Of a stretch of 64,000 nt of DNA, positions 1 to 64,000 are shown one piece after another. Below the pieces are notes generated by a model that had not been told where the DNA came from, ran no database searches, and worked only from the letters and a program-made list of their open reading frames with translations. Positions within the stretch are counted from its first letter, which is position 1. Every line of letters starts with the position of its first letter. The stretch is from Fervidobacterium changbaicum (GTDB lineage: Bacteria; Thermotogota; Thermotogae; Thermotogales; Fervidobacteriaceae). The DNA lies in NCBI RefSeq assembly GCF_004117075.1, contig NZ_CP026721.1:682001-746000 (forward strand). Direction: 5' to 3'. The position numbers and the translations under genes are program-made.

Positions 1-887
1 TTAACAGCTTCAGAGAACGTGTGGATATTTTCCCCATCTATTGCTCCAAGATAAGTTGTGACTGGGAAGAAAACAACCGCAAGACCAACAAGAACAAGTA
101 TAGGTAGTATCATGTCAATGGCCCTGGCATGTTCTTTAACAACTATGCCTTCCTTTATCTCACCTGTAGGCTGTCCAAACTCTTCGTTGTATAAGCCCAA
201 ACCTTTAATAGCTCTCTCTTCACTTTTTGCCATAGGTCCAAAGTCTTTACGGAAAGACGTTTGGAGAACCATCAATATCGCGAGTATTGCATAAAGATTA
301 ATAGGAATAAGCATTATGAAAAATGTAAACTCACTCACTCCGAGTTTTGAAAATCCGTCCGAACCTTTGATAATACTCATTACCGTTACAACCCAACTCG
401 AAATCGGTGCAAGAACACTAACAGGTGCTGCAGTTGAGTCAAGTATGTACGCAAGCTTTGCACGGGAAATTTTTTGCTCGTCGGTAACAGGACGCATAAC
501 TGTTCCAATAGTCAGTGAGTTGAAATAGTCGTCTATGAATATAATTATCCCGAAGAGCCAAGTTATGAAAAGAGTCCCTTTTCTACTTTTAACCTTTGAT
601 GCCATCGCTTTTCCAAATGCGTGTGCAGCCCCTGTAGCCTGCATTAATCCAACAAACGCTCCTAATAGTGCACAGAACAGGATGATTCGAATGTTCCAAG
701 AATCGTTAAGTGAGTTGGCAATCCCATCTGTCACACCTATCAACGCTGTAAGGGGGTTCCAGTTGCTAACGATAAGGTAACCCACAAAGATACCTGTGAA
801 TAGTGAAAAAACAACTTCTTTCGTTACAAGTGCGAGTACCACAGTCACAACAGGCGGTAAAATACTTAGCCAACCGTAATGTTCCAT
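1..887 (-). CDS. nhaC: Na+/H+ antiporter, NhaC family (partial, C-terminus outside window)
   Basis: The minus frame opens at an ATG at 885-887, preceded by a strong GAGGGGATGA ribosome site, and stays open to base 1, giving about 295 residues without a stop. The protein is very hydrophobic: an N-terminal membrane region is followed by segments rich in Gly/Ala/Ile and the charged stretch FIDDYFNSL, typical of NhaC antiporters, which exchange cytoplasmic Na+ for protons. The middle carries a hydrophilic loop near KSEERAIKG and then further membrane segments. The remainder lies to the left of the window. Family assignment is by recognisable motifs; ion specificity is inferred. Confidence 0.85.
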   Translation of the reverse strand, partial: MEHYGWLSILPPVVTVVLALVTKEVVFSLFTGIFVGYLIVSNWNPLTALIGVTDGIANSLNDSWNIRIILFCALLGAFVGLMQATGAAHAFGKAMASKVKSRKGTLFITWLFGIIIFIDDYFNSLTIGTVMRPVTDEQKISRAKLAYILDSTAAPVSVLAPISSWVVTVMSIIKGSDGFSKLGVSEFTFFIMLIPINLYAILAILMVLQTSFRKDFGPMAKSEERAIKGLGLYNEEFGQPTGEIKEGIVVKEHARAIDMILPILVLVGLAVVFFPVTTYLGAIDGENIHTFSEAV

Positions 888-935
888 CTTTCATCCCCTC
901 CCACATGCAAACTAAGAAACCAACCGTTTTCTAAG

Positions 936-941
936 ATTATA
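936..941 (-). promoter_or_regulatory. -10 box for the NhaC gene
   Basis: TATAAT on the minus strand about 50 bases upstream of the antiporter start. No good -35 box is visible at 16-18 bases. Confidence 0.5.
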
Positions 942-1037
942 CCATTTAATCGTTACAAAACAAAACATAAAAAGAAAGCCGTTGTGAAATTTATGAAATC
1001 CTACTATTAATTCGAACATATGTGCCCCTGAAACTTT

Positions 1038-1086
1038 TTGTTTAAACTTACAAATATGGTATAATAAATTTTGAGCCGAGGCTCAA
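1038..1086 (+). promoter_or_regulatory. Promoter and 16-bp dyad at the ferritin-like gene
   Basis: A -10 TATAAT lies at 1060-1065 with a weak -35 (TTGTTT, 1038-1043). At 1071-1086 is a perfect inverted repeat, TTGAGCC-GA-GGCTCAA, which begins almost exactly where transcription should start (about 1072). The two-base spacer is short for an RNA hairpin, so a repressor operator is the more likely reading; a 5'-end hairpin remains possible. Confidence 0.6.
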
Positions 1087-1115
1087 TACATTCTGAATCT
1101 TTGGGAGGTGTGAAC

Positions 1116-1595
1116 ATGAGAGGAAGAGAGTTATTAAACATCGCTATTAAAGTGGAATCGGCAGGTTACAGCTATTATTCTAAACTTGCAGAGAAAACAC
1201 AAGGTCAACTCAAAGTCTTCTTCAACGAACTTGCGCAACAAGAGAGAGACCATGCAAAAAGGTTCGAGGAGATAATGAAGAAGTACCAAGAAGACCCATC
1301 GCTGGCTACTTGGCAAAATGAAGAAGTAAGTGGTTACGCTGAAACCTATGCAAAGGCTTTCATCTTCCCTGAAATTGAAAACGAAAACATTCCAGAAACA
1401 GTGCTTGGTGCTCTTAGAAGAGCCATCGAAGTTGAAAAAGATTCCATAATATACTATAACGAGATTAAACAACTAATCCCCGATCCAAAGCCGGTGGAAG
1501 AGATAATAAACGAAGAAAAGGAACACTTAAGGAAACTTTCTGAAAAGATTCTAAGCGAAGACCTGTCAACATACAGTGAAGGAAGCATGATTTAA
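1116..1595 (+). CDS. Ferritin-like / rubrerythrin-type diiron protein
   Basis: A 159-residue all-helical protein. The ATG at 1116 is chosen because GGGAGGTG lies just before it; an upstream in-frame start overlaps the promoter dyad. Iron-ligand patterns are visible: Glu in KVESAGYSYY (helix 1), ERDHAKRF (ExxH type), EVEKDSIIYY and EEKEHLRKL near the C-terminus. This matches the ferritin-like fold of COG1633 proteins, which usually handle iron or remove peroxide in anaerobes. No C-terminal rubredoxin domain is present, so it is not a full rubrerythrin. The exact reaction is unknown. It is a single-gene unit closed by its own terminator. Confidence 0.85.
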   Translation: MRGRELLNIAIKVESAGYSYYSKLAEKTQGQLKVFFNELAQQERDHAKRFEEIMKKYQEDPSLATWQNEEVSGYAETYAKAFIFPEIENENIPETVLGALRRAIEVEKDSIIYYNEIKQLIPDPKPVEEIINEEKEHLRKLSEKILSEDLSTYSEGSMI

Positions 1596-1616
1596 GCAAT
1601 TCTAATAATATCAAAA

Positions 1617-1647
1617 CAAGAACCCGGTTTTCCGGGTTCTTGTTTAT
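1617..1647 (+). terminator. Terminator of the ferritin-like gene
   Basis: An 11-bp stem, CAAGAACCCGG, with a TTTT loop, 21 bases after the stop. It is followed by a short T run (TGTTTAT). Confidence 0.75.
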
Positions 1648-1670
1648 ACAGTCAGGGGGACGTATTTGAC

Positions 1671-2732
1671 ATGTCGAACCCATCCAAATTCTGCAAAAGT
1701 TTTGCTTGTTTTTTCTTCTTGCTAATCTTCATATTAAAATCATCGATCTTCTCTACACAAATAACATTTTCGTTTGTCGGAGACGTTATGTTCCACATGC
1801 CCACTATAAACTCCGCTTACTCAAATGGCAGATACGATTTTAAAAATATCTTCTCATATGTAAAGAAATACATTGAAAAAAGCGATATTGCTTTCTGTAA
1901 CCTTGAAACAACTCTTGGTGGACTACCATACACTGGATACCCACAGTTCTCCTCACCCGACGAAGTACTCGACGCGCTAAAGTACGCGGGTTTTGACATT
2001 ATCAATGTGGCAAATAACCACATGCTTGACAGAAGTGTGCAAGGACTTAAACAAACCATAACAAAGGTTTCAAAGTACGGTCTTACCTACGTTGGTGCGC
2101 GGTTGACACCTCTTGAAAAACTCTTCAAGGTAGTTGAGGTGAAAGGTTTCAAAATATCCTTTGCATCTTTCACTTATTCAACAAACGGTATCTCGACTGA
2201 CGAAAAGCACAAATACATGTTCATGTATATATCAAAACCTGCCATTCTTTCGGTGCTTGACGAAATGAAAAAGGCGTCTGATATAGTCATAATCTATTTC
2301 CACTACGGGAACGAATATCAAACAAGGCCAACAAAAGAACAAATAGAACTTGCGTACTTTGCACTGGACAATGGTGCAGATATGGTAATAGCAAGTCATC
2401 CGCATGTTCTTCAACGCATCGAACTTGTGAAATGTGGTTTAAAAACAAAGCTCATAGCCTACTCGCTTGGCAACTTCCTTTCAAACATGACAACCTCTGG
2501 TACTGATGAAGGTGTAATACTAGATGTAGCATACCATCCTGTAAAAGGTGTAATTGATGTGAATCCCATCCTCACATGGGTCCACAGATACAAAATTGGG
2601 AACAAGATTGCTTATAGAATATTGCCTGTGAAAGATTTCTTCGAATCTCCAGATAGGTTCCTTACCGAATCGGATGTTAGAAGACTATCACAGATAGCTC
2701 AGAAAAAATTGCTCCAAGATGAGACAAAATAA
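1671..2732 (+). CDS. CapA-family (PGA_cap) metallophosphatase-like protein
   Basis: A 353-residue protein with an N-terminal hydrophobic segment at about residues 9-28 (signal peptide or anchor), so it is probably exported. The CapA motifs appear in order: FVGDVMFH, CNLETTLGG, NVANNHMLDR, YFHYGNEY, a HPHVLQ metal-binding histidine pair and YSLGNFLSN. The family has a calcineurin-like metallophosphatase fold; Bacillus CapA takes part in poly-gamma-glutamate capsule export. No other capsule gene is nearby, so the substrate is unknown. The start follows an AGGGGG site 12 bases upstream. Confidence 0.85.
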   Translation: MSNPSKFCKSFACFFFLLIFILKSSIFSTQITFSFVGDVMFHMPTINSAYSNGRYDFKNIFSYVKKYIEKSDIAFCNLETTLGGLPYTGYPQFSSPDEVLDALKYAGFDIINVANNHMLDRSVQGLKQTITKVSKYGLTYVGARLTPLEKLFKVVEVKGFKISFASFTYSTNGISTDEKHKYMFMYISKPAILSVLDEMKKASDIVIIYFHYGNEYQTRPTKEQIELAYFALDNGADMVIASHPHVLQRIELVKCGLKTKLIAYSLGNFLSNMTTSGTDEGVILDVAYHPVKGVIDVNPILTWVHRYKIGNKIAYRILPVKDFFESPDRFLTESDVRRLSQIAQKKLLQDETK

Positions 2733-2800
2733 CAATGGAAATCAAGGCGGGATCTAGGAAGGAGCTTCTGTAAACCAAATAGGTATGCTCAGAATGATGG

Positions 2801-2832
2801 AAAAAAGGACGACTTTTCGTCGTCCTTTTTTT
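2801..2832. terminator. Bidirectional terminator between the capA-like gene and tRNA-Asn
   Basis: Stem GGACGAC / GTCGTCC (2807-2813 and 2819-2825) with an A run on the left and a T run on the right. It can therefore stop transcription from both converging units. Confidence 0.85.
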
Positions 2833-2907
2833 GGCTCCGGCGGAGGGACTCGAACCCCCAGCCTAGTGGTTAACAGCCACCCGCTCTACCGATTGAGCTA
2901 CGCCGGA
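2832..2907 (-). tRNA. tRNA-Asn (GTT)
   Basis: A 76-nt cloverleaf with encoded CCA (TGG at 2832-2834 on the plus strand). The acceptor is TCCGGCG / CGCCGGA. The anticodon arm GGTGGCTGTTAACCACT places GTT in the loop, and the T arm has GGTTCGAGTCC. Confidence 0.97.
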
Positions 2908-2927
2908 ACACTCACACATCATTTTCT

Positions 2928-2955
2928 ATTATATCACACTCGGAAAACTTGTCAA
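2928..2955 (-). promoter_or_regulatory. Consensus promoter of tRNA-Asn
   Basis: TTGACA (2950-2955) and TATAAT (2928-2933) on the minus strand, separated by 16 bases, about 20 bases upstream of the tRNA. Confidence 0.9.
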
Positions 2956-2998
2956 GTCCTAACTTTTTGAAACTTTTTGTTTTTACATTGCGATAAAA

Positions 2999-3027
2999 AT
3001 GATATTATAAAACCTTCTTCTTGTCAA
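2999..3027 (-). promoter_or_regulatory. Second, upstream promoter candidate for tRNA-Asn
   Basis: TTGACA (3022-3027), 17 bases, then TATCAT (2999-3004) on the minus strand. It shares the context ACTTGACAAG with the proximal promoter, so tandem promoters are likely. The stretch 3030-3120 holds nothing else recognisable. Confidence 0.55.
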
Positions 3028-3172
3028 GTCCCAAAATTTAGCTGTGCCATAAATGAATTCATAATGAGGTTAAACGACTATTTAACCTAATTGCAGTTGA
3101 ATTTTCACAAGCTGAACGCTATAATATTTTGTGAAAGTTTACGACAATCTTTCTAGCATTGGAGGTGATAAC

Positions 3173-3379
3173 ATGCCAATGTACAGATACGTATGTGAGA
3201 ACTGTGGAAACGAAGAAGTTCACATGCACGGCATAAATGAGTCTCCGGCGGTTGTTTGTTCTTCATGCGGTGGCAGGATGACGAAGGCGATAGGAAGAGT
3301 AGGAATTGTCTTCAAAGGTAGTGGGTTCTACATTACAGACAGCAGAAACTCAGGAAAGGCCAAGACAGAAAGCGAATAA
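3173..3379 (+). CDS. FmdB-family zinc-ribbon protein
   Basis: A 68-residue protein with CENC (residues 8-11) and CSSC (29-32), forming a four-cysteine zinc ribbon at the N-terminus. The short basic tail is typical of the FmdB/'putative regulatory protein' family. The ATG at 3173 is preceded by GGAGGTGATA, which fixes the start. Members bind zinc; the function is not known in general, and the link to formamidase regulation is historical. Confidence 0.85.
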   Translation: MPMYRYVCENCGNEEVHMHGINESPAVVCSSCGGRMTKAIGRVGIVFKGSGFYITDSRNSGKAKTESE

Positions 3380-3397
3380 CAGCGAGTAATTAAAAAA

Positions 3398-3428
3398 GTT
3401 AAAGCCCCCATGAAGGGGGCTGATTTTT
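3398..3428. terminator. Shared terminator of fmdB-like gene and first csp gene
   Basis: Stem AGCCCCC / GGGGGCT (3403-3409, 3415-3421) with an ATGAA loop. A-rich on the left and TGATTTTT on the right; it serves both converging genes. Confidence 0.85.
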
Positions 3429-3441
3429 ATCCTCTACAGGC

Positions 3442-3642
3442 TTACTTAATAATTCTAACGTTGGCTGCCTGAGGACCTTTTGCACCATTCTGAACGTCGA
3501 ATTCGACTTTGTCGCCTTCTTTGAGTGTTTTGAATCCTTCAACCTGAATCGCACTGTAGTGAACGAAGATGTCTTCTCCGTCTTCCTTAGTGATAAAACC
3601 GTAGCCTTTCTTTGCATCAAACCACTTAACTGTACCTTTCAT
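3442..3642 (-). CDS. Cold-shock protein, copy 1
   Basis: A 66-residue CspA-type OB-fold protein. It carries both RNA-binding motifs, RNP1 (KGYGFIT) and RNP2 (DIFVHYSAI). It binds single-stranded RNA/DNA and acts as an RNA chaperone. GGAGGC lies just upstream of the ATG. It is nearly identical to copy 2, differing at only a few residues (for example VHY against VHF and the last residues IIK against LSK). The two genes, their leaders and their terminators were duplicated together. Confidence 0.95.
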
Positions 3643-3673
3643 GAAACAACGCCTCCTAAAATCTTATTTACTC

Positions 3674-3727
3674 ACCGCTTTTTTACAGCGGTTGATTTAT
3701 TATACACCCGCACGACAAAAAAGTCAA
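3674..3727 (-). promoter_or_regulatory. Promoter and 5'-end hairpin of csp copy 1
   Basis: Minus strand: TTGACT (3722-3727), 17 bases, TATAAT (3699-3704). The predicted transcription start, near 3692, falls on the first base of a hairpin ACCGCT / AGCGGT (3687-3692 and 3674-3679). The mRNA should therefore begin with a 6-bp stem, followed by an A-rich leader of about 30 bases to the ribosome site. Confidence 0.75.
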
Positions 3728-3777
3728 TATATTCTATCTGTCTTTTTGAAAAATCAAATTTGATAATTGATTCAATG

Positions 3778-3806
3778 AAAAAAGCCCCCATTTGGGGGCT
3801 TATTGT
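3778..3806 (-). terminator. Terminator of csp copy 2
   Basis: Stem AAGCCCCC / GGGGGCTT (3782-3789, 3794-3801). It is followed on the minus strand by six T. Confidence 0.85.
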
Positions 3807-3821
3807 GTCATCCTCTAAAGC

Positions 3822-4022
3822 TTACTTTGAAAGCCTTACATTGGCTGCCTGAGGACCTTTTGCACCATTCTGAACGTCGAATTCGACTTTGTCGCCTTCT
3901 TTGAGTGTCTTAAAACCGTCAACTTGAATAGCGCTGAAGTGAACGAAAATGTCTTCTCCGTCTTCTTTGGTGATGAAACCGTAGCCTTTTTTTGCATCGA
4001 ACCACTTAACTGTACCTTTCAT
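3822..4022 (-). CDS. Cold-shock protein, copy 2
   Basis: A 66-residue CspA-type protein with KGYGFIT and [12 protein letters not shown]-binding motifs. The start at 4022 is set by the ribosome site TTTAGGAGGCG, identical in copy 1, and by the conserved MKGTVKWF beginning. A longer in-frame reading starts within the promoter and is discarded. It is transcribed from its own promoter and ends at its own terminator, so the two copies can be regulated separately. Confidence 0.95.
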
Positions 4023-4054
4023 GCGATAACGCCTCCTAAAATCTTTCTGACTTG

Positions 4055-4111
4055 CCGCTGTTCCATTTTTCAGCGGATGATTCATTATACACCCCTAAGG
4101 AAAAAAGTCAA
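4055..4111 (-). promoter_or_regulatory. Promoter and 5'-end hairpin of csp copy 2
   Basis: Minus strand: TTGACT (4106-4111), 16 bases, TATAAT (4084-4089). The predicted start near 4077 is next to a hairpin CCGCTG / CAGCGG (4071-4076 and 4055-4060). The hairpin sits at the same place as in copy 1, although loop sequence and stem register differ. Confidence 0.75.
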
Positions 4112-4170
4112 TACCTTTTTGAAAAAATACTTACCGAAATAACAATTAGTCTTCAAATTCCCAGTATTAA

Positions 4171-4179
4171 TGCTATAAT
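4171..4179 (+). promoter_or_regulatory. Extended -10 promoter
   Basis: TGCTATAAT, an extended -10 element, 65 bases before the start of the membrane-anchored protein gene. The -35 region is poor. Confidence 0.55.
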
Positions 4180-4243
4180 TGATTATTGCAAATCCAAAAT
4201 GCTTTCTACTTTAATCATTCGGATGGGGATGAGGAGGAAGAAC

Positions 4244-6124
4244 ATGGGGAGAGACAGACAAACCAAGAGAACAGAAAAAGAGTACAAGAAACTCAACAAG
4301 ATTTACAGACTTAGCCAGAGCGGGAAGCTCATGTTAGAGAGGATCCGCAAAACTAAATTTAAAATTGGGTTGGTTGCACTCGCTGTTTTTTTCGTAACCT
4401 TTGTTATCTTCTTCTCTTTGATATTCTCTGAAAGCAATGTTCTGAACACAAAGCAAGTCAGCGATTCAAATCATCCTACCAACGTCACTGTTACTACTAC
4501 ACCAACTACTCAGGATACTCTTTTAACTACAGACAAGACGCAAATTTTGGAACAAGATCCTACACAAACAGCTCTGGACACAGAGTTCTCCTCTTCTACA
4601 AAGCTCGAGTTGTCTAATGATTCTGTGACTCTTATCCCTCTGCAACTATCAACTGACGCGACATTATTACCCAAGCACGAAAATGTACAACCGGCTACCA
4701 ATAACGAAGCAACCATTAAGATTGACAAGAGTACACCGACTAATTTGTCAGACGAACGAGCTGAATCAAAAAAAGATAACACAAAGTCTTTCGAACAGAC
4801 AAAGGTTTTAGAAAATGAGCTTGAGAGTGCACCTGAAACCCTGGTTTCCACACGCAAGTATCATTACGTTATCGCGTTTAATGTAAGTGTTTTTGATACT
4901 CCAGAGAGCGGCAAAGTTGTTGATACGCTTAAATACGCAACTTATGTGGAGAAATTAGACGAAACTACTTACAACAGCGTTAATTTTGCAAAGGTAAGGT
5001 ACAACACTCCAAAAGGTCTTGCAGAAGGATGGATTCGTTCAACCTTTTTAAGTGATTCTTTAAAGCCGATAACCGGTGAAGATTACGACGAATTGTCGTT
5101 TGAACCAGTTAAAAAAGTTAAAGCAAGGATCGAAAACGTAAGAGCTATATATCTTACAAGGTGGTCTTTTAACAATGTTCAGAAGATCCAGCAATGGGTA
5201 AATTTTGCAAAATCAACAAACCTTAACGCATTCGTCGTAGACGTCAAAGACGACGATGGGTTTATGCTTTTTGAAACAGAAGCCGCAGCGAAGTTTGTTC
5301 CCGAAGCGAATTCAAGAGCATTCTTTAAAAAGGACGAAATGAAGCAGATTGTGAAAGAACTTAAAGACCAAGGATTTTACATGATCGCGAGAATCGTTTG
5401 TTTTAAAGACCCTTCCTACGCACGAGCCCACAAAGACCGGTCTATAGTCTACAAAGACACAGGTGAGCCTTACATGGGAATATACAAAGTACCGTGGGCA
5501 TCGGCATATGATAGACAGTTATGGGAATACAATGTAAAAGTGGCCATGGAAGCTGCCGAAGTGGGATTTGAGGAAATACAGTACGACTATGTGAGGTTCC
5601 CCGAACTTACCAAGGAAACTCAACGAAGAGTTAATTTAAGACAGGTTGGAAACGAATCTTTTGCAGAGGCAATTCAAAAATTCCTCATTTACTCAAAGAA
5701 GAAATTAGAACCTTACAATATTCCACTGGCAGCCGATGTTTTCGGTCTTGTTTCTACGGCAGTTGACGATGTGGGTATTGGACAGTACTGGGAAGCTGTC
5801 TCAAACGTTGTTGATTACATATGCCCTATGGTGTACCCAAGCCACTATGCAAACGGTTCCTTTGGCCTCAGCGTACCTGATGCATATCCATATGAAACAG
5901 TATACAATGCAATCAGAGATGGACTTAGGAGAAATCTCCACATTCCTACACCGGCGAGAATCAGGCCTTGGCTCCAATCATTCACTGCAACATGGGTGAA
6001 AGGACATATTGTGTATGATGAAGAGGCTATTAGAAAGCAAATAAAAGCCGTCAAAGACCTCGGGATAAAAGAGTACATGCTATGGAATGCCGCAAATAAT
6101 TACAAGAAAATGTGGTACGAATAA
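4244..6124 (+). CDS. Membrane-anchored putative glycoside hydrolase (DUF4015 type) with SH3-like region
   Basis: A 626-residue protein. The ATG at 4244 follows GAGGAGGAAG. A basic N-terminus (residues 1-35) precedes one membrane segment (about 36-58), then a Thr/Ser-rich low-complexity linker (about 60-200). An SH3-like stretch with PKGLAEGWIRS follows (about 205-275). The C-terminal 330 residues carry TIM-barrel-like motifs of the DUF4015 (COG1306) family: YLTRWSF, AFVVDVKDDDG, ARIVCFKDP, EIQYDYVRFPE, AADVFGLVS and ICPMVYPSHY. Acidic residues in VKDDDG and YDYVRFPE are plausible catalytic residues. The topology suggests work on the cell wall or an external polysaccharide; the substrate is unknown. 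Confidence 0.8.
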   Translation: MGRDRQTKRTEKEYKKLNKIYRLSQSGKLMLERIRKTKFKIGLVALAVFFVTFVIFFSLIFSESNVLNTKQVSDSNHPTNVTVTTTPTTQDTLLTTDKTQILEQDPTQTALDTEFSSSTKLELSNDSVTLIPLQLSTDATLLPKHENVQPATNNEATIKIDKSTPTNLSDERAESKKDNTKSFEQTKVLENELESAPETLVSTRKYHYVIAFNVSVFDTPESGKVVDTLKYATYVEKLDETTYNSVNFAKVRYNTPKGLAEGWIRSTFLSDSLKPITGEDYDELSFEPVKKVKARIENVRAIYLTRWSFNNVQKIQQWVNFAKSTNLNAFVVDVKDDDGFMLFETEAAAKFVPEANSRAFFKKDEMKQIVKELKDQGFYMIARIVCFKDPSYARAHKDRSIVYKDTGEPYMGIYKVPWASAYDRQLWEYNVKVAMEAAEVGFEEIQYDYVRFPELTKETQRRVNLRQVGNESFAEAIQKFLIYSKKKLEPYNIPLAADVFGLVSTAVDDVGIGQYWEAVSNVVDYICPMVYPSHYANGSFGLSVPDAYPYETVYNAIRDGLRRNLHIPTPARIRPWLQSFTATWVKGHIVYDEEAIRKQIKAVKDLGIKEYMLWNAANNYKKMWYE

Positions 6125-6137
6125 GTTTCTGTTCGTA

Positions 6138-6167
6138 TTGCGAACCATTTGGTTTTTGTGGTATAAT
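6138..6167 (+). promoter_or_regulatory. Promoter of the rqcP operon
   Basis: TTGCGA (6138-6143), 18 bases, TATAAT (6162-6167), 39 bases before the rqcP start. Confidence 0.65.
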
Positions 6168-6205
6168 ATTTCTGGTGTTGCCGAAATATCTCAGGTGGTG
6201 GTATC

Positions 6206-6454
6206 ATGCGTTTAGATAAATTTCTCAAAACCAATAGGATAATAAAGAGAAGAACAATAGCCCAGGAAGTAGCAAAGGCTGGTCTTGTGAAAAAAGACGG
6301 ACGAATTCTGAAACCTTCTTACGAGGTAAAGCCCGGGGATATTTTAGAAGTGTCTTACGGCAAACGCACTCTAAAAATTTTGGTTACGGAGGATATGAAG
6401 TATCAAGTTTTAGAAGAACTCTACCGAGGTGACGAAGATGAGGAGTCTTATTGA
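6206..6454 (+). CDS. rqcP: S4-domain RNA-binding protein, RqcP/Hsp15 type
   Basis: An 82-residue protein made of a single S4 domain: MRLDKFLKTNRIIKRRT, then AKAGLVKKDGRILKPSYEVKPGDILEV. It matches RqcP (YabO in Bacillus), which binds the 50S-peptidyl-tRNA complex and helps RqcH add alanine tails in ribosome-associated quality control. Small S4 proteins of the Hsp15 type are the alternative. It is the first gene of an operon and overlaps the next gene by 17 bases. Confidence 0.8.
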   Translation: MRLDKFLKTNRIIKRRTIAQEVAKAGLVKKDGRILKPSYEVKPGDILEVSYGKRTLKILVTEDMKYQVLEELYRGDEDEESY

Positions 6455-8762
6455 GAACCACATTGATGACTTTCTGGAAATTTTGACGTACGAAAAGAGA
6501 TTCTGGAAGGATTTTTGGGACAGACTTCCGTTTAAACCAATAACCGAAAATTACGCAAAGCGTTTTGAAAACTTCTACGACAAACTTTCCAAGATATCAC
6601 GGAACGAGTTGACCGAATTTTCGCACGTTTATGAAGAACAGAAAGAAAAGCTCAAGGAAGAACTATCCATAAGGATTCGAAAGAATGCTCGGAATTTGGA
6701 ATTATCGCGTGAAGATTTTGTTGTCTATCTCATTGCTGGAATTGGAGAAAAGGATTGGGTAGTCGTTGACGGCAAACACGAAAAAGTTATAGTTTTCGAT
6801 GTATTCTCACTTTGGAAGAAGGGAAAGTTTTCGCAGCTTTCTGATGCTGTGTATCAAGCAGTTGTTCATTTTAGACACGGGGATATGGAAGGAGATTATT
6901 ACGATAAATCCGAGATTTTCTCAAAACTGAAAGAAGAAATCACAAAGCTTGATAACGAAAACCTTCTGCAAAATATTTGCAAGTTACTGGATAAGAATGT
7001 TCCGTACTACAACTGGACGGGGTTTTATTTGATGGATGAGAAAGAGGATGGCATCCTTGTTCTGGGACCGTACGTTGGTGAACCTACAGAGCACGTGCGA
7101 ATACCCGTTGGAAGAGGAATTTGCGGACAGGCTGCTGCGACGAAATTAACCTTTGTTGTTCAAGACGTGAGCTCAGAGACCAATTACCTTTCCTGTAGCC
7201 CTCATGTAAAAAGCGAAATCGTGGTTCCAATACTAAGAAACGATGGAAGCGTTTTCGGGGAAATCGACATAGATAGCCACTTCAAGGCACCGTTTGATGA
7301 GAGGGATACGGAGTTCTTGGAATGGATAGCTAAACAGCTGCTCGTGAGGGTAGTGCATTGGAAAGATTTTGAAAGAAAAATCAAAATTGCGTACCTAGAT
7401 AGTTATCTCTCGTTTATACTCAATGAAATAGTTAAATACAATATACCTTTCGACGTAAGCCTTTACGTTCACCATGATCCCGAAAAAGTTCCAGAGAATC
7501 TCTACAAAATTTGGAGAATAGCTAGAAAGCTACGCAACGCCAAAGTTCATAAAATAGTGGTAGTTGATAATGTTGATGAACAAAAAGCAGAAATGAGAGC
7601 AAACCTTGGAGGTTTCTTGTTAAGTTACCAAGATTTGCAACGGCCCGTTCCAGAAATCATACGGAAGATGATCGTTGAAGGAGTTGAAGAGATCTCAAGA
7701 GTGCTCTTTTTCATACACCATAACGCAACGAGATTAGCTCAAAGCTTTGTGAACACAAGGATAATCACAGAGTACGTTTTAAAACCTGAGAGCAATGTTA
7801 ACACGATTCTTTACGCATTCCTAACCGGCATAACCGCAGGTTACTCAGGTTCTTTTAATAGAGCGATGTTCTTCTACTACACCGATGGTCAATTCGTCTT
7901 TCAAAAAGCCCTTGGTCCTCGAAGCGAAGAGGAGGCACGCAAGATTTGGGAAGCGATTGAGGATATAGAACTGAATATGTCAGACTTTTTGGAGACGGTT
8001 TCAAAAGATTTCAGGTCGGCATTGGAATCGGTCTACGAAGGAAAAATCATAAGGCAGGATGAAATAACACAATACCTTGATGGTGAACCTCACATAGTTG
8101 CAAAAGGCGATTTACCAAAAATCGCTGAGGAGTTCGATATTGTAAATGAGTTCGCAGTTATGGCCCTCAAAAGTGGCAACAAGTTCGTCGGGTTGCTTTT
8201 AGCTGACAATAATTTCGACCGAAAGCCTATTTCCGACTACCAACTCGCAGTGCTCAAAGACCTTGGTAATCAGATGGTGCTGGTTCTTGAAAACAAAAGG
8301 TTCCTTGAAGCCATAAAAGAAAAGGCAGAAATAGATGCTTTAACAGGTCTGAGGACCCGCAGGTCGTTGGAGGAGTTCATTGCAAGTTCTCCCGTAGGAC
8401 AGTTTTCAGTCGCATTTTTGGACTTGAATGAATTTAAGCTCATTAACGATATGTACGGGCACGAAAGAGGGGACGAGGTACTTAAAAAGTTAGGAAAGTG
8501 CATAAATTTGAATATAAGAAAAGAAGATTTGGCGTTCAGATACGGTGGGGACGAAATCGTACTGATTATCAAGTCTGTTGAAAAAGAGGTTGTCCGAAAG
8601 GTTATTGAGAGAATTTCCGAGTGTTTCGCTAGAGCAACCGAATTGTCTTTCTCAACAGGTGTGGCACTTTATCCTGAAGAAGGGGATATTTACAAGGTTT
8701 TGAAACTCGCAGATGAAAGAAGTTACAAATCCAAAATCACAGGAAAAATAGAGTTTGAGTAA
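6438..8762 (+). CDS. Diguanylate cyclase with fRMsr-like GAF domain
   Basis: A 774-residue protein without membrane segments. The start is taken as ATG 6438, five bases after GAGGTGA; a GTG at 6429 lies inside that site. Residues of about 165-310 form a GAF domain very like free methionine-R-sulfoxide reductase (NWTGFYL, LGPYVGEP, VGRGICG, LSCSPHVKSEIVVP, DIDSH). A second GAF-like region (about 440-620) precedes the C-terminal GGDEF domain. The signature there is GGDEI, and the inhibitory I-site RKED lies five residues before it, so c-di-GMP synthesis with product inhibition is expected. No EAL domain is present. It is probably a redox or ligand sensor controlling c-di-GMP. Confidence 0.85.
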   Translation: MRSLIENHIDDFLEILTYEKRFWKDFWDRLPFKPITENYAKRFENFYDKLSKISRNELTEFSHVYEEQKEKLKEELSIRIRKNARNLELSREDFVVYLIAGIGEKDWVVVDGKHEKVIVFDVFSLWKKGKFSQLSDAVYQAVVHFRHGDMEGDYYDKSEIFSKLKEEITKLDNENLLQNICKLLDKNVPYYNWTGFYLMDEKEDGILVLGPYVGEPTEHVRIPVGRGICGQAAATKLTFVVQDVSSETNYLSCSPHVKSEIVVPILRNDGSVFGEIDIDSHFKAPFDERDTEFLEWIAKQLLVRVVHWKDFERKIKIAYLDSYLSFILNEIVKYNIPFDVSLYVHHDPEKVPENLYKIWRIARKLRNAKVHKIVVVDNVDEQKAEMRANLGGFLLSYQDLQRPVPEIIRKMIVEGVEEISRVLFFIHHNATRLAQSFVNTRIITEYVLKPESNVNTILYAFLTGITAGYSGSFNRAMFFYYTDGQFVFQKALGPRSEEEARKIWEAIEDIELNMSDFLETVSKDFRSALESVYEGKIIRQDEITQYLDGEPHIVAKGDLPKIAEEFDIVNEFAVMALKSGNKFVGLLLADNNFDRKPISDYQLAVLKDLGNQMVLVLENKRFLEAIKEKAEIDALTGLRTRRSLEEFIASSPVGQFSVAFLDLNEFKLINDMYGHERGDEVLKKLGKCINLNIRKEDLAFRYGGDEIVLIIKSVEKEVVRKVIERISECFARATELSFSTGVALYPEEGDIYKVLKLADERSYKSKITGKIEFE

Positions 8763-8796
8763 TCGGAGTTTAAACATTTCTCAGGGAGTGAACGAT

Positions 8797-10590
8797 GTGA
8801 AGACAAAAGATATGTCGGAAGAGAAGGAAAGAAAGAAAAAATCAAGTGTGTTCTTAAGGCTACTAAAATATGCCCTCCCCTATTGGCATCTTTTGGCACT
8901 GGCAATAGTTGTGGTGCTTGTTCTCACGTACCTATCACTTCTGCCTCCACAAATTGTAAGGAAGGCTATAAACACTTACATACTATCAGATACGCTACAA
9001 ACAGCTGAAAAAATAACGGGAATATCTAAGCAGGCGCTCCTGTTCTTGATGGTTTCTGGGGGAATATTCCTCTTTGAGTACCTTTCCATACTCGTAACTA
9101 CGTACATTGGCGGCCGTGTAGTTTACGATGTTAGAAGGCAGCTTTACGACCATGTTCTGAAACTCCCGATGTCCTTTTTCGATAGACATCCCAGCGGGCA
9201 GATAACAACAAGAATAACAAGCGATACACAAAATGTGCAAGAATTCTTTACTTCGGTGATAACAAGCATCGTTAACGACGTTTTTTTGCTCGTCGGTGTA
9301 ATTATCATGATGTGGAGCATCAGTTCACGGCTCTTTCTTGACATTATCTACGTCTTCCCCATTATCATCGTTGCAATGGCAGTTTTCAGATACTTCGATA
9401 TTCGAGCATACCGTGCAGTAAGAACAAACATCGCTCGAATTAATGCGTACATCGCTGAGAATTTAGCCGGAATGCCTGTAACAAAATTGTTCAACGCGGA
9501 AGGATACAAAAGAAAAGAGTTTGACCAAATAAACAGAGAACTCTACAAAGCCCGTATGAACCAATTGTATGTGTTTGGTATATTCAGACCGCTGATTAAC
9601 TTTTTGTACTATCTCACTCTCTCCCTCATCATCTGGTTTGGCTCAAAGTACATCTTAGGTAAGATTCTTAATTTTGGAGACCTCTACGCTTTCGTGTCTT
9701 ATATCGACACATTCATGAGACCTATCGAAGACTTGTCTGAAAAGTACGATATCATACAAAACACTATCGCAAGTGGTGAAAAGATCTTCGCACTACTGGA
9801 CGAACCCCAAGAGGAACAAGGTAGTTCGGATGGGAAAAAGACCATAGAAAAAGGAACGATAGAATTTCAAAATGTGTGGTTCAGTTACGACAACAAACGC
9901 TGGATTTTGCAAGATGTGAACCTTTCTTTTATCCCTGGAGAGCTTGTTGCAATCGTTGGGGAAACAGGAGCAGGTAAAACTACAATAATGAACCTCATAA
10001 ATGGAATGTATAGACCTCAAAAAGGAAGGATTTTAATCGACGACTTGCCGCTGGAAGAATACGATATTCACGCTCTGAGAAAGCAGGTCTCCGCTGTTCC
10101 TCAGGATGTTGTGCTGTTCAGTGGAACGCTCTTAGATAACATCCGCCTCTTCCACGATGAAATATCCGAGAAAGAAGTGTACAAGGCTCTTGAGAAGGTT
10201 GAAGCGCTGGAGATTATACAGAGGTTGCCAAAGGGCATATACACTGAAATCGTTGAGAGGGGAAAAGGTATCTCCGCTGGTGAAAGGCAGTTGATAGCAC
10301 TTGCCAGGTCTGTGCTTTTTGGTGCTAAGATTTTCATACTCGACGAAGCGACAAGTAATATCGATGTGGAAACAGAGCACAGAATTCAGAAAGCAGTAAG
10401 GGAACTGTCCAAAGATAACACTGTAATAATGATTGCGCACCGACTTTCTACAGTAGTCAACGCAGACAGAATTGTTGTCGTTGCCGACGGGAGGATTGCA
10501 GAGGAAGGAAGACATTTCGAGCTTTTGAAAAAGAAAGGTGCTTACTACAAGCTTTATGAAATCCAATTCGCTAAAGAGGAGACAGCGTAA
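8797..10590 (+). CDS. ABC exporter, fused membrane and ATPase domains
   Basis: A 597-residue half-transporter. The GTG at 8797 is chosen because AGGGAGTGA lies eight bases before it; a TTG overlapping the previous gene is possible. The N-terminal part has about six membrane helices (residues 20-310), with the intracellular loop motif DRHPSGQITTRITSD. The ATPase domain has GETGAGKTT (Walker A), a degenerate signature ISAGERQ in place of LSGGQ, FILDEATSNID (Walker B) and AHRLS (H-loop). Such proteins work as dimers exporting lipids, peptides or drugs. The only ABC subunit in this operon, so a homodimer or a partner elsewhere is needed. Substrate unknown. Confidence 0.9.
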   Translation: MKTKDMSEEKERKKKSSVFLRLLKYALPYWHLLALAIVVVLVLTYLSLLPPQIVRKAINTYILSDTLQTAEKITGISKQALLFLMVSGGIFLFEYLSILVTTYIGGRVVYDVRRQLYDHVLKLPMSFFDRHPSGQITTRITSDTQNVQEFFTSVITSIVNDVFLLVGVIIMMWSISSRLFLDIIYVFPIIIVAMAVFRYFDIRAYRAVRTNIARINAYIAENLAGMPVTKLFNAEGYKRKEFDQINRELYKARMNQLYVFGIFRPLINFLYYLTLSLIIWFGSKYILGKILNFGDLYAFVSYIDTFMRPIEDLSEKYDIIQNTIASGEKIFALLDEPQEEQGSSDGKKTIEKGTIEFQNVWFSYDNKRWILQDVNLSFIPGELVAIVGETGAGKTTIMNLINGMYRPQKGRILIDDLPLEEYDIHALRKQVSAVPQDVVLFSGTLLDNIRLFHDEISEKEVYKALEKVEALEIIQRLPKGIYTEIVERGKGISAGERQLIALARSVLFGAKIFILDEATSNIDVETEHRIQKAVRELSKDNTVIMIAHRLSTVVNADRIVVVADGRIAEEGRHFELLKKKGAYYKLYEIQFAKEETA

Positions 10591-10592
10591 AG

Positions 10593-11489
10593 ATGCTCCT
10601 GAGGGCTTCTTACTGGACATGGAAATTGCTTAACGGGGAGTCAATCCCTGATGAAATGCCAACTGCCTATCTTATGCTTGATGGAAAATGCATGTACAAC
10701 TGTGCTTACTGTACACATGCAAAAGATTCCGAAAGTGACAACTCTTATTTATCAAGAATAGTGTGGAAAATAGTAAACGTGGATAGTTTGAATTCAGTTA
10801 GTTCCAAGTTCAAGCGAGTTTGTATCCAAACGGTCAATTACAAAGGATATCTTGATGATATAATTGAAGTGATTAAACATCTCAGGTCTTCAAATGAAAA
10901 CAACGATTTACTCATATCCGTGTCTACACGAGTTAAGAACGAAGAAGAAATCGATACACTCATGAACTCAGGAGTAGACGATTTAGGGATGGCCATCGAC
11001 GTTGCTTCTAAAGGGTTTCATATGCTATATCGCTCATGGCCTCTCGAATATACGTTATCTTTGATTCGATACGGTGCAAGTAGGTATCCAGGAAGAATAA
11101 CTACACACATTATCGTCGGGCTTGGCGAAACGGACAGAGAGCTTTATGAAATATTTAAACTGATGAAATCTTACAACGTCAAAATTGCGCTCTTTGCTTT
11201 TACACCTGTCAGAGGCACGAAATTGGCTCATCTGTCGCCACCATCTATTGAAAGATACAGAAATATACAGCTCCTTAGATTCCTTATCTTCGAGGCAAAT
11301 CAAAAACCAGATGTCGATTTCGATGAATTTGGAAATTTGAAGTCTGTAAGATTTGACAGCTCTATCGATGTATCCAAGGCATTTCTAACATCCGGATGCA
11401 CGCACTGTACAAGACCATATTACAACGACAGCCCGAGAAGCAAGGTACTGTACAATTATCACGTTTTCAAAAACTCGGAAAGTAGATAG
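10593..11489 (+). CDS. Radical SAM protein, biotin synthase-like
   Basis: A 298-residue protein with the radical SAM cluster motif CMYNCAYC near residue 29. A barrel follows, with glycine-rich GLGETDRE typical of biotin-synthase-like members. A C-terminal CTHCTRPYYND motif could hold a second cluster. It begins two bases after the transporter stop, so it is translationally linked to it. The reaction is unknown. Thermotogales carry stand-alone genes of this type, and BioB itself is excluded by length and by missing motifs. Confidence 0.75.
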   Translation: MLLRASYWTWKLLNGESIPDEMPTAYLMLDGKCMYNCAYCTHAKDSESDNSYLSRIVWKIVNVDSLNSVSSKFKRVCIQTVNYKGYLDDIIEVIKHLRSSNENNDLLISVSTRVKNEEEIDTLMNSGVDDLGMAIDVASKGFHMLYRSWPLEYTLSLIRYGASRYPGRITTHIIVGLGETDRELYEIFKLMKSYNVKIALFAFTPVRGTKLAHLSPPSIERYRNIQLLRFLIFEANQKPDVDFDEFGNLKSVRFDSSIDVSKAFLTSGCTHCTRPYYNDSPRSKVLYNYHVFKNSESR

Positions 11490-11553
11490 TCCTCCTACTT
11501 ATTATTGACAGTTTCTTTTATAAAATTTAGCCTAATTAGGCGAGGCGATTTTT

Positions 11554-12333
11554 TTGAACATGAACCAGATATATGACCTGCTTCAAAGGTATGCCCTGAG
11601 TTACGGACTCATCCTTTCACGGTTAACCGGGATGATGGTAGTAGCTCCATTTTTTGCGGGCTTTTCTTTACCACTGGAAGTCATGATAATCCTACTTTTG
11701 GCACTCGGCTATGTCACTCTTCCTAACGTTGCAATTCCCGTTTTACTGCCATTACCAGTGGTAACAATCGTGGCTTCTGTGTTGTATAATTTCTTCATAG
11801 GCTTTATTATCGGTTTAATAGCTTACACTATCGTCAGCTCTGTTTACGTTGGTAGCGAGATTTTCGGTATTCAGTCGGGATTTAACGTTAGCGGTTCACT
11901 AGACCCAACGATGGAAGAGTCACCCTTAACAAGTGAATTCATCTACCTAATATCGGTCTACATATTTGTTTCATTAAAAGGACATTTGATACTATATAAA
12001 GCCGTTGTTGAATCATTTCAAAAATATCCCCTTTTGCTTTCGGAAGTCCCGTTCAAAGAAGTCAGCAGCCTGTATGTAAAGATTTTCGTTGATGCCTTTT
12101 TATTTTCTTTACAGATAGCATTACCAATAATAGGTCTGATGTTCCTGATAAACGTACTCTTTGGGATTCTGTCTCGGCTTGTGCCACAAATGAACGTTTT
12201 TATGGTTGCCATGCCAGCTTCAACGTTGATACTCTTTGTACTGTTTGTGGGGATGATACCGGTATGGATAGAACTGATATCGAGGATGGTTTACAAGTTG
12301 GAGCCTTACCTCAACCAACTCTTAGCAAGATAG
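11554..12333 (+). CDS. fliR: Flagellar export protein FliR
   Basis: A 259-residue, highly hydrophobic protein with about six membrane segments and the typical opening LSRLTGMMVVAPFF. The conserved GSEIFGIQSGFNVSGSLDP loop is also present. FliR is a core subunit of the flagellar type III export gate, with FliP, FliQ, FlhA and FlhB. A TTG at 11554 fits the ribosome site GAGGCGA (11542-11548) better than the ATG at 11560. The end overlaps flhB by 70 bases. Confidence 0.93.
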   Translation: MNMNQIYDLLQRYALSYGLILSRLTGMMVVAPFFAGFSLPLEVMIILLLALGYVTLPNVAIPVLLPLPVVTIVASVLYNFFIGFIIGLIAYTIVSSVYVGSEIFGIQSGFNVSGSLDPTMEESPLTSEFIYLISVYIFVSLKGHLILYKAVVESFQKYPLLLSEVPFKEVSSLYVKIFVDAFLFSLQIALPIIGLMFLINVLFGILSRLVPQMNVFMVAMPASTLILFVLFVGMIPVWIELISRMVYKLEPYLNQLLAR

Positions 12334-13421
12334 CCACAATAAATCTGCAGCTGTTTGCAGATCCCGATAAAACAGAAAAGGCGACCCCACGAAAGAGGCA
12401 AAAAGCACGCGAGGAAGGTCAAGTACCGGCTTCTCGTGAGTTTATCTCCGGACTTGGATTTTTGTTCGTAGCTGCCTTATTTCTATTTACTGGGAAGACG
12501 CTTTTGAATGCGTTAATAGATGGTACTACAGCTACTTTTGAGATTTCGGACACCGATATAAGAACGTTTGAAGATTTTCTGATTTATGGTTTTAAACCTT
12601 TTACATCCGCTTTTATGTCAGTTTCCATTCTGGTCCTCAGTGCAGCGTTTTTCTCGCTCATCATCGGGCTACTGCAAACCCGCTTTCTCTTCACACTTAA
12701 GCCTCTAAAATTCGACCTCAACCGACTTAATCCAATAACAGGACTTAAAAGAATGTTTTCACTGAGGTCTCTCTTTGAATTGGCGAAAGCTATTGTCAAA
12801 CTCTTGATAGTTGGTTTTGTCGGATACAGTGTACTGAAGGGCAATTTCCAGAAAATAATGGTCACTGCTGACTCGAGCTTAATTGACGGTGCATTACTTG
12901 TCTGGAGTACTTTCACCGAACTCATAATCAAGTGTTCAATAGCTTTATTGGTTGTTTCCATAGCTGACTACTATTTTTCGCGCTACGAATACGAGCAGAG
13001 TATAAAAATGACTAAGCAAGAAGTAAAAGAAGAATTCAAAGAAATAGAAGGGAACCCTGAAGTAAAAAGACGTCAAAGGCAGATAATGATGCAATATGCG
13101 ATGCACAGAATGATGCAGGAAGTACCGGAAGCAAGTGTGGTTATAACCAACCCAACACACTTTGCTTGTGCGTTGCGGTATGACCCGGAAAAAGACTTCG
13201 CACCCGTTTTGGTTGCAAAGGGGGTTGACAGAGTCGCACTGAGAATAATTGAAATAGCAAGGGAAAACGATGTTCCAATAGTTAGAAATCCGAAACTCGC
13301 GAGGGAGATATACTACACAACCGAACTTGGTGATGCCATACCGGAAAAACTTTACAAAGCGGTAGCAGAAATTCTCGCGTACGTCTTTACACTGAGAGAA
13401 AAAAGAGAGTCACTTAAATAA
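12264..13421 (+). CDS. flhB: Flagellar export switch protein FlhB
   Basis: A 385-residue protein beginning at ATG 12264 with GGGGATGA upstream. The family core begins at DPDKTEKATPRKRQKAREEGQVPAS (residues about 33-57 in parts), so about 30 extra N-terminal residues are encoded inside fliR. Four membrane segments follow, then the cytoplasmic domain with the autocleavage motif NPTH (TNPTHFACAL). Cleavage there switches the exporter from rod/hook to filament substrates. No start closer to the conserved core uses a normal codon. Confidence 0.93.
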   Translation: MDRTDIEDGLQVGALPQPTLSKIATINLQLFADPDKTEKATPRKRQKAREEGQVPASREFISGLGFLFVAALFLFTGKTLLNALIDGTTATFEISDTDIRTFEDFLIYGFKPFTSAFMSVSILVLSAAFFSLIIGLLQTRFLFTLKPLKFDLNRLNPITGLKRMFSLRSLFELAKAIVKLLIVGFVGYSVLKGNFQKIMVTADSSLIDGALLVWSTFTELIIKCSIALLVVSIADYYFSRYEYEQSIKMTKQEVKEEFKEIEGNPEVKRRQRQIMMQYAMHRMMQEVPEASVVITNPTHFACALRYDPEKDFAPVLVAKGVDRVALRIIEIARENDVPIVRNPKLAREIYYTTELGDAIPEKLYKAVAEILAYVFTLREKRESLK

Positions 13422-13458
13422 ATACGCTTTTAAGATTGCTCGTTCTTACTGGTATCGT

Positions 13459-14271
13459 TTGCTCATAATAAATCAAGGGGGGAATCTTCTGAAGGTCTAT
13501 TATGACCCTAACTTCACGTTCCAAGAACTTCTTGATTATTATGCACCACTAATTGTGGATATAAACGACGAAAAGTTCATTGACCTGCACTCACTTAACA
13601 TAGTGAATCTTCTGGGATTGCAACCTGTGAGACGATATCATGAAGAGCTCAATGGGTGGCTATTTAACGTGAACGAATACGAGACGAATGAACTCCTACC
13701 TCTTGAAAATCTGATTACGTTCAACGCAGAAAACTTTGAGAAATTTAAAATTTCCAATGCATTGTCGCTGGAACACTTAAAGTACAACGAAATCTACAAT
13801 AACAGCTTTCTTAAAGTAGAAAACACACTTAACAACCTTGAATGTGTAATATCTCTAAACAGTAACTTTCTAACAAAGAACTTGGAGATTTTTGCAGACA
13901 AAGAATTCGAATTTCTTCTTGAGATCTACGTTGCCCTTTCCATTAAGCGCCTGGTGAGTAAACACTCTCTTAATTCGTCTTTCAATCATCCTTGCATTTT
14001 CCGGATAGAACTTTTCAACAGTTCATATGTGCAAGTGTACAAACTTTTAGAAGAGTTTAGGAACTTCAATTTAAAATTCTCCGAGCAGATATCAAAATTG
14101 TATGACGAATTCAAGAGGCAACCAAAATCACCTGAGCTCGAACGTCTCCTACAAAACACTCTACTTGACGACTTCACAAGAACAATCTACAACTACGGAA
14201 GCATAACCTTATTTATAGAAGATTTGCAAAAACTGGTTGAGTTGATTTCATTATTCAACAAGAGTACGTGA
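13459..14271 (+). CDS. Unknown protein downstream of flhB
   Basis: About 270 residues, Asn- and Leu-rich, without signal peptide or membrane segments and without a motif I recognise. A TTG at 13459 gives the longest reading. However, the strong AAGGGGGG site lies inside it (13476-13482), so translation may instead begin at a CTG at 13489. Position 37 bases after flhB suggests co-transcription with the flagellar genes. The usual flhA/flhF does not follow, and the next gene is on the other strand. Confidence 0.6.
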   Translation: MLIINQGGNLLKVYYDPNFTFQELLDYYAPLIVDINDEKFIDLHSLNIVNLLGLQPVRRYHEELNGWLFNVNEYETNELLPLENLITFNAENFEKFKISNALSLEHLKYNEIYNNSFLKVENTLNNLECVISLNSNFLTKNLEIFADKEFEFLLEIYVALSIKRLVSKHSLNSSFNHPCIFRIELFNSSYVQVYKLLEEFRNFNLKFSEQISKLYDEFKRQPKSPELERLLQNTLLDDFTRTIYNYGSITLFIEDLQKLVELISLFNKST

Positions 14272-14276
14272 CTAAA

Positions 14277-14909
14277 TCAAAGAACACTAAGTGCTATCAA
14301 CAACTGGCCAGCGAAATATGTCGATAGAACGAGCAAATCTCTGCTTGGCACTTTCCGGACATATTTATCAAACGCGAGTATGGCATCGGACAGAAAGAAA
14401 AGAACTGCACCCGAAAAGGTTAGGACATTCACCGAAGAAGAGAACGCAACCATTGTGCAGATAGCTAAAACGTACAAAAATACTGCAAACTTATCCTTGC
14501 CTAAGAACTTCTTAATAAAAAGAAAATAAACAACACCAGTTGCCAAAACCAAAATCAGCAAACTTAAAGACAGCAATCCTCCCATCATATAAAACCCAAA
14601 CACATAGAACATGTGCCCCAATAAAAATGCCACCATACCGTATATGAAAAACCTCTCAAATTCCAAAAAGAAATCCCCTAAAACCCCCGCTAAAAGACCA
14701 AAAGAAACTAAGACTCCGGCTTTGCCATTGGAATATGAAAACACAGCATCACTGAAAACAGCCAAAAACAACATGAGAGTTGTTAGAACTTTGAAGACCA
14801 CAGAAGCTTTCCAAAAAATTCCCAATTGTTTTAGAGTTATGGTTACCAACGCACATGCAATTGATACGATAACGAAAAACAACAGCACGTTTCTCACCAC
14901 CCTTTTCAT
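14277..14909 (-). CDS. YhhN-family membrane protein (lysoplasmalogenase-like)
   Basis: A 210-residue protein of about eight membrane segments. Conserved YhhN patterns are GDFFLEFERFFIYGMVAFLLGH in parts (GDFFLEF, GMVAFLLGHMFY) and FFLSDAILAFDKY. Mammalian relatives (TMEM86) hydrolyse the vinyl ether of lysoplasmalogens; bacterial YhhN is less well understood. Ether lipids are known in Thermotogales, so a role in lipid turnover is plausible but inferred. Confidence 0.8.
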   Translation of the reverse strand: MKRVVRNVLLFFVIVSIACALVTITLKQLGIFWKASVVFKVLTTLMLFLAVFSDAVFSYSNGKAGVLVSFGLLAGVLGDFFLEFERFFIYGMVAFLLGHMFYVFGFYMMGGLLSLSLLILVLATGVVYFLFIKKFLGKDKFAVFLYVLAICTMVAFSSSVNVLTFSGAVLFFLSDAILAFDKYVRKVPSRDLLVLSTYFAGQLLIALSVL

Positions 14910-14922
14910 TTTATCAAAAACA

Positions 14923-14949
14923 AACCAGGGGCGTTTAGCCCCCGGTTTT
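14923..14949 (-). terminator. Terminator of the 5'-nucleotidase gene
   Basis: On the minus strand, stem CCGGGGGC / GCCCCTGG with one G-T pair and a TAAAC loop, followed by TTTGTTTTT. It lies between the 5'-nucleotidase stop and the YhhN start. Confidence 0.75.
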
Positions 14950-14962
14950 TGGTACTGCTATG

Positions 14963-16768
14963 TTATGATGCTTTTTGCATAAGTTCCAGATACTCAAAGT
15001 ACGGAACATAATATTTCAGCACATCTCCCGGTTTGACTTCTTGCACGTTGTTCCATCTCTTCAAATCTTCTACCGAAACTCCAAGCTTTGATGCAACTGT
15101 TTCAATTGTTTCTTCTGATTGGACGGTGTAATTCATCTCAACATATGCACCCCAGTTGTTGTCAAGCGTTGCTTCGATTTCTTTCTTCTCAAGTACGTAA
15201 TTGGACATCAGTTCCGCCATCTCTATTAAGATTTCTCTAACAACCGGTTTGCCCTTGAACATCTCGTATCCTCCACCGCCACCTGCCCTGTAGTTGTTCA
15301 AAACTATTTCGTATTCAGCGTCCATGTCGATAGGCTTTCCTTCGAACATAAGGTCTACAATCCTATCACCTTTTGGTCTATTCAACACTATTTTGTAAGA
15401 TATCCCTTCCCACATATCGTAATTGTACCGCTGAACCTTTGGTTCTATCCAAGCCTTATTCTCCTTTGCTACTCCATCTTCAAAAACGAAGTAATCTGCA
15501 CTCCTCTCGAGGGCATCCTTGATATCTTTTCCTTTGACTTTCAATACCTTTAAAGTGTTTGCATAAATATAAACGGCGTTTATGTCTCTCAACGTTATTG
15601 GCCCTTCTTTCCAACCCTTAACATCATTCGTGAAGAGAGCAGTAGAAGAAATTTTCGCACCCGTGTAGTACATCTGAACTTTATTGACAAACTCGATCAA
15701 TGGGTTATCCCAAAGTCTTGCAGCAAATGGATCGGAAATCCAGAAGTTCCCTTTTGCCATTCCAACAGGTGTATCTAACCACTTTTGGGTCTTCTCTTCG
15801 TACGGTTTTGCAAGTTCCAGCACCTCGGGATCGGCAGGATACTTTGACGTATCTATTAATTCTGGTATGACTTCCTTAACAATCCATCTTTCATCGTCTT
15901 CATTCTTCTCGAGCTTTATCGTTACCTTACCTACCATCTTTCCCCAATTGGACGGCTGAGTGACCGCAACATTACCAATTTTCGTTGCAATTGATCGATG
16001 CTGATGGCCTGTCAACAAGACATCCACACCCGGAACCTGAGTTGCAAGCTCATAACCTTGGTTTTCTCCAACAAGTGGCTCAGTTGGTTCACCTGTAACT
16101 GGATCTCGCTCCAGCCCACCATGGTACGCAATCACAACCACATCTGCAATATCTCTCAGTGCCTCTACATAGAGCTTTGCTATTTCTACGGGGTCTTTAA
16201 AATTCAGCCCGGAGATGTTTCTGGGGTCCTCCCAGTTTGGAATGAACTTTGTGGTCAAGCCAAGGATAAGTACCGTAACGCCGTTTAAATCAACAATATG
16301 GTATGGCATGAAATACGGGGAATCAAATTCGTCTGTTATATTTGCACTCAAAAATGGGAACTCTGCTTCATTTATCGCCTTGTTCAATACGTCTAATCCG
16401 TAGTTAAATTCATGGTTCCCAATGGTGCTTGCTGCAAATTTGAGATGGTTCATCACAAGTACCATAGGGTCAACATCAGAATTGTCGAACTTGGCATGAT
16501 AGTATTCCAAAGGACTTCCCTGAATAAGGTCTCCTGTATCAACAACTATAACGTTCTCCTCGCCGTACTTTTCCCTTTGCTCTTTGATCACCGATGCAAC
16601 CTTCGCTAAACCTTGGTTTGCAGGTCTGTTTGTTGCATAATCAATTGGATAGATGTACCCGTGCAGGTCACTTGTTTGAAGAATGACAATCTGCCTTGTC
16701 TCAGCAAATACAAATACAACCGCAAGAAGTACGAACAGCCATATCCAAACTTTCCTAAACCATGCCAT
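14963..16768 (-). CDS. Secreted 5'-nucleotidase / 2',3'-cyclic phosphodiesterase with C-terminal LysM
   Basis: A 601-residue protein with a signal peptide (residues 1-22). The metallophosphatase domain has LQTSDLHG, VDTGDLIQG, STIGNHEFNYG, IAYHGG and TGHQHRS, which supply the two-metal ligands. The second, substrate-binding 5'-nucleotidase domain ends with NNYRAGGGGGYEMF. The last 50 residues form a LysM repeat (YTVQSEETIETVASKLG, then VKPGDVLKYY). The enzyme should salvage extracellular nucleotides while LysM holds it to the wall. The ATG follows AAGGGGGGC. Confidence 0.9.
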   Translation of the reverse strand: MAWFRKVWIWLFVLLAVVFVFAETRQIVILQTSDLHGYIYPIDYATNRPANQGLAKVASVIKEQREKYGEENVIVVDTGDLIQGSPLEYYHAKFDNSDVDPMVLVMNHLKFAASTIGNHEFNYGLDVLNKAINEAEFPFLSANITDEFDSPYFMPYHIVDLNGVTVLILGLTTKFIPNWEDPRNISGLNFKDPVEIAKLYVEALRDIADVVVIAYHGGLERDPVTGEPTEPLVGENQGYELATQVPGVDVLLTGHQHRSIATKIGNVAVTQPSNWGKMVGKVTIKLEKNEDDERWIVKEVIPELIDTSKYPADPEVLELAKPYEEKTQKWLDTPVGMAKGNFWISDPFAARLWDNPLIEFVNKVQMYYTGAKISSTALFTNDVKGWKEGPITLRDINAVYIYANTLKVLKVKGKDIKDALERSADYFVFEDGVAKENKAWIEPKVQRYNYDMWEGISYKIVLNRPKGDRIVDLMFEGKPIDMDAEYEIVLNNYRAGGGGGYEMFKGKPVVREILIEMAELMSNYVLEKKEIEATLDNNWGAYVEMNYTVQSEETIETVASKLGVSVEDLKRWNNVQEVKPGDVLKYYVPYFEYLELMQKAS

Positions 16769-16815
16769 ACACAGCGCCCCCCTTTATCAAAGTGTGGTAT
16801 TATTAACCCTGCAAT

Positions 16816-18234
16816 TTATTCATAGTTCAAATGCTCTTTTAGTATTATCATTGCCTTGTTCAGCATGGTATCCTCTATGCCCTTAAGATAGTTAATTCGC
16901 TCTTCGGTACTTAATTCTATTTTAAAATCTGGTTCCAAAACCTCGTCAGCTGCTACGTCCTCGTCTATAGCAGCTTCCGGGAACATAAATGTTGTCTTGA
17001 CTGCATCGTCGAACTTGTAATCTACTTCTGTTGTGTGATTTATCCTCATCAACGTGGGTTCACCTATGGTTCTGTTCTTGTAGAGCTTTTTAAAGGTGTA
17101 TATGAAATCCAGAGCAGCGTTTGATGTGTATCTATCGAACAAAATCCAAACCTGCGCCTTTATGGTTGGTTCTCTTGCTTCGAACGTGTGGAAATACTTT
17201 ATCCTGAGAAGCTCATTCGTTGTCTTGGTGAATTCCACGCCGTATTTGTTAAGCACACTCATATTGTAAGCCGTATTGACAATTGAAATCCACCTTTCGA
17301 CAGATGTTTTCTTCTCAACAAAGTGGTCAAAAAATTCTTTAAATATAGTAAAATCTCTGCTTGCAACTCCTCGTAAATCAAGTAAAACTATCTTCAAATC
17401 TTTGTTTTGAGCAAGCGTATTTATAACGAACTCTCTGTAACTATTGTACGTTGTCCCTGATAGCGAGAAAGTGCCGAATTTGAATATTCCAATATCATTC
17501 TCTCTGTAGAACTCGAAAGGCCTTCTGCTTGGTAATGCCGGATATTGTGAACTTTCACGAGGATAGCTCATTGCTGTTAGCGTTTTGACGACCACGTTTC
17601 TTTCATTGGAATCACCTCTGACCTTTATATTATACTCCCTTTGTCTATAAAAGATGCCGACGCTTCTTTTTTCCTTGTCCAAAAGCTCGGGAATTAGCTG
17701 AATCAGTGTTGTTAGTTGTTGTTCTCGAATAGCATAATTCTCACCAGAAGTGTATGGTAATAGCAGGTGGATTAAATCTTTCATTTTCCTACCGTTTATC
17801 TCAAGCACTTCATCGCCAGCCTTAATATGTGAGACGGCGCTGGATGAAACGATCGCTCTACCATCGATTACAACCACTGTAAACGGAAGCACACTGTAGA
17901 CAGGTTCAACAGGTGGGTAAAGTCGGAAGTTTTGATCGTCAACAACGGAAATAGCAGGTTGGATCACCTTAAAAGCATCAATTGGCAGCATCTTACGTCC
18001 ACTTGGCCTGTATTTCTTGTACTCTTCCAAGATCCTTACGGCAATTTCCCCTCTATTTTCAAATGGATAAACCTCTTTAGCTATCCGCACAGCATTCTCC
18101 AATAATCTCTCAACTCTCTCTGCAGGAACTAAGCGTTTCTCGAATTTATAGAATTCGATAATCCAAGAAAGTGAAAATGTTACTACCACTCCAGCAATCA
18201 AAAACATCAAAAATAGTTTTACCCCTACTTTCAA
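16816..18234 (-). CDS. S41-like (tail-specific protease fold) protein, probably inactive
   Basis: A 472-residue protein with one N-terminal membrane segment (about 7-26). A PDZ-like part is visible (HIKAGDEVLEINGRKM, about 140). The C-terminal part resembles peptidase S41: DLRGVASRDF, then LFDRYTSNAALDF and IGEPTLMR. In active S41 enzymes the serine lies two residues after the Thr of this motif; here that place is Asn, and the usual Lys around GEPT is missing. It is therefore probably a non-catalytic scaffold or binding protein. It is the first gene before the 5'-nucleotidase on the same strand. Confidence 0.65.
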   Translation of the reverse strand: MKVGVKLFLMFLIAGVVVTFSLSWIIEFYKFEKRLVPAERVERLLENAVRIAKEVYPFENRGEIAVRILEEYKKYRPSGRKMLPIDAFKVIQPAISVVDDQNFRLYPPVEPVYSVLPFTVVVIDGRAIVSSSAVSHIKAGDEVLEINGRKMKDLIHLLLPYTSGENYAIREQQLTTLIQLIPELLDKEKRSVGIFYRQREYNIKVRGDSNERNVVVKTLTAMSYPRESSQYPALPSRRPFEFYRENDIGIFKFGTFSLSGTTYNSYREFVINTLAQNKDLKIVLLDLRGVASRDFTIFKEFFDHFVEKKTSVERWISIVNTAYNMSVLNKYGVEFTKTTNELLRIKYFHTFEAREPTIKAQVWILFDRYTSNAALDFIYTFKKLYKNRTIGEPTLMRINHTTEVDYKFDDAVKTTFMFPEAAIDEDVAADEVLEPDFKIELSTEERINYLKGIEDTMLNKAMIILKEHLNYE

Positions 18235-18565
18235 TGCAATCCCCTCCGTTTTCTATATTCTTTCTCAACTTATTATATCATTCACCCCCAGATTTAGACA
18301 GCGGAACATCTCTTTGTTTAACAATACGCTATTAAACATGAAAGAAATATCGAAGAAAACATTAGAAATTCCACGTATACTTAAGGTTTTTCTTTACTTC
18401 TATTGAAAACTTCCAGCTTAACACGTTCTTTACGTGATTTTATTCACAATTAAACTTAACATTTCTTTAATTAGTGGTATAATCATGGTGATATGTGAAT
18501 AATTTCACGCAAAGTGGAAAGTAGTAACCAAGCCAAAAATATGCGATGAACTGGAGGTATATAGG
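18235..18565. promoter_or_regulatory. Intergenic region with divergent promoters
   Basis: About 330 bases between divergent genes. Toward acd there is TTAACA (18456-18461), 16 bases, TATAAT (18478-18483). Toward the S41-like gene, TATAAT is seen on the minus strand near 18272-18277. The A/T-rich middle (18300-18440) shows no gene and no clear operator. Confidence 0.55.
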
Positions 18566-19705
18566 ATGGATTATCTGTTGACAAAGGAACAACTTCTTGC
18601 AAGGGAACTGTTTCGGCAGTTTGCTGAAGCGGAGGTCAAACCCATTGCACAGAAGGTTGACGAAGAAGAGTACTTTCCAACTGAAACGATAAAGAAGATG
18701 GCAGAGATTGGGATGATGGGTATACCATTTCCGAAAGAAGTTGGTGGCGCAGGCGGTGACTATCTGACGTACGTGATGGCTGTAGAGGAAATCGCAAAAG
18801 TTTGCGCGACAACGGCTATTATTCTTTCTGCACACACATCTCTATGTTGTTACCCCATATACACATGGGGTACAGACTATCAGAAAGAAAAGTACCTTAG
18901 ACCATTACTCAAAGGGGAATACCTTGGTGCTTTTGCTTTAACAGAACCAAATGCAGGTAGTGATGCGGGGAACCAGCAAACTACTGCAAAGCTTGTAGGG
19001 GACTACTACATACTTAACGGTTCAAAGATATTTATCACCAACGGTGGAACAGCCGATGTGTTTATCGTCTTTGCGATGACAGACAAATCCAAAGGAACGA
19101 GAGGTATTAGTGCCTTTATTGTAGAAAAAGGCTTCGAGGGGTTTAAAGTTGGAAAGCCCGAAAAAAAGCTTGGTATCAGAGGTTCATCAACAACGGAGTT
19201 AATCTTTGAGGACTGTAAGGTTCCAAAGGAAAACCTCCTTGGAAGCGAAGGGATGGGGTTCAAAATTGCATTGCAGACGCTCGATGGAGGCCGCATCGGT
19301 GTTGGAGCACAAGCCCTTGGAATTGCAGAAGGAGCAATCTCAGAAGTTCTGAAATACGTAAAAGAAAGAAGACAGTTCTCAAAACCGATCGGTTCTTTCC
19401 AGGGAATTCAGTGGTACATCGCCGATATGATAACAAAGACAGAAGCTGCGAAATTGCTTGTCTACAACGCTGCGATAAAAAAGGACAAAGGGGTCCTCAC
19501 AAGTGCGGATGCCGCAATGGCCAAGAAATATGCATCCGACGTTGCAATGGAAGTAACAACCCAAGCAGTCCAGATATTCGGAGGTTACGGCTACACAAAA
19601 GATTATCCAGTGGAACGTATGATGCGGGATGCAAAGATTACACAAATATACGAAGGAACAAACGAAGTTCAGAAGATGGTAATAGCAGCCCAGTACATAA
19701 AGTGA
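18566..19705 (+). CDS. acd: Acyl-CoA dehydrogenase, short-chain type
   Basis: A 379-residue flavoprotein of normal family length. It shows FALTEPNAGSDAG (FAD/substrate site), GSKIFITNGG, GIRGSSTTELIFEDCKVP, RRQFSKPIGSFQGIQW, and the C-terminal QIYEGTNEV with the catalytic Glu in the short/medium-chain position. GGAGG lies 8 bases before the ATG. It is followed at once by etfB and etfA, so electrons should pass to or from this ETF. In anaerobes such Bcd-EtfAB sets reduce crotonyl-CoA-type substrates, sometimes by electron bifurcation; that is inferred here. Confidence 0.9.
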   Translation: MDYLLTKEQLLARELFRQFAEAEVKPIAQKVDEEEYFPTETIKKMAEIGMMGIPFPKEVGGAGGDYLTYVMAVEEIAKVCATTAIILSAHTSLCCYPIYTWGTDYQKEKYLRPLLKGEYLGAFALTEPNAGSDAGNQQTTAKLVGDYYILNGSKIFITNGGTADVFIVFAMTDKSKGTRGISAFIVEKGFEGFKVGKPEKKLGIRGSSTTELIFEDCKVPKENLLGSEGMGFKIALQTLDGGRIGVGAQALGIAEGAISEVLKYVKERRQFSKPIGSFQGIQWYIADMITKTEAAKLLVYNAAIKKDKGVLTSADAAMAKKYASDVAMEVTTQAVQIFGGYGYTKDYPVERMMRDAKITQIYEGTNEVQKMVIAAQYIK

Positions 19706-19714
19706 GGTGTAGTC

Positions 19715-20506
19715 ATGAGCTTGAGAATTATAGTTTTCGCAAAGCAAGTCCCGGACACAACAGAGGTTAAAGTTGACCCGGTAAAAGGAACTCTTATCAG
19801 AGATGGTGTTAAATCAATAATGAACCCAGAAGATAAAAACGCACTTGAAGCAGCACTACAGCTCAAAGATAAATATGGTGCGAAAGTCTCAGTGATAACA
19901 ATGGGACCACCTTCAGCGGAAGCTATTCTCAGAGAGAGCTATGCGATGGGTGCAGATGAAGCTGTACTAATAACAGACCCGCTATACGCAGGTGCAGATA
20001 CATGGGTTACCAGTATGATATTAGCAAGAGCTGCACAAATGATAGGATTTGACTTGATTTTAACTGGTCGACAAGCAATAGATGGTGACACTGCACAGGT
20101 CGGTATTGAAATAGCGGAACACTTGAAGATCCCAGTAATAGCCTACGCCGTTGATTTGAAACTTGAGGGTGAACGGGTAATCGTCACGCGAGAACTGGAT
20201 AACACATATGAGGTTATCACAACGAAACTCCCATGCTTAATAACGTGCACAAAGGAACTCAATAAACCGAGATACATGAGGATTGCAAACATCTTCGGTT
20301 GTTTCGACAAGCCAATAACGATTTTCAATAACTCCGTTTTAAACTTCGACAAGAACGAGGTAGGGCTTGTAGGTTCTCCAACGAAAGTTCGAAGAACGTT
20401 CACAAAAGGGCCGAAGGGAGAAGGAGTAACGTTTAACGGCACTCCAGAAGAGGCAGCGGAAATGATCATATCAAAGCTGAGAGCCGAAAAGCTCATCAAT
20501 TTGTGA
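19715..20506 (+). CDS. etfB: Electron transfer flavoprotein, beta subunit
   Basis: A 263-residue protein beginning with LRIIVFAKQVPDT. Conserved ETF-beta segments follow: MNPEDKNALEAALQLKD, VITMGPPSAEAILRESYAMGADEAVLI and TGRQAIDGDTAQVG. It starts nine bases after acd. The beta subunit binds AMP or, in bifurcating ETFs, a second FAD. Length and position fit the butyryl-CoA dehydrogenase-linked group; I cannot tell bifurcating from non-bifurcating by eye. Confidence 0.92.
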   Translation: MSLRIIVFAKQVPDTTEVKVDPVKGTLIRDGVKSIMNPEDKNALEAALQLKDKYGAKVSVITMGPPSAEAILRESYAMGADEAVLITDPLYAGADTWVTSMILARAAQMIGFDLILTGRQAIDGDTAQVGIEIAEHLKIPVIAYAVDLKLEGERVIVTRELDNTYEVITTKLPCLITCTKELNKPRYMRIANIFGCFDKPITIFNNSVLNFDKNEVGLVGSPTKVRRTFTKGPKGEGVTFNGTPEEAAEMIISKLRAEKLINL

Positions 20507-20537
20507 TAAGTCTACTTACCAAAGGGGCGTGGAAAAA

Positions 20538-21542
20538 ATGATAATGGTCTATTGTGAACAAAGAAATGGTGAGTTATTAAACGTTGGATTGGAATTAATT
20601 GGAAAAGCGGCTCAATTATCAAAAGACCTTGATAGAGAAGTGGTCGCGGTTGTCTGTGGCAACAAGATCACACATCTGGCTGAGAAACTCGCCAACTACG
20701 GCGCTACAAGAGTTATTGCGCTCCAGCATCCACTCTTAGAAAAATACACCGTTGATGGCTACACAGAAGCCTTGTACCAGGTCGTTCAATCTGAAAACCC
20801 AGATATCCTGCTTATTGGGGCAACACTTACAGGCCGAGAACTTGGTCCAAGGCTTGCAGCACGGTTAAAAACAGGTCTCACCGCAGACTGTACTAATTTG
20901 GAGATAGACCCTGAATCTAAATTGCTACTCATGACTCGTCCAGCGTTTGGTGGAAATCTCATGGCAACTATTATTTGTCCTAACAAGAAACCACAGATGG
21001 CAACGATTAGGCCCGGTGTTTTCCCAATACCACAAGCTGATACGCAAAGGACGTCAGAGGTGTACGTCTTCACACCGAAATTGAGAGAAGAAGACATAAA
21101 GGTGAAAGTTGAGCAGGTTATCGCAAAGGTTCGCAGGCACAAAGATATAAGCGCTGAAAAGATAATAGTGGCCGGTGGAAGAGGTGTAGGTTCTAAAGAG
21201 AATTTCGATTTGCTCGAAGAGCTTGCGGAATTGCTTGGTGGTGGAATTGCAGGTTCGAGAGCCGCTGTTGATGAAGGATGGTTACCGAAAGATTTACAAG
21301 TGGGACAAACTGGAAAAGTTGTCAGACCGAAACTATACATAGCCATTGGAATAAGTGGTGCCATCCAACACCTCGCTGGTATGCAAGAAAGCGAATATAT
21401 CATCGCTATAAACAAAGATCCGGAAGCACCAATAATGAAAGTTGCGGACCTTGCTATTGTAGGCGACTGGAAGCCAATCGTTAAAAGGCTCATTCAACAG
21501 CTAAAACAAAACATGGCTATTCAGGAGGAAGAAATTTCCTAA
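20538..21542 (+). CDS. etfA: Electron transfer flavoprotein, alpha subunit
   Basis: A 334-residue protein. The ATG at 20538 is chosen over a GTG at 20529, because the GTG touches the AAAGGGGC ribosome site. The C-terminal FAD-binding domain is clear: GGRGVGSKENF, GSRAAVDEGWLP, VGQTGKVVRPKLYIAIGISGAIQH in parts and AINKDPEAPIMKVADLAIVGD. It pairs with EtfB. No iron-sulfur extension is present. It ends the three-gene operon. Confidence 0.92.
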   Translation: MIMVYCEQRNGELLNVGLELIGKAAQLSKDLDREVVAVVCGNKITHLAEKLANYGATRVIALQHPLLEKYTVDGYTEALYQVVQSENPDILLIGATLTGRELGPRLAARLKTGLTADCTNLEIDPESKLLLMTRPAFGGNLMATIICPNKKPQMATIRPGVFPIPQADTQRTSEVYVFTPKLREEDIKVKVEQVIAKVRRHKDISAEKIIVAGGRGVGSKENFDLLEELAELLGGGIAGSRAAVDEGWLPKDLQVGQTGKVVRPKLYIAIGISGAIQHLAGMQESEYIIAINKDPEAPIMKVADLAIVGDWKPIVKRLIQQLKQNMAIQEEEIS

Positions 21543-21551
21543 ATCAGTTAC

Positions 21552-21587
21552 AAGAAAGCAGGTTGCAAACCTGCTTTCTTATTTTTA
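21552..21587 (+). terminator. Terminator of acd-etfBA
   Basis: A 13-bp perfect stem, AAGAAAGCAGGTT, with a three-base loop, followed by ATTTTT. It starts 10 bases after the etfA stop. Confidence 0.9.
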
Positions 21588-21594
21588 CACTTAA

Positions 21595-22800
21595 TCAAAC
21601 AACTCCTCCTGAACTCTTGGAAATAAACAAACTGTACTTTGGCACAAAAACAAGGTAGAAAATTAGGCCACTTATCGAAACTACAAGTCCTTCAAATACA
21701 CCAAGCAACGATGGACCAAGGTACTGTATGATAGCCGCTCCCAAAACAGGACTGATTATCCTCATGAGACTATCAACGGAATTGAACACTCCCAGCGTTC
21801 CGCCAAGTTTTTCCCTCTGGACAGACTTTGTGACAAGTGAGCTTAAAGATACACCAATCAACGCAGAAGTCATGGCAAGAGGACCTAAAAACAACAAAAG
21901 TGTAAAAACATTAGCAGAAAGCGAGTATAAGAGCAAGAAGAGAGATGCTATGAATATCACCGCCTTAATAACGTTATCCTCACTGTACTTCTTGGTGACC
22001 TTACCAACCAAAAACCCTTGAGTGAACACGATAGCCAAACCAACGTAAGCCAACACATAGCTTGTTGTAGAAAGCGGAAGGTTCAATTTCTTCATTGCAA
22101 AGAGCGAAAAGGACGATTCAAACATCGTAAAACCAAGTGAGTAGAAGAGTTTAACAAGGACTAAAGAACCTAAGTGCGGCATAGATATAGTTTTTTTGAG
22201 CTCTTCAAAAGTGAATGGGACTCTCTTTGAATCTTGGGCTGGTTTCGAATCAGGCAAAAGAAAAATGATATTCAGCAAATTGACAAAAGAGAGTCCAGCG
22301 GCAAAGAATGCAGGTACCGAAAATCCCCATCTGCTCAAGAAACCACCTAAAGCTGGGCCCAATATGAAACCCAGTCCAAAGGCAGCTCCTATTAAACCCA
22401 AACTTTTCGCCCTGCTCTTTTCATCTGTGAAATCTCCGATGTACGACTGCGCAACGGTAATATTTCCTCCGGTCAGACCATCGATCAGTCTCGAAATCAA
22501 AACAACAAGCACCGATCGGGCAAGTCCGAGTGTTATCAAGGACAAAAACGTACCACCCACACTTAAAAGTAGCGCTTTTTTTCTTCCCACCTTATCGGAA
22601 AATCTTCCAATCAATGGTGCTGCAAAAACTTGTCCAAGTGGATAAACCATTGCTAACAACCCTATCATTAGATCACTTGCACCAAATTGCTTAACATAAT
22701 ACGGCAGCAGAGGGATTATGAGTCCAAAGCCAAGCATGTCCGCTAAGACGATGAAAAACAGTGTCGTTATAACCTTTCTCTTTTGTAGTTCGCCTTCCAT
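21595..22800 (-). CDS. MFS drug exporter, TetA/DHA1 type
   Basis: A 401-residue protein with 12 membrane segments. The motif GRFSDKVGRKKALL is the MFS motif A between helices 2 and 3, and RLIDGLTGGNITVAQSYIGD resembles TetA-type exporters (motif C: LGFILGPALGG). AAGGAGC lies upstream of the ATG. Proton-driven export of a drug or metabolite is likely; the substrate cannot be read. It has its own strong promoter with a palindrome at the start site, as in repressor-controlled exporters, but no repressor gene is next to it. Confidence 0.85.
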   Translation of the reverse strand: MEGELQKRKVITTLFFIVLADMLGFGLIIPLLPYYVKQFGASDLMIGLLAMVYPLGQVFAAPLIGRFSDKVGRKKALLLSVGGTFLSLITLGLARSVLVVLISRLIDGLTGGNITVAQSYIGDFTDEKSRAKSLGLIGAAFGLGFILGPALGGFLSRWGFSVPAFFAAGLSFVNLLNIIFLLPDSKPAQDSKRVPFTFEELKKTISMPHLGSLVLVKLFYSLGFTMFESSFSLFAMKKLNLPLSTTSYVLAYVGLAIVFTQGFLVGKVTKKYSEDNVIKAVIFIASLFLLLYSLSANVFTLLLFLGPLAMTSALIGVSLSSLVTKSVQREKLGGTLGVFNSVDSLMRIISPVLGAAIIQYLGPSLLGVFEGLVVSISGLIFYLVFVPKYSLFISKSSGGVV

Positions 22801-22822
22801 TTTCCATCGCTCCTTAGATGCA

Positions 22823-22866
22823 AATTAGTTTTACCTAATTATATAACCGTTCCATATATTTGTCAA
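22823..22866 (-). promoter_or_regulatory. Promoter and candidate operator of the MFS exporter
   Basis: Minus strand TTGACA (22861-22866), 17 bases, TATAAT (22838-22843). An inverted repeat AATTAG-N6-CTAATT (22823-22840) overlaps the -10 end and the predicted start, as expected for a repressor site. Confidence 0.65.
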
Positions 22867-22940
22867 TGTACACTGTCTAAAGTTATATACGATTTTCTTG
22901 CCAAAGATATTATTGAGTTAGGTAGTGTTAGAAAAAGTGG

Positions 22941-22946
22941 TATAAT
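22941..22946 (+). promoter_or_regulatory. -10 box of the FGGY kinase gene
   Basis: TATAAT, 41 bases before the start. No acceptable -35 is seen. Confidence 0.45.
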
Positions 22947-22986
22947 AAGGATTGTGTATCGCTACAAGAATTTGGGAGGAAAAGAT

Positions 22987-24549
22987 ATGAGTGTTCTTGC
23001 AATTGATTGTGGTACGCAGAGTTTGAGAGCGATCATCTTTTCAGACAAAGGGGATGTTCTTGCAGGTGAAAAGGTGGACTTTGAACCATACTATTCACGT
23101 GAAAGTGGCTGGGCTGAGCAATCACCTGAAGTGTACTGGGAAAGTCTTGCAAAGGCTACAAACAGACTGAAAGAAAAATCGCCAAAAGAGTTTCAATCAA
23201 TTGAGGCAGTTACTTTAACAACCCAGAGAGCTACAATTGTAGTTGTGGACAAAAACGGCACACCGTTGAGAGACGCGTTTGTTTGGCTCGACGAACGCGA
23301 GGCGTTCGGGAAACCTAAGCTGTATTTCCATGAGCAACTTGCGTTTTGGTTGATCAAGAAACTTCCGACAGCACGCATGGCATATAGAAGGAGTAAGGCT
23401 AACTGGATAAAGCAAAACGAACCTGAAATCTGGAACAAAGTTCACAAATACCTTCTTCTCTCCGGATATCTGACTTACAAACTCGTTGGAGAATTTGTCG
23501 ACTCAATCGCTTCACAAGTTGGATATATTCCATTTGACTACAAAAAGAAGGACTGGATTAAAAGTGATTTTCATTACAAATGGAGACTTTTCGGAATTGA
23601 AAGAGATAAACTGCCAAGGCTTGTTGAACCAACTGCAATACTTGGTTACATTACCAAATCAGCCGCTCAATTCACTGGTCTTAAGGAAGGATTACCATTA
23701 ATCTCTGCTGGTGCGGACAAACAATGTGAAACTTTGGGTGTTGGATGCTTTTCTCCGAATGTAGGAAGTATAAGTCTTGGAACAACCGCGAAAATTCAAA
23801 CAACCACGCCGAAATATGTAGAAGTTATACCGTTCATACCACCTTATCCTTCGATACTTTCGAATGCCTACAACCCAGAATTTGGTGTGTCCAGGGGTTT
23901 TTGGTTGGTTACTTGGTTTAAAAAAGAATTCGCACACAGTGAAGTTAGGGAAGCCGAAGAATTAAACACGTTCCCAGAAAAAATTCTCGATAGATACCTG
24001 CGTGAAATCCCAGATGGAAGCGATGGGCTAATCATACAACCTACATGGACCGCTGGACCCGAACGTCCTTTCTCAAGAGGAGCAATCGTCGGATTTTCAG
24101 ACAGACACACACGGTTGCATGTTTATAAGGCGATTATAGAAGGCATCGGCTACGCATTATTGGAAGGGAAAATGAGGATAGAAAGAAAAACTGGTGTTAA
24201 GCTGGAAAGGATAGGGCTTTCAGGTGGAGGCTCCAAGAGCGAAGAGGTGTGCCAGATTACGACAAACATACTTGGCGTACCAACTTATAAAGTGCAGACT
24301 AATGAAACCGCATCTCTTGGCGCTGCTATTGCAGGATATGTTGGAATTGGAAGGTATAAGACCTTTGAAGAAGCCGTTCAAAATATGGTAAGGATCGAAA
24401 AAATTTTTTATCCTGACACTGAGAAGAGCAGAGTTTACAGTGAGTATTTCAACAAGGTATACGCAAAGATGTGGAAACGCATGGAAAAATTGTACTACGA
24501 ACTTGGGAAGATAACGAGCAAAATCAACAATCTTCAAAATAGAATTTGA
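22987..24549 (+). CDS. FGGY-family carbohydrate kinase
   Basis: A 520-residue sugar kinase. The ATG at 22987 follows GGGAGG; an upstream in-frame start is discarded. N-terminal AIDCGTQSLRAIIF (phosphate-binding motif), AFVWLDERE, GADKQCETLGVG and SLGTTAKI, then GLSGGGSKSEEVCQI (adenosine motif) are typical of the xylulokinase/gluconokinase group (COG1070). It phosphorylates a sugar or polyol in the cytoplasm; the specificity is not evident, and no transporter or isomerase is adjacent. Confidence 0.88.
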   Translation: MSVLAIDCGTQSLRAIIFSDKGDVLAGEKVDFEPYYSRESGWAEQSPEVYWESLAKATNRLKEKSPKEFQSIEAVTLTTQRATIVVVDKNGTPLRDAFVWLDEREAFGKPKLYFHEQLAFWLIKKLPTARMAYRRSKANWIKQNEPEIWNKVHKYLLLSGYLTYKLVGEFVDSIASQVGYIPFDYKKKDWIKSDFHYKWRLFGIERDKLPRLVEPTAILGYITKSAAQFTGLKEGLPLISAGADKQCETLGVGCFSPNVGSISLGTTAKIQTTTPKYVEVIPFIPPYPSILSNAYNPEFGVSRGFWLVTWFKKEFAHSEVREAEELNTFPEKILDRYLREIPDGSDGLIIQPTWTAGPERPFSRGAIVGFSDRHTRLHVYKAIIEGIGYALLEGKMRIERKTGVKLERIGLSGGGSKSEEVCQITTNILGVPTYKVQTNETASLGAAIAGYVGIGRYKTFEEAVQNMVRIEKIFYPDTEKSRVYSEYFNKVYAKMWKRMEKLYYELGKITSKINNLQNRI

Positions 24550-24613
24550 AGTTGCTTTCTGGTAGTATTTAAAAGCTTTTATCACATTTTTATAGTGAAA
24601 CCACCACTTTTTC

Positions 24614-24643
24614 TTGACAAAGGCATCAGAAATTTTGTATAAT
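24614..24643 (+). promoter_or_regulatory. Promoter of the subtilase gene
   Basis: TTGACA (24614-24619), 18 bases, TATAAT (24638-24643). Confidence 0.85.
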
Positions 24644-24694
24644 CTCTTCATCGATTTCGGAAGTTTCACACTCTTGGATAGGAGGGGTTGTTTG

Positions 24695-26014
24695 ATGAAA
24701 AAGCTAGCCTTATTTGCTGCCGTTTTCGTGATTTTGTTAGTAACGTTCAGCTGTACAAACACATTTGAACCAAGATTTGAACCTCGGGCTCAAGGAGAGT
24801 TCAAAGTCTTTGACAAACTTGGAGTATCGGGAACAGAAGAAGATTTCGTTCCAGGCGAATACGTTCTCCAATTTGAACCAAGAGAAAACGTTATCAAAGC
24901 ACTGTCAAGCGTTGGGGCAGAAATAGTCAGAACCTACTCATTTGAAGATGTCCAGATCGTCACCGTTCGTACGGAAAAACCCGAGCTTCTTAGCTCCGTT
25001 CCCGGCGTCAAATCAGTTGATAAGAACTATATATACAGAGCGCTTGCAACACCAAACGATACGTATTACAGATATCAATGGCACTACAACAACATCAAAC
25101 TTCCTCAAGCATGGGATATAATGAAATCTGCTAATATTGTCGTAGCAGTTGTAGACACTGGTGTTAGTTTTACACACCCAGACCTTCAAGGCATATTTGT
25201 CACTGGTAAAGATTTCGTAGATGGTGACAACAATCCCACAGACCCAGCACAAGATGTCAGCCACGGTACTCACTGTATAGGTACAGTTGCAGCTGTTACA
25301 AACAACAGCTTAGGTGTGGCTGGTGTGAACTGGGGCGGATACGGAATAAAGATAATGCCAATCAGGGTGCTCGGTGCAGACGGTTCAGGAACACTTGACA
25401 ATGTAGCAGCTGGAATCAGATGGGCAGTAGACAACGGAGCGAAAATTGTTAGTATGAGCCTTGGTGGCAGTGGTGCCCAGGTACTTATGGATGCAGTTAA
25501 ATATGCTTACGGTAAAAACGTTACATTGGTGTGCGCTGCAGGAAATGAAAATAGACCTTCACTCTCATATCCAGCAGCTTACGTTGAAACAATAGCTGTT
25601 GGTGCAACAAGGTACGATAACAAACGCGCACCGTATTCTAATTACAACTACACAAGATATTACGATCCTTACAAAAAAGCTTACGTCTATCACTACCTCG
25701 ACGTTGTTGCGCCTGGTGGAGACACAAGCGTTGATCAAAATAGCGATGGATATGCAGACGGCGTGCTGAGTACCACATGGACACCAACAAATGGTGACAT
25801 ATATATGTTCTTGCAAGGCACGTCCATGGCAACACCACATGTTGCAGCTCTTGCGGCAATGCTCTATGCAAAAGGATACACAACACCGGAAGCCATCAGA
25901 AACAGATTGATAAAGACAGCCTACAAGATTCCAGGTTACACGTACGACTCTACGGGCTGGAATAAGTACGTTGGATACGGATTGATTGATGCTTACAAAG
26001 CTTTAACGTACTAA
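24695..26014 (+). CDS. Secreted subtilisin-like serine protease (S8), fervidolysin-related
   Basis: A 439-residue protein started at ATG 24695 after AGGAGGGG. A signal peptide ends near VTFSC, so lipoprotein processing at Cys is possible. A propeptide-like domain (about 50-130; GEYVLQFEPRENV) precedes the catalytic domain. The triad is visible: Asp in VAVVDTGVS, His in SHGTHCIG and Ser in QGTSMATPHVA. It resembles the catalytic part of fervidolysin, the keratinase of Fervidobacterium pennivorans, but is shorter: no C-terminal beta-sandwich domains follow. Likely role: external protein breakdown. Confidence 0.9.
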   Translation: MKKLALFAAVFVILLVTFSCTNTFEPRFEPRAQGEFKVFDKLGVSGTEEDFVPGEYVLQFEPRENVIKALSSVGAEIVRTYSFEDVQIVTVRTEKPELLSSVPGVKSVDKNYIYRALATPNDTYYRYQWHYNNIKLPQAWDIMKSANIVVAVVDTGVSFTHPDLQGIFVTGKDFVDGDNNPTDPAQDVSHGTHCIGTVAAVTNNSLGVAGVNWGGYGIKIMPIRVLGADGSGTLDNVAAGIRWAVDNGAKIVSMSLGGSGAQVLMDAVKYAYGKNVTLVCAAGNENRPSLSYPAAYVETIAVGATRYDNKRAPYSNYNYTRYYDPYKKAYVYHYLDVVAPGGDTSVDQNSDGYADGVLSTTWTPTNGDIYMFLQGTSMATPHVAALAAMLYAKGYTTPEAIRNRLIKTAYKIPGYTYDSTGWNKYVGYGLIDAYKALTY

Positions 26015-26030
26015 GAACACTAACAAAACA

Positions 26031-26058
26031 AAGAGGGAGGCTAAAGCCTCCCTCTTTT
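26031..26058. terminator. Bidirectional terminator of subtilase and DUF3783 genes
   Basis: A 12-bp stem AAGAGGGAGGCT / AGCCTCCCTCTT with a 2-base centre, located between two convergent stops. T run on the plus side. Confidence 0.85.
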
Positions 26059-26059
26059 C

Positions 26060-26305
26060 TTATTCCTTCGGTGATTCGTTTTCTCTCTTAGTTTGCCTAA
26101 TTCTCTTAAATTCCTCATGTTCTTGCTTGAGTTCGGTGATCAGGTCTTCAACTTTCCAGGTCAAACTCGTCGGAGTTGTGCTTGCAAAGATCAAGTCTTC
26201 ACCTTGAAAATTTTCTTTGAGAAGTTTCATAACCTTAAGGATTTCCGGCTTCTCAAAGCCGTGCAGTATTACTATCTTCTGTTCTTTTCTGTTCTCTTCA
26301 CTCAT
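26060..26305 (-). CDS. DUF3783-type small protein
   Basis: An 81-residue protein. ATG 26305 is preferred, nine bases after AAAGGAG; an upstream in-frame ATG lies next to that site. The core KIVILHGFEKPEILKVMKLLK followed by IFASTTPTSLTWKVEDLITEL fits the uncharacterised DUF3783 family. The charged C-terminus is probably helical. No function is known. Confidence 0.65.
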   Translation of the reverse strand: MSEENRKEQKIVILHGFEKPEILKVMKLLKENFQGEDLIFASTTPTSLTWKVEDLITELKQEHEEFKRIRQTKRENESPKE

Positions 26306-26344
26306 TCTATGCATCTCCTTTTGCAAGTATTTATACCACGTCTA

Positions 26345-26390
26345 ATTGTATACAGAAATTAACCAGTTGTCAATATTTTTATGATATAAT
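26345..26390. promoter_or_regulatory. Divergent promoters between DUF3783 gene and the tailoring operon
   Basis: Minus: TTGACA (26368-26373), 17 bases, TACAAT (26345-26350) for the DUF3783 gene. Plus: extended -10 TGATATAAT (26382-26390) for the glycosyltransferase operon, without a good -35. The two promoters overlap, so their use may be coupled. Confidence 0.6.
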
Positions 26391-26421
26391 CCTTCCAGAA
26401 AGCGTTAAGGAGGAATCGAAT

Positions 26422-27498
26422 TTGAGATTCATCGTATTTGGACTTTTCATACTGATTTCAATTGCGTACGTTATCTCCGGAAGAAAGAGAATTTTACATT
26501 CGAAAAACGATTATGAAGACTTAGTCAACGATACAAAGATTTCTGTTATTATACCAGCCCGCAACGAAGAGCAGAACTTGAAAAAGCTTTTACCGCTGAT
26601 ATTAAATCAAACGATAAAACCGTTCGAATTAATCGTTGTTGACGATAACTCCACAGATGGAACATATTCAGTTGCGTCAAGCTTTGAGAACGTGAAGGTT
26701 ATTAGACTAACCGAAGAACCACCTAAAGGATGGGTAGGAAAATCCTGGGCTATATGGAACGGGTTTTCCAATTCTTCTGGCAATTATTTATTGTTTCTTG
26801 ATGCTGATGTTGAACCTGAGCCAGTCCTAATTAGCTCTCTTATCCAGCGTTACAGGGAAAAGAGTGGTTTGATAACAGTATGGCCATACCAACGGTTCGA
26901 AAGATTTTACGAGCATTTGACACTACCATTCAACTTGCTTGTCATTTACGCAAGTAATAATCTTGGATTTCCTTCAAAGGAACCTTCCGGAGCATTTGGA
27001 CCTGTAATTTTTACATCAAGAAAAGACTACGAGATGGTCGGAGGACACGAAGCGATTAGAGATAGTGTTCTTGAGGATATAAAACTTGGGAAATTGTACC
27101 TGAGGAGTGGATTGAAAGTCACAAATTTTCTTGGAAACAACACTGTCAAATTCAGAATGTATCCGAATGGGATAAGACAGCTTTTCGAAGGTTTTTCGAA
27201 AAATATGTCATCTGGGGCAATAACGGCAGGTATTCTTCCATTTGCTTTATCTATTATATGGATGTCGGGGGTGTATTCATCCATAAGTACTGCTTTTAGT
27301 ATAGAAGGGGCCGTGCGTTATATGGTGACCGCTTTAGCTATTTATGTAATGGCTAAGCCTACCGGTGATTACAAATGGTATGACGCTATCTTATACCCCG
27401 TGCATTTTTTGTTTTTCCTAATCGTGTTTTTCTACTCCCTTTATCTGACAATTTTCAAAAAGCAAGTATCATGGAAAGGGAGGAAGATAAATGTTTGA
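26422..27498 (+). CDS. Membrane glycosyltransferase family 2 (CrtQ-like)
   Basis: A 358-residue protein starting at TTG 26422, eight bases after AAGGAGG; no ATG fits. One N-terminal membrane segment (1-19) is followed by a GT-A domain: SVIIPARNEEQNL, VVDDNSTDGT, FLDADVEPEP (DxD type) and a later VLEDIKLGK acidic motif. The C-terminus carries about three membrane segments and ends WKGRKI. This layout matches GT2 enzymes that glycosylate membrane isoprenoids or lipids, for example CrtQ of the staphyloxanthin pathway. It is the first gene of an eight-gene operon and overlaps the next gene by eight bases. Confidence 0.8.
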   Translation: MRFIVFGLFILISIAYVISGRKRILHSKNDYEDLVNDTKISVIIPARNEEQNLKKLLPLILNQTIKPFELIVVDDNSTDGTYSVASSFENVKVIRLTEEPPKGWVGKSWAIWNGFSNSSGNYLLFLDADVEPEPVLISSLIQRYREKSGLITVWPYQRFERFYEHLTLPFNLLVIYASNNLGFPSKEPSGAFGPVIFTSRKDYEMVGGHEAIRDSVLEDIKLGKLYLRSGLKVTNFLGNNTVKFRMYPNGIRQLFEGFSKNMSSGAITAGILPFALSIIWMSGVYSSISTAFSIEGAVRYMVTALAIYVMAKPTGDYKWYDAILYPVHFLFFLIVFFYSLYLTIFKKQVSWKGRKINV

Positions 27499-28129
27499 TA
27501 AGACTTTTTTATCTTACTTAACAATAATATTTGTCCAGTTTCTTTCTGGAAGCATCATGTATTCTTACATAATTGCCCGTTTATTAAAGATTGACCTCAG
27601 AAAGGTTCGCGATGGTAACCCTGGTTCTACAAATCTTTGGAGGGCGGCAGGTTGGAAATTGGGCTTTCTTGCGCTTGCACTTGATTATTTCAAAGGTGTC
27701 TTTCCACTTGCATTGTTTGCTTGGAATGCCCGGGTAGAGATTAATCCCTACGTGGTTAGCGTAGCTGCGTTGGCTGGTGTTGCCGGACATGCTTTCTCAC
27801 CAATGCTCCGGTTCAAAGGAGGAAAAGCGATAGCAACAACTTTCGGTGCTTGGTCTGTATTGACCAAATGGGAAGGTCCGATGGTGCTTGGTATTACGTT
27901 TACATTGTTCTCTGTGGTAAATAAGCTCAGAGGAAAAAGAGGGACAACACCAGAAGAAGATACCTTGCGTGTTTTTATAGGTTTTTTCTTTTTGCTCATA
28001 TATACAATATGGAAAGTTTTCAACGGGTCCCCAGAATTAATAGTACTTTATTTTGGGAACCTAATAATTGTTGCTTACAAACATAGAAGGGAGATATTTA
28101 AACTTATCGAAAAGAGGGGAGAAGCGTGA
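27491..28129 (+). CDS. PlsY-like acyltransferase, divergent
   Basis: A 212-residue membrane protein with the three PlsY signatures: GNPGSTNLWRAAG (usual form GNIGATN), LDYFKG and GHAFSPMLRFKGGKAIATTFG. PlsY transfers acyl from acyl-phosphate to glycerol 3-phosphate. The changes in the first and last motif, and the position between a glycosyltransferase and lipid-modifying genes, suggest a dedicated acyltransferase rather than the housekeeping PlsY. The stop overlaps the next start (GTGA). Confidence 0.8.
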   Translation: MFDKTFLSYLTIIFVQFLSGSIMYSYIIARLLKIDLRKVRDGNPGSTNLWRAAGWKLGFLALALDYFKGVFPLALFAWNARVEINPYVVSVAALAGVAGHAFSPMLRFKGGKAIATTFGAWSVLTKWEGPMVLGITFTLFSVVNKLRGKRGTTPEEDTLRVFIGFFFLLIYTIWKVFNGSPELIVLYFGNLIIVAYKHRREIFKLIEKRGEA

Positions 28130-28869
28130 GGAAGAGCTTGATTTTAGTTGTTTTTGCTCTTTTGATCAGCGGTTCACTGCCTGGAAATAACATCGAAGGT
28201 TACGAAAAAGTGTTTACTCAGGCTCGTTCTTTGAAAAGCGAGACGCAGTTTTCAAATTTGATAAAAGAGTTTGAAAATGTACTCTCAAAAAACAACCCGG
28301 TCAAAGATACAGAAACACTCAAAGTAATACTATCTGAATCATATTTTGAATATTCGGAGATAGTATCAGACAGGAAGAAGAAAGAGGAACTTTTGAGAAA
28401 GGCACTAGAACTTTCTGAAGATGTGATTAAATCAAACCCACAAAATGGCAGAGCGTATTATGTAGCAAGTATGTGCTATGCCAGACTCATCGACTTTGTG
28501 AACGTGTTTATAAAACTCGATTATTTAAATCGGTTCGATAGATACATTGATAATGCGATAAGATTCTCAAATGATGAGCTTTATAAAGGCTTATCTTACA
28601 TGGCAAAGGCTGTGCGCTACATGTCAGCACCTTGGCCGTTTAGTGATACCAAGGTAGCTTTGGAGAATTTCAAAGAAGCAGAAAAGTACATAGCAAATTA
28701 TTCAGGATTGTATCTATACTTGGGAGAACTCTACCTGAAATTAGGTGACAAAAAAGCAGCTGAAAGTGAATTAAGAAAAGTCCTTAACTTGCCGCCTCAT
28801 CCTTACTTTTTAGCTCAACATGAAAATAACGTCAAGCTAGCAAAGCAGATGCTTGCAAACTTAAAGTGA
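28126..28869 (+). CDS. Exported TPR-like protein
   Basis: A 247-residue protein beginning with GTG 28126, which overlaps the preceding stop. A signal peptide (about residues 1-20) is followed by helical repeats: KAQ-rich segments, GRAYYVASMCYARL and YLYLGELYLKLGDKKAAESELRKVL, the last a clear TPR unit. It probably sits outside the cytoplasmic membrane and binds a partner of the pathway. No enzyme motif is visible. Its tight coupling to plsY-like and ICMT-like genes argues for a role in the same process. Confidence 0.7.
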   Translation: MRKSLILVVFALLISGSLPGNNIEGYEKVFTQARSLKSETQFSNLIKEFENVLSKNNPVKDTETLKVILSESYFEYSEIVSDRKKKEELLRKALELSEDVIKSNPQNGRAYYVASMCYARLIDFVNVFIKLDYLNRFDRYIDNAIRFSNDELYKGLSYMAKAVRYMSAPWPFSDTKVALENFKEAEKYIANYSGLYLYLGELYLKLGDKKAAESELRKVLNLPPHPYFLAQHENNVKLAKQMLANLK

Positions 28870-28887
28870 AAAGTAAGGGGGATGGTT

Positions 28888-29433
28888 ATGCGCTATCTAT
28901 TTTGGATATCAATCGTAGCTTGGTGGATAATGGATTTCTGCGTTCTTGTTCTAAGAAAAAACATTTATTCAAAAGTGCTCGACAAAAGGAGTAAGTTCAT
29001 AGTTATCGGGCTTATTTTGATAGGGGTATTTTTAGCAATTGTACCAGAAGATTTCAGAGCGGTTTGGAGAACGAGGGAATTCGGGCCATTCCAAATATTC
29101 GGTACGTTCATCGTTATGCTCGGTGTGACGATTAGACTCTTAGCGATCATAAGCTTGGGTGAGTATTTCTCTGGAGATATAGTTGTCGGACCAGATAAAA
29201 AGCTCGTTCAGAGGGGATTATATAAGAAAATCAGGCATCCGAGTTACACAGGCGAGATAGTAGCATTCCTCGGTCTAGGGATCGTATTCCAGCATATTCC
29301 ATCTTCTATTTTCATATCTGTCTTTCCCTTCTTAGCGTTCTTATACAGAGCAATTATTGAGGAAAAGAAACTGCACGGGGAATTTGGAGATGAGTTCATC
29401 GAATATAAAAAGAGAACAAGGATGTTCATATGA
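28888..29433 (+). CDS. Isoprenylcysteine/phospholipid methyltransferase-like membrane protein
   Basis: A 181-residue protein with about five membrane segments. ATG 28888 is preferred; ATG 28882 touches the AGGGGG site. The C-terminal half holds the ICMT/PEMT signature: RGLYKKIRHPSYTGEIVAFLG, then EEKKLHGEFGDEFIEYKKRTRMFI, shared by SAM-dependent methyltransferases acting on prenylated or lipid substrates in the membrane. The stop TGA (29431-29433) is formed by the insertion sequence; without it the stop would be TAA at the same place, so the protein is unchanged. Confidence 0.8.
   Translation: MRYLFWISIVAWWIMDFCVLVLRKNIYSKVLDKRSKFIVIGLILIGVFLAIVPEDFRAVWRTREFGPFQIFGTFIVMLGVTIRLLAIISLGEYFSGDIVVGPDKKLVQRGLYKKIRHPSYTGEIVAFLGLGIVFQHIPSSIFISVFPFLAFLYRAIIEEKKLHGEFGDEFIEYKKRTRMFI
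29424..29431 (+). repeat. Target site duplication, left copy
   Basis: GTTCATAT, repeated at 30473-30480, on either side of the insertion sequence. Confidence 0.9.
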
Positions 29434-30472
29434 TCCTGTTAACTTGTAGTGATGGAAGACAATAGAACACAGATAACACGCGCAATATCATTGTTGTTCA
29501 GTTTCAAGAGATTTCTCACTACACAAAAGCTGTTCACGTACATTGGAAGATTGTCAATATTCTTAAATCCACGCTTGGCTCGTACAAAGTCTTGGAATAA
29601 CGAAAACTTCGATTCACATTGATTGTTTTGCCCAAGTCTCACAACAATATGATTGATATTCTTGTATAGTATCTTCACTGCACCATATGCACCAAGTCCA
29701 TCTGTAATTAGTTCGATTGTTCTTTCGTTGTTACCAAAGAACTTCTCTAACAATATCTTCACTTGACCCATATCGCGATATTTGGATACATGCCAAGCAA
29801 CAATAAGATTCGAATCGTGCTCAACTAAGAACCAAACGTAGTACTTTTTGGATTTAAACAAAACGACAGTTTCATCACCATGGACTTTGAAAGCATCTAC
29901 AGGAACGAGGATGGAAAAGAAACAAGACAACTTAAGGATCCACTTGTAGATAGCGACATGAGAGACTTTGATATTAAGTGAGTCTCTGATGGAACGCAAG
30001 GACACAGCTTTGAAATAAAGGACGAAGGCTTTAAGGACAATAAAGATAGGGAAACGGAAGAACTTGAAAGAGTCGAAAGGAAGAGGGACAAATTGAGGTA
30101 AGTTAGTTGGGATTTCGTCTCTGGTATGGCAAGAACGGCAACGGAACTTAACGAAGGCTTTTTTGATTTTGTGGATTTGCATAGTTTTTCCACAGACAGG
30201 GCATTTAGGATAAGGGAAAGAGAAGAGCTTGTGTTTTTTTGAATGAACAAGTCTGAAAGTGCGCTTACAGTCTTTGCAAAAGTATTGTTGGTTACCGTAC
30301 TTATCATGACCGTTTTTGTAGATGTTGGTAGAGCCGCATTTGGGGCAAGAGACTACAGAATTTTGCATAGTGGAGTACCTCCTTTTTGTGAGAATTGATG
30401 GTGGGGGGTGTTCCACTAATAAGAAGATAATACGGTTTTTGGAAATTTTCAATACTTTTAGTTAACAGCATC
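29432..30472 (-). mobile_element. Insertion sequence, IS6-like, 1041 bp, with 8-bp target duplication
   Basis: The ends are inverted repeats of 13 bases with one mismatch: GATCCTGTTAACT at 29432-29444 and, reverse-complemented, GATGCTGTTAACT at 30460-30472. Both sides are flanked by the direct repeat GTTCATAT. One transposase gene fills the element. The CTGTT in the ends and the 8-bp duplication fit IS6-type elements; an IS1595-like element also makes 8-bp duplications and is the alternative. The perfect duplication shows a recent insertion. Confidence 0.9.
29439..30368 (-). CDS. Transposase, DDE type with N-terminal zinc ribbons
   Basis: A 309-residue protein; the ATG at 30368 follows AAAGGAGG, and a longer in-frame reading is rejected. 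Two zinc ribbons lie at the N-terminus (CPKCGSTN with CKDCKRTF; CPVCG with CRSCH). The catalytic triad is visible in VHGDET (Asp), ITDGLGAYG (Asp) and NNQCESKF (Glu). The spacing and the closing RAKRGFKNIDN fit IS6/IS240-like DDE enzymes. The gene is intact and transcribed against the surrounding operon. Confidence 0.85.
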   Translation of the reverse strand: MQNSVVSCPKCGSTNIYKNGHDKYGNQQYFCKDCKRTFRLVHSKKHKLFSFPYPKCPVCGKTMQIHKIKKAFVKFRCRSCHTRDEIPTNLPQFVPLPFDSFKFFRFPIFIVLKAFVLYFKAVSLRSIRDSLNIKVSHVAIYKWILKLSCFFSILVPVDAFKVHGDETVVLFKSKKYYVWFLVEHDSNLIVAWHVSKYRDMGQVKILLEKFFGNNERTIELITDGLGAYGAVKILYKNINHIVVRLGQNNQCESKFSLFQDFVRAKRGFKNIDNLPMYVNSFCVVRNLLKLNNNDIARVICVLLSSITTS

Positions 30473-30480
30473 GTTCATAT
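30473..30480 (+). repeat. Target site duplication, right copy
   Basis: GTTCATAT, identical to 29424-29431. Confidence 0.9.
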
Positions 30481-30495
30481 AAAGGGGGGAGCATT

Positions 30496-31479
30496 ATGAT
30501 AAAAAATCAATGGTACGTTGTAATGTCTTCACGTGAGATAAGAAAAGGGCAATTAGTTGGTGTTACAAGATTTGGCGAGAAGCTCGCATTTTGGAGAGAT
30601 AACAAAGGTGCTGTACACTGCATATCGGATATTTGTTGCCATAGAGGAGCTTCTATATCGCATGGTAAGTTACTTCACAACGGACACGTTGCGATGTGCC
30701 CGTTTCACGGTTTTGAGTACGACCCAACAGGCAAAGTGGTCGCTATCCCCGCAAACGGTAGAAAAACCCCTGTTCCTGAGAATTTCAAAGTAAAGTCTTA
30801 CAGAGTGCATGAGACGGCAGACTTTATTTGGCTATGGTACGGCGATGATGAACCAAAAACTTTTCCAAAGTATTTCGATGATATAAGCGATGATTTATCA
30901 TACAGTGAATTTAGTGAAGTATGGAACGTGCACTATAGTAGAGCTATTGAAAACCAGTTGGACCCTATCCACGTACCTTTTGTACACTACAATACCATTG
31001 GAAAAGGAAACAGAACTGTTGCAGATGGCCCCATTGTTAGGTGGATTGATGATACGATGTTTTATTTCTATGTCTTTAACAGAGTAGACGATGGGACACC
31101 GGCCAAAAGACCCGATGAACTTAAGATAAGCGATGCAAGTAAAGTCTACTTAGAGTTCAAGTTTCCTAATATTTGGCAAAATCACATTGACGAAAAGCTA
31201 CGAGTGACCGCAGCATTTGTGCCGATAGATGATGAACATACCAAAATTTACCTTAGATTCTACGTTGGATTCACCAAGGTAAAGTTTCTTGATAAACTCA
31301 TCGCCATCTTAGGAACACCGTTTAATAAAAAGGTGTTACACCAAGACAAAGCCGTTGTTGAAACTCAAATACCAAAGAGGTCTGAACTCAGGATGTCGGA
31401 AAACCTCATCAACGGAGACCTGCCGATAATTGAATATAGAAAGAAGAGAGAAGAACTGAAAAAAATTAATAACGTTTAA
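30496..31479 (+). CDS. Rieske non-haem iron oxygenase
   Basis: A 327-residue protein. The N-terminal Rieske domain has CCHRGAS (C-x-H) and CPFHGFEY (CxxH), the complete 2Fe-2S ligand set. The catalytic domain has ENQLDPIHVPFVH (about residues 152-164), which holds the conserved D and the DxxHx4H mononuclear iron site of Rieske oxygenases; length fits single-component VanA/KshA-like alpha subunits. GGGGGGAG lies before the ATG, and the insertion sequence ends 23 bases upstream. Such enzymes need O2, which is odd in an anaerobic lineage. No reductase gene is adjacent; it may use ferredoxin from elsewhere. Substrate probably a lipid or isoprenoid, by context. Confidence 0.88.
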   Translation: MIKNQWYVVMSSREIRKGQLVGVTRFGEKLAFWRDNKGAVHCISDICCHRGASISHGKLLHNGHVAMCPFHGFEYDPTGKVVAIPANGRKTPVPENFKVKSYRVHETADFIWLWYGDDEPKTFPKYFDDISDDLSYSEFSEVWNVHYSRAIENQLDPIHVPFVHYNTIGKGNRTVADGPIVRWIDDTMFYFYVFNRVDDGTPAKRPDELKISDASKVYLEFKFPNIWQNHIDEKLRVTAAFVPIDDEHTKIYLRFYVGFTKVKFLDKLIAILGTPFNKKVLHQDKAVVETQIPKRSELRMSENLINGDLPIIEYRKKREELKKINNV

Positions 31480-31506
31480 CCAGTAAAAAACTTTAGGAGT
31501 GATTGT

Positions 31507-31989
31507 ATGTCTGAAGAAAGAAAACAGAAACTTGGTGCTCAAAATGATTCGGAATACGCGATAACCTCGTTGGAGCAACTAATACAACTGTGGACAAAAA
31601 CATACAACCACGAAGGCAAGCCCGACTGGTCACACCTACTACCTTTTTACGATGAAAACATACACTTTAGAGACACTGTACAAGAGATACACGGAATAGA
31701 AGAATTTAAAGCCATGGTTGAACGCCTAACAAAGCGTTCTCAAGAGTTGCACATGAATATTCTGAACGCGGTTATGGAAGGTAACGTTATCTTCGTCGAA
31801 TGGGATATGATAATTAACTTCAGAAAAACAAAGACGTCGGTGGTACACGGTGCAAGCAGGCTTATTCTGAACGAGAAAGGTAAGATAATAGACCAAAGAG
31901 ATTACTACGACCTCTGGGGTGATATATTCGACAACATCCCTGGATTCGGAAAACTTTATAGGAAGTTCATGAAGAAGGTGTTTGGATGA
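31507..31989 (+). CDS. SnoaL/NTF2-like protein
   Basis: A 160-residue protein with the cone-shaped NTF2-like fold pattern: LWTKTYNHEGKPDW, FYDENIHFRDTVQEIHGIEEFKAMV, then VIFVEWDMIINF and GASRLILNEKGKIIDQRDYYD. Such domains act as isomerases, cyclases or lipid/steroid binding proteins. AGGAGTG precedes the ATG. It overlaps the SDR gene by four bases (ATGA), and the pair also occurs next to FAD-dependent oxidoreductases in lipid-modification loci of Proteobacteria, as far as I recall. Confidence 0.75.
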   Translation: MSEERKQKLGAQNDSEYAITSLEQLIQLWTKTYNHEGKPDWSHLLPFYDENIHFRDTVQEIHGIEEFKAMVERLTKRSQELHMNILNAVMEGNVIFVEWDMIINFRKTKTSVVHGASRLILNEKGKIIDQRDYYDLWGDIFDNIPGFGKLYRKFMKKVFG

Positions 31990-32966
31990 GCAAAGAGTTT
32001 AACGGCTGTTCAGTAAGAAGGTATTGGCCGCAATACAGATGGTCAAATATATTTGAAATGATACGAAATATGTCGAGTCGGCCAAAAACTTGCAAGCAGC
32101 GATTTGACGACAAGCTCGTTGTAATTACCGGAGCTACTTCTGGTATTGGGTATGAAACAGCTAAAAAGTATGCAGCCAGCGGTGCACGTTTGATAACAAT
32201 AAACCGAAATAAAGAAAAGTCGGAAAAACTGTGCCGAGAACTTGCTGAAAAATACAACACTGATTGTGAATACATTTTAACTGACCTCAGCAAGCTAAAG
32301 GATATCTTAAACGTTGCAGAAAAATTGAACTCTTTGAATTCTAATATCGACGTGTTAATTCACAACGCAGGTCTTTATCTTAACAAGAAAGTTTTAACTG
32401 AAGATGGGCTTGAGATGAACTTTGTTGTTCATTACCTTGCACCATTCATAATAAATTACTTACTAATGGAAAAGTTGAAGAGAGACAACTCCACCCGAAT
32501 AATACTTGTCAGCTCCGAAGGATACAGATTTGCAGCCTGGGGGATATGCTTGGATGATTTGAATTGGGAGAAGAGAAAGTATTCTGGTTTAAAAGCTTAC
32601 GGAACAGCCAAACTCGCTCAAATCTTGAGTATGCACATTTTTGCACAGATATTTAGTTCAGAGAAACTTAAAATCACCATAAACGCTATGCACCCGGGGT
32701 TTGTAAAAACCAACACGGGACAGGATAACGGACCAGTGTACAAGTTTTTCAAAAAGCATCTGCTTGATAGACTCTCCAGAGAACCAGCAGAATCAGCAGA
32801 AGCTCTTTATTATCTGGGAGTTTCCAAAGAAGTGAGTAATGTGAGTGATGAATTTTTTCACTACACCACCATCGAAGAACTCGCCCCACCTGCCAAAGAC
32901 ATGGAATTAGCTCAGATGCTTTGGGATAAGACTCTTCAGATAATAAAAGAAAAGTGTGGATTTTAG
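31986..32966 (+). CDS. Short-chain dehydrogenase/reductase
   Basis: A 326-residue protein with about 35 extra N-terminal residues. The classical SDR features follow: VITGATSGIGYETAK (NAD(P) site), HNAGLY, LVSSEGYR (catalytic Ser) and YGTAK (catalytic Tyr/Lys). Relatives include retinol dehydrogenase-like enzymes, which act on membrane lipids or isoprenoids. ATGA overlap with the preceding gene and close spacing to the next show one transcription unit. Confidence 0.88.
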   Translation: MSKEFNGCSVRRYWPQYRWSNIFEMIRNMSSRPKTCKQRFDDKLVVITGATSGIGYETAKKYAASGARLITINRNKEKSEKLCRELAEKYNTDCEYILTDLSKLKDILNVAEKLNSLNSNIDVLIHNAGLYLNKKVLTEDGLEMNFVVHYLAPFIINYLLMEKLKRDNSTRIILVSSEGYRFAAWGICLDDLNWEKRKYSGLKAYGTAKLAQILSMHIFAQIFSSEKLKITINAMHPGFVKTNTGQDNGPVYKFFKKHLLDRLSREPAESAEALYYLGVSKEVSNVSDEFFHYTTIEELAPPAKDMELAQMLWDKTLQIIKEKCGF

Positions 32967-32979
32967 AGAGGTGAAAAAG

Positions 32980-34584
32980 ATGCCTAAAAAACGAGAAAAA
33001 AAGGTGTTAGTAGTTGGTGGTGGAATAGCTGGTCTTACGGCAGGCGTATACCTTGCAAAGAAAGGCTACGATGTTAAGGTGATTGAGAAATACGAGAAAT
33101 GTGGAGGGTTGGTCAACACCTTCGAATACGAAGGTTTTAAACTGGAAGGCGGTGCTCGCGCACTTGTAAATGCTGGTGTAATTATCCCTATGATTGAAGA
33201 CCTTGGCTTGGACATAGAGATTTTAAGAAATCCAATCTCCGTAGGTGTCGAAGACAAGATAATGCGTGTTACTGACACCAGAAGCTTGGAAGAGTACGGA
33301 CAACTTTTGAAACAGTTATACCCTCAAGCAGAAAAGGAAGTAGATGAGCTCATAAGAGTCGAGAAAGAGATACTTGAATACATGAAAATCCTTTACGGAG
33401 TCGACAATCCGCTGTTTTCTTTCAATAAAATAAAGGAAGAAGGTAAGTTACTCGAAATGATGCCAAGATACCTTCTTTGGTTTTTTAAATTCTTGAAGAC
33501 CGTTAAGAAAATCAACGAATTAAACGACCCTGTGGAAGAATATATATCAAGATTTGTCAAAAATCCTTCGTTGAGGGATATTGTGATTCAGCACTTCTTC
33601 AGGGGAACTCCTTCATTCTTTGCATTAAGTTATTTCTATCTGTATCTCGATTACATATACCCAAAAGGTGGCGTGGGCACCTTTCCGCAAAAACTTGCCG
33701 AAAAAATTACTGAACTCGGAGGTCAAATCCTTACTAACACTGCAGTCACAAAAGTTATTCCGTCGAAAAATATAGTTATCGACGATAAAGGTAATTCACA
33801 TGAATACGATGCAATGATATGGGCTACAGATCTTAAAACGTTCTACAAAATCCTCGATACAACAGCGCTATCAAATTCTTTGGTAAGTAAATTAGAAAAA
33901 GAAAAACAACGTGTACTAAAGGCCCGAGGTGCAGAGTCGGTACTAACTTTTTACTTAGGTGTAGATGAACCCGTCGAAACGTTCGCTAAAATCTCAACTG
34001 GACATTTCTTTTATACGCCTCTTAGACAAGGTCTTGGCGAACTTAATCGCTCAAAAGTTAAATACATAGTGAAAAACTACGAAAATCTGAGCAAAAAGAA
34101 AATACTAAATTGGCTCGAGGATTTTATCAAATTCAATACTTATGAAATATCGATCCCGGCGTTGCGAGACTTATCGATGGTACCCGAAAACAAGACCGGT
34201 TTGATCGTGAGTATGTTATTTGATTACGACGTTGTTAAGAAGATAAGGGACGATGGTTGGTACGAAGAATTCAAACAAAAAGCGGAGGAAATGATTATCG
34301 ATAATCTCGCCAGCACGATATATCCATTCTTAAAAAACAAAATACTTTTCAAATTCACCTCGACGCCTTTGACAATTGAACGAATTTACGGAACTTCGGA
34401 TGGCTCGATTGTAGGATGGTCTTTCGAGGATCCCATTCCCGTACCTTCCGGTATGTTCAGCATGAAATCAGCTATAAGAACACCGATTGACAACATATAC
34501 AAAGCGGGAAAATGGGCATACGCACCAGCAGGTGTGCCAACTGCAATAATTACGGGGAAATTGGCAGCGGATGTGATAAAATAG
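32980..34584 (+). CDS. FAD-dependent oxidoreductase, CrtI/phytoene desaturase-like
   Basis: A 534-residue protein; ATG 32980 lies after GAGAGGTGA, and a longer in-frame reading is less likely. N-terminal FAD site VLVVGGGIAGLTAGVYLAKKGYDVKVIEK in parts (GGGIAGLTAG, then EK), LEGGARAL, and a C-terminal NIYKAGKWAYAPAGVPTAIITGKLAA resembling the FAD-closing motif of carotenoid desaturases and retinol saturases. It is about the size of CrtI/CrtN. The product cannot be named; a desaturase, saturase or isomerase of an isoprenoid or fatty acid is expected. It is the last gene of the operon. Confidence 0.85.
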   Translation: MPKKREKKVLVVGGGIAGLTAGVYLAKKGYDVKVIEKYEKCGGLVNTFEYEGFKLEGGARALVNAGVIIPMIEDLGLDIEILRNPISVGVEDKIMRVTDTRSLEEYGQLLKQLYPQAEKEVDELIRVEKEILEYMKILYGVDNPLFSFNKIKEEGKLLEMMPRYLLWFFKFLKTVKKINELNDPVEEYISRFVKNPSLRDIVIQHFFRGTPSFFALSYFYLYLDYIYPKGGVGTFPQKLAEKITELGGQILTNTAVTKVIPSKNIVIDDKGNSHEYDAMIWATDLKTFYKILDTTALSNSLVSKLEKEKQRVLKARGAESVLTFYLGVDEPVETFAKISTGHFFYTPLRQGLGELNRSKVKYIVKNYENLSKKKILNWLEDFIKFNTYEISIPALRDLSMVPENKTGLIVSMLFDYDVVKKIRDDGWYEEFKQKAEEMIIDNLASTIYPFLKNKILFKFTSTPLTIERIYGTSDGSIVGWSFEDPIPVPSGMFSMKSAIRTPIDNIYKAGKWAYAPAGVPTAIITGKLAADVIK

Positions 34585-34627
34585 ACTTTTAGAAAGGCTT
34601 ATCATCAAACCAAAAGGAGGGAAAGGT

Positions 34628-35455
34628 ATGCTTGATATCTTCACGATTATTTTCCAGATATTTTGGATGGTTCTCATATTCTCCTCATTTGCACCACTCT
34701 TTAGAAATTTTTCTTTGCACTCTTCACGTGAGGCTATCATAAGACAGATTGAGCAAAAGAGGAAAAGCAGGGTCATAACACTCATCCACAGGCAAGAATC
34801 CCTAAGCTTCTTTGGATTTGGCATAAGAAAGTTCATCGATATCGAGGATTCAGAAGAAGTATTGAGAGCTATCAAAATGACGCCTGACGACATGGCTATC
34901 GATTTCATCATCCACACTCCGGGCGGGCTTGTGCTCGCAGCAGAGCAAATTGCCAACGCACTTAGAAAACACAAAGGAAAAGTTACCGTTTTTGTTCCAC
35001 ATTATGCGATGTCTGGAGGAACGTTGATAGCGCTTGCTGCCGATGAAATTGTTATGGATGAAAACGCCGTGCTTGGTCCTGTAGACCCGCAGTTGGGACA
35101 ATATCCAGCAGCTTCCATTTTGTCGGTCCTTGAAAAGAAGAACATAAACGATATCGATGACCAGACTTTGATACTGGCTGATATCGCTCAGAAAGCGATG
35201 AAACAGATGAAGGAATACGTGACTGACCTATTAAAGGAAAAATACCCCGACAAAGCCGAAAAGCTCGCCGAAGACCTTGTAAGTGGAAAGTGGACGCACG
35301 ATTATCCTATAACCGTAGAGAAAGCCAGAGAGCTTGGGATAAAGGTCTCCACTGATATGCCAAAGGAAATCTACGCACTTATGAGCCTTTACAAAAATCC
35401 AACCTCAGGAAAGCCATCGGTCAACTATGTTCCTATAAACTATAAGAACGAATAA
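34628..35455 (+). CDS. SDH-type serine protease, ClpP/SppA fold
   Basis: A 275-residue protein with one N-terminal membrane segment (about 4-25). The crotonase/ClpP-like core has DFIIHTPGGLVLAAEQIA, then VPHYAMSGGTLIALAADEIVMDENAVLGPVDPQ; the serine in AMSGGT is the likely nucleophile. This is the PF01972 (serine dehydrogenase proteinase) family of membrane-bound proteases. GGAGGG precedes the ATG. A Lys or Asp/His base is not clear by eye. It has its own terminator. Confidence 0.8.
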   Translation: MLDIFTIIFQIFWMVLIFSSFAPLFRNFSLHSSREAIIRQIEQKRKSRVITLIHRQESLSFFGFGIRKFIDIEDSEEVLRAIKMTPDDMAIDFIIHTPGGLVLAAEQIANALRKHKGKVTVFVPHYAMSGGTLIALAADEIVMDENAVLGPVDPQLGQYPAASILSVLEKKNINDIDDQTLILADIAQKAMKQMKEYVTDLLKEKYPDKAEKLAEDLVSGKWTHDYPITVEKARELGIKVSTDMPKEIYALMSLYKNPTSGKPSVNYVPINYKNE

Positions 35456-35475
35456 TTTAGAGTTTTCCAAAAAAA

Positions 35476-35503
35476 AACAGCGGCTTTTCGGCCGCTGTTT
35501 TTC
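35476..35503. terminator. Bidirectional terminator
   Basis: Stem AACAGCGGC / GCCGCTGTT (35476-35484, 35491-35499), A run on one side and T run on the other. It separates two convergent genes; the last stop of the minus gene overlaps its edge. Confidence 0.85.
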
Positions 35504-38144
35504 ATTGATTACCTGTTTCCAGCACAAAGGAAAGTAAAGGTACCGGAAATCCATGCGGTGAAGAATTGAGACCTATGTAGAATATATATTGCTGATTTTC
35601 ATTAACTGGTTTAGTCATTTCAGAAAAAGGAACAAATATACCTGTTGATGGATACACTTTGAGACCTTGTACGTAGGTCTCAACAAAGAAGTGCGTATAA
35701 ATTCCTGCTGACAATATACCTTCAGTCGAAGGATTCATCACTCCAACTGTAATTCCGCTGTTTCTTACATATAGCAGATTCCCGAACAGGAAAGCATTAT
35801 CCGTAAACAATGTCGAGGCTAACGACATATCATAAGATGTCTTATCAATAGAACTTAACTTTGTTGCCAGTCTTCCTTCGAACGTGACATCGTTCGTTAG
35901 TGCCAGTCCCAAATAGCCATATCCATAAAGATTTGATAGCAGGTTATTCGAATTAAACAAATCTTCAATTTTGTCGTTGCTCAAAAGCATGAATAACTGC
36001 GCCTTATACGGAAAACCAAAAGCATACGAAGTAATTAGAGCGCCTAATCCAACATTGTTTTTTAACACTGTTGGCACATTCACCGTAAAAAGGCTGAACA
36101 AGGAATCAATAAGACCGATATTTTGGGTTTTGAAACTAAACGTTAGATAACCATACAAATCTGTAATTGGGCTGAGAGTAAATCCACCCAGTCTAAATAC
36201 ACCAGAAAGGTTGTAGTCGTTTGTTGGATAAAAATAACTTGCAAAAGTTTCATAGAAATCCTTTGACGTATACCAAGCTATATACTGTGAGTAATCCACA
36301 CTGTAATCGTACTCTGACATTCTTAAATCAAATATTGGTGTTAAAATCAAGAAACTATCATTCTCAACGTTTCCAAAAGTAAAAATCATATATGCTCTGT
36401 GCACTTCTGCATCAGTCTCATAGCCGTACTCGTACATCGGTATCCAAGTCAACGGTTGCATCATTTTTTGAAGTCTGAACGTCAATTCTGAGCCATATTT
36501 GAACTGCTTTTCAGTAAATTCAAACTTGAACTCGCGCTTAACAAGTTCTGCAGAATCCTTGGAAACTTTAACCTTATATACACCTGTACCTGTGTTGAGC
36601 GAATATGGAATGTAACTGACGTAGTAAATATCTTCACCATCTATACAAAAATCGTACACGAGCATATCTTCACCGAGTTTGTACAGTTTACTTTCCAACA
36701 AATCATAGTAATACGGATTAACGTACTTTCCATCAACTCTTGTAAAAATCAGTCCATTATTCCAAAATCTAAGGTACGGTCCTTTCATTGCATCATCGTC
36801 AATTACTATTCTTTCTTTTGATAAGGTATCGTACACTATTATCTGATAATCGGACGTAAGGATTGCCAACTTACCATCTTTTGCATCCATGTAGGCAACG
36901 TACTTATCAAGCGTTATATCGAACCCTTCTGCCCGAATTGTCGTTTGCATTTTCCTTGTATCGTATCGAGCAGTATACAACTTGCCCTTATCAATTGCGA
37001 ATGCAGAAATCTTACCTGTAGCAAGCAATTTGCCAGAAGAAATATCCCAGATTTGGTTTTCGTAGTTTCCAAAGCTTTCAGCCTTTGTCAATACGTAGGT
37101 TGTTTTATCGACGTACTTTATATCAACGGCTATCAAGTTTTTGCTCGACTGAATTTTTCCTTTTTTATCGATCACAATCAACCTTGGATTGACGGTACCG
37201 ATATATGATGTTGCAGGTCCGTATTCATTTAGATAGACAGCCAATTTACCATCAACCAAATCGAGCTTATAAATCTTCGAATTTGGTGCTTTGTACACCA
37301 AACTTCCTTCCGTGTAATTCAACTTCATTAGAGATCTTATCCAGTCTGTATAAAGCTCATCAAACGGTTTTCCGAACACCTTTTCAAACACATCCTTGTA
37401 CTTAGTGCCTACTTCAAAATCAGGAATAATTGTTGAGGTAAGCTCTATATATTTCTTAACCTTTTCTATTCCATAAGTATCAACAAGGTACTTGTAGAAG
37501 CCCGCCGTATAGTTGTAGTAAAGTTGCCCACCACGATAGTCATCCCAAGGCATCAATTCCTTGTAAGTAAATGATGGAAAGTTCTGTATAGAATAATAGT
37601 ACAGTCCGTCAGATACGTACGGATTATTTAACCTGCCGGAGTTTTTCGAGAACGAGCTCTCAGCAAAAACTGTTGTACCTTCTACAAAAGGCCCATACAG
37701 CTGAGGTAGATATGGAAATCCTGTGAGTATACTGAAAATCTTAGTAAAAATATCCTGATATGTGAGATGAACCATGTGAGTAAACTCATGTATAATCAAG
37801 TAGGTATACCAATCTTCAAGCGGTAGTTCGAAGGCAATCCAACTTTCCGGTGGCCACATGTAGAGCGTTATCGTTCTGTGGAAAAGTGGCATCGTGTATC
37901 CGTTGCTTATCGTACCTTTGTCCTCCAAAACAATGGTAATCCTTCCAGGATCGTTTCCAATTAAATCGATTACCTGCTGCCTGATATTTTCGAATATCTT
38001 TCCAACGAGTTTGGCGTTCTCTTCATATCCTTCGGGATAAACAACGTCCGCATGTTCAAAGTGTAGAACTCCGGAAAACAGGTTTGAAGAAAAAATCAAC
38101 AAAAGAAACACCCAAATTAAGAACGACCTATTCACCCAGTCCAC
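35502..38144 (-). CDS. Large exported zinc metallopeptidase with propeller and C-terminal barrel-like region
   Basis: An 880-residue protein with signal peptide (residues 1-24). The peptidase MA-like domain has the zinc motif HEFTH (about residue 118) and a glutamate in PFVEGTTVFAE. The middle (about 270-560) is a series of short beta repeats of propeller type (ANSKIYKLDLVDGKLAVY and similar), with sugar- or peptide-binding potential. The last 300 residues alternate hydrophobic and polar residues (SVDYSQYIAWY, LSGVFRLGGFTL, TVNVPTVLKNNVGL) like an outer-membrane or toga barrel. It may be surface-exposed. It lies 31 bases after the ABC gene on the same strand. Confidence 0.7.
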   Translation of the reverse strand: MDWVNRSFLIWVFLLLIFSSNLFSGVLHFEHADVVYPEGYEENAKLVGKIFENIRQQVIDLIGNDPGRITIVLEDKGTISNGYTMPLFHRTITLYMWPPESWIAFELPLEDWYTYLIIHEFTHMVHLTYQDIFTKIFSILTGFPYLPQLYGPFVEGTTVFAESSFSKNSGRLNNPYVSDGLYYYSIQNFPSFTYKELMPWDDYRGGQLYYNYTAGFYKYLVDTYGIEKVKKYIELTSTIIPDFEVGTKYKDVFEKVFGKPFDELYTDWIRSLMKLNYTEGSLVYKAPNSKIYKLDLVDGKLAVYLNEYGPATSYIGTVNPRLIVIDKKGKIQSSKNLIAVDIKYVDKTTYVLTKAESFGNYENQIWDISSGKLLATGKISAFAIDKGKLYTARYDTRKMQTTIRAEGFDITLDKYVAYMDAKDGKLAILTSDYQIIVYDTLSKERIVIDDDAMKGPYLRFWNNGLIFTRVDGKYVNPYYYDLLESKLYKLGEDMLVYDFCIDGEDIYYVSYIPYSLNTGTGVYKVKVSKDSAELVKREFKFEFTEKQFKYGSELTFRLQKMMQPLTWIPMYEYGYETDAEVHRAYMIFTFGNVENDSFLILTPIFDLRMSEYDYSVDYSQYIAWYTSKDFYETFASYFYPTNDYNLSGVFRLGGFTLSPITDLYGYLTFSFKTQNIGLIDSLFSLFTVNVPTVLKNNVGLGALITSYAFGFPYKAQLFMLLSNDKIEDLFNSNNLLSNLYGYGYLGLALTNDVTFEGRLATKLSSIDKTSYDMSLASTLFTDNAFLFGNLLYVRNSGITVGVMNPSTEGILSAGIYTHFFVETYVQGLKVYPSTGIFVPFSEMTKPVNENQQYIFYIGLNSSPHGFPVPLLSFVLETGNQ

Positions 38145-38175
38145 CCCCCAAAACTTTGTTGAATGAATACAAACA

Positions 38176-39027
38176 TCACTTCTTTCCTGTTAAGTATCCC
38201 ACGACGATTTCTTGGAACTTAGGGAATCTTCCACTTTCGGTAACTTCACCACTCACTCTCACTAATATTTCATCCCCGACAATACCAATTATATCACCAG
38301 TACCAATGCTTTCACCTGCTCTAAAAACCCTGTGCTTTTCTTTGGCACTGTCAATCGAATCCGTATAAATTACCTTGCCCGCATTGATTATCGCAAATTC
38401 TGTAGCATATTCTTCCAATTCAAACATTTCGTGTGATGAAACAATGCAGCTTTTCCCACTGGAAGCGTACTCTTTAATGAGTCTCATCACCTCATACCTT
38501 ACCGTTGGGTCAAGATGCTGGGTAGGTTCATCAAGTATCAGTAATTCAGCATTTGTTGATATGGCTAACACAACAAGAAAAAGCGTCTTCATTCCAATGG
38601 AATAAGTTTCCACGCGCTGCGAAAGGTCGAAATTGTACTTTGCAACGAGTCTATTAAACACTTCCCCATCCCATTGCGGATAAACCGAAGAGTACAACCT
38701 TTCATAATCGTATGCGGTGAAATTTCGGAAGACCTGTCTATCTTCAGAAACAGCAGCTATTTTTTGTTTCGTAACGGCGTTTATTTTCTCACCCATGAAT
38801 TCAACAATTCCAGAGTCAGCATCGATAGCCTTAAGGATACACCTAATCGTCGTTGTTTTCCCAGCCCCGTTAGGACCTATAAGTGCAAAAATACTACCTT
38901 TCTTTACATCAAACGAAACATCTGCTAACACCTGCTTATTATTAAACCTCTTGCTGATTTTTCTCACAGAAAGCATAACTTCAGAATCACTCTTAAGACT
39001 ATCCAGTTCAGTATTTAAATATTCCAT
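38176..39027 (-). CDS. ABC transporter ATPase (YtrB-like)
   Basis: A 283-residue ATPase: Walker A GPNGAGKT, degenerate signature YSIGMKT in place of LSGGQ, Walker B LLILDEPTQHLDP and H-loop VSSHEMFELEEY. It starts three bases after the membrane gene. The C-terminal extension of about 60 residues is usual for the GntR/YtrA-linked class of ABC systems. Substrate unknown. Confidence 0.85.
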   Translation of the reverse strand: MEYLNTELDSLKSDSEVMLSVRKISKRFNNKQVLADVSFDVKKGSIFALIGPNGAGKTTTIRCILKAIDADSGIVEFMGEKINAVTKQKIAAVSEDRQVFRNFTAYDYERLYSSVYPQWDGEVFNRLVAKYNFDLSQRVETYSIGMKTLFLVVLAISTNAELLILDEPTQHLDPTVRYEVMRLIKEYASSGKSCIVSSHEMFELEEYATEFAIINAGKVIYTDSIDSAKEKHRVFRAGESIGTGDIIGIVGDEILVRVSGEVTESGRFPKFQEIVVGYLTGKK

Positions 39028-39030
39028 AAA

Positions 39031-39621
39031 TCACTCGCCCCCTTTCTTGGTAACAGAAAGATATCCAATGTACAGACAGATTGCGGCAAAAATTGCCGAA
39101 GCTAAAATACTTTCCTGTCTAATGGGACTGATGAGCCTGTAGGGATTGTATAAATGCTTCGTTGAATAACCGCCTATCGAACCAAGCACGACATCTACCA
39201 GAAGAATTAGGAACAAACTCCCCACTGGATCAAAAGATAAATAATTAACCAATACAAAAGAAAGTCCCAAGTAAGCACTGAGGAATATGAGTGAAGATAA
39301 AACATCTTTAAGAAACAGCGAAAGACTATCGTAAAAAGGCATACCAACAAGGCTTGTAATTACCGTTATTAACACCAGAAAACCAAACCCAAACCAGTAA
39401 ACAAGTTCCTTCGTATACGGCAAGAATAACAATAGGTCTAAGCGTCTATTTTTAAGGTCTGAAAGGATTGCGAATAGTATCCCAAAGAAAAGCCCAACCA
39501 ATTTCCACGAATTTCCAGGCAGTAACATTAGCACAAAAAAGATAAGCAAAGCTCCGAATTTTTCTTTAAACTGCTTGCGTAAGTACTCATTGAATAACGC
39601 CAAATAGTATTTGTCAAACAT
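39031..39621 (-). CDS. ABC transporter membrane subunit, small
   Basis: A 196-residue protein with about six membrane segments, such as FGALLIFFVLMLLPG, YWFGFGFLVLITVITSLVG and LGSIGGYSTKHL. ATG 39621 is preferred after GAGGTG; it overlaps the gntR stop (ATGTTTGA). By position it should be the permease for the downstream ATPase. The sequence itself is not conserved enough to name. Confidence 0.65.
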   Translation of the reverse strand: MFDKYYLALFNEYLRKQFKEKFGALLIFFVLMLLPGNSWKLVGLFFGILFAILSDLKNRRLDLLLFLPYTKELVYWFGFGFLVLITVITSLVGMPFYDSLSLFLKDVLSSLIFLSAYLGLSFVLVNYLSFDPVGSLFLILLVDVVLGSIGGYSTKHLYNPYRLISPIRQESILASAIFAAICLYIGYLSVTKKGGE

Positions 39622-40015
39622 TCTTCCACACCTCCTCAATTATCGTCAAAAGCGTCAGCATATCAATTCCACTCTCTTTTACCTTTTTTATCACGTTGCA
39701 AAGTTCCGAAATAGCCTCTTTGTCTATCTTTAACTCTCCTGATATAAAGTATCCGACACCTTGTTCTGATTCAACTAATCTCTCGTATTTTAACCTTTCT
39801 AATGCTTTAAGGACCGTGTTGACATTTACATCGAATATCCTTTCCAAATCTCTCACCGCTGGTAACTGCATACCTAATTTCAGCTCTCCGAGAATTATTT
39901 TTGCTTTTATCTGATTAACTATTTGTAAATACGCAGGTACGCCGCTGTGTTTGTCGATCTTTCTAAAAGTTACATGGATACTCTCCAAACTTTCAAAGTT
40001 TTCCGATTTGCTCAT
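39614..40015 (-). CDS. GntR-family transcriptional regulator (YtrA-like)
   Basis: A 133-residue protein: VPAYLQIVNQIKAKIILGELKLGMQLPAVRDLERIFDVNVNTVLKALERLKYERLVESEQGVGYFI shown in parts is the GntR winged helix (Q-L-P-A-VRDL, NVNTVLKALERL). A short C-terminal helix follows, without the large effector domain, as in YtrA. It overlaps the preceding stop by four bases and probably represses its own ABC operon. Confidence 0.9.
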   Translation of the reverse strand: MSKSENFESLESIHVTFRKIDKHSGVPAYLQIVNQIKAKIILGELKLGMQLPAVRDLERIFDVNVNTVLKALERLKYERLVESEQGVGYFISGELKIDKEAISELCNVIKKVKESGIDMLTLLTIIEEVWKNV

Positions 40016-40959
40016 TCTCTCACAACCTTCACACCAGAAGAATTTATCTGAATGTCGTTGTTTGAGCTATTCTTCACACGCAGCGTACCTCCGGTTCCAT
40101 CAATCTCCAACCTCAAATCGCTTCCGGCAACAAAATCAATCTCACCTTTCACGCCAGTTGCCGATATATCCATAAAACCACAATCTCTAAGCCTTATGTT
40201 TAAATTAACACCTACGCTTTGGATGGTAATTCTCTCAGCTGCGAGTTCACCATCGATTTCCACACCAACTGAGTCTATATCTAATTCCTCTGCTGAGAGC
40301 CTTCCAGTTAAATTAACACCTGTACCATCGAGTTTGATCTTATCAGCGCTGAGCTCACCATTCATCGACATCCCAACCGTAGAAGCTTCAAACTTTTTCA
40401 AACGTTTCCCAAGACTTCCTGATACATCAAGTCTTACGGATGAAATATCAATCTTTTCAACATCTCTTCCACCTAATCTGACAACGTACGTAGATTTCTT
40501 GTCACCACCAGTTATCTCAAGAACATCTCCTTTCGGCCTTACCTTCAGCTCTGAAGGAACAACAATACCAGAGTCACCAACGAACTCCAATCGCAATCCG
40601 CCATCGATGTTTATAATCAATTCCTCTGGCTCTTCGTAACTTACACCCGGATTGTAAACTCTGCCTGATTGACTTGTAAGCACCTCTGTGAAATTCATTA
40701 ACCTTCTCAAACCACTTTCACCGGTGGTTGCCAGATACTTAAAACTCTCAGCACTTGCCATAGGAATAAGAAAAAGCAGAACAGCAAGCACTATAAAACC
40801 CGTCATCTTGCCTGTGTAAGTCTTGATTATGTAGCCTACAACAACTATCGAAAAAAACGCAAAAACCACCTTAAGTGGTACGTATACTGTAAAAAACCCC
40901 AACACACTAAGAACAAGAAGTGCTATCACCAAGTAAAGAACCTTCACAAAATCCTTCAT
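40012..40959 (-). CDS. Membrane protein with DUF4097-like beta-helical domain
   Basis: A 315-residue protein. Three membrane segments at residues about 5-75 are followed by repeats of about 20 residues (VGMSMNGELSADKIKLDGTGVNLTG and similar in parts) that form a beta-solenoid-like domain, as in putative adhesin/DUF4097 proteins. These often accompany transcription regulators and ABC systems that sense envelope stress. It is the first gene of the operon with the GntR regulator and ABC genes. Confidence 0.65.
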   Translation of the reverse strand: MKDFVKVLYLVIALLVLSVLGFFTVYVPLKVVFAFFSIVVVGYIIKTYTGKMTGFIVLAVLLFLIPMASAESFKYLATTGESGLRRLMNFTEVLTSQSGRVYNPGVSYEEPEELIINIDGGLRLEFVGDSGIVVPSELKVRPKGDVLEITGGDKKSTYVVRLGGRDVEKIDISSVRLDVSGSLGKRLKKFEASTVGMSMNGELSADKIKLDGTGVNLTGRLSAEELDIDSVGVEIDGELAAERITIQSVGVNLNIRLRDCGFMDISATGVKGEIDFVAGSDLRLEIDGTGGTLRVKNSSNNDIQINSSGVKVVRE

Positions 40960-40981
40960 ACCGCTACCTCCTTATCGTGCC

Positions 40982-41009
40982 ATTATAATTGTCTTACTGT
41001 TATAGTTAA
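40982..41009 (-). promoter_or_regulatory. Promoter of the DUF4097-gntR-ABC operon
   Basis: Minus strand TTAACT (41004-41009), 16 bases, TATAAT (40982-40987), followed by AAGGAGG before the start. No clear GntR dyad is seen. Confidence 0.65.
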
Positions 41010-41160
41010 ATAGAACATTCAAATTATACTCTTTTACCTCTATGAAATGTGTTTCTTTCCTGTAACTTTTACTGTGATATTATGTTTCCTTTGTGAATTA
41101 CGATAAAATAACGTTAAGAACTCGGCTTCATCCGTTCACATTTAGTGATATTCAAAGCAA

Positions 41161-41190
41161 ATAAAAAAAGCGGCTCTTTCGAGCCGCCTT
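41161..41190 (-). terminator. Terminator of the rplA operon
   Basis: Stem GCGGCTC / GAGCCGC (41170-41176, 41181-41187), with TTTTTTT following on the minus strand. Confidence 0.9.
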
Positions 41191-41211
41191 TATTAGCTGT
41201 AGATTATTTTA

Positions 41212-41919
41212 TTACTTCTTACCTTCTGCAAGCGTGTTCAAGTCAAGCTTAATTCCAGGTCCCATTGTAGAAGCGACAACTGCTTTCTTTATAAAGTTAC
41301 CCTTCACACCTGCTGGTCTGAGTGCGAGTATCTGTTCGTAAGCAGATTTGATGTTTTCCTTGAGTTTTTCTGGATCGAATGAAGCCTTTCCAACTGGAAT
41401 GTGGATGTTTCCTGTTTTGTCTGTTCTAACTTCAACTTTACCCTTTTTGAATTCTTGAACTGCCGCTGCAACATCATCTGTAACTGTTCCGGTTTTCGGG
41501 TTTGGCATCAAACCTCTTGGACCGAGGACTTTACCAAGCTTACCGATAACCTTCATCATATCTGGTGTTGCAATTGCAACGTCAAAATCAAAGAATCCTT
41601 CGTTGGCAATCTTATCGACAAGTTCTTCTCCACCAACGTAGTCTGCTCCAGCCTGCTTTGCCTCTTCCGCTTTTTCGCCTTTTGCGAAGACCAAAACTCT
41701 AACGGTTTTACCAGTTCCGTGTGGAAGGCTAATAGTACTTCTTATGTTCTGCTCACTTTTTCTGTAGTCGATGTTTGTCTTTACGTGGAATTCAACTGTT
41801 TCGTCAAATTTTGCTGTTGCGGTCTTCTTTGCCAGTTCCACTGCTTCATCAAGAGAATAAGCTTTTTCTCTATCAACAAGTTTCCTTATTTCATTGTATC
41901 TCTTGGAGTGCTTAGGCAT
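41212..41919 (-). CDS. rplA: Ribosomal protein L1
   Basis: A 235-residue protein of normal length. Signature [17 protein letters not shown] and [12 protein letters not shown], with [11 protein letters not shown] near the end. L1 forms the mobile stalk at the E site and can repress its own mRNA. It ends the cluster: a terminator and an unrelated operon follow in place of rplJ-rplL. Confidence 0.97.
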
Positions 41920-41942
41920 ATTCTAGCCTCCTCCCTTCCGCT

Positions 41943-42368
41943 TCAGTCTACGACTTCCAGACCCATGCTGCGAGCGGTTCCTTCGATTATTCTCATCGCA
42001 GCTTCGATGTCGTTTGCATTGAGGTCTGGCATCTTGAGTTCAGCAATTTCTCTGATTTGCTGTCTTGTCACTTTTCCAACGATCTTTCTCTTCGGTTCCG
42101 ATGAACCCGAGTTGAGCTTTGCCGCTCTCTTCAGCAAGAAGCTGGCAGGAGGAGTCTTTGTAACGAATGTGAACGACCTGTCATCGTAGACCGTAACGAT
42201 AACTGGTATGAGCAATCCAGCCTTATCCGCTGTGACTGCGTTGAACTTCTTACAAAATTCCATCAAGTTAACTCCTCTTTGACCCAGGGCAGGACCTACT
42301 GGAGGAGCTGGTGTTGCTTTTCCGGCTTCGAGCACAAGCCTAACCTGTGCCACTACTTTCTTTGCCAT
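41943..42368 (-). CDS. rplK: Ribosomal protein L11
   Basis: A 141-residue protein starting at ATG 42368 ([11 protein letters not shown]); upstream in-frame codons are not used. The conserved [15 protein letters not shown] and [13 protein letters not shown] segments are present. L11 binds the GTPase-associated centre of 23S rRNA. Confidence 0.97.
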
Positions 42369-42445
42369 ACAACTTACCTCCCTTTTGTGGTATTTTCGGG
42401 CTCTTTGCCCTCCCACTGCGCACAACGCGCACAATTTTTTTGGCT

Positions 42446-43513
42446 TTAAATCTTTTCTACTTCACTCACATGCACACTAACCGGTGTCTCTCTTCCAAAT
42501 ATCGTAATATTAACCTTAAGTTCCTGCTTTTCTTCGTCAACTTCTTTAACGACACCAACAAACCCTTCAAACGGACCTGTTATGATCTTCACAGAGTCTC
42601 CAGGTTGTATTTCCAGTTCCACCTTTGTAACCTGCGGTTTTGCCTCGTGACGTATTTCCTCAAGACCAGCTAACCTCTTTATATAGTGCACTTCCTGTGT
42701 TTTTAGCGGCAGAGGTCTGCCACCCGCCGAAACAAATCCCATCACAAATGGTGTACTTCTAACAAATTCCCATGTATGATCGTTCATTATCATCTCAACA
42801 AAAAGATACCCTGGATAAAGCTTCTTCTTCTTCGTCTTTTGGATTACTATTTCCCTTCTCGTTGGATACTCAACTATCGCAACACGCCCGGAACTTTTTG
42901 CATAAATCTTTCTACCTTCAGCAAGTACCTGACCAGCTTTGACTACAACGCCCTTCTTGCACACGTTGGGATTGAAAACATCAACATGTATTACGTAAAC
43001 ATCTTCATCACCAAGAACCGTTCGAACAACAACACGCTTAACCTTTTCATTTATAGCTACCTTACCATCTATATCACATATATACTCATCGGATGCCGCA
43101 AGAAACGTGCCTTGAAAGACATTCGTTCCCACACGTAACCCTGATATTGGCTTTGCTGATTCTGGGATAACGTAGGTTTTTGAAAACTTCTTGTCCGTTG
43201 TCTCAATAACTATCCTTCTGGCATTTGTTATTTCAACAATCGTTCCATCTCTTCTAACCTTTATTGCCGGTTCTTCTGCCAGCAAGTCACCTTTCTCAAC
43301 ATCCATGCCATTGCTGACATGAAGTTTTGCTTCGTGACTTACGATATGTCGCTCGAGCGATTTACTCGACGTATCAATTACCGTTTCTTCCAAAACGACA
43401 ACATTAGGGATAATAGATTCGTATCCCTGAGCTTTAATTTTCGCTTCAAGGTTTTCTTTAACTTTGTTTTCATACCCGGTAATGGTATGAATTATATACC
43501 ATTCTTTTTTCAT
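42446..43513 (-). CDS. nusG: Transcription factor NusG with Thermotoga-type insertion
   Basis: A 355-residue protein, about twice the size of E. coli NusG. The start [22 protein letters not shown] in parts is the NGN domain. A long insertion (about residues 45-220) splits the NGN domain, as in Thermotoga maritima NusG. The NGN continues with [10 protein letters not shown] and TPFVMGFV, then the KOW domain ([16 protein letters not shown]). It links RNA polymerase pausing or termination to translation; the insertion is a lineage marker. Confidence 0.95.
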
Positions 43514-43525
43514 TATTTATTCACC

Positions 43526-43714
43526 TCAGAATTTCTGCAACAACACGCCGAGTGTTCCTGAGAAGAGCAGGTCAACTAAGAAAAGATAAACTGAAGAAAC
43601 TGCTAGAATAAACAAAACTACCCCTGTCGATGCCAGGAGTTCTTCTCTGTTTGGCCACGATGTCTTTTTTGCTTCGCTCTTAACTTCTGCAAAGAACTTC
43701 TTAAGCTTTTCCAT
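43526..43714 (-). CDS. secE: Preprotein translocase subunit SecE
   Basis: A 62-residue protein: amphipathic KFFAEVKSEAKKTSWPNREELLAST followed by one membrane helix (VVLFILAVSSVYLFLVDLLF, in part), the minimal SecE form. It stabilises SecY. Position directly before nusG is conserved in bacteria. Confidence 0.95.
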   Translation of the reverse strand: MEKLKKFFAEVKSEAKKTSWPNREELLASTGVVLFILAVSSVYLFLVDLLFSGTLGVLLQKF

Positions 43715-43786
43715 CGTTATCTCCCCCGATAGCGTTCTGGTTTGAATGCAGATGTTTTGCTCTTATACACTTAGTATTATAAAATT

Positions 43787-43862
43787 TGGCAGGGGCGGCA
43801 GGACTTGAACCCGCAACACCCGATTTTGGAGACCGGTGCTCTGCCAGTTGAGCTACGCCCCT
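43787..43862 (-). tRNA. tRNA-Trp (CCA)
   Basis: 76 nt with encoded CCA. Acceptor AGGGGCG / CGCCCCT; the anticodon loop CTCCAAA carries CCA; T arm GGTTCAAGTCC. Confidence 0.96.
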
Positions 43863-43906
43863 GCGAATAATAAACAATTCAACTGATTTTCTTTAATCGA
43901 AAAACA

Positions 43907-44056
43907 TTAAACCTTAGTTTCTGTGTGGAATGTGTGCTTATTGCACTTCGGACAGTATTTCTTAAGTCTGAGTTTGTCCTTTTTGCTCTTTTCTTTCGTC
44001 GTGTAGTAATTTCTTGTACCGCACTCTTCGCACTTGAGACCTATCTGAACTCTCAT
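43907..44056 (-). CDS. rpmG: Ribosomal protein L33, zinc-binding form
   Basis: A 49-residue protein: [20 protein letters not shown] at the start and [13 protein letters not shown] near the end, with CxxC pairs at residues 9-12 and 35-38. It therefore keeps the zinc site (C+ form). A ribosome site AGGAGGC precedes the ATG. It lies between tRNA-Tyr and tRNA-Trp in one transcript. Confidence 0.95.
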
Positions 44057-44085
44057 CCCTATTCAGCCTCCTATAAAAAAATATC

Positions 44086-44172
44086 TGGTGGTGAGGGAAG
44101 GATTTGAACCTTCGAAGGCATTCTGCCAGCGGATTTACAGTCCGCCCCCTTTGGCCACTCGGGCACCTCACC
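44086..44172 (-). tRNA. tRNA-Tyr (GTA)
   Basis: 87 nt, class II with long variable arm, encoded CCA. Acceptor GGTGAGG / CCTCACC; GACTGTAAATC gives anticodon GTA. Confidence 0.96.
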
Positions 44173-44186
44173 ACACATCCGTGGTC

Positions 44187-44263
44187 TGGAGCCAACGGAG
44201 GGACTTGAACCCTCAACCTGCTGATTACAAGTCAGCCGCTCTAGCCGGTTGAGCTACGTTGGC
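44187..44263 (-). tRNA. tRNA-Thr (TGT)
   Basis: 77 nt with encoded CCA. Acceptor GCCAACG / CGTTGGC; loop CTTGTAA carries TGT; T arm GGTTCAAGTCC. Confidence 0.96.
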
Positions 44264-44280
44264 TCGCTCATGCGTTAGTT

Positions 44281-44309
44281 ATTATACCTGAGGGGGCATA
44301 TTTTGTCAA
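44281..44309 (-). promoter_or_regulatory. Consensus promoter of the tRNA-rpmG-secE-nusG-rplKA unit
   Basis: Perfect TTGACA (44304-44309), 17 bases, TATAAT (44281-44286) on the minus strand, 18 bases before tRNA-Thr. Confidence 0.92.
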
Positions 44310-44777
44310 TGTTTCAACTGCGTTTAGCTATGTTACATTTTTTCAAAGACGATACTTGAACAAGTGCCAGAAAATATGATACCATACCACGAGAAAAATT
44401 CAAGTAGATTTTTAGTTTCAGTAAGCTTTAGCGGTAGTTCTCAAATTCATATATTTCATGCCACTTATCTTGAACCTTCTCTTACCCCATAATGTGTACT
44501 AAGCGGACAACCGGGTAGTTTCCTTGTTTGTTTGAAGTGCATATTACACTAACAGTATACCGACTTAAGAAAACTGTTCTTTGGAGATTGTAGCAGAACG
44601 TCTATTCGTTATAGCTTTATGAGAGATAAGATGCTGCTTTTTCAGCAATGGCCCTTTATAAATTTTCTTCAGTTCTTCTAAGTTCTTTCCTCTGGTGTAG
44701 TATCATTTAATCTCTGAATTCGCTTGCGACATTTATCGATTTTTCATTTTATTAATCTTAGATAAAAGTAAAGTGTT
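44310..44777. other. AT-rich gap without a recognised gene
   Basis: About 470 bases between the tRNA promoter and the PQQ-propeller gene. I see no reading frame of family quality, no RNA fold and no clear terminator for the propeller gene. Unusually long for this compact genome. Confidence 0.5.
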
Positions 44778-46229
44778 TTAGTTCCTCGTATCCATTTCTG
44801 CTCGCAATCCTGTTTTCCACTGCCTGACGTTACCAGTATTTTTTAGATTCCGCCTAAATTTTGGCCATGAGCTGTTTGCTAATCCAAGCGAACTGCTGTA
44901 TACTGCATACAAATATCCATCTACGCTCCCTATATAGATTATTCCATCTGGCCCCACTGTAGCTGAAGAGGTAATTGAGCTGTCTGTTCTAAACATCCAC
45001 TTAAGCGAGCCATCCGGGTTTATCGCATATAGATAACCATCATCGCTCCCCACATAAATTGTTCCATCCGATCCTACTGCGGGTGAAGATTGAACATACC
45101 ATCCTGTTAGAAATCGCCACTTGAGCGTTCCATTCGGGTTTATTGCGTAAAGATAGTTATCCCTAGCTCCCACATATATTGTTCCGTCTCTCCCTATCGC
45201 GGGGGAAGAGGTAATACCCCCACCAGTTTCGAACTTCCATTTCTGCGTTCCTTCCGGGTTTACTGCGTACAGATAACCAAGAGAATCTTTATAAGTTCCT
45301 ATATAAACTGTTCCATCTGCCCCAATCGCTGGCGAGGAGGTGATATAAACCAATTCACCCACGTAAAACTTCCACTTAAGTGTTCCATTTGGGTTTATAG
45401 CATATAGATAATCAAATATAGCTCCTACATAAATCGTTCCATCGATCCCCACTGCTGGAGAAGACGTGATAAATGTAGGAGCTATATTTGCGTCAAACCT
45501 CCACTTCTCCGTTCCATCCTGATTTATTGCGTACAGATAACCGTTTTCACTTCCTACATAAATCGTTCCATCGTCCGCTATCGCTGGGGAGGAGTAAATA
45601 CGCCAACCAGTTTCAAACCTCCACTTCTCCGTTCCATCCGGGTTTACTGCATACAGACAATGGTCTTCACTTCCTACATAAATCGTTCCATCTGGTCCTA
45701 CTGCAGGCGAGGAAAAAACAGAGGACCAAGTTCTGAACCTCCAACTAGGTGTTCCATTCGGATTTACTGCGTACAGATAACCGTCTCCACTTCCTACATA
45801 AATCGTTCCATCGTTCCCTATCGCGGGGGAGGAGAAATAGATACCGTTTGTTTGAAACTTCCACTTCGGTGTTCCTTCATTAAGAATGTACACAGTTACG
45901 TGCGCTTCGTTTTTATTTCCTGCAACATCATAAGCAATTACTCTCAACGTATAGAACCCATCATTAAGACTGGTTGTATTTAGTATAAACGTACATGGTG
46001 ACTGTGTATTCTCTGATACTTTTGTTGAATTCACATAAAGCTCTATTCTTGCTATTCCACTTTCATCACTGGCATTTACATTCACACTTATTGTTCCTGA
46101 AACTTGCGAGTTGTTTGTTGGTGATGTTATTGTCACTCTTGGTGCTAAGTTGTCTATCGTTTGCGAACATGACACGAGGAAAACTAATGCGAATGCCATT
46201 AACGTTCCTGCTATCGCTTTCTTTTTCAT
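44778..46229 (-). CDS. Lipoprotein with Ig-like domain and PQQ-type beta-propeller
   Basis: A 483-residue protein from ATG 46229; the lipobox FLVSC lies at about residue 21. An Ig-like domain follows (PRVTITSPTNNSQVSGTISV in part, about 30-120). Eight or so repeats of about 40 residues come next, each with SSPAIG.DGTIYVGS..GYLYAINP.GT.KW, forming a beta-propeller. Ligand unknown; no PQQ-dehydrogenase catalytic motif is visible. The DNA of the repeats is also similar. No good ribosome site precedes the start. It may have been acquired by transfer. Confidence 0.8.
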   Translation of the reverse strand: MKKKAIAGTLMAFALVFLVSCSQTIDNLAPRVTITSPTNNSQVSGTISVNVNASDESGIARIELYVNSTKVSENTQSPCTFILNTTSLNDGFYTLRVIAYDVAGNKNEAHVTVYILNEGTPKWKFQTNGIYFSSPAIGNDGTIYVGSGDGYLYAVNPNGTPSWRFRTWSSVFSSPAVGPDGTIYVGSEDHCLYAVNPDGTEKWRFETGWRIYSSPAIADDGTIYVGSENGYLYAINQDGTEKWRFDANIAPTFITSSPAVGIDGTIYVGAIFDYLYAINPNGTLKWKFYVGELVYITSSPAIGADGTVYIGTYKDSLGYLYAVNPEGTQKWKFETGGGITSSPAIGRDGTIYVGARDNYLYAINPNGTLKWRFLTGWYVQSSPAVGSDGTIYVGSDDGYLYAINPDGSLKWMFRTDSSITSSATVGPDGIIYIGSVDGYLYAVYSSSLGLANSSWPKFRRNLKNTGNVRQWKTGLRAEMDTRN

Positions 46230-46479
46230 AATTTTATGGTTTAAAACGTCACACATGTTAGTATTCGGTAACTCTCCTATTTGTCGATGTGTCGTATACT
46301 AAGAACAAGACTTGCATACTATTTGATTTATTGTACCGCGACTACCTTAATTTACAAACTATCTATTTCATTATCCACAAGTTAACCAACACGAATTATT
46401 CGAGTATTCCTTTACGTATCGACCTTTCGCAAGACTTTTCTTACAAAATCACGTACTGCCGTGTACTAACCAGTATAAG
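46230..46479. other. AT-rich upstream region of the propeller gene
   Basis: No gene is seen here. No ribosome site and no convincing promoter could be recognised before the propeller gene. Confidence 0.4.
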
Positions 46480-46515
46480 AAAAAAGCCACCCTTTTTCAA
46501 GGATGGCTTTTTTAA
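46480..46515 (-). terminator. Terminator of the OsmC-like gene
   Basis: A hairpin of AAAAAAGCCA and TGGCTTTTTT arms with an imperfect top, just after the OsmC stop on the minus strand. Confidence 0.75.
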
Positions 46516-46529
46516 AGCTGTTATTCTTT

Positions 46530-46955
46530 TCACTCGTAGATTATTTCCCAAGTAAATTCAGGAACAGCCTTTTTTAACATTGCAGATACACCACAGTATT
46601 TGTCTTGTGAGAGATTAACGGCTTTTTCTACCTGTTCTTTTGGTGGTTCTCCATTGAATTTGAAGAAGTATTTAAGGTGAATCTTCGTGTAGACTTTCGG
46701 ATGTTCCTGGGATTGTTCGTATTCGACTTCCATCCTAAAGCTTTCTAGCTTATCAATCACCTTCATTTTTCTAAGCAGAGAAACAACATCCATTCCTGTG
46801 CAGCCCATTAGCGAATACAGAATTAGTTCCTTAGGTCTTGGACCTGCGTCTCGACCACCAACCGAAGGATCAGAATCGATTATCAAATCATGTCCTGACA
46901 GGGTTTTCGAATAAAAAAGCATGCCAGAATAGTAATCCATACGTGCTATTGCCAT
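46530..46955 (-). CDS. OsmC-family peroxidase-like protein
   Basis: A 141-residue protein; ATG 46955 lies after TGGAGGTG. Two conserved cysteines are present in GCTGMD and KYCGVSAML, the redox pair with which OsmC/Ohr proteins reduce organic hydroperoxides. [16 protein letters not shown] is also typical. Electrons could come from the thiol systems encoded next to it. It stands first among a run of redox genes on the minus strand, apart from them by 27 bases. Confidence 0.9.
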
Positions 46956-46982
46956 CAAAATACACCTCCAAAACTTATTTTG

Positions 46983-47630
46983 TTAGACTTTCATTTTACC
47001 TAATATTATTAAGAGCCCAAGTACTATCATAAAAGCTCCACCGATGTATTTAATCCATCTTTCCCAAGAAGGTTTGCCAAATCCCATTGTCAGTGCTTTT
47101 GAAATACCAGCTCCTATTGTAAGGAACGGTACTGAAATGCCAAGAGAATATATAAAGAGTAACCATATGCCTTTTGCTACACTTTGCTGGGATGCTATTA
47201 ATAAAATCGAGGCGAGTATTGGACTACTGCAAGGTATCCAAACAAAACCGATTGCACCACCGAGGACAAACCCACCAACTAAACCTGCGTTCTTGAACTT
47301 CCAAACATTTGCCTTCGTACCTTTAAAAAGCTGGAATTCCGCAATGTACATTATTCCAAATATTATTATACCAATTCCTATGATTTTCTCCAAAATGCCC
47401 GAGTATTTAGCCAAGAAGCCACCTATGAACGATGACAATCCACCAAGAAGACTGAAGACTATCGAAAAACCCAAAAAGAACCCTATCAATCTCTGTGCTC
47501 TCCTTTGCCCTCCGAGCACTATCCCAATGAAACCAGGTATGAGAGGTAAAACGCAAGGGCTAAAAAACGAAAGAAACCCGTGAGCTAAAGCAAGCCACAC
47601 ACTTACGTCTGTAGGTGTTAAGGAAATCAT
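46983..47630 (-). CDS. ccdA: Cytochrome c biogenesis protein CcdA (thiol-disulfide electron carrier)
   Basis: A 215-residue protein with six membrane segments. The first Cys lies in FFSPCVLPLIPGF and the second in VWIPCSSPILAS, the CcdA cysteine pair that carries electrons across the membrane. GAGGTGA precedes the ATG. It should pass reducing power from cytoplasmic thioredoxin to the exported thioredoxin-like protein encoded upstream in the same operon. Confidence 0.92.
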   Translation of the reverse strand: MISLTPTDVSVWLALAHGFLSFFSPCVLPLIPGFIGIVLGGQRRAQRLIGFFLGFSIVFSLLGGLSSFIGGFLAKYSGILEKIIGIGIIIFGIMYIAEFQLFKGTKANVWKFKNAGLVGGFVLGGAIGFVWIPCSSPILASILLIASQQSVAKGIWLLFIYSLGISVPFLTIGAGISKALTMGFGKPSWERWIKYIGGAFMIVLGLLIILGKMKV

Positions 47631-47650
47631 ACAATCACCTCAGAGAGAAA

Positions 47651-48334
47651 TCATTTTGACGAAATGAGAAGAACCCTGATTACGCCCATACTGTTGAGCT
47701 TTTTCGCAACATCCGTACTCGTCGTCACATACACCGTATTTATATCAACTTTACTTGGTACTGTCTCAACACTTTGAGCGTTTTTATCATTTTTCAGAAC
47801 AAAATCGGCATCTTCTTTCTTAACATTCACTATCGTAGGTTTACCTTTGTAGTTGTCCTCTTTTTTTGAGTACTCTTCGAAGCTTCCTTTATAGTTATCA
47901 TCGACAACTTTGACAATAAATCGCAGTGCTTTGAGAAAATCCGGAGCAGGCATGAAACCAGGAACTTGCGTTACTTGTCCTTGATCTTTTATAAACACAA
48001 ACGTTGGTGTACCCCTAACACCAAATGCACCAAAGAGTTGGTCATTCGTATAAGTTTTTCCCAAAAAAGTAGTTTTGTAGGAGCCCGGCTCTATTTTTAC
48101 ATATACATAATTCCCTCTTAGAAATTCTTGAACATCTTTGTTTGAAAGGACCTCACTTTCAAACCGTCTGCAGTAATAGCATGTCGGTGAAGAAAAATTG
48201 ACCAAGAGCAGTTTCTTTTCTATCTGTGATACTTTATGAGATATACCCAAATCCGTAAATGTGTATTCATAGCCAAAGCTAAGTGTTGTAATCAGAACAA
48301 GAAGCATGGAAAGAAGTCTAATTAGGTTCCTCAT
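47651..48334 (-). CDS. Exported thioredoxin-like protein (SoxW/DsbD-gamma type)
   Basis: About 227 residues. Three in-frame ATGs lie close together (48343, 48340, 48334); 48334 has the best distance from AAAGGA. A signal peptide (about residues 1-20) precedes a thioredoxin fold with CYYC in SSPTCYYCRRF and cis-Pro in VRGTPTFVFI. The last 80 residues (KKEDNYKGKPTIVN and after) form an extension. It probably receives electrons from CcdA outside the membrane. Confidence 0.85.
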   Translation of the reverse strand: MRNLIRLLSMLLVLITTLSFGYEYTFTDLGISHKVSQIEKKLLLVNFSSPTCYYCRRFESEVLSNKDVQEFLRGNYVYVKIEPGSYKTTFLGKTYTNDQLFGAFGVRGTPTFVFIKDQGQVTQVPGFMPAPDFLKALRFIVKVVDDNYKGSFEEYSKKEDNYKGKPTIVNVKKEDADFVLKNDKNAQSVETVPSKVDINTVYVTTSTDVAKKLNSMGVIRVLLISSK

Positions 48335-48477
48335 TTTCATCATTCCTTTCCAATCTTAAGATTTCGCACTTTGAATTTTTTCATAAACAACCTTGAGAAA
48401 AACCTAAGGATCGGACAACTGAACTTCATACATTCTCACCTCTCCAGATTCCAAATTTCTTTATTGTGAAAAATAAC

Positions 48478-48503
48478 ACGGAAGGCTTTCGCCTTCCGTA
48501 TTA
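48478..48503 (-). terminator. Terminator of trxB-glutaredoxin unit
   Basis: Stem ACGGAAGGC / GCCTTCCGT with TTTC loop, and TTATTTTT after it on the minus strand. Confidence 0.75.
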
Positions 48504-48513
48504 CACCCAATTC

Positions 48514-48756
48514 TTAGCTAATTCCAAGGATTCTGTCGATTCTTGCTTTGTCAAATCCAACGATGATTTGATTACCTATCTCGATAACTGGAACACCCAT
48601 CTGTCCGGATTTTCTAATCATCTCTTCCGCACCTTTTCTGTCTTTCGATACATCTACTTCAGTAAATGGTATTCCAAGCTGTCTGAAGTACTCTTTTGCC
48701 CTTCTGCACCACGGACAGGTTGGCGTTGTATAGATTTTAACTTTGACATGTGCCAT
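48514..48756 (-). CDS. Glutaredoxin-like protein (NrdH type)
   Basis: An 80-residue protein: KIYTTPTCPWCRRAKEYF with active site CPWC, MGVPVIEIGNQIIVGFD with the cis-Pro site. It lies 41 bases after trxB, so it is probably reduced by that enzyme, in the manner of NrdH. It may serve ribonucleotide reductase or peroxide reduction. TGGAGGTGA precedes the ATG. Confidence 0.9.
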   Translation of the reverse strand: MAHVKVKIYTTPTCPWCRRAKEYFRQLGIPFTEVDVSKDRKGAEEMIRKSGQMGVPVIEIGNQIIVGFDKARIDRILGIS

Positions 48757-48797
48757 ACTCTCACCTCCATTGTTTCACATTTTTTATTTTTATGATA

Positions 48798-49754
48798 TTA
48801 GAAGTATTTCTTTGCAGCGTGTTCGACGGCTATAGCACCGTCTGCTGCTGCGGTGACTATTTGTCTCAAATTCTTGATCCTGATGTCACCAACTGCGTAG
48901 ATTCCTGGTACGTTCGTTTCCATATTCTCATCAGTGATTATGTATCCGTAGTCGTTCATATCAACAAGACCTTTGAATATTTGCGTTTGTGGAACTAATC
49001 CAACGTATATGAACACACCTTCTGCTTTTATAACCTGTTCTTCTTTCGTATCGTTGTTTACTATAACGACCTCTTCAACCTTGCTTGTTCCTCTAATCTC
49101 TTTCACAATGTGATTTGTGATAACCTTAATTTTTGGATTATTGAGCACCCTCTCTTGTAAGACCTTCGCCGCTGTTAAATACGGTAAATTCTGAACCATG
49201 GTGATGCTTTTAACAATCTTTGAAAGGAAGTGCGATTCATCGCAAGCGCTATCTCCGCCACCTACAACTACTACATCCTTATCTTTGAAAAGATAACCAT
49301 CACAAGCAGCGCAGTAGGTGACTCCTCTACCTCTGAACTCTGCTTCGCCAGGTACGCCAAGTTTCCTTGGTTCTGTACCAGTGGCAAGAATTACAACCTT
49401 GGCTTTTACTTTATTTCCGTCGTCAAGTTCAACAACTTTGTAATCACCTTCAACATACACTTTTTGTGCAAAAGCATAGTGGAACTCCGCCCCAAAATGC
49501 TTTGCATGGTCGGCAAATTTTTGTCCTAAAGCTTGCCCTTCAATACTTATCTCACCAGGCCAGTTTTCAACAACATGTGTTTGAGTAACCGCACCACCTT
49601 CGATGGCCTTTTCTATAACGAGAGCTGTTAAACCAGCCCTTCTTGCGTAAATAGCAGCCGTAAGTCCTGCTGGACCACCACCTATAATTGCTATGTCGTA
49701 ATATTCCTTTAGATTTCCACCAAAGCTTCCCATGTCGAATTCAAATCCGCTCAT
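48798..49754 (-). CDS. trxB: Thioredoxin reductase
   Basis: A 318-residue flavoprotein: IAIIGGGPAGLTAAIYARRAGL (in parts, FAD), TYCAACDGYLF with redox CAAC, VVVVGGGDSACDESHFL (nucleotide) and IYAVGDIR. The NADPH-specific arginine motif HRRxxxR is replaced by MVQNLPYL, so NADH may be used or the cofactor choice is relaxed. It is clustered with a glutaredoxin and PDO, its likely protein partners. TGGAGGTG precedes the ATG. Confidence 0.93.
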   Translation of the reverse strand: MSGFEFDMGSFGGNLKEYYDIAIIGGGPAGLTAAIYARRAGLTALVIEKAIEGGAVTQTHVVENWPGEISIEGQALGQKFADHAKHFGAEFHYAFAQKVYVEGDYKVVELDDGNKVKAKVVILATGTEPRKLGVPGEAEFRGRGVTYCAACDGYLFKDKDVVVVGGGDSACDESHFLSKIVKSITMVQNLPYLTAAKVLQERVLNNPKIKVITNHIVKEIRGTSKVEEVVIVNNDTKEEQVIKAEGVFIYVGLVPQTQIFKGLVDMNDYGYIITDENMETNVPGIYAVGDIRIKNLRQIVTAAADGAIAVEHAAKKYF

Positions 49755-49783
49755 ACAAACACCTCCAATGTAAAATTATTCGC

Positions 49784-49821
49784 TTTTTTAAAAACTCAGG
49801 GCACAAGTGATTGTGCCCTGA
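49784..49821 (-). terminator. Terminator of PDO gene
   Basis: An 11-bp perfect stem TCAGGGCACAA / TTGTGCCCTGA with a GTGA loop, then TTTTT on the minus strand. Confidence 0.9.
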
Positions 49822-49868
49822 AGTAGTAAGATTCTCTTCTAAAATTCTAACGTTCGATTAGTCTTTAC

Positions 49869-50519
49869 TTACTCTGCAAGGTCAAGAACTTGCTGTAAGA
49901 ACTGCGGTTCCGGATATGCACCTATAAAGAACTTGTCTGGATTTCTGTTGATCGCTATATGCGGTACTGACGAAACTCCAAACTGCTCACTCAGGTCAAA
50001 GAATTCGTTGGCTTCTATAACTTCTGCCGTTACCATATCACTTGCAAGAGCCATGTTAAATGCTGTAAGTGCAGCCCTTGGACAGTATGGACACGTTGGC
50101 GTTACAAAAACACTTATCTTCACTGGCTTATCAAGATTCTTAAGTGTTTCGACTGTCGATGGTGAGAGCTGTGGCGTTGCATTGTTTCCAAAAGTCGTCA
50201 TGATTTGAATAAGCGTTCCAAACTCATGTCCTGACGGTATACCGTAGAATCTAACGCCTCTATCTTTGCCATCTTCAAGTGTCACAATAAGTGCTGGAAC
50301 AAATTCAACGTTGTATTCCTTTGCTTTCTCACTATCTTTGTGGTATTTTTCTACCGTTATCTTATCTGAAAGTTCTTTTACTTCGTCCAACAGTTGACTT
50401 TCCAAGTCGCAGTACTCGCAGTCTTCTCCATGGAAGAAAATCAGCTTAACACCATTCTTGAGTTCCTTAGCAAATAGGTCCTGTAAATACTTTCTGTCTT
50501 TTTCTTGTAATAATCCCAT
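49869..50519 (-). CDS. Protein disulfide oxidoreductase (PDO), double glutaredoxin fold
   Basis: A 216-residue protein with two thioredoxin-fold units, active sites CEYC (about residues 33-36) and CPYC (about 144-147), each with a cis-Pro site (FVPALIV, SVPHIAI). This is the PDO of thermophiles, thought to form and shuffle disulfides inside the cell. With the TrxB downstream it should form a reducing pair. TGGAGGTG precedes the ATG. Confidence 0.93.
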   Translation of the reverse strand: MGLLQEKDRKYLQDLFAKELKNGVKLIFFHGEDCEYCDLESQLLDEVKELSDKITVEKYHKDSEKAKEYNVEFVPALIVTLEDGKDRGVRFYGIPSGHEFGTLIQIMTTFGNNATPQLSPSTVETLKNLDKPVKISVFVTPTCPYCPRAALTAFNMALASDMVTAEVIEANEFFDLSEQFGVSSVPHIAINRNPDKFFIGAYPEPQFLQQVLDLAE

Positions 50520-50552
50520 CTAAAAACACCTCCACTTTTACTTTGCGCTCTT

Positions 50553-50558
50553 ATTATA
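50553..50558 (-). promoter_or_regulatory. -10 box of PDO
   Basis: TATAAT on the minus strand 34 bases before the start; the -35 is poor, so an activator may be needed. Confidence 0.5.
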
Positions 50559-50593
50559 CACCATTAATACCAAGTTAGGATTAACTAATTGTA

Positions 50594-50616
50594 AAAAGTA
50601 GACAAAATTTGTCTAC
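50594..50616 (-). terminator. Terminator of the esterase gene (or PDO operator)
   Basis: A perfect 9-bp inverted repeat GTAGACAAA-A-TTTGTCTAC (50598-50616), followed on the minus strand by TTTTT. It fits a weak terminator 33 bases after the esterase stop. As it also lies near -60 of the PDO promoter, an activator site cannot be excluded. Confidence 0.55.
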
Positions 50617-50648
50617 ATTTATGATACCATACATTTTTTACTTGTCAA

Positions 50649-51407
50649 CTATCCTTTCAACCACTCAATAACAGCTTTGGTAACTTCTTCCTTTTCTACA
50701 TCATTGCTAAGAACATGACCAGATTTTTCAAAAATGAGCAATTTCCTTTTTTCAGACCTGATGTTCTTGTATATAAACTCAGCTGCTGACAAAGGAACCG
50801 TGTTATCGTTCCTTGCAGCTACAACAAGAGTATCACTTGTAATCTCTGAAACTTTCTTTCTTGCTTCTTTCATAAGTCTGTACAGCTCAGCAGCCTGCTT
50901 AGGCCAGTTATACGACCAATACTCGTTTTTCAAATACTGCAACTCCGGATCATCATAACGTTCGTCATTCTGCCTAATCATTTTTTTCTTAAAGAGAGCT
51001 AATAGCGGTGTCAAAGCGATTCTGTTATCAAATACGTGTGTTGCTGCTGCAAGAGTCACCAGTTTTTTAGGTTTCAGGTTGGCTGCCATGATGAGTGCGA
51101 TAACTCCACCCATCGATAGACCCACTATATAGACTCCTTTGCACAGACCTTGAAGGTCGTAGTAAGCATCGTAAGCTCTTCTAAGCCAGTCATGCCGCGT
51201 TGTTGTTAGGAAGTCTTCTCCACAAGTTCCATGTCCTGGCAATCTTGGAACAGAGACGGTGAAACCGGCTTTATTTATTTCGCCCGCCATATACTCGAAA
51301 TCATGAGGCGAGCCGGTGAAACCGTGGACCAATAGAACTCCTGTTTCCCCTCCATGAAGAAATATGGGCAAGGATTTTCTTACTGTACGACAGTTAACGA
51401 ATTCCAT
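50649..51407 (-). CDS. Carboxylesterase, alpha/beta hydrolase
   Basis: A 252-residue protein; ATG 51407 follows AGGGGG, and 21 upstream in-frame residues are rejected. VLLVHGFTGSPHDFEYMA, GLSMGGVIAL (nucleophile Ser), AARNDNTVP (Asp) and KSGHVLSND (His) complete the triad. It resembles thermostable Est30-type carboxylesterases, which cut short-chain esters. Cytoplasmic. Confidence 0.9.
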   Translation of the reverse strand: MEFVNCRTVRKSLPIFLHGGETGVLLVHGFTGSPHDFEYMAGEINKAGFTVSVPRLPGHGTCGEDFLTTTRHDWLRRAYDAYYDLQGLCKGVYIVGLSMGGVIALIMAANLKPKKLVTLAAATHVFDNRIALTPLLALFKKKMIRQNDERYDDPELQYLKNEYWSYNWPKQAAELYRLMKEARKKVSEITSDTLVVAARNDNTVPLSAAEFIYKNIRSEKRKLLIFEKSGHVLSNDVEKEEVTKAVIEWLKG

Positions 51408-51483
51408 GACAATCCCCCTATCTTTGCTTTGGTGGTCGTATTTTGTTAGACCGTTCTGATTATACCACACAACGTTAAGTTTT

Positions 51484-52302
51484 TCATTGCCCGTTCTTAG
51501 ATTTTACAAAAAGTGTTGAAATCAAAAACGCCGTAAACAAGAATAACACTATCGTCGGACCAGGTGGCAAATCAAAGTAGTAAGCGGTTACAAACCCCAA
51601 TAAGGAGAGCATAAAGTTGAATACTACTGACCGAAGTATTGCAGAAGTCAGTGACTTAGCATAGTTCTTAGAAAACGCACCTGGAAGCACTAAGAAAGCT
51701 CCCATGACAATTACACCAGCAAGCTTTAGAGCTGCAACCACAACAGTTGAGACAAGGACAAGTACAATGAATCTTACAATATTGGTTTTTATTCCGTAGA
51801 ATTTAGCCATTGTCTCATCGGCAAGCCAGTAAGAAATCTCATAGTGTTTCCACAGTAAAATCAGAATGGAAAACACAAGCACCGCAGCGATGAAGTAGAT
51901 ATCATGTTTTGAAATAAGCAAGATATTCCCAAAAAGATAAGACGTCACATCAGTTGTGTAGCGCTCAGACTTTGAGAATAATATTACACCTAAAGACATA
52001 AAGACCGGTAGTAGCATTCCAATTGCGGTGCTTTCCGCAATTTGTGTATCGTTGCTCAAAACATATACAAGGTATGCGAAGAGCAGAGTCGCAAGAACGG
52101 AACCGAGTAATATGTTGAAATTGAATATGACAGCAAATGCTACACCAGCAAAAATCGCATGCGCCAGACCGTCACCTATAAATTCTAACCTTTTGTACAC
52201 TATAACAGGAGAAACCATACCTGTCACAAACGCAATCAGCACATTTGCAATCAAGGCATCTCTTAGAAATTCGTAATTAAGCAAATCAGTTATAAAAGCC
52301 AT
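51484..52302 (-). CDS. znuB: Zinc/manganese ABC transporter permease
   Basis: A 272-residue protein with eight or so membrane segments. YKRLEFIGDGLAHAIFAGVA and LKLAGVIVMGAFLVLPGA are the conserved patches of the ZnuB/MntB family. It forms the channel for metal delivered by ZnuA and driven by ZnuC. Confidence 0.9.
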   Translation of the reverse strand: MAFITDLLNYEFLRDALIANVLIAFVTGMVSPVIVYKRLEFIGDGLAHAIFAGVAFAVIFNFNILLGSVLATLLFAYLVYVLSNDTQIAESTAIGMLLPVFMSLGVILFSKSERYTTDVTSYLFGNILLISKHDIYFIAAVLVFSILILLWKHYEISYWLADETMAKFYGIKTNIVRFIVLVLVSTVVVAALKLAGVIVMGAFLVLPGAFSKNYAKSLTSAILRSVVFNFMLSLLGFVTAYYFDLPPGPTIVLFLFTAFLISTLFVKSKNGQ

Positions 52303-52319
52303 TATCTCACGTCCTATCT

Positions 52320-53084
52320 CTAGTCAGGTGTCTTATGAGAATTGCTATTTTCATGTGTATGCTCTATCTCGTAGTGCGAGTGTGCCCGTATCCAGATATC
52401 GAACTCGCCAAAGAGTTTTTTAACATCCTCTGGTCTGATTTCTCGTGTTGGTCCATGACAATGTAAAGTTTTGTTGAGGCACATGACCGTTTTGCACTTT
52501 TCGAAAACCATACCTATGTCATGACTCACCATCAGTATTGTAATTCCCCATTTTTCGTTCATTTCGTAGAGTAAATCGTAAAATCGGGCCTTCCCCATTT
52601 CGTCTACACCTGACTCAGGTTCATCGAGTATAACGATATCTGGTTTTGACACAATCGCCCTTGCCAAAGATACCCTTTGATACTGACCCCCGGAGAGTGT
52701 ACCAACGAGTCTTTCTCCAAAGCCCTCCAAACCAACTTTAGTCAGTGCTTCATCGACCAACTTTCTCCAGTTCTTTTCTTTTCTAATGGAAACTCTAACG
52801 AAATCGTATACACTGATGGGAAACTCTCTGTTGAATGACGAAAGTTGAGGTACGTAGCCAACCTTTCCATTTAATACAATCTCGCCTTCGTAGGGTATCA
52901 TTCCCAAGAGTGCCTTTATCAAAGTAGACTTTCCGGCACCGTTGGGACCAATTATTCCAACAAAATCTTTCTTAAATACTTTGAAACTCACGTTCCTTAA
53001 GACCTCAATTTGCCCGTACCTAACGGAAAGGTTCCTTACAGTAATCACCGATTCAAGGTTTCGTTCAGCTATACTATTTACCAT
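52320..53084 (-). CDS. znuC: Zinc ABC transporter ATPase with His-rich tail
   Basis: A 254-residue protein; ATG 53084 after GGGAGGC (inside the end of znuA) is chosen. Walker A GPNGAGKST, signature TLSGGQYQR, Walker B IVILDEPESGVDE, H-loop VSHDIGM. The C-terminus (HSHYEIEHTHENSNSH) is rich in histidine, which could sense or bind zinc. Confidence 0.92.
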   Translation of the reverse strand: MVNSIAERNLESVITVRNLSVRYGQIEVLRNVSFKVFKKDFVGIIGPNGAGKSTLIKALLGMIPYEGEIVLNGKVGYVPQLSSFNREFPISVYDFVRVSIRKEKNWRKLVDEALTKVGLEGFGERLVGTLSGGQYQRVSLARAIVSKPDIVILDEPESGVDEMGKARFYDLLYEMNEKWGITILMVSHDIGMVFEKCKTVMCLNKTLHCHGPTREIRPEDVKKLFGEFDIWIRAHSHYEIEHTHENSNSHKTPD

Positions 53085-53961
53085 ATGCTGCCTCCCGTAT
53101 TGACTTGTACGCGTTTTCAAAAAGCTCTGTTACTGTCTTAACGTTGTATCCAAGTGGATCAAGAATTTTGAAATCCCTTCCCAGTTCCTTAGCCACAACT
53201 TTTATCGATTCCGTTTTAAACTGAGGCCCAACAAAGATTCCCAATAAGTTGCCCTTCTTAGCTTGCGCAATGATATTCTTGATATGCTGTGCAGATGGCT
53301 CTTTACCATGTCCTTCCTCAACAGCCAGAACTTTTACGTTGTACTTTTTGAAGAAATAAAGATAAGACGGATGTTCCAGAATGACGGTGAGCTCCTGTTT
53401 ATTCTTTGATACATCGGCAAATAGTTTGTCGAACTTCTGAGAAATTTCCTTGAGTGATACGATGATTTTATTCGCATTTTGCGAATAGATGCGAGCGTTT
53501 TGTGGATCAACCTTGACAAGTTCATCCCTTATTGCAGGAATTATGTAGTCTGTGAGAAAGTCTATAGAAAGCCATACGTGAGGGTTATACGTGATTTCGT
53601 TGTTTTCCGCGTGTTCATCATGCTCATCGCTTTTGGATAGATACTTTTTCGGTACCTTTTCACCGACAAATAAGACATTCTTGTAATTCTTCAGATAATT
53701 ATTATCAAGTCCTAAACCGTTTGCAACGATTATGTCAGCATTTGATAGAGTCTTAACATCGCTAACCGTTGGATTAAAGACGTGTGGATTACTTCCTGGT
53801 TTTATAAGCAAGTTAACATCCACCTTGTCACCAACAATTTCTTTTACAATAAGATAGTATGGATTGATTGTTGCAACGATATTTACCGCATAGACCTGCA
53901 TGAAAAAGACCAGTAATAAAACCGCTATTACGAATTTTCCCAATCTGCCTGAGAATTCCAT
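53074..53961 (-). CDS. znuA: Zinc-binding substrate protein
   Basis: A 295-residue protein with signal peptide (about 1-25). Metal ligands are visible: His in NPHVFNP, His in NPHVWLS, His in LEHPSYLYF and an Asp in LDPLG. A short acidic His loop (DEHDEHAENN) is typical of zinc-specific members. It lies first in znuACB. GTAGGAGG precedes the ATG. Its upstream sequence is interrupted by the insertion element. Confidence 0.92.
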   Translation of the reverse strand: MEFSGRLGKFVIAVLLLVFFMQVYAVNIVATINPYYLIVKEIVGDKVDVNLLIKPGSNPHVFNPTVSDVKTLSNADIIVANGLGLDNNYLKNYKNVLFVGEKVPKKYLSKSDEHDEHAENNEITYNPHVWLSIDFLTDYIIPAIRDELVKVDPQNARIYSQNANKIIVSLKEISQKFDKLFADVSKNKQELTVILEHPSYLYFFKKYNVKVLAVEEGHGKEPSAQHIKNIIAQAKKGNLLGIFVGPQFKTESIKVVAKELGRDFKILDPLGYNVKTVTELFENAYKSIREAAYGK

Positions 53962-54015
53962 ACTTTCTACCTCCTACATAAAAATATGGTATAAATAATT
54001 TAGCTTAAAAAAATT

Positions 54016-54151
54016 GAGGGCAGGACAACTTATGTCACCTTGGCTTTTAAGCCATTTAAGGAGTCTGTTGCCTGCCTTTAACCATGATTAGTTGGTTGGG
54101 CTTTCAGCCCTCGTCAGCATGGAGGATTGGTTCAGCAGGCTCCCTGCCCTC
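54016..54151 (+). ncRNA. Candidate bridge RNA of the IS110-family element
   Basis: The region between left end and transposase holds two stem-loops with internal loops. Stem-loop 1: GGCAGG/CCTGCC and CAAC/GTTG (54019-54076). Stem-loop 2: CCATG/CATGG and GGGCT/AGCCC (54082-54122). The segment 54089-54097 matches the right end 55372-55380 with G-U pairs only, and 54057-54063 is complementary to 55379-55385. An outer pair GAGGGCAGG / CCTGCCCTC (54016-54024, 54143-54151) encloses both. This is the layout of bridge RNAs of IS110 elements. The exact ends are unknown, and the fold was made by hand. Confidence 0.65.
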
Positions 54152-54174
54152 ATCATTCGAAAGGAGGATTTTTC

Positions 54175-55374
54175 ATGGATAACTTCCCTGTTTTCGTCGG
54201 CATCGATGTTTCCAAGGATAAGTTCAACGTCTGCGCTATCTCTAATCCCAGTTCCATCATCTTCGAATCTTCTTTCGATATGTCCAAACAAGGGTTTTCC
54301 TCCTTCGCAAACAAACTCTCTGCCTTCCCAAAACAATCCATCATCATCGCTATGGAATCTACTGGCTGTTATCATCTCAACCTTCTGGCTTTCCTTTCTT
54401 CCAACGACTTTGCTTGCGCTGTTTTTAATCCTCTAACTGTTAAAAACTTTGCTTCTCTTCGAAAGACCAAAACCGACAAAATCGATGCTCGCATTATCGC
54501 TACTGCTTTGTTTTACCTACAACATCAAATTCCTTCTTCTGCTTTTGTCAACTCTGAGCTTCGTGATATTGTCAGAGCACGCGAAAACATTATCCACCGC
54601 ATCGCAAAAGTTAAAGACAATATCGAAAAACTGCTCAACGTTCTTTTCCCTGAACTCGAAAGAGTTACCAATATCTACAGTGACACTATCCTCAATCTTC
54701 TTTCTCATTTCCCTTCTGCCAAGGCTATTCAAAAGGCTCGTAATCTGGATGTGTTCTTTTCCAAAGACCGTGGCAGAAGTACAAAACTTAATGCTCAAAA
54801 ACTTAAAGAACTCGCTAATAACTCGATTGCTCAATATTGGCCGATGAAAGAAAAGATTCTTGTGCAAAATATCAAAGAACTACAATTTTTACAGCAACAG
54901 CTTGAAGAATACGACAAGATGATGAAAGAATATTGCGAATGTAGTGCGATAAACCTTGATATCGAGATACTCACGTCAATACCAGGTATTGGTGAAAACA
55001 GCGCGATGCATTTCTTGGCAGAAGTTGGAGATATCTCAAGATTTAGTACATACAAAAAACTCATTGCGTATTGTGGACTCGATCCAAGCATTGCCCAATC
55101 AGGCAAAAGCAAAGTAGAAGGACACATATCGAAAAGGGGCAATGCCCACCTAAGACGAATACTATGGCTAATGGCAGTGAGTGTAGTGATTCACAACGAA
55201 TATTTCCGAACATACTATGAACGAAAAAGGCAGCAAGGTATACCGTACAAAAAAGCGATAATGTCAGTAGTACACAAGTTATTGCGAACGTTGTACGCAA
55301 TGTTGAGAAAGAAAGAGAAGTTCAATATTGATTATGCTATCTCACACTCAAAACAAAAATTTAATTTTGCATAG
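54175..55374 (+). CDS. IS110-family transposase (DEDD recombinase)
   Basis: A 399-residue protein; ATG 54175 follows AAAGGAGG. The N-terminal RuvC-like part has FVGIDVSKDKFNV (Asp), IAMESTGCYHLNL (Glu) and TDKIDARIIA (Asp/Asp), the DEDD set. A coiled-coil middle precedes the C-terminal Tnp domain with LTSIPGIGENSAMHFLAEVG in part, KLIAYCGLDPSIAQSGK and KRGNAHLRRILW, including the serine (QSGKSK) used for catalysis. It is complete and probably active. Confidence 0.93.
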   Translation: MDNFPVFVGIDVSKDKFNVCAISNPSSIIFESSFDMSKQGFSSFANKLSAFPKQSIIIAMESTGCYHLNLLAFLSSNDFACAVFNPLTVKNFASLRKTKTDKIDARIIATALFYLQHQIPSSAFVNSELRDIVRARENIIHRIAKVKDNIEKLLNVLFPELERVTNIYSDTILNLLSHFPSAKAIQKARNLDVFFSKDRGRSTKLNAQKLKELANNSIAQYWPMKEKILVQNIKELQFLQQQLEEYDKMMKEYCECSAINLDIEILTSIPGIGENSAMHFLAEVGDISRFSTYKKLIAYCGLDPSIAQSGKSKVEGHISKRGNAHLRRILWLMAVSVVIHNEYFRTYYERKRQQGIPYKKAIMSVVHKLLRTLYAMLRKKEKFNIDYAISHSKQKFNFA

Positions 55375-55389
55375 TTGACTCCTTACGAG

Positions 55390-55800
55390 TTATGCATTCG
55401 CATTTTCTGTCTTATCTATTAAGCTATCTTGATAACACTTTTCACACAGTCCTGTGAAAAGCACGAAGTGTTCATAAACTTTGAAATTAAAATGTGTAGA
55501 GACGTATTTTTCATATTCTTCCATAAAGCATGTCTCAATGGGGTAAAGCTTCCCGCACTGAACACAGCGGAAAAAGTGCCTGTGGGATTCTGAAGAATAA
55601 TAATAAGTACATTCGTCCAACGAGAAGCGCTTCAAATAACCGTTTTGGTAGAGATATTCGAGTGCGCGATAAATTGTCGTTAAACTCATTTCCTTTAACC
55701 GATTACTGACTTCGTACGCGGTCAGCGGGACAGCTGAGTTCAGTATTTCCTTGTAGACAAGCTCCCTATTCTTTGTCATCCTCATTTTTCCTACCTCCAA
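55390..55800 (-). CDS. zur: Fur-family metal regulator, probably Zur
   Basis: A 136-residue protein: winged helix with LTTIYRALEYLYQNGYLKRF in part, then HRHFFRCVQCGKLYPIE (metal site with CVQC) and a C-terminal CEKC. These cysteine pairs hold the structural zinc of Fur-like proteins. A neighbour of znuACB on the same strand, so a zinc role is most likely. Its own leader carries a Fur-box-like site. Between its stop and znuA now lies the IS110 element. Confidence 0.85.
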   Translation of the reverse strand: MEVGKMRMTKNRELVYKEILNSAVPLTAYEVSNRLKEMSLTTIYRALEYLYQNGYLKRFSLDECTYYYSSESHRHFFRCVQCGKLYPIETCFMEEYEKYVSTHFNFKVYEHFVLFTGLCEKCYQDSLIDKTENANA

Positions 55801-55844
55801 TCTTCAAAAATTGAATCACACAATGGATGGTTAGCCAGATTTTT

Positions 55845-55898
55845 TGCAAATGATTTTCATTTTCATATTAAATATACCACTCCGTTTCAAAAAGTCAA
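55845..55898 (-). promoter_or_regulatory. Promoter and Fur/Zur-box-like operator of zur
   Basis: Minus strand TTGACT (55893-55898), 16 bases, TATATT (55871-55876), then the site TGAAAATCATTTGCA (55845-55859), near the start of transcription. It resembles the 7-1-7 Fur-family consensus, which suggests autoregulation of a former zur-znuACB unit. Confidence 0.65.
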
Positions 55899-55984
55899 GA
55901 GCGACTAATCATCTTTGATTTTCAAGTCAAGACTACTATAGACACTTTGGAAATGCATATTTTAAAAATTTCATTCCAAACTAC

Positions 55985-56013
55985 TTGACACCTAAAATCC
56001 CTTGTGGTATTAT
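55985..56013 (+). promoter_or_regulatory. Promoter of the tRNA Lys-Leu-Gly cluster
   Basis: TTGACA (55985-55990), 17 bases, TATTAT (56008-56013). Confidence 0.85.
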
Positions 56014-56050
56014 GTTTAACGGCACGTCTAACAAAAGACGCCACAAAGGT

Positions 56051-56126
56051 GACCTGGTAGCTCAGCAGGTAGAGCACCTGACTTTTAATCAGGGGGTCGC
56101 GGGTTCGAATCCCGCCCGGGTCACCA
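56051..56126 (+). tRNA. tRNA-Lys (TTT)
   Basis: 76 nt with encoded CCA. Acceptor GACCTGG / CCGGGTC (one G-U); CTGACTTTTAATCAG places TTT in the loop. Confidence 0.95.
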
Positions 56127-56135
56127 GAGATAGGT

Positions 56136-56225
<90 letters not shown>

Positions 56226-56241
56226 AAAGGAAAGTTATCGA

Positions 56242-56316
56242 GCGGGTGTAGCTCAGCGGTAGAGCACTTGCTTGCCAAGCAAGGGGTCGCGGGTTCGAAA
56301 CCCGTCACCCGCTCCA
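56242..56316 (+). tRNA. tRNA-Gly (GCC)
   Basis: 75 nt with encoded CCA. Acceptor GCGGGTG / CACCCGC; TTGCTTGCCAAGCAA carries GCC. Confidence 0.96.
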
Positions 56317-56331
56317 GAAAAGCGAAGCGTG

Positions 56332-56356
56332 CGAGCGCACATGCGCTCGTTTTTTA
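56332..56356 (+). terminator. Terminator of the tRNA Lys-Leu-Gly cluster
   Basis: Stem CGAGCGCA / TGCGCTCG with a CA centre and seven T. Confidence 0.92.
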
Positions 56357-56410
56357 TCGAATGATATACTTCAGAGGTTTCGTTTATCATATTAAAAACG
56401 AGTATGGATC

Positions 56411-56439
56411 TTGACGAAAGTTTAGTTGTGTGGTATAAT
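56411..56439 (+). promoter_or_regulatory. Promoter of tRNA-Leu (GAG)
   Basis: TTGACG (56411-56416), 17 bases, TATAAT (56434-56439). Confidence 0.85.
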
Positions 56440-56466
56440 ATTTACTGGCTAAAGTAAAAAATTGAT

Positions 56467-56554
56467 GCCGAGGTGGCGGAATTGGCAGACGCACATGGTT
56501 GAGGGCCATGCGGTCATTGGGACCGTGCGGGTTCAAATCCCGCCCTCGGCACCA
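56467..56554 (+). tRNA. tRNA-Leu (GAG)
   Basis: 88 nt, long variable arm, encoded CCA. Acceptor GCCGAGG / CCTCGGC; CATGGTTGAGGGCCATG gives GAG. Confidence 0.96.
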
Positions 56555-56564
56555 ACTTCAGTAA

Positions 56565-56591
56565 AACGCCCTTTAAAGGGCGTTGTTTTTT
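56565..56591 (+). terminator. Terminator of tRNA-Leu (GAG)
   Basis: Palindromic stem AACGCCCTTT / AAAGGGCGTT followed by GTTTTTT. Confidence 0.88.
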
Positions 56592-56683
56592 CGGTAATCA
56601 TGTGCAAGGAATTTTGAACGAAATTAAGAAATGAAAAGTCTAAACATATGGAAAAGCGATAAGGAAACTTTTTAAAACTCAAA

Positions 56684-57045
56684 GGGGGCGAACGGTCTCG
56701 ACGGGGGTAAGCCCTCTTTGGAAGCGAGCCGAGGTTGCCTGCCGTCCTCGTTAAAAAACGGCAGGGAAAAAGATAAGTGCCAACGAATACGTTCCTCTCG
56801 CTGCCTAATTAACAGGTAGCCGTCCACTACGAGGTTTGGCCAGCGCCTCGTAGCTGGGCGTGACCCAGCTGGCCAGGTAGCTCACCATGCGCCTCACGTG
56901 GTGAACTACCTTACCTAGTGAGGCTAGTCAATCAGTAGCCTGTCTGTGGGCGACTGGTTGACGAGAACCAAAACACAGACTGCGCTCGGAGATGCCAAAG
57001 AGGGTTTACTTTCGGACGCGGGTTCGATTCCCGCCGCCTCCACCA
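56684..57045 (+). ncRNA. ssrA: tmRNA
   Basis: 362 nt. The tRNA-like ends pair (GGGGGCG / CGCCTCC) with encoded CCA, and the T arm GGTTCGATTCC lies near the 3' end. The tag frame begins at the resume codon GCC 56779 and reads ANEYVPLAA, then stop TAA at 56806-56808; with the Ala carried by tmRNA the tag is AANEYVPLAA. Several pseudoknot-like inverted repeats follow (for example around 56820-56960). It rescues stalled ribosomes with SmpB. No clear promoter was found just upstream. Confidence 0.96.
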
Positions 57046-57070
57046 GATTAAAAAGTAGAGAAATCAAAAA

Positions 57071-57096
57071 GGCCCTGATTTATCAGGGCTTTTTTG
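57071..57096 (+). terminator. Terminator of tmRNA
   Basis: Stem GCCCTGAT / ATCAGGGC, two-base centre, followed by six T. Confidence 0.9.
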
Positions 57097-57231
57097 ATTT
57101 TATAAGCTGATAAGCAAATACCAGAAAATGATTAGATGTGTTGCATTTTGTGATTTCAAGCGTTAACATAGATAGGAGAGAATCTAAGAATAGCTAACCG
57201 TGAAGAGGCTTTCAATGAGGAGGAGCTTGCA

Positions 57232-59406
57232 ATGGCACAAAAAGTCAACATTGAAGAGCTTTTGAAATCGATGACACTAAAAGAAAAGATAGGGCAGCTA
57301 ACGCAGTTGGCACCGTTTTTCTTTAAAGACAGTGCAAAAGGAATAGTAACAGGTCCTATGGAAGCTTTGGGTATTAAGGATTCAGATATTTGGAACGCTG
57401 GCTCTGTCTTAGGAACGGCTGGTGCAGAAGAAACATTCGAGATACAGAAATTGTACTTGGAGAGGAATGAGAAGAAAATCCCTCTGATGTTCATGGCAGA
57501 TATAATTCACGGGTACAGAACGATTTTTCCAATTCCTCTTGCTTTGGGATGCACATGGGATGAGAATTTGGTTGAAAAGGTTGCAAGGGTGTCTGCAATT
57601 GAGGCCTCTGCTGGTGGTGTTCACGTTACTTTTTCCCCTATGGTCGACCTTGTCAGAGACCCAAGATGGGGACGAGTGATGGAATCGACGGGCGAAGATC
57701 CTTACTTGAATAGCGTCATGGCACGTGCTTTTGTAAGGGGTTACCAAGGCGGTGACATTTCAAAAGAGGGAAATATCGCATCGTGTGTAAAACATTTTGC
57801 TGCTTATGGTGCAGTAGAAGGTGGAAGGGAATACAATACTGTCGATGTCTCTGAAAGGATGCTCAGAGAATTCTATTTGCCATCGTATAAGGCGGCCATA
57901 GATGAAGGCTGTAAAATGGTTATGACTTCATTTAACATCGTCAACAGCATCCCTTCGTCCGGTAACAAGTGGCTCCTCAGAGGAATATTAAGAGGCGAGT
58001 GGGGATTCGATGGCGTAACTATATCCGACTGGGGTGCTATAAAGGAATTGATTCCCCATGGTGTTGCGGAAGATGAGAAAGAAGCTGCGAGGAAGGCTAT
58101 ACAAGCTGGTGTTGACATCGACATGATGTCTGGATGCTATGCCAAACACTTGGAGGAACTAGTAGAGGAAGGACAGGTTGACATTAAACTCATCGATGAG
58201 GCAGTTTACAGAGTGCTGAAGTTAAAAGAAGAGCTCGGCTTGTTTGAAAATCCATTCAAAGGTGTGGACAAGGAAAAAGAAAAGAGAGTTGTGTTGTGCG
58301 AAGAACATAGAAGGATAGCCCGTGAAGTTGCAGCAGCGTCTATTGTTTTGTTAAAAAACGAAAATGTATTGCCATTCAACAAAGACATAAAGAAATTGGC
58401 CATAATAGGTCCTTATGCCGATGAGCATGCGATACTCGGTCCTTGGTCTTGGCAAGGAAGATGGGAAGAAACAGTCTCTCTAAAAGAGGGAATAATCAAC
58501 AAGATAGGTGAAAGTAAAGTGTTAGTCGAAAAGGGTTGTGAGACAGAAGGAGAAAGCGATGCGCAATATAAAGAATCTCTTAAGAAAGCTTTAAAGGCAG
58601 CAAGTGAAGCAGACGCAGTGATATTAGCCCTTGGTGAGCACTACGATATGAGTGGAGAAGCAAGGAGCAGAGCGTTTATAACACTGCCGGGTAGACAAGA
58701 AGATTTGGCAAGGGAAATCATAAAGCTTGGAAAACCAACGGTTGTTATACTTTTCAATGGAAGACCTTTAGAAATCAGAGAATTATATAAAATTGCACCT
58801 GCAGTGCTTGAAGCATGGTTCCCCGGCACTGAGGGTGGTAACGCAATTGCCGATGTTCTTTTCGCTGATAAAATCCCTTCAGCAAAACTGACCATGAGCT
58901 TCCCCTATACGGTCGGTCAAATACCTGTGTACTACAATCACTTCAATACAGGTAGACCAAAACCGAGTGAAGATAGTAATGAAAGATTCTGTTCTCATTA
59001 CGTCGATATTCCAAACGCTCCTTTATTACCCTTCGGTTTTGGACTGAGTTATACGCAATTCGAATATTCCAAAATTGAATTAGATAAAAACATACTACAT
59101 GCAAATAATTCCATTAAGGCAGCAGTAAAAGTCAAGAATGTTGGAAAGTATCCTGGAGACGAAATTGTCCAATTATATATACGTGACTTAACTGCAAGTG
59201 TAGTTAGACCCGTTAAAGAACTGAAAGGGTTCAAGAAAATACATTTAGAGGTCGGAGAAGAAAAAGAAGTTGTTTTTGAAATAAACGAAAGTATGCTCAG
59301 ATTCTATAATGAAAACATGGAATACGTTTCGGAAAAAGGTAAATTCTTGCTCATGATAGGGTCAAATTCACGTGATTTGCAGACGGTAGAATTCGAGTAC
59401 AGATAA
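57232..59406 (+). CDS. bglX: Beta-glucosidase, GH3 family
   Basis: A 724-residue enzyme without signal peptide. The (beta/alpha)8 domain has LGCTWDENLVEKVA, FSPMVDLVRDPRWGR and GFDGVTISDWGA, where Asp is the nucleophile; a second alpha/beta domain follows (LALGEHYDMSGEARSR, PGRQEDLAREI) and then a C-terminal Fn3-like domain (FGLSYTQFEYS, VKNVGKYPGDEIVQLY). The enzyme releases glucose or xylose from beta-linked sugars in the cytoplasm. AGGAGGAG precedes the ATG. Confidence 0.92.
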   Translation: MAQKVNIEELLKSMTLKEKIGQLTQLAPFFFKDSAKGIVTGPMEALGIKDSDIWNAGSVLGTAGAEETFEIQKLYLERNEKKIPLMFMADIIHGYRTIFPIPLALGCTWDENLVEKVARVSAIEASAGGVHVTFSPMVDLVRDPRWGRVMESTGEDPYLNSVMARAFVRGYQGGDISKEGNIASCVKHFAAYGAVEGGREYNTVDVSERMLREFYLPSYKAAIDEGCKMVMTSFNIVNSIPSSGNKWLLRGILRGEWGFDGVTISDWGAIKELIPHGVAEDEKEAARKAIQAGVDIDMMSGCYAKHLEELVEEGQVDIKLIDEAVYRVLKLKEELGLFENPFKGVDKEKEKRVVLCEEHRRIAREVAAASIVLLKNENVLPFNKDIKKLAIIGPYADEHAILGPWSWQGRWEETVSLKEGIINKIGESKVLVEKGCETEGESDAQYKESLKKALKAASEADAVILALGEHYDMSGEARSRAFITLPGRQEDLAREIIKLGKPTVVILFNGRPLEIRELYKIAPAVLEAWFPGTEGGNAIADVLFADKIPSAKLTMSFPYTVGQIPVYYNHFNTGRPKPSEDSNERFCSHYVDIPNAPLLPFGFGLSYTQFEYSKIELDKNILHANNSIKAAVKVKNVGKYPGDEIVQLYIRDLTASVVRPVKELKGFKKIHLEVGEEKEVVFEINESMLRFYNENMEYVSEKGKFLLMIGSNSRDLQTVEFEYR

Positions 59407-59449
59407 CATCTTCTCGGTATCAAAATTAGGTCGTCTTGGAGGTGCCGAA

Positions 59450-60403
59450 ATGATGCATCGAACCAGACCTCGTCCAAAGAACATTGAATTTGAGATAACT
59501 ACTGCCTGTAACTACAGATGTCTGCACTGCTATTGTAACGCTGGAAGTAGGTCAAGGTACGAGTTATTAACAGAGCAGATAAAATCAGTCATAGACCAGC
59601 TTGTTGAAGCTGACGCTGAGCTGCTTGATATAGTCGGTGGTGAACCGCTTGTGCGCTCAGATATTTATGAAATACTCTCCTACGGTCACGAAAAGGGTCT
59701 GCAAATGATGATGAACACGAACGCATCTTTGGTAACGAAAGAAGTTGCGAAAAAACTCAAAAGCGTTTGCCCAGATTTATTAATTGGCGTTTCCGTTGAT
59801 GGCCCAACTCCAGATGTGCATGAAGCAGTGAGAGGCAAAGGAACGTTTGAAAAAACCATGAATGGCCTAAGAAACCTCCTTGATGAAGGTTTTGATGTTA
59901 CAATACTTTTCGTCGTAAACGCATTAAATTACAAATATATCGACGATATGTTAGAGCTGGCAGCATCTTTGGGCACGCACTTGTACGTTGATCGCTTTGT
60001 ACCAGTGGGGAGAGGATTGTTACACAAAGGCCTGCTTACGCCCACAAGTGAGCAGATAGAATCTGTTGCAAGGAAGCTTGAAGCTTACGAAGGACCAGTA
60101 ACATTATTCATTGAAGAGAATATTTCTGGCGGTGAGTGTACGGCTGGCAGGACCCACGCTTCTATACTGGTTGACGGAACGGTTGTCCCATGTGGGCACT
60201 TCAGGTACAATCCTGAATTCTACATGGGAAATGTGAATGAAAAACCATTTAAAGAAATTTGGTATAGCTATAATCCTGACGTTCTTGTTCCAGAAAAATG
60301 TACAATCTGTCCGCTATATAAAACAAGTTGTAATGCAGGTTGCCTTGCGTATTCTCATTTGATTTACAAAGACACCGATAAACTCGTTTGTAAAACGTAC
60401 TAG
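59450..60403 (+). CDS. Radical SAM protein with SPASM-like domain
   Basis: A 317-residue protein. The radical SAM cluster is CNYRCLHC (residues about 22-29), and GGEPL marks the SAM-binding loop. The C-terminal SPASM-type region has CTAGRTHASILVDGTVVPCGHF in parts and CTICPLYKTSCNAGC, enough cysteines for an auxiliary cluster. Such proteins modify peptides or haem-related molecules (PqqE/NirJ-like). GGAGGTGCCGAA precedes the ATG, 43 bases after bglX. No precursor peptide gene is seen beside it. Confidence 0.85.
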   Translation: MMHRTRPRPKNIEFEITTACNYRCLHCYCNAGSRSRYELLTEQIKSVIDQLVEADAELLDIVGGEPLVRSDIYEILSYGHEKGLQMMMNTNASLVTKEVAKKLKSVCPDLLIGVSVDGPTPDVHEAVRGKGTFEKTMNGLRNLLDEGFDVTILFVVNALNYKYIDDMLELAASLGTHLYVDRFVPVGRGLLHKGLLTPTSEQIESVARKLEAYEGPVTLFIEENISGGECTAGRTHASILVDGTVVPCGHFRYNPEFYMGNVNEKPFKEIWYSYNPDVLVPEKCTICPLYKTSCNAGCLAYSHLIYKDTDKLVCKTY

Positions 60404-60440
60404 AGTTATTGAAAAATTTGGCTAAAAGGTCAAAAATGAA

Positions 60441-60466
60441 GGCTCCGGCAACAACCGGAGCCTTTT
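60441..60466. terminator. Terminator between radical SAM gene and porB
   Basis: Stem GGCTCCGG / CCGGAGCC with CAACAA loop and TTTT; serves the plus gene and perhaps the por operon. Confidence 0.88.
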
Positions 60467-60488
60467 GTATAAGCTTCTCAATTTCCAA

Positions 60489-61463
60489 CTATCTGACTGG
60501 TTTATCTTTAGTCACTTCTTCAAGTGCAAGTAGCCTTTCGTACCTTGTATTAACGTATTCTTGGAGTTCGTCGATGATTTCTTGAGCATCTGGCCTGGAA
60601 AGTAATGGTTTGAATCTGCCTTGCGATTTGATGTATTCGGCCACTGGTTTTGGATTCGTTACCTTCTTTGTTACACGGTAGACTCCTCTTTCTACTTCGT
60701 AAAGTGGCCAGTAAAGTGTTTCGATTGCGAGTTTACTTACTTCGACTGACTTGTCGTCAGCAACGCGCCAGAACCTTACACATGGTGAGTAGGCAGCAAT
60801 GAACGATGGTCCGTCGAATTCAAGTGCTTTTTCTATTTTCTTCATGAAATCCATGGGCTCTGCAATAGATACCGTCGCAACGTACACGTTTTCGTGAGCT
60901 GCCATTATTTCAACGATGTTCTTTTTAAGTTGTAGCTTTCCAGGGAGCTTCTTCCCAACGGGAGCCGTTGTTGTATCAGAACCCGGAGGTGTTGCACCAG
61001 ACCTTTGGTTACCGGTGTTCATGTATCCCTCGTTGTCGTAAACAATGTATATGAACTTGTGGCCTCTTTCAACAGCACCGGAGAGTGACTGCAATCCGAT
61101 ATCGTACGTTCCGCCGTCACCACCAAAGGCGAAGAATGCATATTTCTTATCCTTGTCGAGTTCTCCTTTTTTTAGCAAAGCCCTGTACGCGGTCTCAACA
61201 CCGCTTATCGTAGCAGCAACGTTTTCAAATGCGTTGTGAATGTAAGGAATGTTCCAAGATGTGTAAGGATAAATTGTCGTTGAGACTTCCAAACAACCGG
61301 TTGCAAGACCAATAACGGGTTCATAACCTTTTGCGATTGCTGTCATGAGTGCGAATCTGACTACGTTTGGTGCAGCACAACCCGGACACATTCTGTGTCC
61401 CTGAGTCATTCCAGGGTTCTTGTCGTGGAACAACTTCGCAAGTTCTATAGCATTTAGTGGCAT
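60489..61463 (-). CDS. porB: Pyruvate:ferredoxin oxidoreductase, beta subunit
   Basis: A 324-residue subunit. HRMCPGCAAPNVV starts the cluster-binding set with further Cys downstream (LATGCLEVS, YSPCVRFW). GGDGGTYDIGLQSLSGA and VYDNEGYMNTGNQRSGATPPG are the thiamine diphosphate site. It catalyses the oxidative decarboxylation of pyruvate to acetyl-CoA with ferredoxin, as part of PorABCD. Last gene of the operon. Confidence 0.95.
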   Translation of the reverse strand: MPLNAIELAKLFHDKNPGMTQGHRMCPGCAAPNVVRFALMTAIAKGYEPVIGLATGCLEVSTTIYPYTSWNIPYIHNAFENVAATISGVETAYRALLKKGELDKDKKYAFFAFGGDGGTYDIGLQSLSGAVERGHKFIYIVYDNEGYMNTGNQRSGATPPGSDTTTAPVGKKLPGKLQLKKNIVEIMAAHENVYVATVSIAEPMDFMKKIEKALEFDGPSFIAAYSPCVRFWRVADDKSVEVSKLAIETLYWPLYEVERGVYRVTKKVTNPKPVAEYIKSQGRFKPLLSRPDAQEIIDELQEYVNTRYERLLALEEVTKDKPVR

Positions 61464-61476
61464 CTATTACACCTCC

Positions 61477-62646
61477 TTATTCTCTCAATCCAAGGTATCT
61501 TTCTTCATCGGCGATAAGATTGCCTTTGAAGGCATCTTCGAATGCTTGTCTAATGTGTTCTGGTGTTATATCCCTACCACCGAGACCATAGACATAACTA
61601 CCCATTTGAGGTCTTAGTGCTACCTCATAGAGTGCAGATTTGACTGCCTCATAAAGTGGAGCTTCCGCACCGAATGATGCTGCCCTATCAAGTACGATAA
61701 CACCTTTTCTTGCGTTAAGTATTCTCTGTAGCTCGGCTTTAACAAACGGTCTGAATACCCAGGGTTTGACCAAGCCAACCTTCTTACCTTCGGCTCTGAG
61801 TTCGTTGATCGTATGTTTAATCGTTCCAGCCGTAGAGCCAAGTGCAACCATTATGTATTCTGCATCGTCAACCATGTATTCATCGAACAAGTCGTACTTT
61901 CTCCCTGAAATCTTCGCAAACTCTTCTGCTACTTCTTTGAATACCTTCGGAACATGCTTCATCGCTTCGATTTGCTGTCTTTTGTGTTCAAAGTAGTAAT
62001 CGTAAAGGTCAAGGGGACCGTAAGTTACGGGTTTAGATGTATCGAGTAATGGGTACATCTTTATTGGCTTTCCGACAAAGTTCTTTACAACTTCATCATC
62101 GAGTGTTTCAACTACTTCAACACCATGTGAGATAATGAATCCGTCGAAATTGACCATTACCGGCAGCCTTACATCTGGATGCTCCGCAATTCTGTATGCC
62201 ATAACGGTAAAGTCGTAGGCTTCCTGAGCGTTCTCCGCCCACAGTTGAATCCAACCGCTATCTCTTTCAGCCATTGCATCGCTGTGGTCACAGTGGATGT
62301 TGATAGGACCTGAGAGTGCCCTGTTGGCAACTGCCATTACTATCGGCAGCCTCAAGGATGCTGCGATAAAGACCACTTCGTGCATAAGCGCAAGACCAAC
62401 GGAAGCGGTTGCTGTAAACGCTCTTGCACCTGCAGCAGCTGCACCAACAACAGCACTCATTGCAGAGTGTTCGCTTTCAACAGGAATCATTTCCGTATCG
62501 ACAACACCATCGGCTACGTATTTTGCAAAATATTCAACAACAGGTGTTTGCGGTGTGATCGGATATGCCGCAACGACATCTGGATTTATCTGTTTCATCG
62601 CGTAAGCTATCGCTTCCGCACCCGTAATTGCTTGTTTTAAAGGCAT
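61477..62646 (-). CDS. porA: Pyruvate:ferredoxin oxidoreductase, alpha subunit
   Basis: A 389-residue subunit: GAEAIAYAMKQINPDVVAAYPITPQTPVVEYFAKYV in parts (pyrimidine-site domain), ESEHSAMSAVVGAAAAGARAFTATASVG, and VLDRAASFGAEAPLYEAV. AGGAGGTG precedes the ATG. Together with PorB it forms the catalytic core. Confidence 0.95.
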   Translation of the reverse strand: MPLKQAITGAEAIAYAMKQINPDVVAAYPITPQTPVVEYFAKYVADGVVDTEMIPVESEHSAMSAVVGAAAAGARAFTATASVGLALMHEVVFIAASLRLPIVMAVANRALSGPINIHCDHSDAMAERDSGWIQLWAENAQEAYDFTVMAYRIAEHPDVRLPVMVNFDGFIISHGVEVVETLDDEVVKNFVGKPIKMYPLLDTSKPVTYGPLDLYDYYFEHKRQQIEAMKHVPKVFKEVAEEFAKISGRKYDLFDEYMVDDAEYIMVALGSTAGTIKHTINELRAEGKKVGLVKPWVFRPFVKAELQRILNARKGVIVLDRAASFGAEAPLYEAVKSALYEVALRPQMGSYVYGLGGRDITPEHIRQAFEDAFKGNLIADEERYLGLRE

Positions 62647-62658
62647 TTTCGCACCTCC

Positions 62659-63009
62659 TTACTCTTCCGCAAAGTCTGTTTCTGGCTTCATTACTATAGC
62701 TCTCTTGTCTTCTGGAGCTGGCTGTTTCGTTTTCGGATCTATGCTCTTTGGACAGACATTTGCACAAAGGCCGCAACCTTTACAGTAGTAGTAGTTGTAA
62801 CCTCTCATCTTCGGTTTCCCGTCAACAATCTCAACAACTATTGCTTGATCTGGACAATACAACCAGCACTGCATACAGTGTATACAGTTTTCTGCTTGAT
62901 AAACAGGTCTCATTACCCTCCATGTCCCTGTTTTGTAGGCTTTCGCGTTTCCTGGTTCAACTATCAAACCACCGATTGGTATTTCCTTCCATCCTTTGAG
63001 TTCAGGCAC
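62659..63009 (-). CDS. porD: Pyruvate:ferredoxin oxidoreductase, delta subunit (ferredoxin-like)
   Basis: A 116-residue subunit with two 4Fe-4S motifs, CIHCMQCWLYCP and CKGCGLCANVCP, which carry electrons from the core to external ferredoxin. It overlaps porC by eight bases. Confidence 0.95.
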   Translation of the reverse strand: MPELKGWKEIPIGGLIVEPGNAKAYKTGTWRVMRPVYQAENCIHCMQCWLYCPDQAIVVEIVDGKPKMRGYNYYYCKGCGLCANVCPKSIDPKTKQPAPEDKRAIVMKPETDFAEE

Positions 63010-63577
63010 TGCAGGTCACCTCCTCGTATCCTCTGTGAAGCGCCCTTATGTTCTTATTGACAACTTCTTCACCGAACTTTTTAAGGAACATGTCCCTAAT
63101 CTTGTCCTCTACGTATTTGAGATCTATGACACCCGTTACTCTTGCAATAGCGCCAAGCATGACAGTGTTTGGTGTTCCTCTGCCGAGTTCTTCAAGAGCG
63201 ATATCTGTCGCTTTAACGACGCAGATCTTACCTTGGAATCCCGTTTTTGCTCTCACCCACTCCGTACTTCTTACAGTGTTAACGATAAGTATCGTTTCAG
63301 GGGTTGTCCCTGCCAATATATCAGGATTGCCCAAAAGTGTGTCATCGATAACAACAACAAGGTGAGGTTTCTCAACGGAGGAGTGAAGTAGAATAGGTTC
63401 GTCAGAGATTCTGTTGAAAGCTTTCATAGGAGCTCCTGTTCGTTCCGCACCGTATTCAGGAAATGCCTGTACATATTTTCCCATGTCAAGTGCGGCTTCT
63501 GCAAGCATCTGCGATGCACTTTTTGCACCTTGACCAGCTCGTCCATGCCATCTGATTTCAAATATCTTTGCTGGCAC
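63002..63577 (-). CDS. porC: Pyruvate:ferredoxin oxidoreductase, gamma subunit
   Basis: A 191-residue subunit: EIRWHGRAGQGAKSASQMLAEAAL in parts, AFPEYGAERTGAPMKAFNRIS and GAIARVTGVI are typical of the gamma domain. It is the first gene of porCDAB, the main acetyl-CoA-forming enzyme of these fermenters. AAAGGAGGTAAAG precedes the ATG. Confidence 0.95.
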   Translation of the reverse strand: MPAKIFEIRWHGRAGQGAKSASQMLAEAALDMGKYVQAFPEYGAERTGAPMKAFNRISDEPILLHSSVEKPHLVVVIDDTLLGNPDILAGTTPETILIVNTVRSTEWVRAKTGFQGKICVVKATDIALEELGRGTPNTVMLGAIARVTGVIDLKYVEDKIRDMFLKKFGEEVVNKNIRALHRGYEEVTCSA

Positions 63578-63668
63578 GTTCTTTACCTCCTTTCGAATTT
63601 AAGGGTTTAGGAACTGCAAACTTGCTAAAATATTCACATTTCAAAATTAAAGCTTTTCCAACACATAA

Positions 63669-63695
63669 CCCCCGAGACGTTCAACATCTCGGGGG
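63669..63695 (-). terminator. Hairpin, probable terminator of the GH57 gene
   Basis: Stem CCCCCGAGA / TCTCGGGGG with a nine-base loop, 29 bases after the stop on the minus strand. The T run after it is weak. Confidence 0.6.
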
Positions 63696-63723
63696 AGTCA
63701 TTTACAACCAGAAGGCTCTTGAG

Positions 63724-64000
63724 TTATATCTTTAAATACATTTTGTAATCCGCATCGGGGAATATATCATCAACGTACTCGAGCCTCTGTAACTCCCCGA
63801 TATCTATATTACCACTTTTTAGCATATCGTACAAGTTTAAGAATCGTTTAATATGCGTTTTGGTTCTGTTAACTGCGTATTCCACACTTGTTCCGGTTGT
63901 CATTATAAATGCCCAGTCACTTGATTGGGCAAGCAACAACTCCCTTACCATCTGGTTCAAAACGCGAATTTTCAACGGATCTGTTTCATTTGCATGCTCT
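63724..64000 (-). CDS. GH57 family alpha-glucan branching enzyme-like protein (partial, C-terminus only)
   Basis: The frame is open from base 64000 to the stop at 63724; the start lies outside the window. The visible 91 residues contain VLNQMVRELLLAQSSDWAFIMTTGTSVEYA (in parts) and HIKRFLNLYDML, the conserved C-terminal end of GH57 proteins of the AmyC/DUF1957 class. These have alpha-1,4-glucan branching activity. Domain assignment is by this motif alone. Confidence 0.8.
   Translation of the reverse strand, partial: EHANETDPLKIRVLNQMVRELLLAQSSDWAFIMTTGTSVEYAVNRTKTHIKRFLNLYDMLKSGNIDIGELQRLEYVDDIFPDADYKMYLKI

Follow-up and report, generated by a model that had tools for sequence, protein, structure and literature searches.

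Rieske non-heme iron oxygenases (ROs) are commonly regarded as enzymes of aerobes. What, then, does one of them do in an anaerobic lineage? The question is raised by a gene at positions 30496-31479 of the window, the whole 64,000-nucleotide stretch of the Fervidobacterium changbaicum genome that was analyzed. An earlier note, correct in placing this RO in an anaerobic lineage, had offered three options for it: use of O2 under micro-oxic conditions, use of O2 in oxygen defence, or an unusual O2-independent reaction.

The encoded protein (327 aa) contains the Pfam domains Rieske (3e-24) and VanA_C (4e-13), both above their curated cut-offs. The 2Fe-2S ligands are C47-x-H49 and C68-x-x-H71, the expected CxH and CxxH pairs. 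The mononuclear iron site is D156-x2-H159-x4-H164 together with D284, and alignment predicts a 2-His-1-carboxylate site with D156 as the bridging Asp. D284, part of an LHQDK motif, lines up with the Asp in the NdmA and NdmB motif 'vl.eDk.vve.q' and by that alignment is the third carboxylate. None of these eight residues varies among the 64 family members used for the tree. The four cluster ligands and the DxxHx4H motif reported in the earlier note are thus present and conserved, and the loss of the third carboxylate that it had named as refuting is not seen in the alignment with NdmA or in any of the 64 relatives. This conservation rules out a relic or pseudogene, as the note had argued. The AlphaFold2 model (pLDDT 86, pTM 0.86, with loop 164-171 beside the iron motif uncertain) predicts the Rieske and catalytic-domain fold and matches the solved ROs GxtA, SxtT, DdmC and NdmA with TM values of about 0.7-0.77. 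SxtT and GxtA (SxtDIOX), NdmA and DdmC have the same fold, size (about 330 aa) and metal ligands, but identity in the structural alignment is about 20% and the genomic context differs. The protein scores 80 bits against the SdmA 4beta-methylsterol monooxygenase model (NF052579; curated cut-off 600), which places it outside that group. A complete RO is encoded here, and it is the sole Rieske protein found in its own genome (a single contig of 2.27 Mb).

Relatives with 43-86% identity occur mainly in anaerobic lineages, the anaerobic lifestyle of the carriers being partly assumed from lineage. Homologues were found in 18 of 61 Thermotogota genomes and, at a match cut-off of 1e-40 in class samples that include draft assemblies, in 12 of 291 Clostridia (about 4%) and 24 of 249 Anaerolineae (10%). 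None of the 36 matches passing that cut-off is weaker than 1e-81, suggesting a gap between this family and other ROs. Further homologues come from Caldisericum, Bacteroidales, Fibrobacteres, Acidaminobacter, Eubacterium aggregans, Clostridium and Butyrivibrio records. Genes at eight GC-rich loci were placed with tblastn. Eight Caulobacter loci match residues 1-164 only, at 37-38%, and were handled as outgroup. In the tree, the 64 members stand apart from the eight other ROs sampled with moderate support (82/72); tested against the same eight, Q154, W227 and N229 mark the family. The RO belongs to an uncharacterised family, sampled here almost entirely from oxygen-avoiding bacteria. One Thermotogota genome (G031; loci L055 and L068) has two copies in differing contexts, with 79% and 53% identity to the window RO. 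In a Chloroflexi copy (L016:8001-8960), the first Rieske cysteine, C47, is replaced by Arg (DVRPH), which may reflect decay of the gene or an error in the sequencing; the locus was excluded from the 64-member set.

Thermotogae homologues are not new as such. As far as its available text goes, a 2017 survey already lists proteins of F. pennivorans, T. africanus and T. maritima (PMC5209329). These probably belong to the same family. In that text, substrate guesses are drawn from the nearest characterised ROs, DdmC being named for the F. pennivorans protein (PMC5209329). Following the survey, the RO could be a catabolic or xenobiotic O-demethylase or hydroxylase of the VanA/DdmC kind whose neighbours are there by chance. 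The VanA_C domain and the DdmC assignment agree with this, but identity to the other ROs sampled is only about 24-38% and genes of aromatic catabolism were not found in the RO neighbourhoods examined, so this role seems unlikely. The available survey text carries no mention of the light and UV linkage or of the glycosyltransferase-acyltransferase module discussed below, and among the papers listed as joining Rieske proteins with heliorhodopsin, LitR/CarH, photolyase or light induction there was nothing on this family.

The features of the window that bear on function are as follows.

21595..22800, minus strand: MFS exporter; clusters (c5/n5) with the exporter 3' of RO in Anaerolineae; Tet-like MFS models below cut-offs
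26422..27498, plus strand: GT2 glycosyltransferase, HpnB/CruG-like; Pfam Glycos_transf_2, NCBIfam HpnB/CruG below cut-off
27491..28129, plus strand: PlsY-type acyltransferase; Pfam G3P_acyltransf 5e-36
28126..28869, plus strand: TPR protein; kept near RO in several Thermotogota
28882..29433, plus strand: ICMT/PEMT-like methyltransferase; immediately 5' of RO in G007 and G002 (L052, L057)
29432..30472: IS6-like element, 1041 bp, with transposase at 29439-30452, minus strand; 8-bp duplication GTTCATAT, near-matching ends, transposase family
30496..31479, plus strand: RO, 327 aa; Pfam, ligand conservation, AlphaFold2 fold match
31507..31989, plus strand: SnoaL/NTF2-like protein; Pfam SnoaL_2 3e-12
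31986..32966, plus strand: short-chain dehydrogenase (SDR); Pfam adh_short 3e-28
32956..34584, plus strand: CrtI-like FAD oxidoreductase/desaturase; Pfam Amino_oxidase 4e-23, NCBIfam crtI_fam 4e-26, below cut-off

The RO heads an RO-SnoaL-SDR-CrtI-like gene order that is tightly packed, with 27 nt between RO and SnoaL and overlaps of 4 nt (SnoaL/SDR) and 11 nt (SDR/CrtI-like). The GT2, PlsY, TPR and methyltransferase genes lie upstream, with the same orientation and almost no space between them. The IS6-like element separates the methyltransferase from RO; when its flanks are rejoined the gap is 20 nt, and in the related genome G007 the gene order is continuous with no IS. Before the insertion, RO directly followed GT2-PlsY-TPR-methyltransferase. 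This conserved operon on both sides of RO is an addition to the earlier note. It is uncertain whether the MFS exporter of the window belongs with it, and a promoter scan gave no more sites than shuffled sequences. A transposase of the same cluster as that of the window's element also lies directly before RO in G008 (L054).

Homologues of GT2 and PlsY occur near RO in three phyla: at most Fervidobacterium-type loci, in Caldisericum (L006) and in Anaerolineae (L134, L136, L138, L148). One MFS exporter group is also common to Thermotogota and Anaerolineae RO loci. The GT2 and PlsY partners point to a lipid substrate. The SnoaL-SDR-CrtI trio is not essential, since it is missing from some relatives in which RO occurs with GT2-PlsY.

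The trio has parallels elsewhere. Its SnoaL-SDR-FAD order is that of the phrB clusters of Salinivibrio and Aeromonas, of the LitR-controlled phrB-SDR-FAD-UfaM cluster and of R. sphaeroides RSP1087-1091. The latter two have been tied to light or singlet oxygen (PMC9758184, PMC7380195). For example, genes of the phrB-SDR-FAD-UfaM region were reported to be light-induced in P. mendocina (PMC9758184). The window SnoaL is clearly homologous to the NTF2 protein encoded 3' of phrB in Salinivibrio (31% identity, 4e-17), whereas the SDR and FAD proteins resemble their counterparts at the superfamily level only; the first neighbour of the trio is RO in the window and a photolyase in the phrB clusters. 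In R. sphaeroides, RSP1087-1089, which from gene sizes and order would be the SDR, SnoaL and FAD genes, are dispensable for furan fatty acid synthesis (PMC7380195). The window operon is not a furan fatty acid (ufa) cluster, with UfaO (DUF1365) and UfaM/UfaD absent among the RO-operon proteins scanned, and no CFA-type gene was found in it.

The CrtI-like protein brings carotenoids to mind. Pathways of the staphyloxanthin type combine a CrtI-like enzyme, an oxygenase, a GT2 and an acyltransferase, and the window genes resemble them in logic only. Phytoene/squalene synthase (PF00494) is absent from all 46 Thermotogota genomes searched, that of the window included; carotenoids are therefore unlikely in Thermotogota, and a carotenoid substrate or carotenoid cluster is disfavoured.

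The source of electrons may be a shared one. No reductase adjoins RO, as the earlier note had remarked, and no dedicated one was found in the genome. The sole FAD_binding_6 protein found there lies 3' of ORFs resembling NqrE and NqrD and looks like the NqrF subunit encoded in a Na+-NQR operon. No FAD_binding_6 protein was found in the RO carriers G004 and G031, which rejects an NqrF-like protein as the dedicated reductase. A general ferredoxin, rubredoxin or flavoprotein may supply the electrons instead.

More is learned from the neighbours of RO in other genomes, and the wide, mainly anaerobic family and its link to light and UV genes also go beyond the earlier note. A co-directional DNA photolyase gene adjoins RO in Anaerolineae L018, L019, L136, L143, L145 and L150, upstream in some loci and downstream in others; in L148 the photolyase beside RO is, by its coordinates, a short fragment. 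UvdE lies 3' of RO in Thermotogota L058, L060 and L064 and in Clostridia L127 and L128, and a pyrimidine-dimer glycosylase gene is two genes further on in Thermotoga-type genomes. In L134 (4586-5899, Anaerolineae), RO, heliorhodopsin and Staygreen (Mg-dechelatase family) follow in a row. MerR-B12 regulators of the CarH/LitR type are found 2.6-5.5 kb upstream of RO in L136, L138 and L143, that of L138 falling short of the CarH model's cut-off with 157 bits. Oxygen-related genes occur as well: a flavodiiron protein gene precedes RO in L125, and hemerythrin is 3' of RO in L009 and, by similarity, in L010. TspO is encoded within the RO operon of L063, with a weak TspO-like gene in L136. Many copies, chiefly in Clostridia, have unrelated neighbours. 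The linkage to photolyase, UvdE and photoreceptors holds across relatives and not at the window's own locus, where no light or UV gene is found among the neighbours.

Counts over genomes agree with this linkage. Photolyase is present in 13 of the 24 RO-carrying Anaerolineae and adjoins RO in 5 of the 13; a crude random-placement estimate for this adjacency is 4e-12, and co-occurrence has p 0.025 (Fisher), shared ancestry being ignored in both. Heliorhodopsin occurs in 8/24 Anaerolineae carriers vs 18/225 others (p 0.001), and UvdE in 6/12 Clostridia carriers vs 54/279 others (p 0.02), again by Fisher tests that ignore shared ancestry. None of the 12 RO-carrying Clostridia has a photolyase. Since RO genes repeatedly adjoin genes for repair of sunlight damage and for light sensing, the family is suggested to protect anaerobes that meet air and light.

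Protection might take the form of clearing phototoxic tetrapyrroles, the RO oxygenating a porphyrin in the manner of plant pheophorbide a oxygenase so that light and O2 yield no singlet oxygen. A tetrapyrrole substrate is possible, given Staygreen two genes after RO in L134, the TspO gene of L063 and the weak TspO-like gene of L136. However, Staygreen does not track RO, being present in 1 of 24 RO-carrying Anaerolineae and also in genomes lacking RO, and the GT2-PlsY partners indicate a lipid, so tetrapyrrole clearance is quite improbable. The RO might also simply spend reductant to remove O2, with a product of little significance. ROs are slow and normally substrate-gated, which does not suit a scavenger, and the conserved biosynthesis-type partners would be left unexplained. 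Plain scavenging thus has a small chance of being right, even with the flavodiiron protein in L125, the hemerythrins in L009/L010 and the finding that T. maritima, an anaerobe of the Thermotogota, can meet and consume O2 (PMC3065215). Least probable is an O2-independent or peroxide-driven reaction, which would suit hosts mainly of anaerobic lineages and draws on the peroxide shunt known in some ROs, since the ligands are identical to those of O2-using ROs and some of the neighbouring genes are ones needed in air and light.

Among the options of the earlier note, then, micro-oxic O2 use or oxygen defence is best supported, because genes for O2 detoxification and for light damage are among the neighbours of the family in other genomes; the O2-independent reaction finds no support. 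The reading tentatively preferred, at a little under an even chance, is an active, O2-dependent RO mono-oxygenase in the gene set with which anaerobes face air and light, most likely hydroxylating a hydrophobic, membrane-borne substrate. O2 use, the stress role, the substrate and the order of steps are what we infer from metal sites, fold match, operon layout and gene linkage, with gene neighbourhood as the functional link. On exposure to air and light, the RO would use O2 to hydroxylate a membrane-borne acyl or isoprenoid chain, which the CrtI-like, SDR and SnoaL proteins may desaturate, oxidise and remodel. A sugar would then be added to the new hydroxyl by GT2 and an acyl group by the PlsY-type enzyme, yielding a protective glycolipid. 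Lipid hydroxylation in air and light is the simplest account of the intact predicted catalytic site and the gene context. More doubtful is the broader proposal that several phyla of fermentative anaerobes share a light and O2 programme in which RO, GT2 and the PlsY-type enzyme make an undescribed protective glycolipid with O2 as substrate. An RO group sampled mainly from anaerobes, with its active site fully conserved and with ties to light and UV genes, would imply that anaerobes retain a biosynthetic step that consumes O2 when they are briefly in air and sunlight. The substrate guess is testable, and the carriers include culturable Clostridium and Eubacterium.

Two further loci have distinctive neighbours. 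In L061 (10070-11026), a tocopherol-cyclase-like gene (PF14249) comes right after RO in a Thermotogota genome lacking phytoene synthase. In L065, two genes (8655-9377 and 10327-10740) with no Pfam family above cut-off flank a Thermotoga RO and are kept in four loci.
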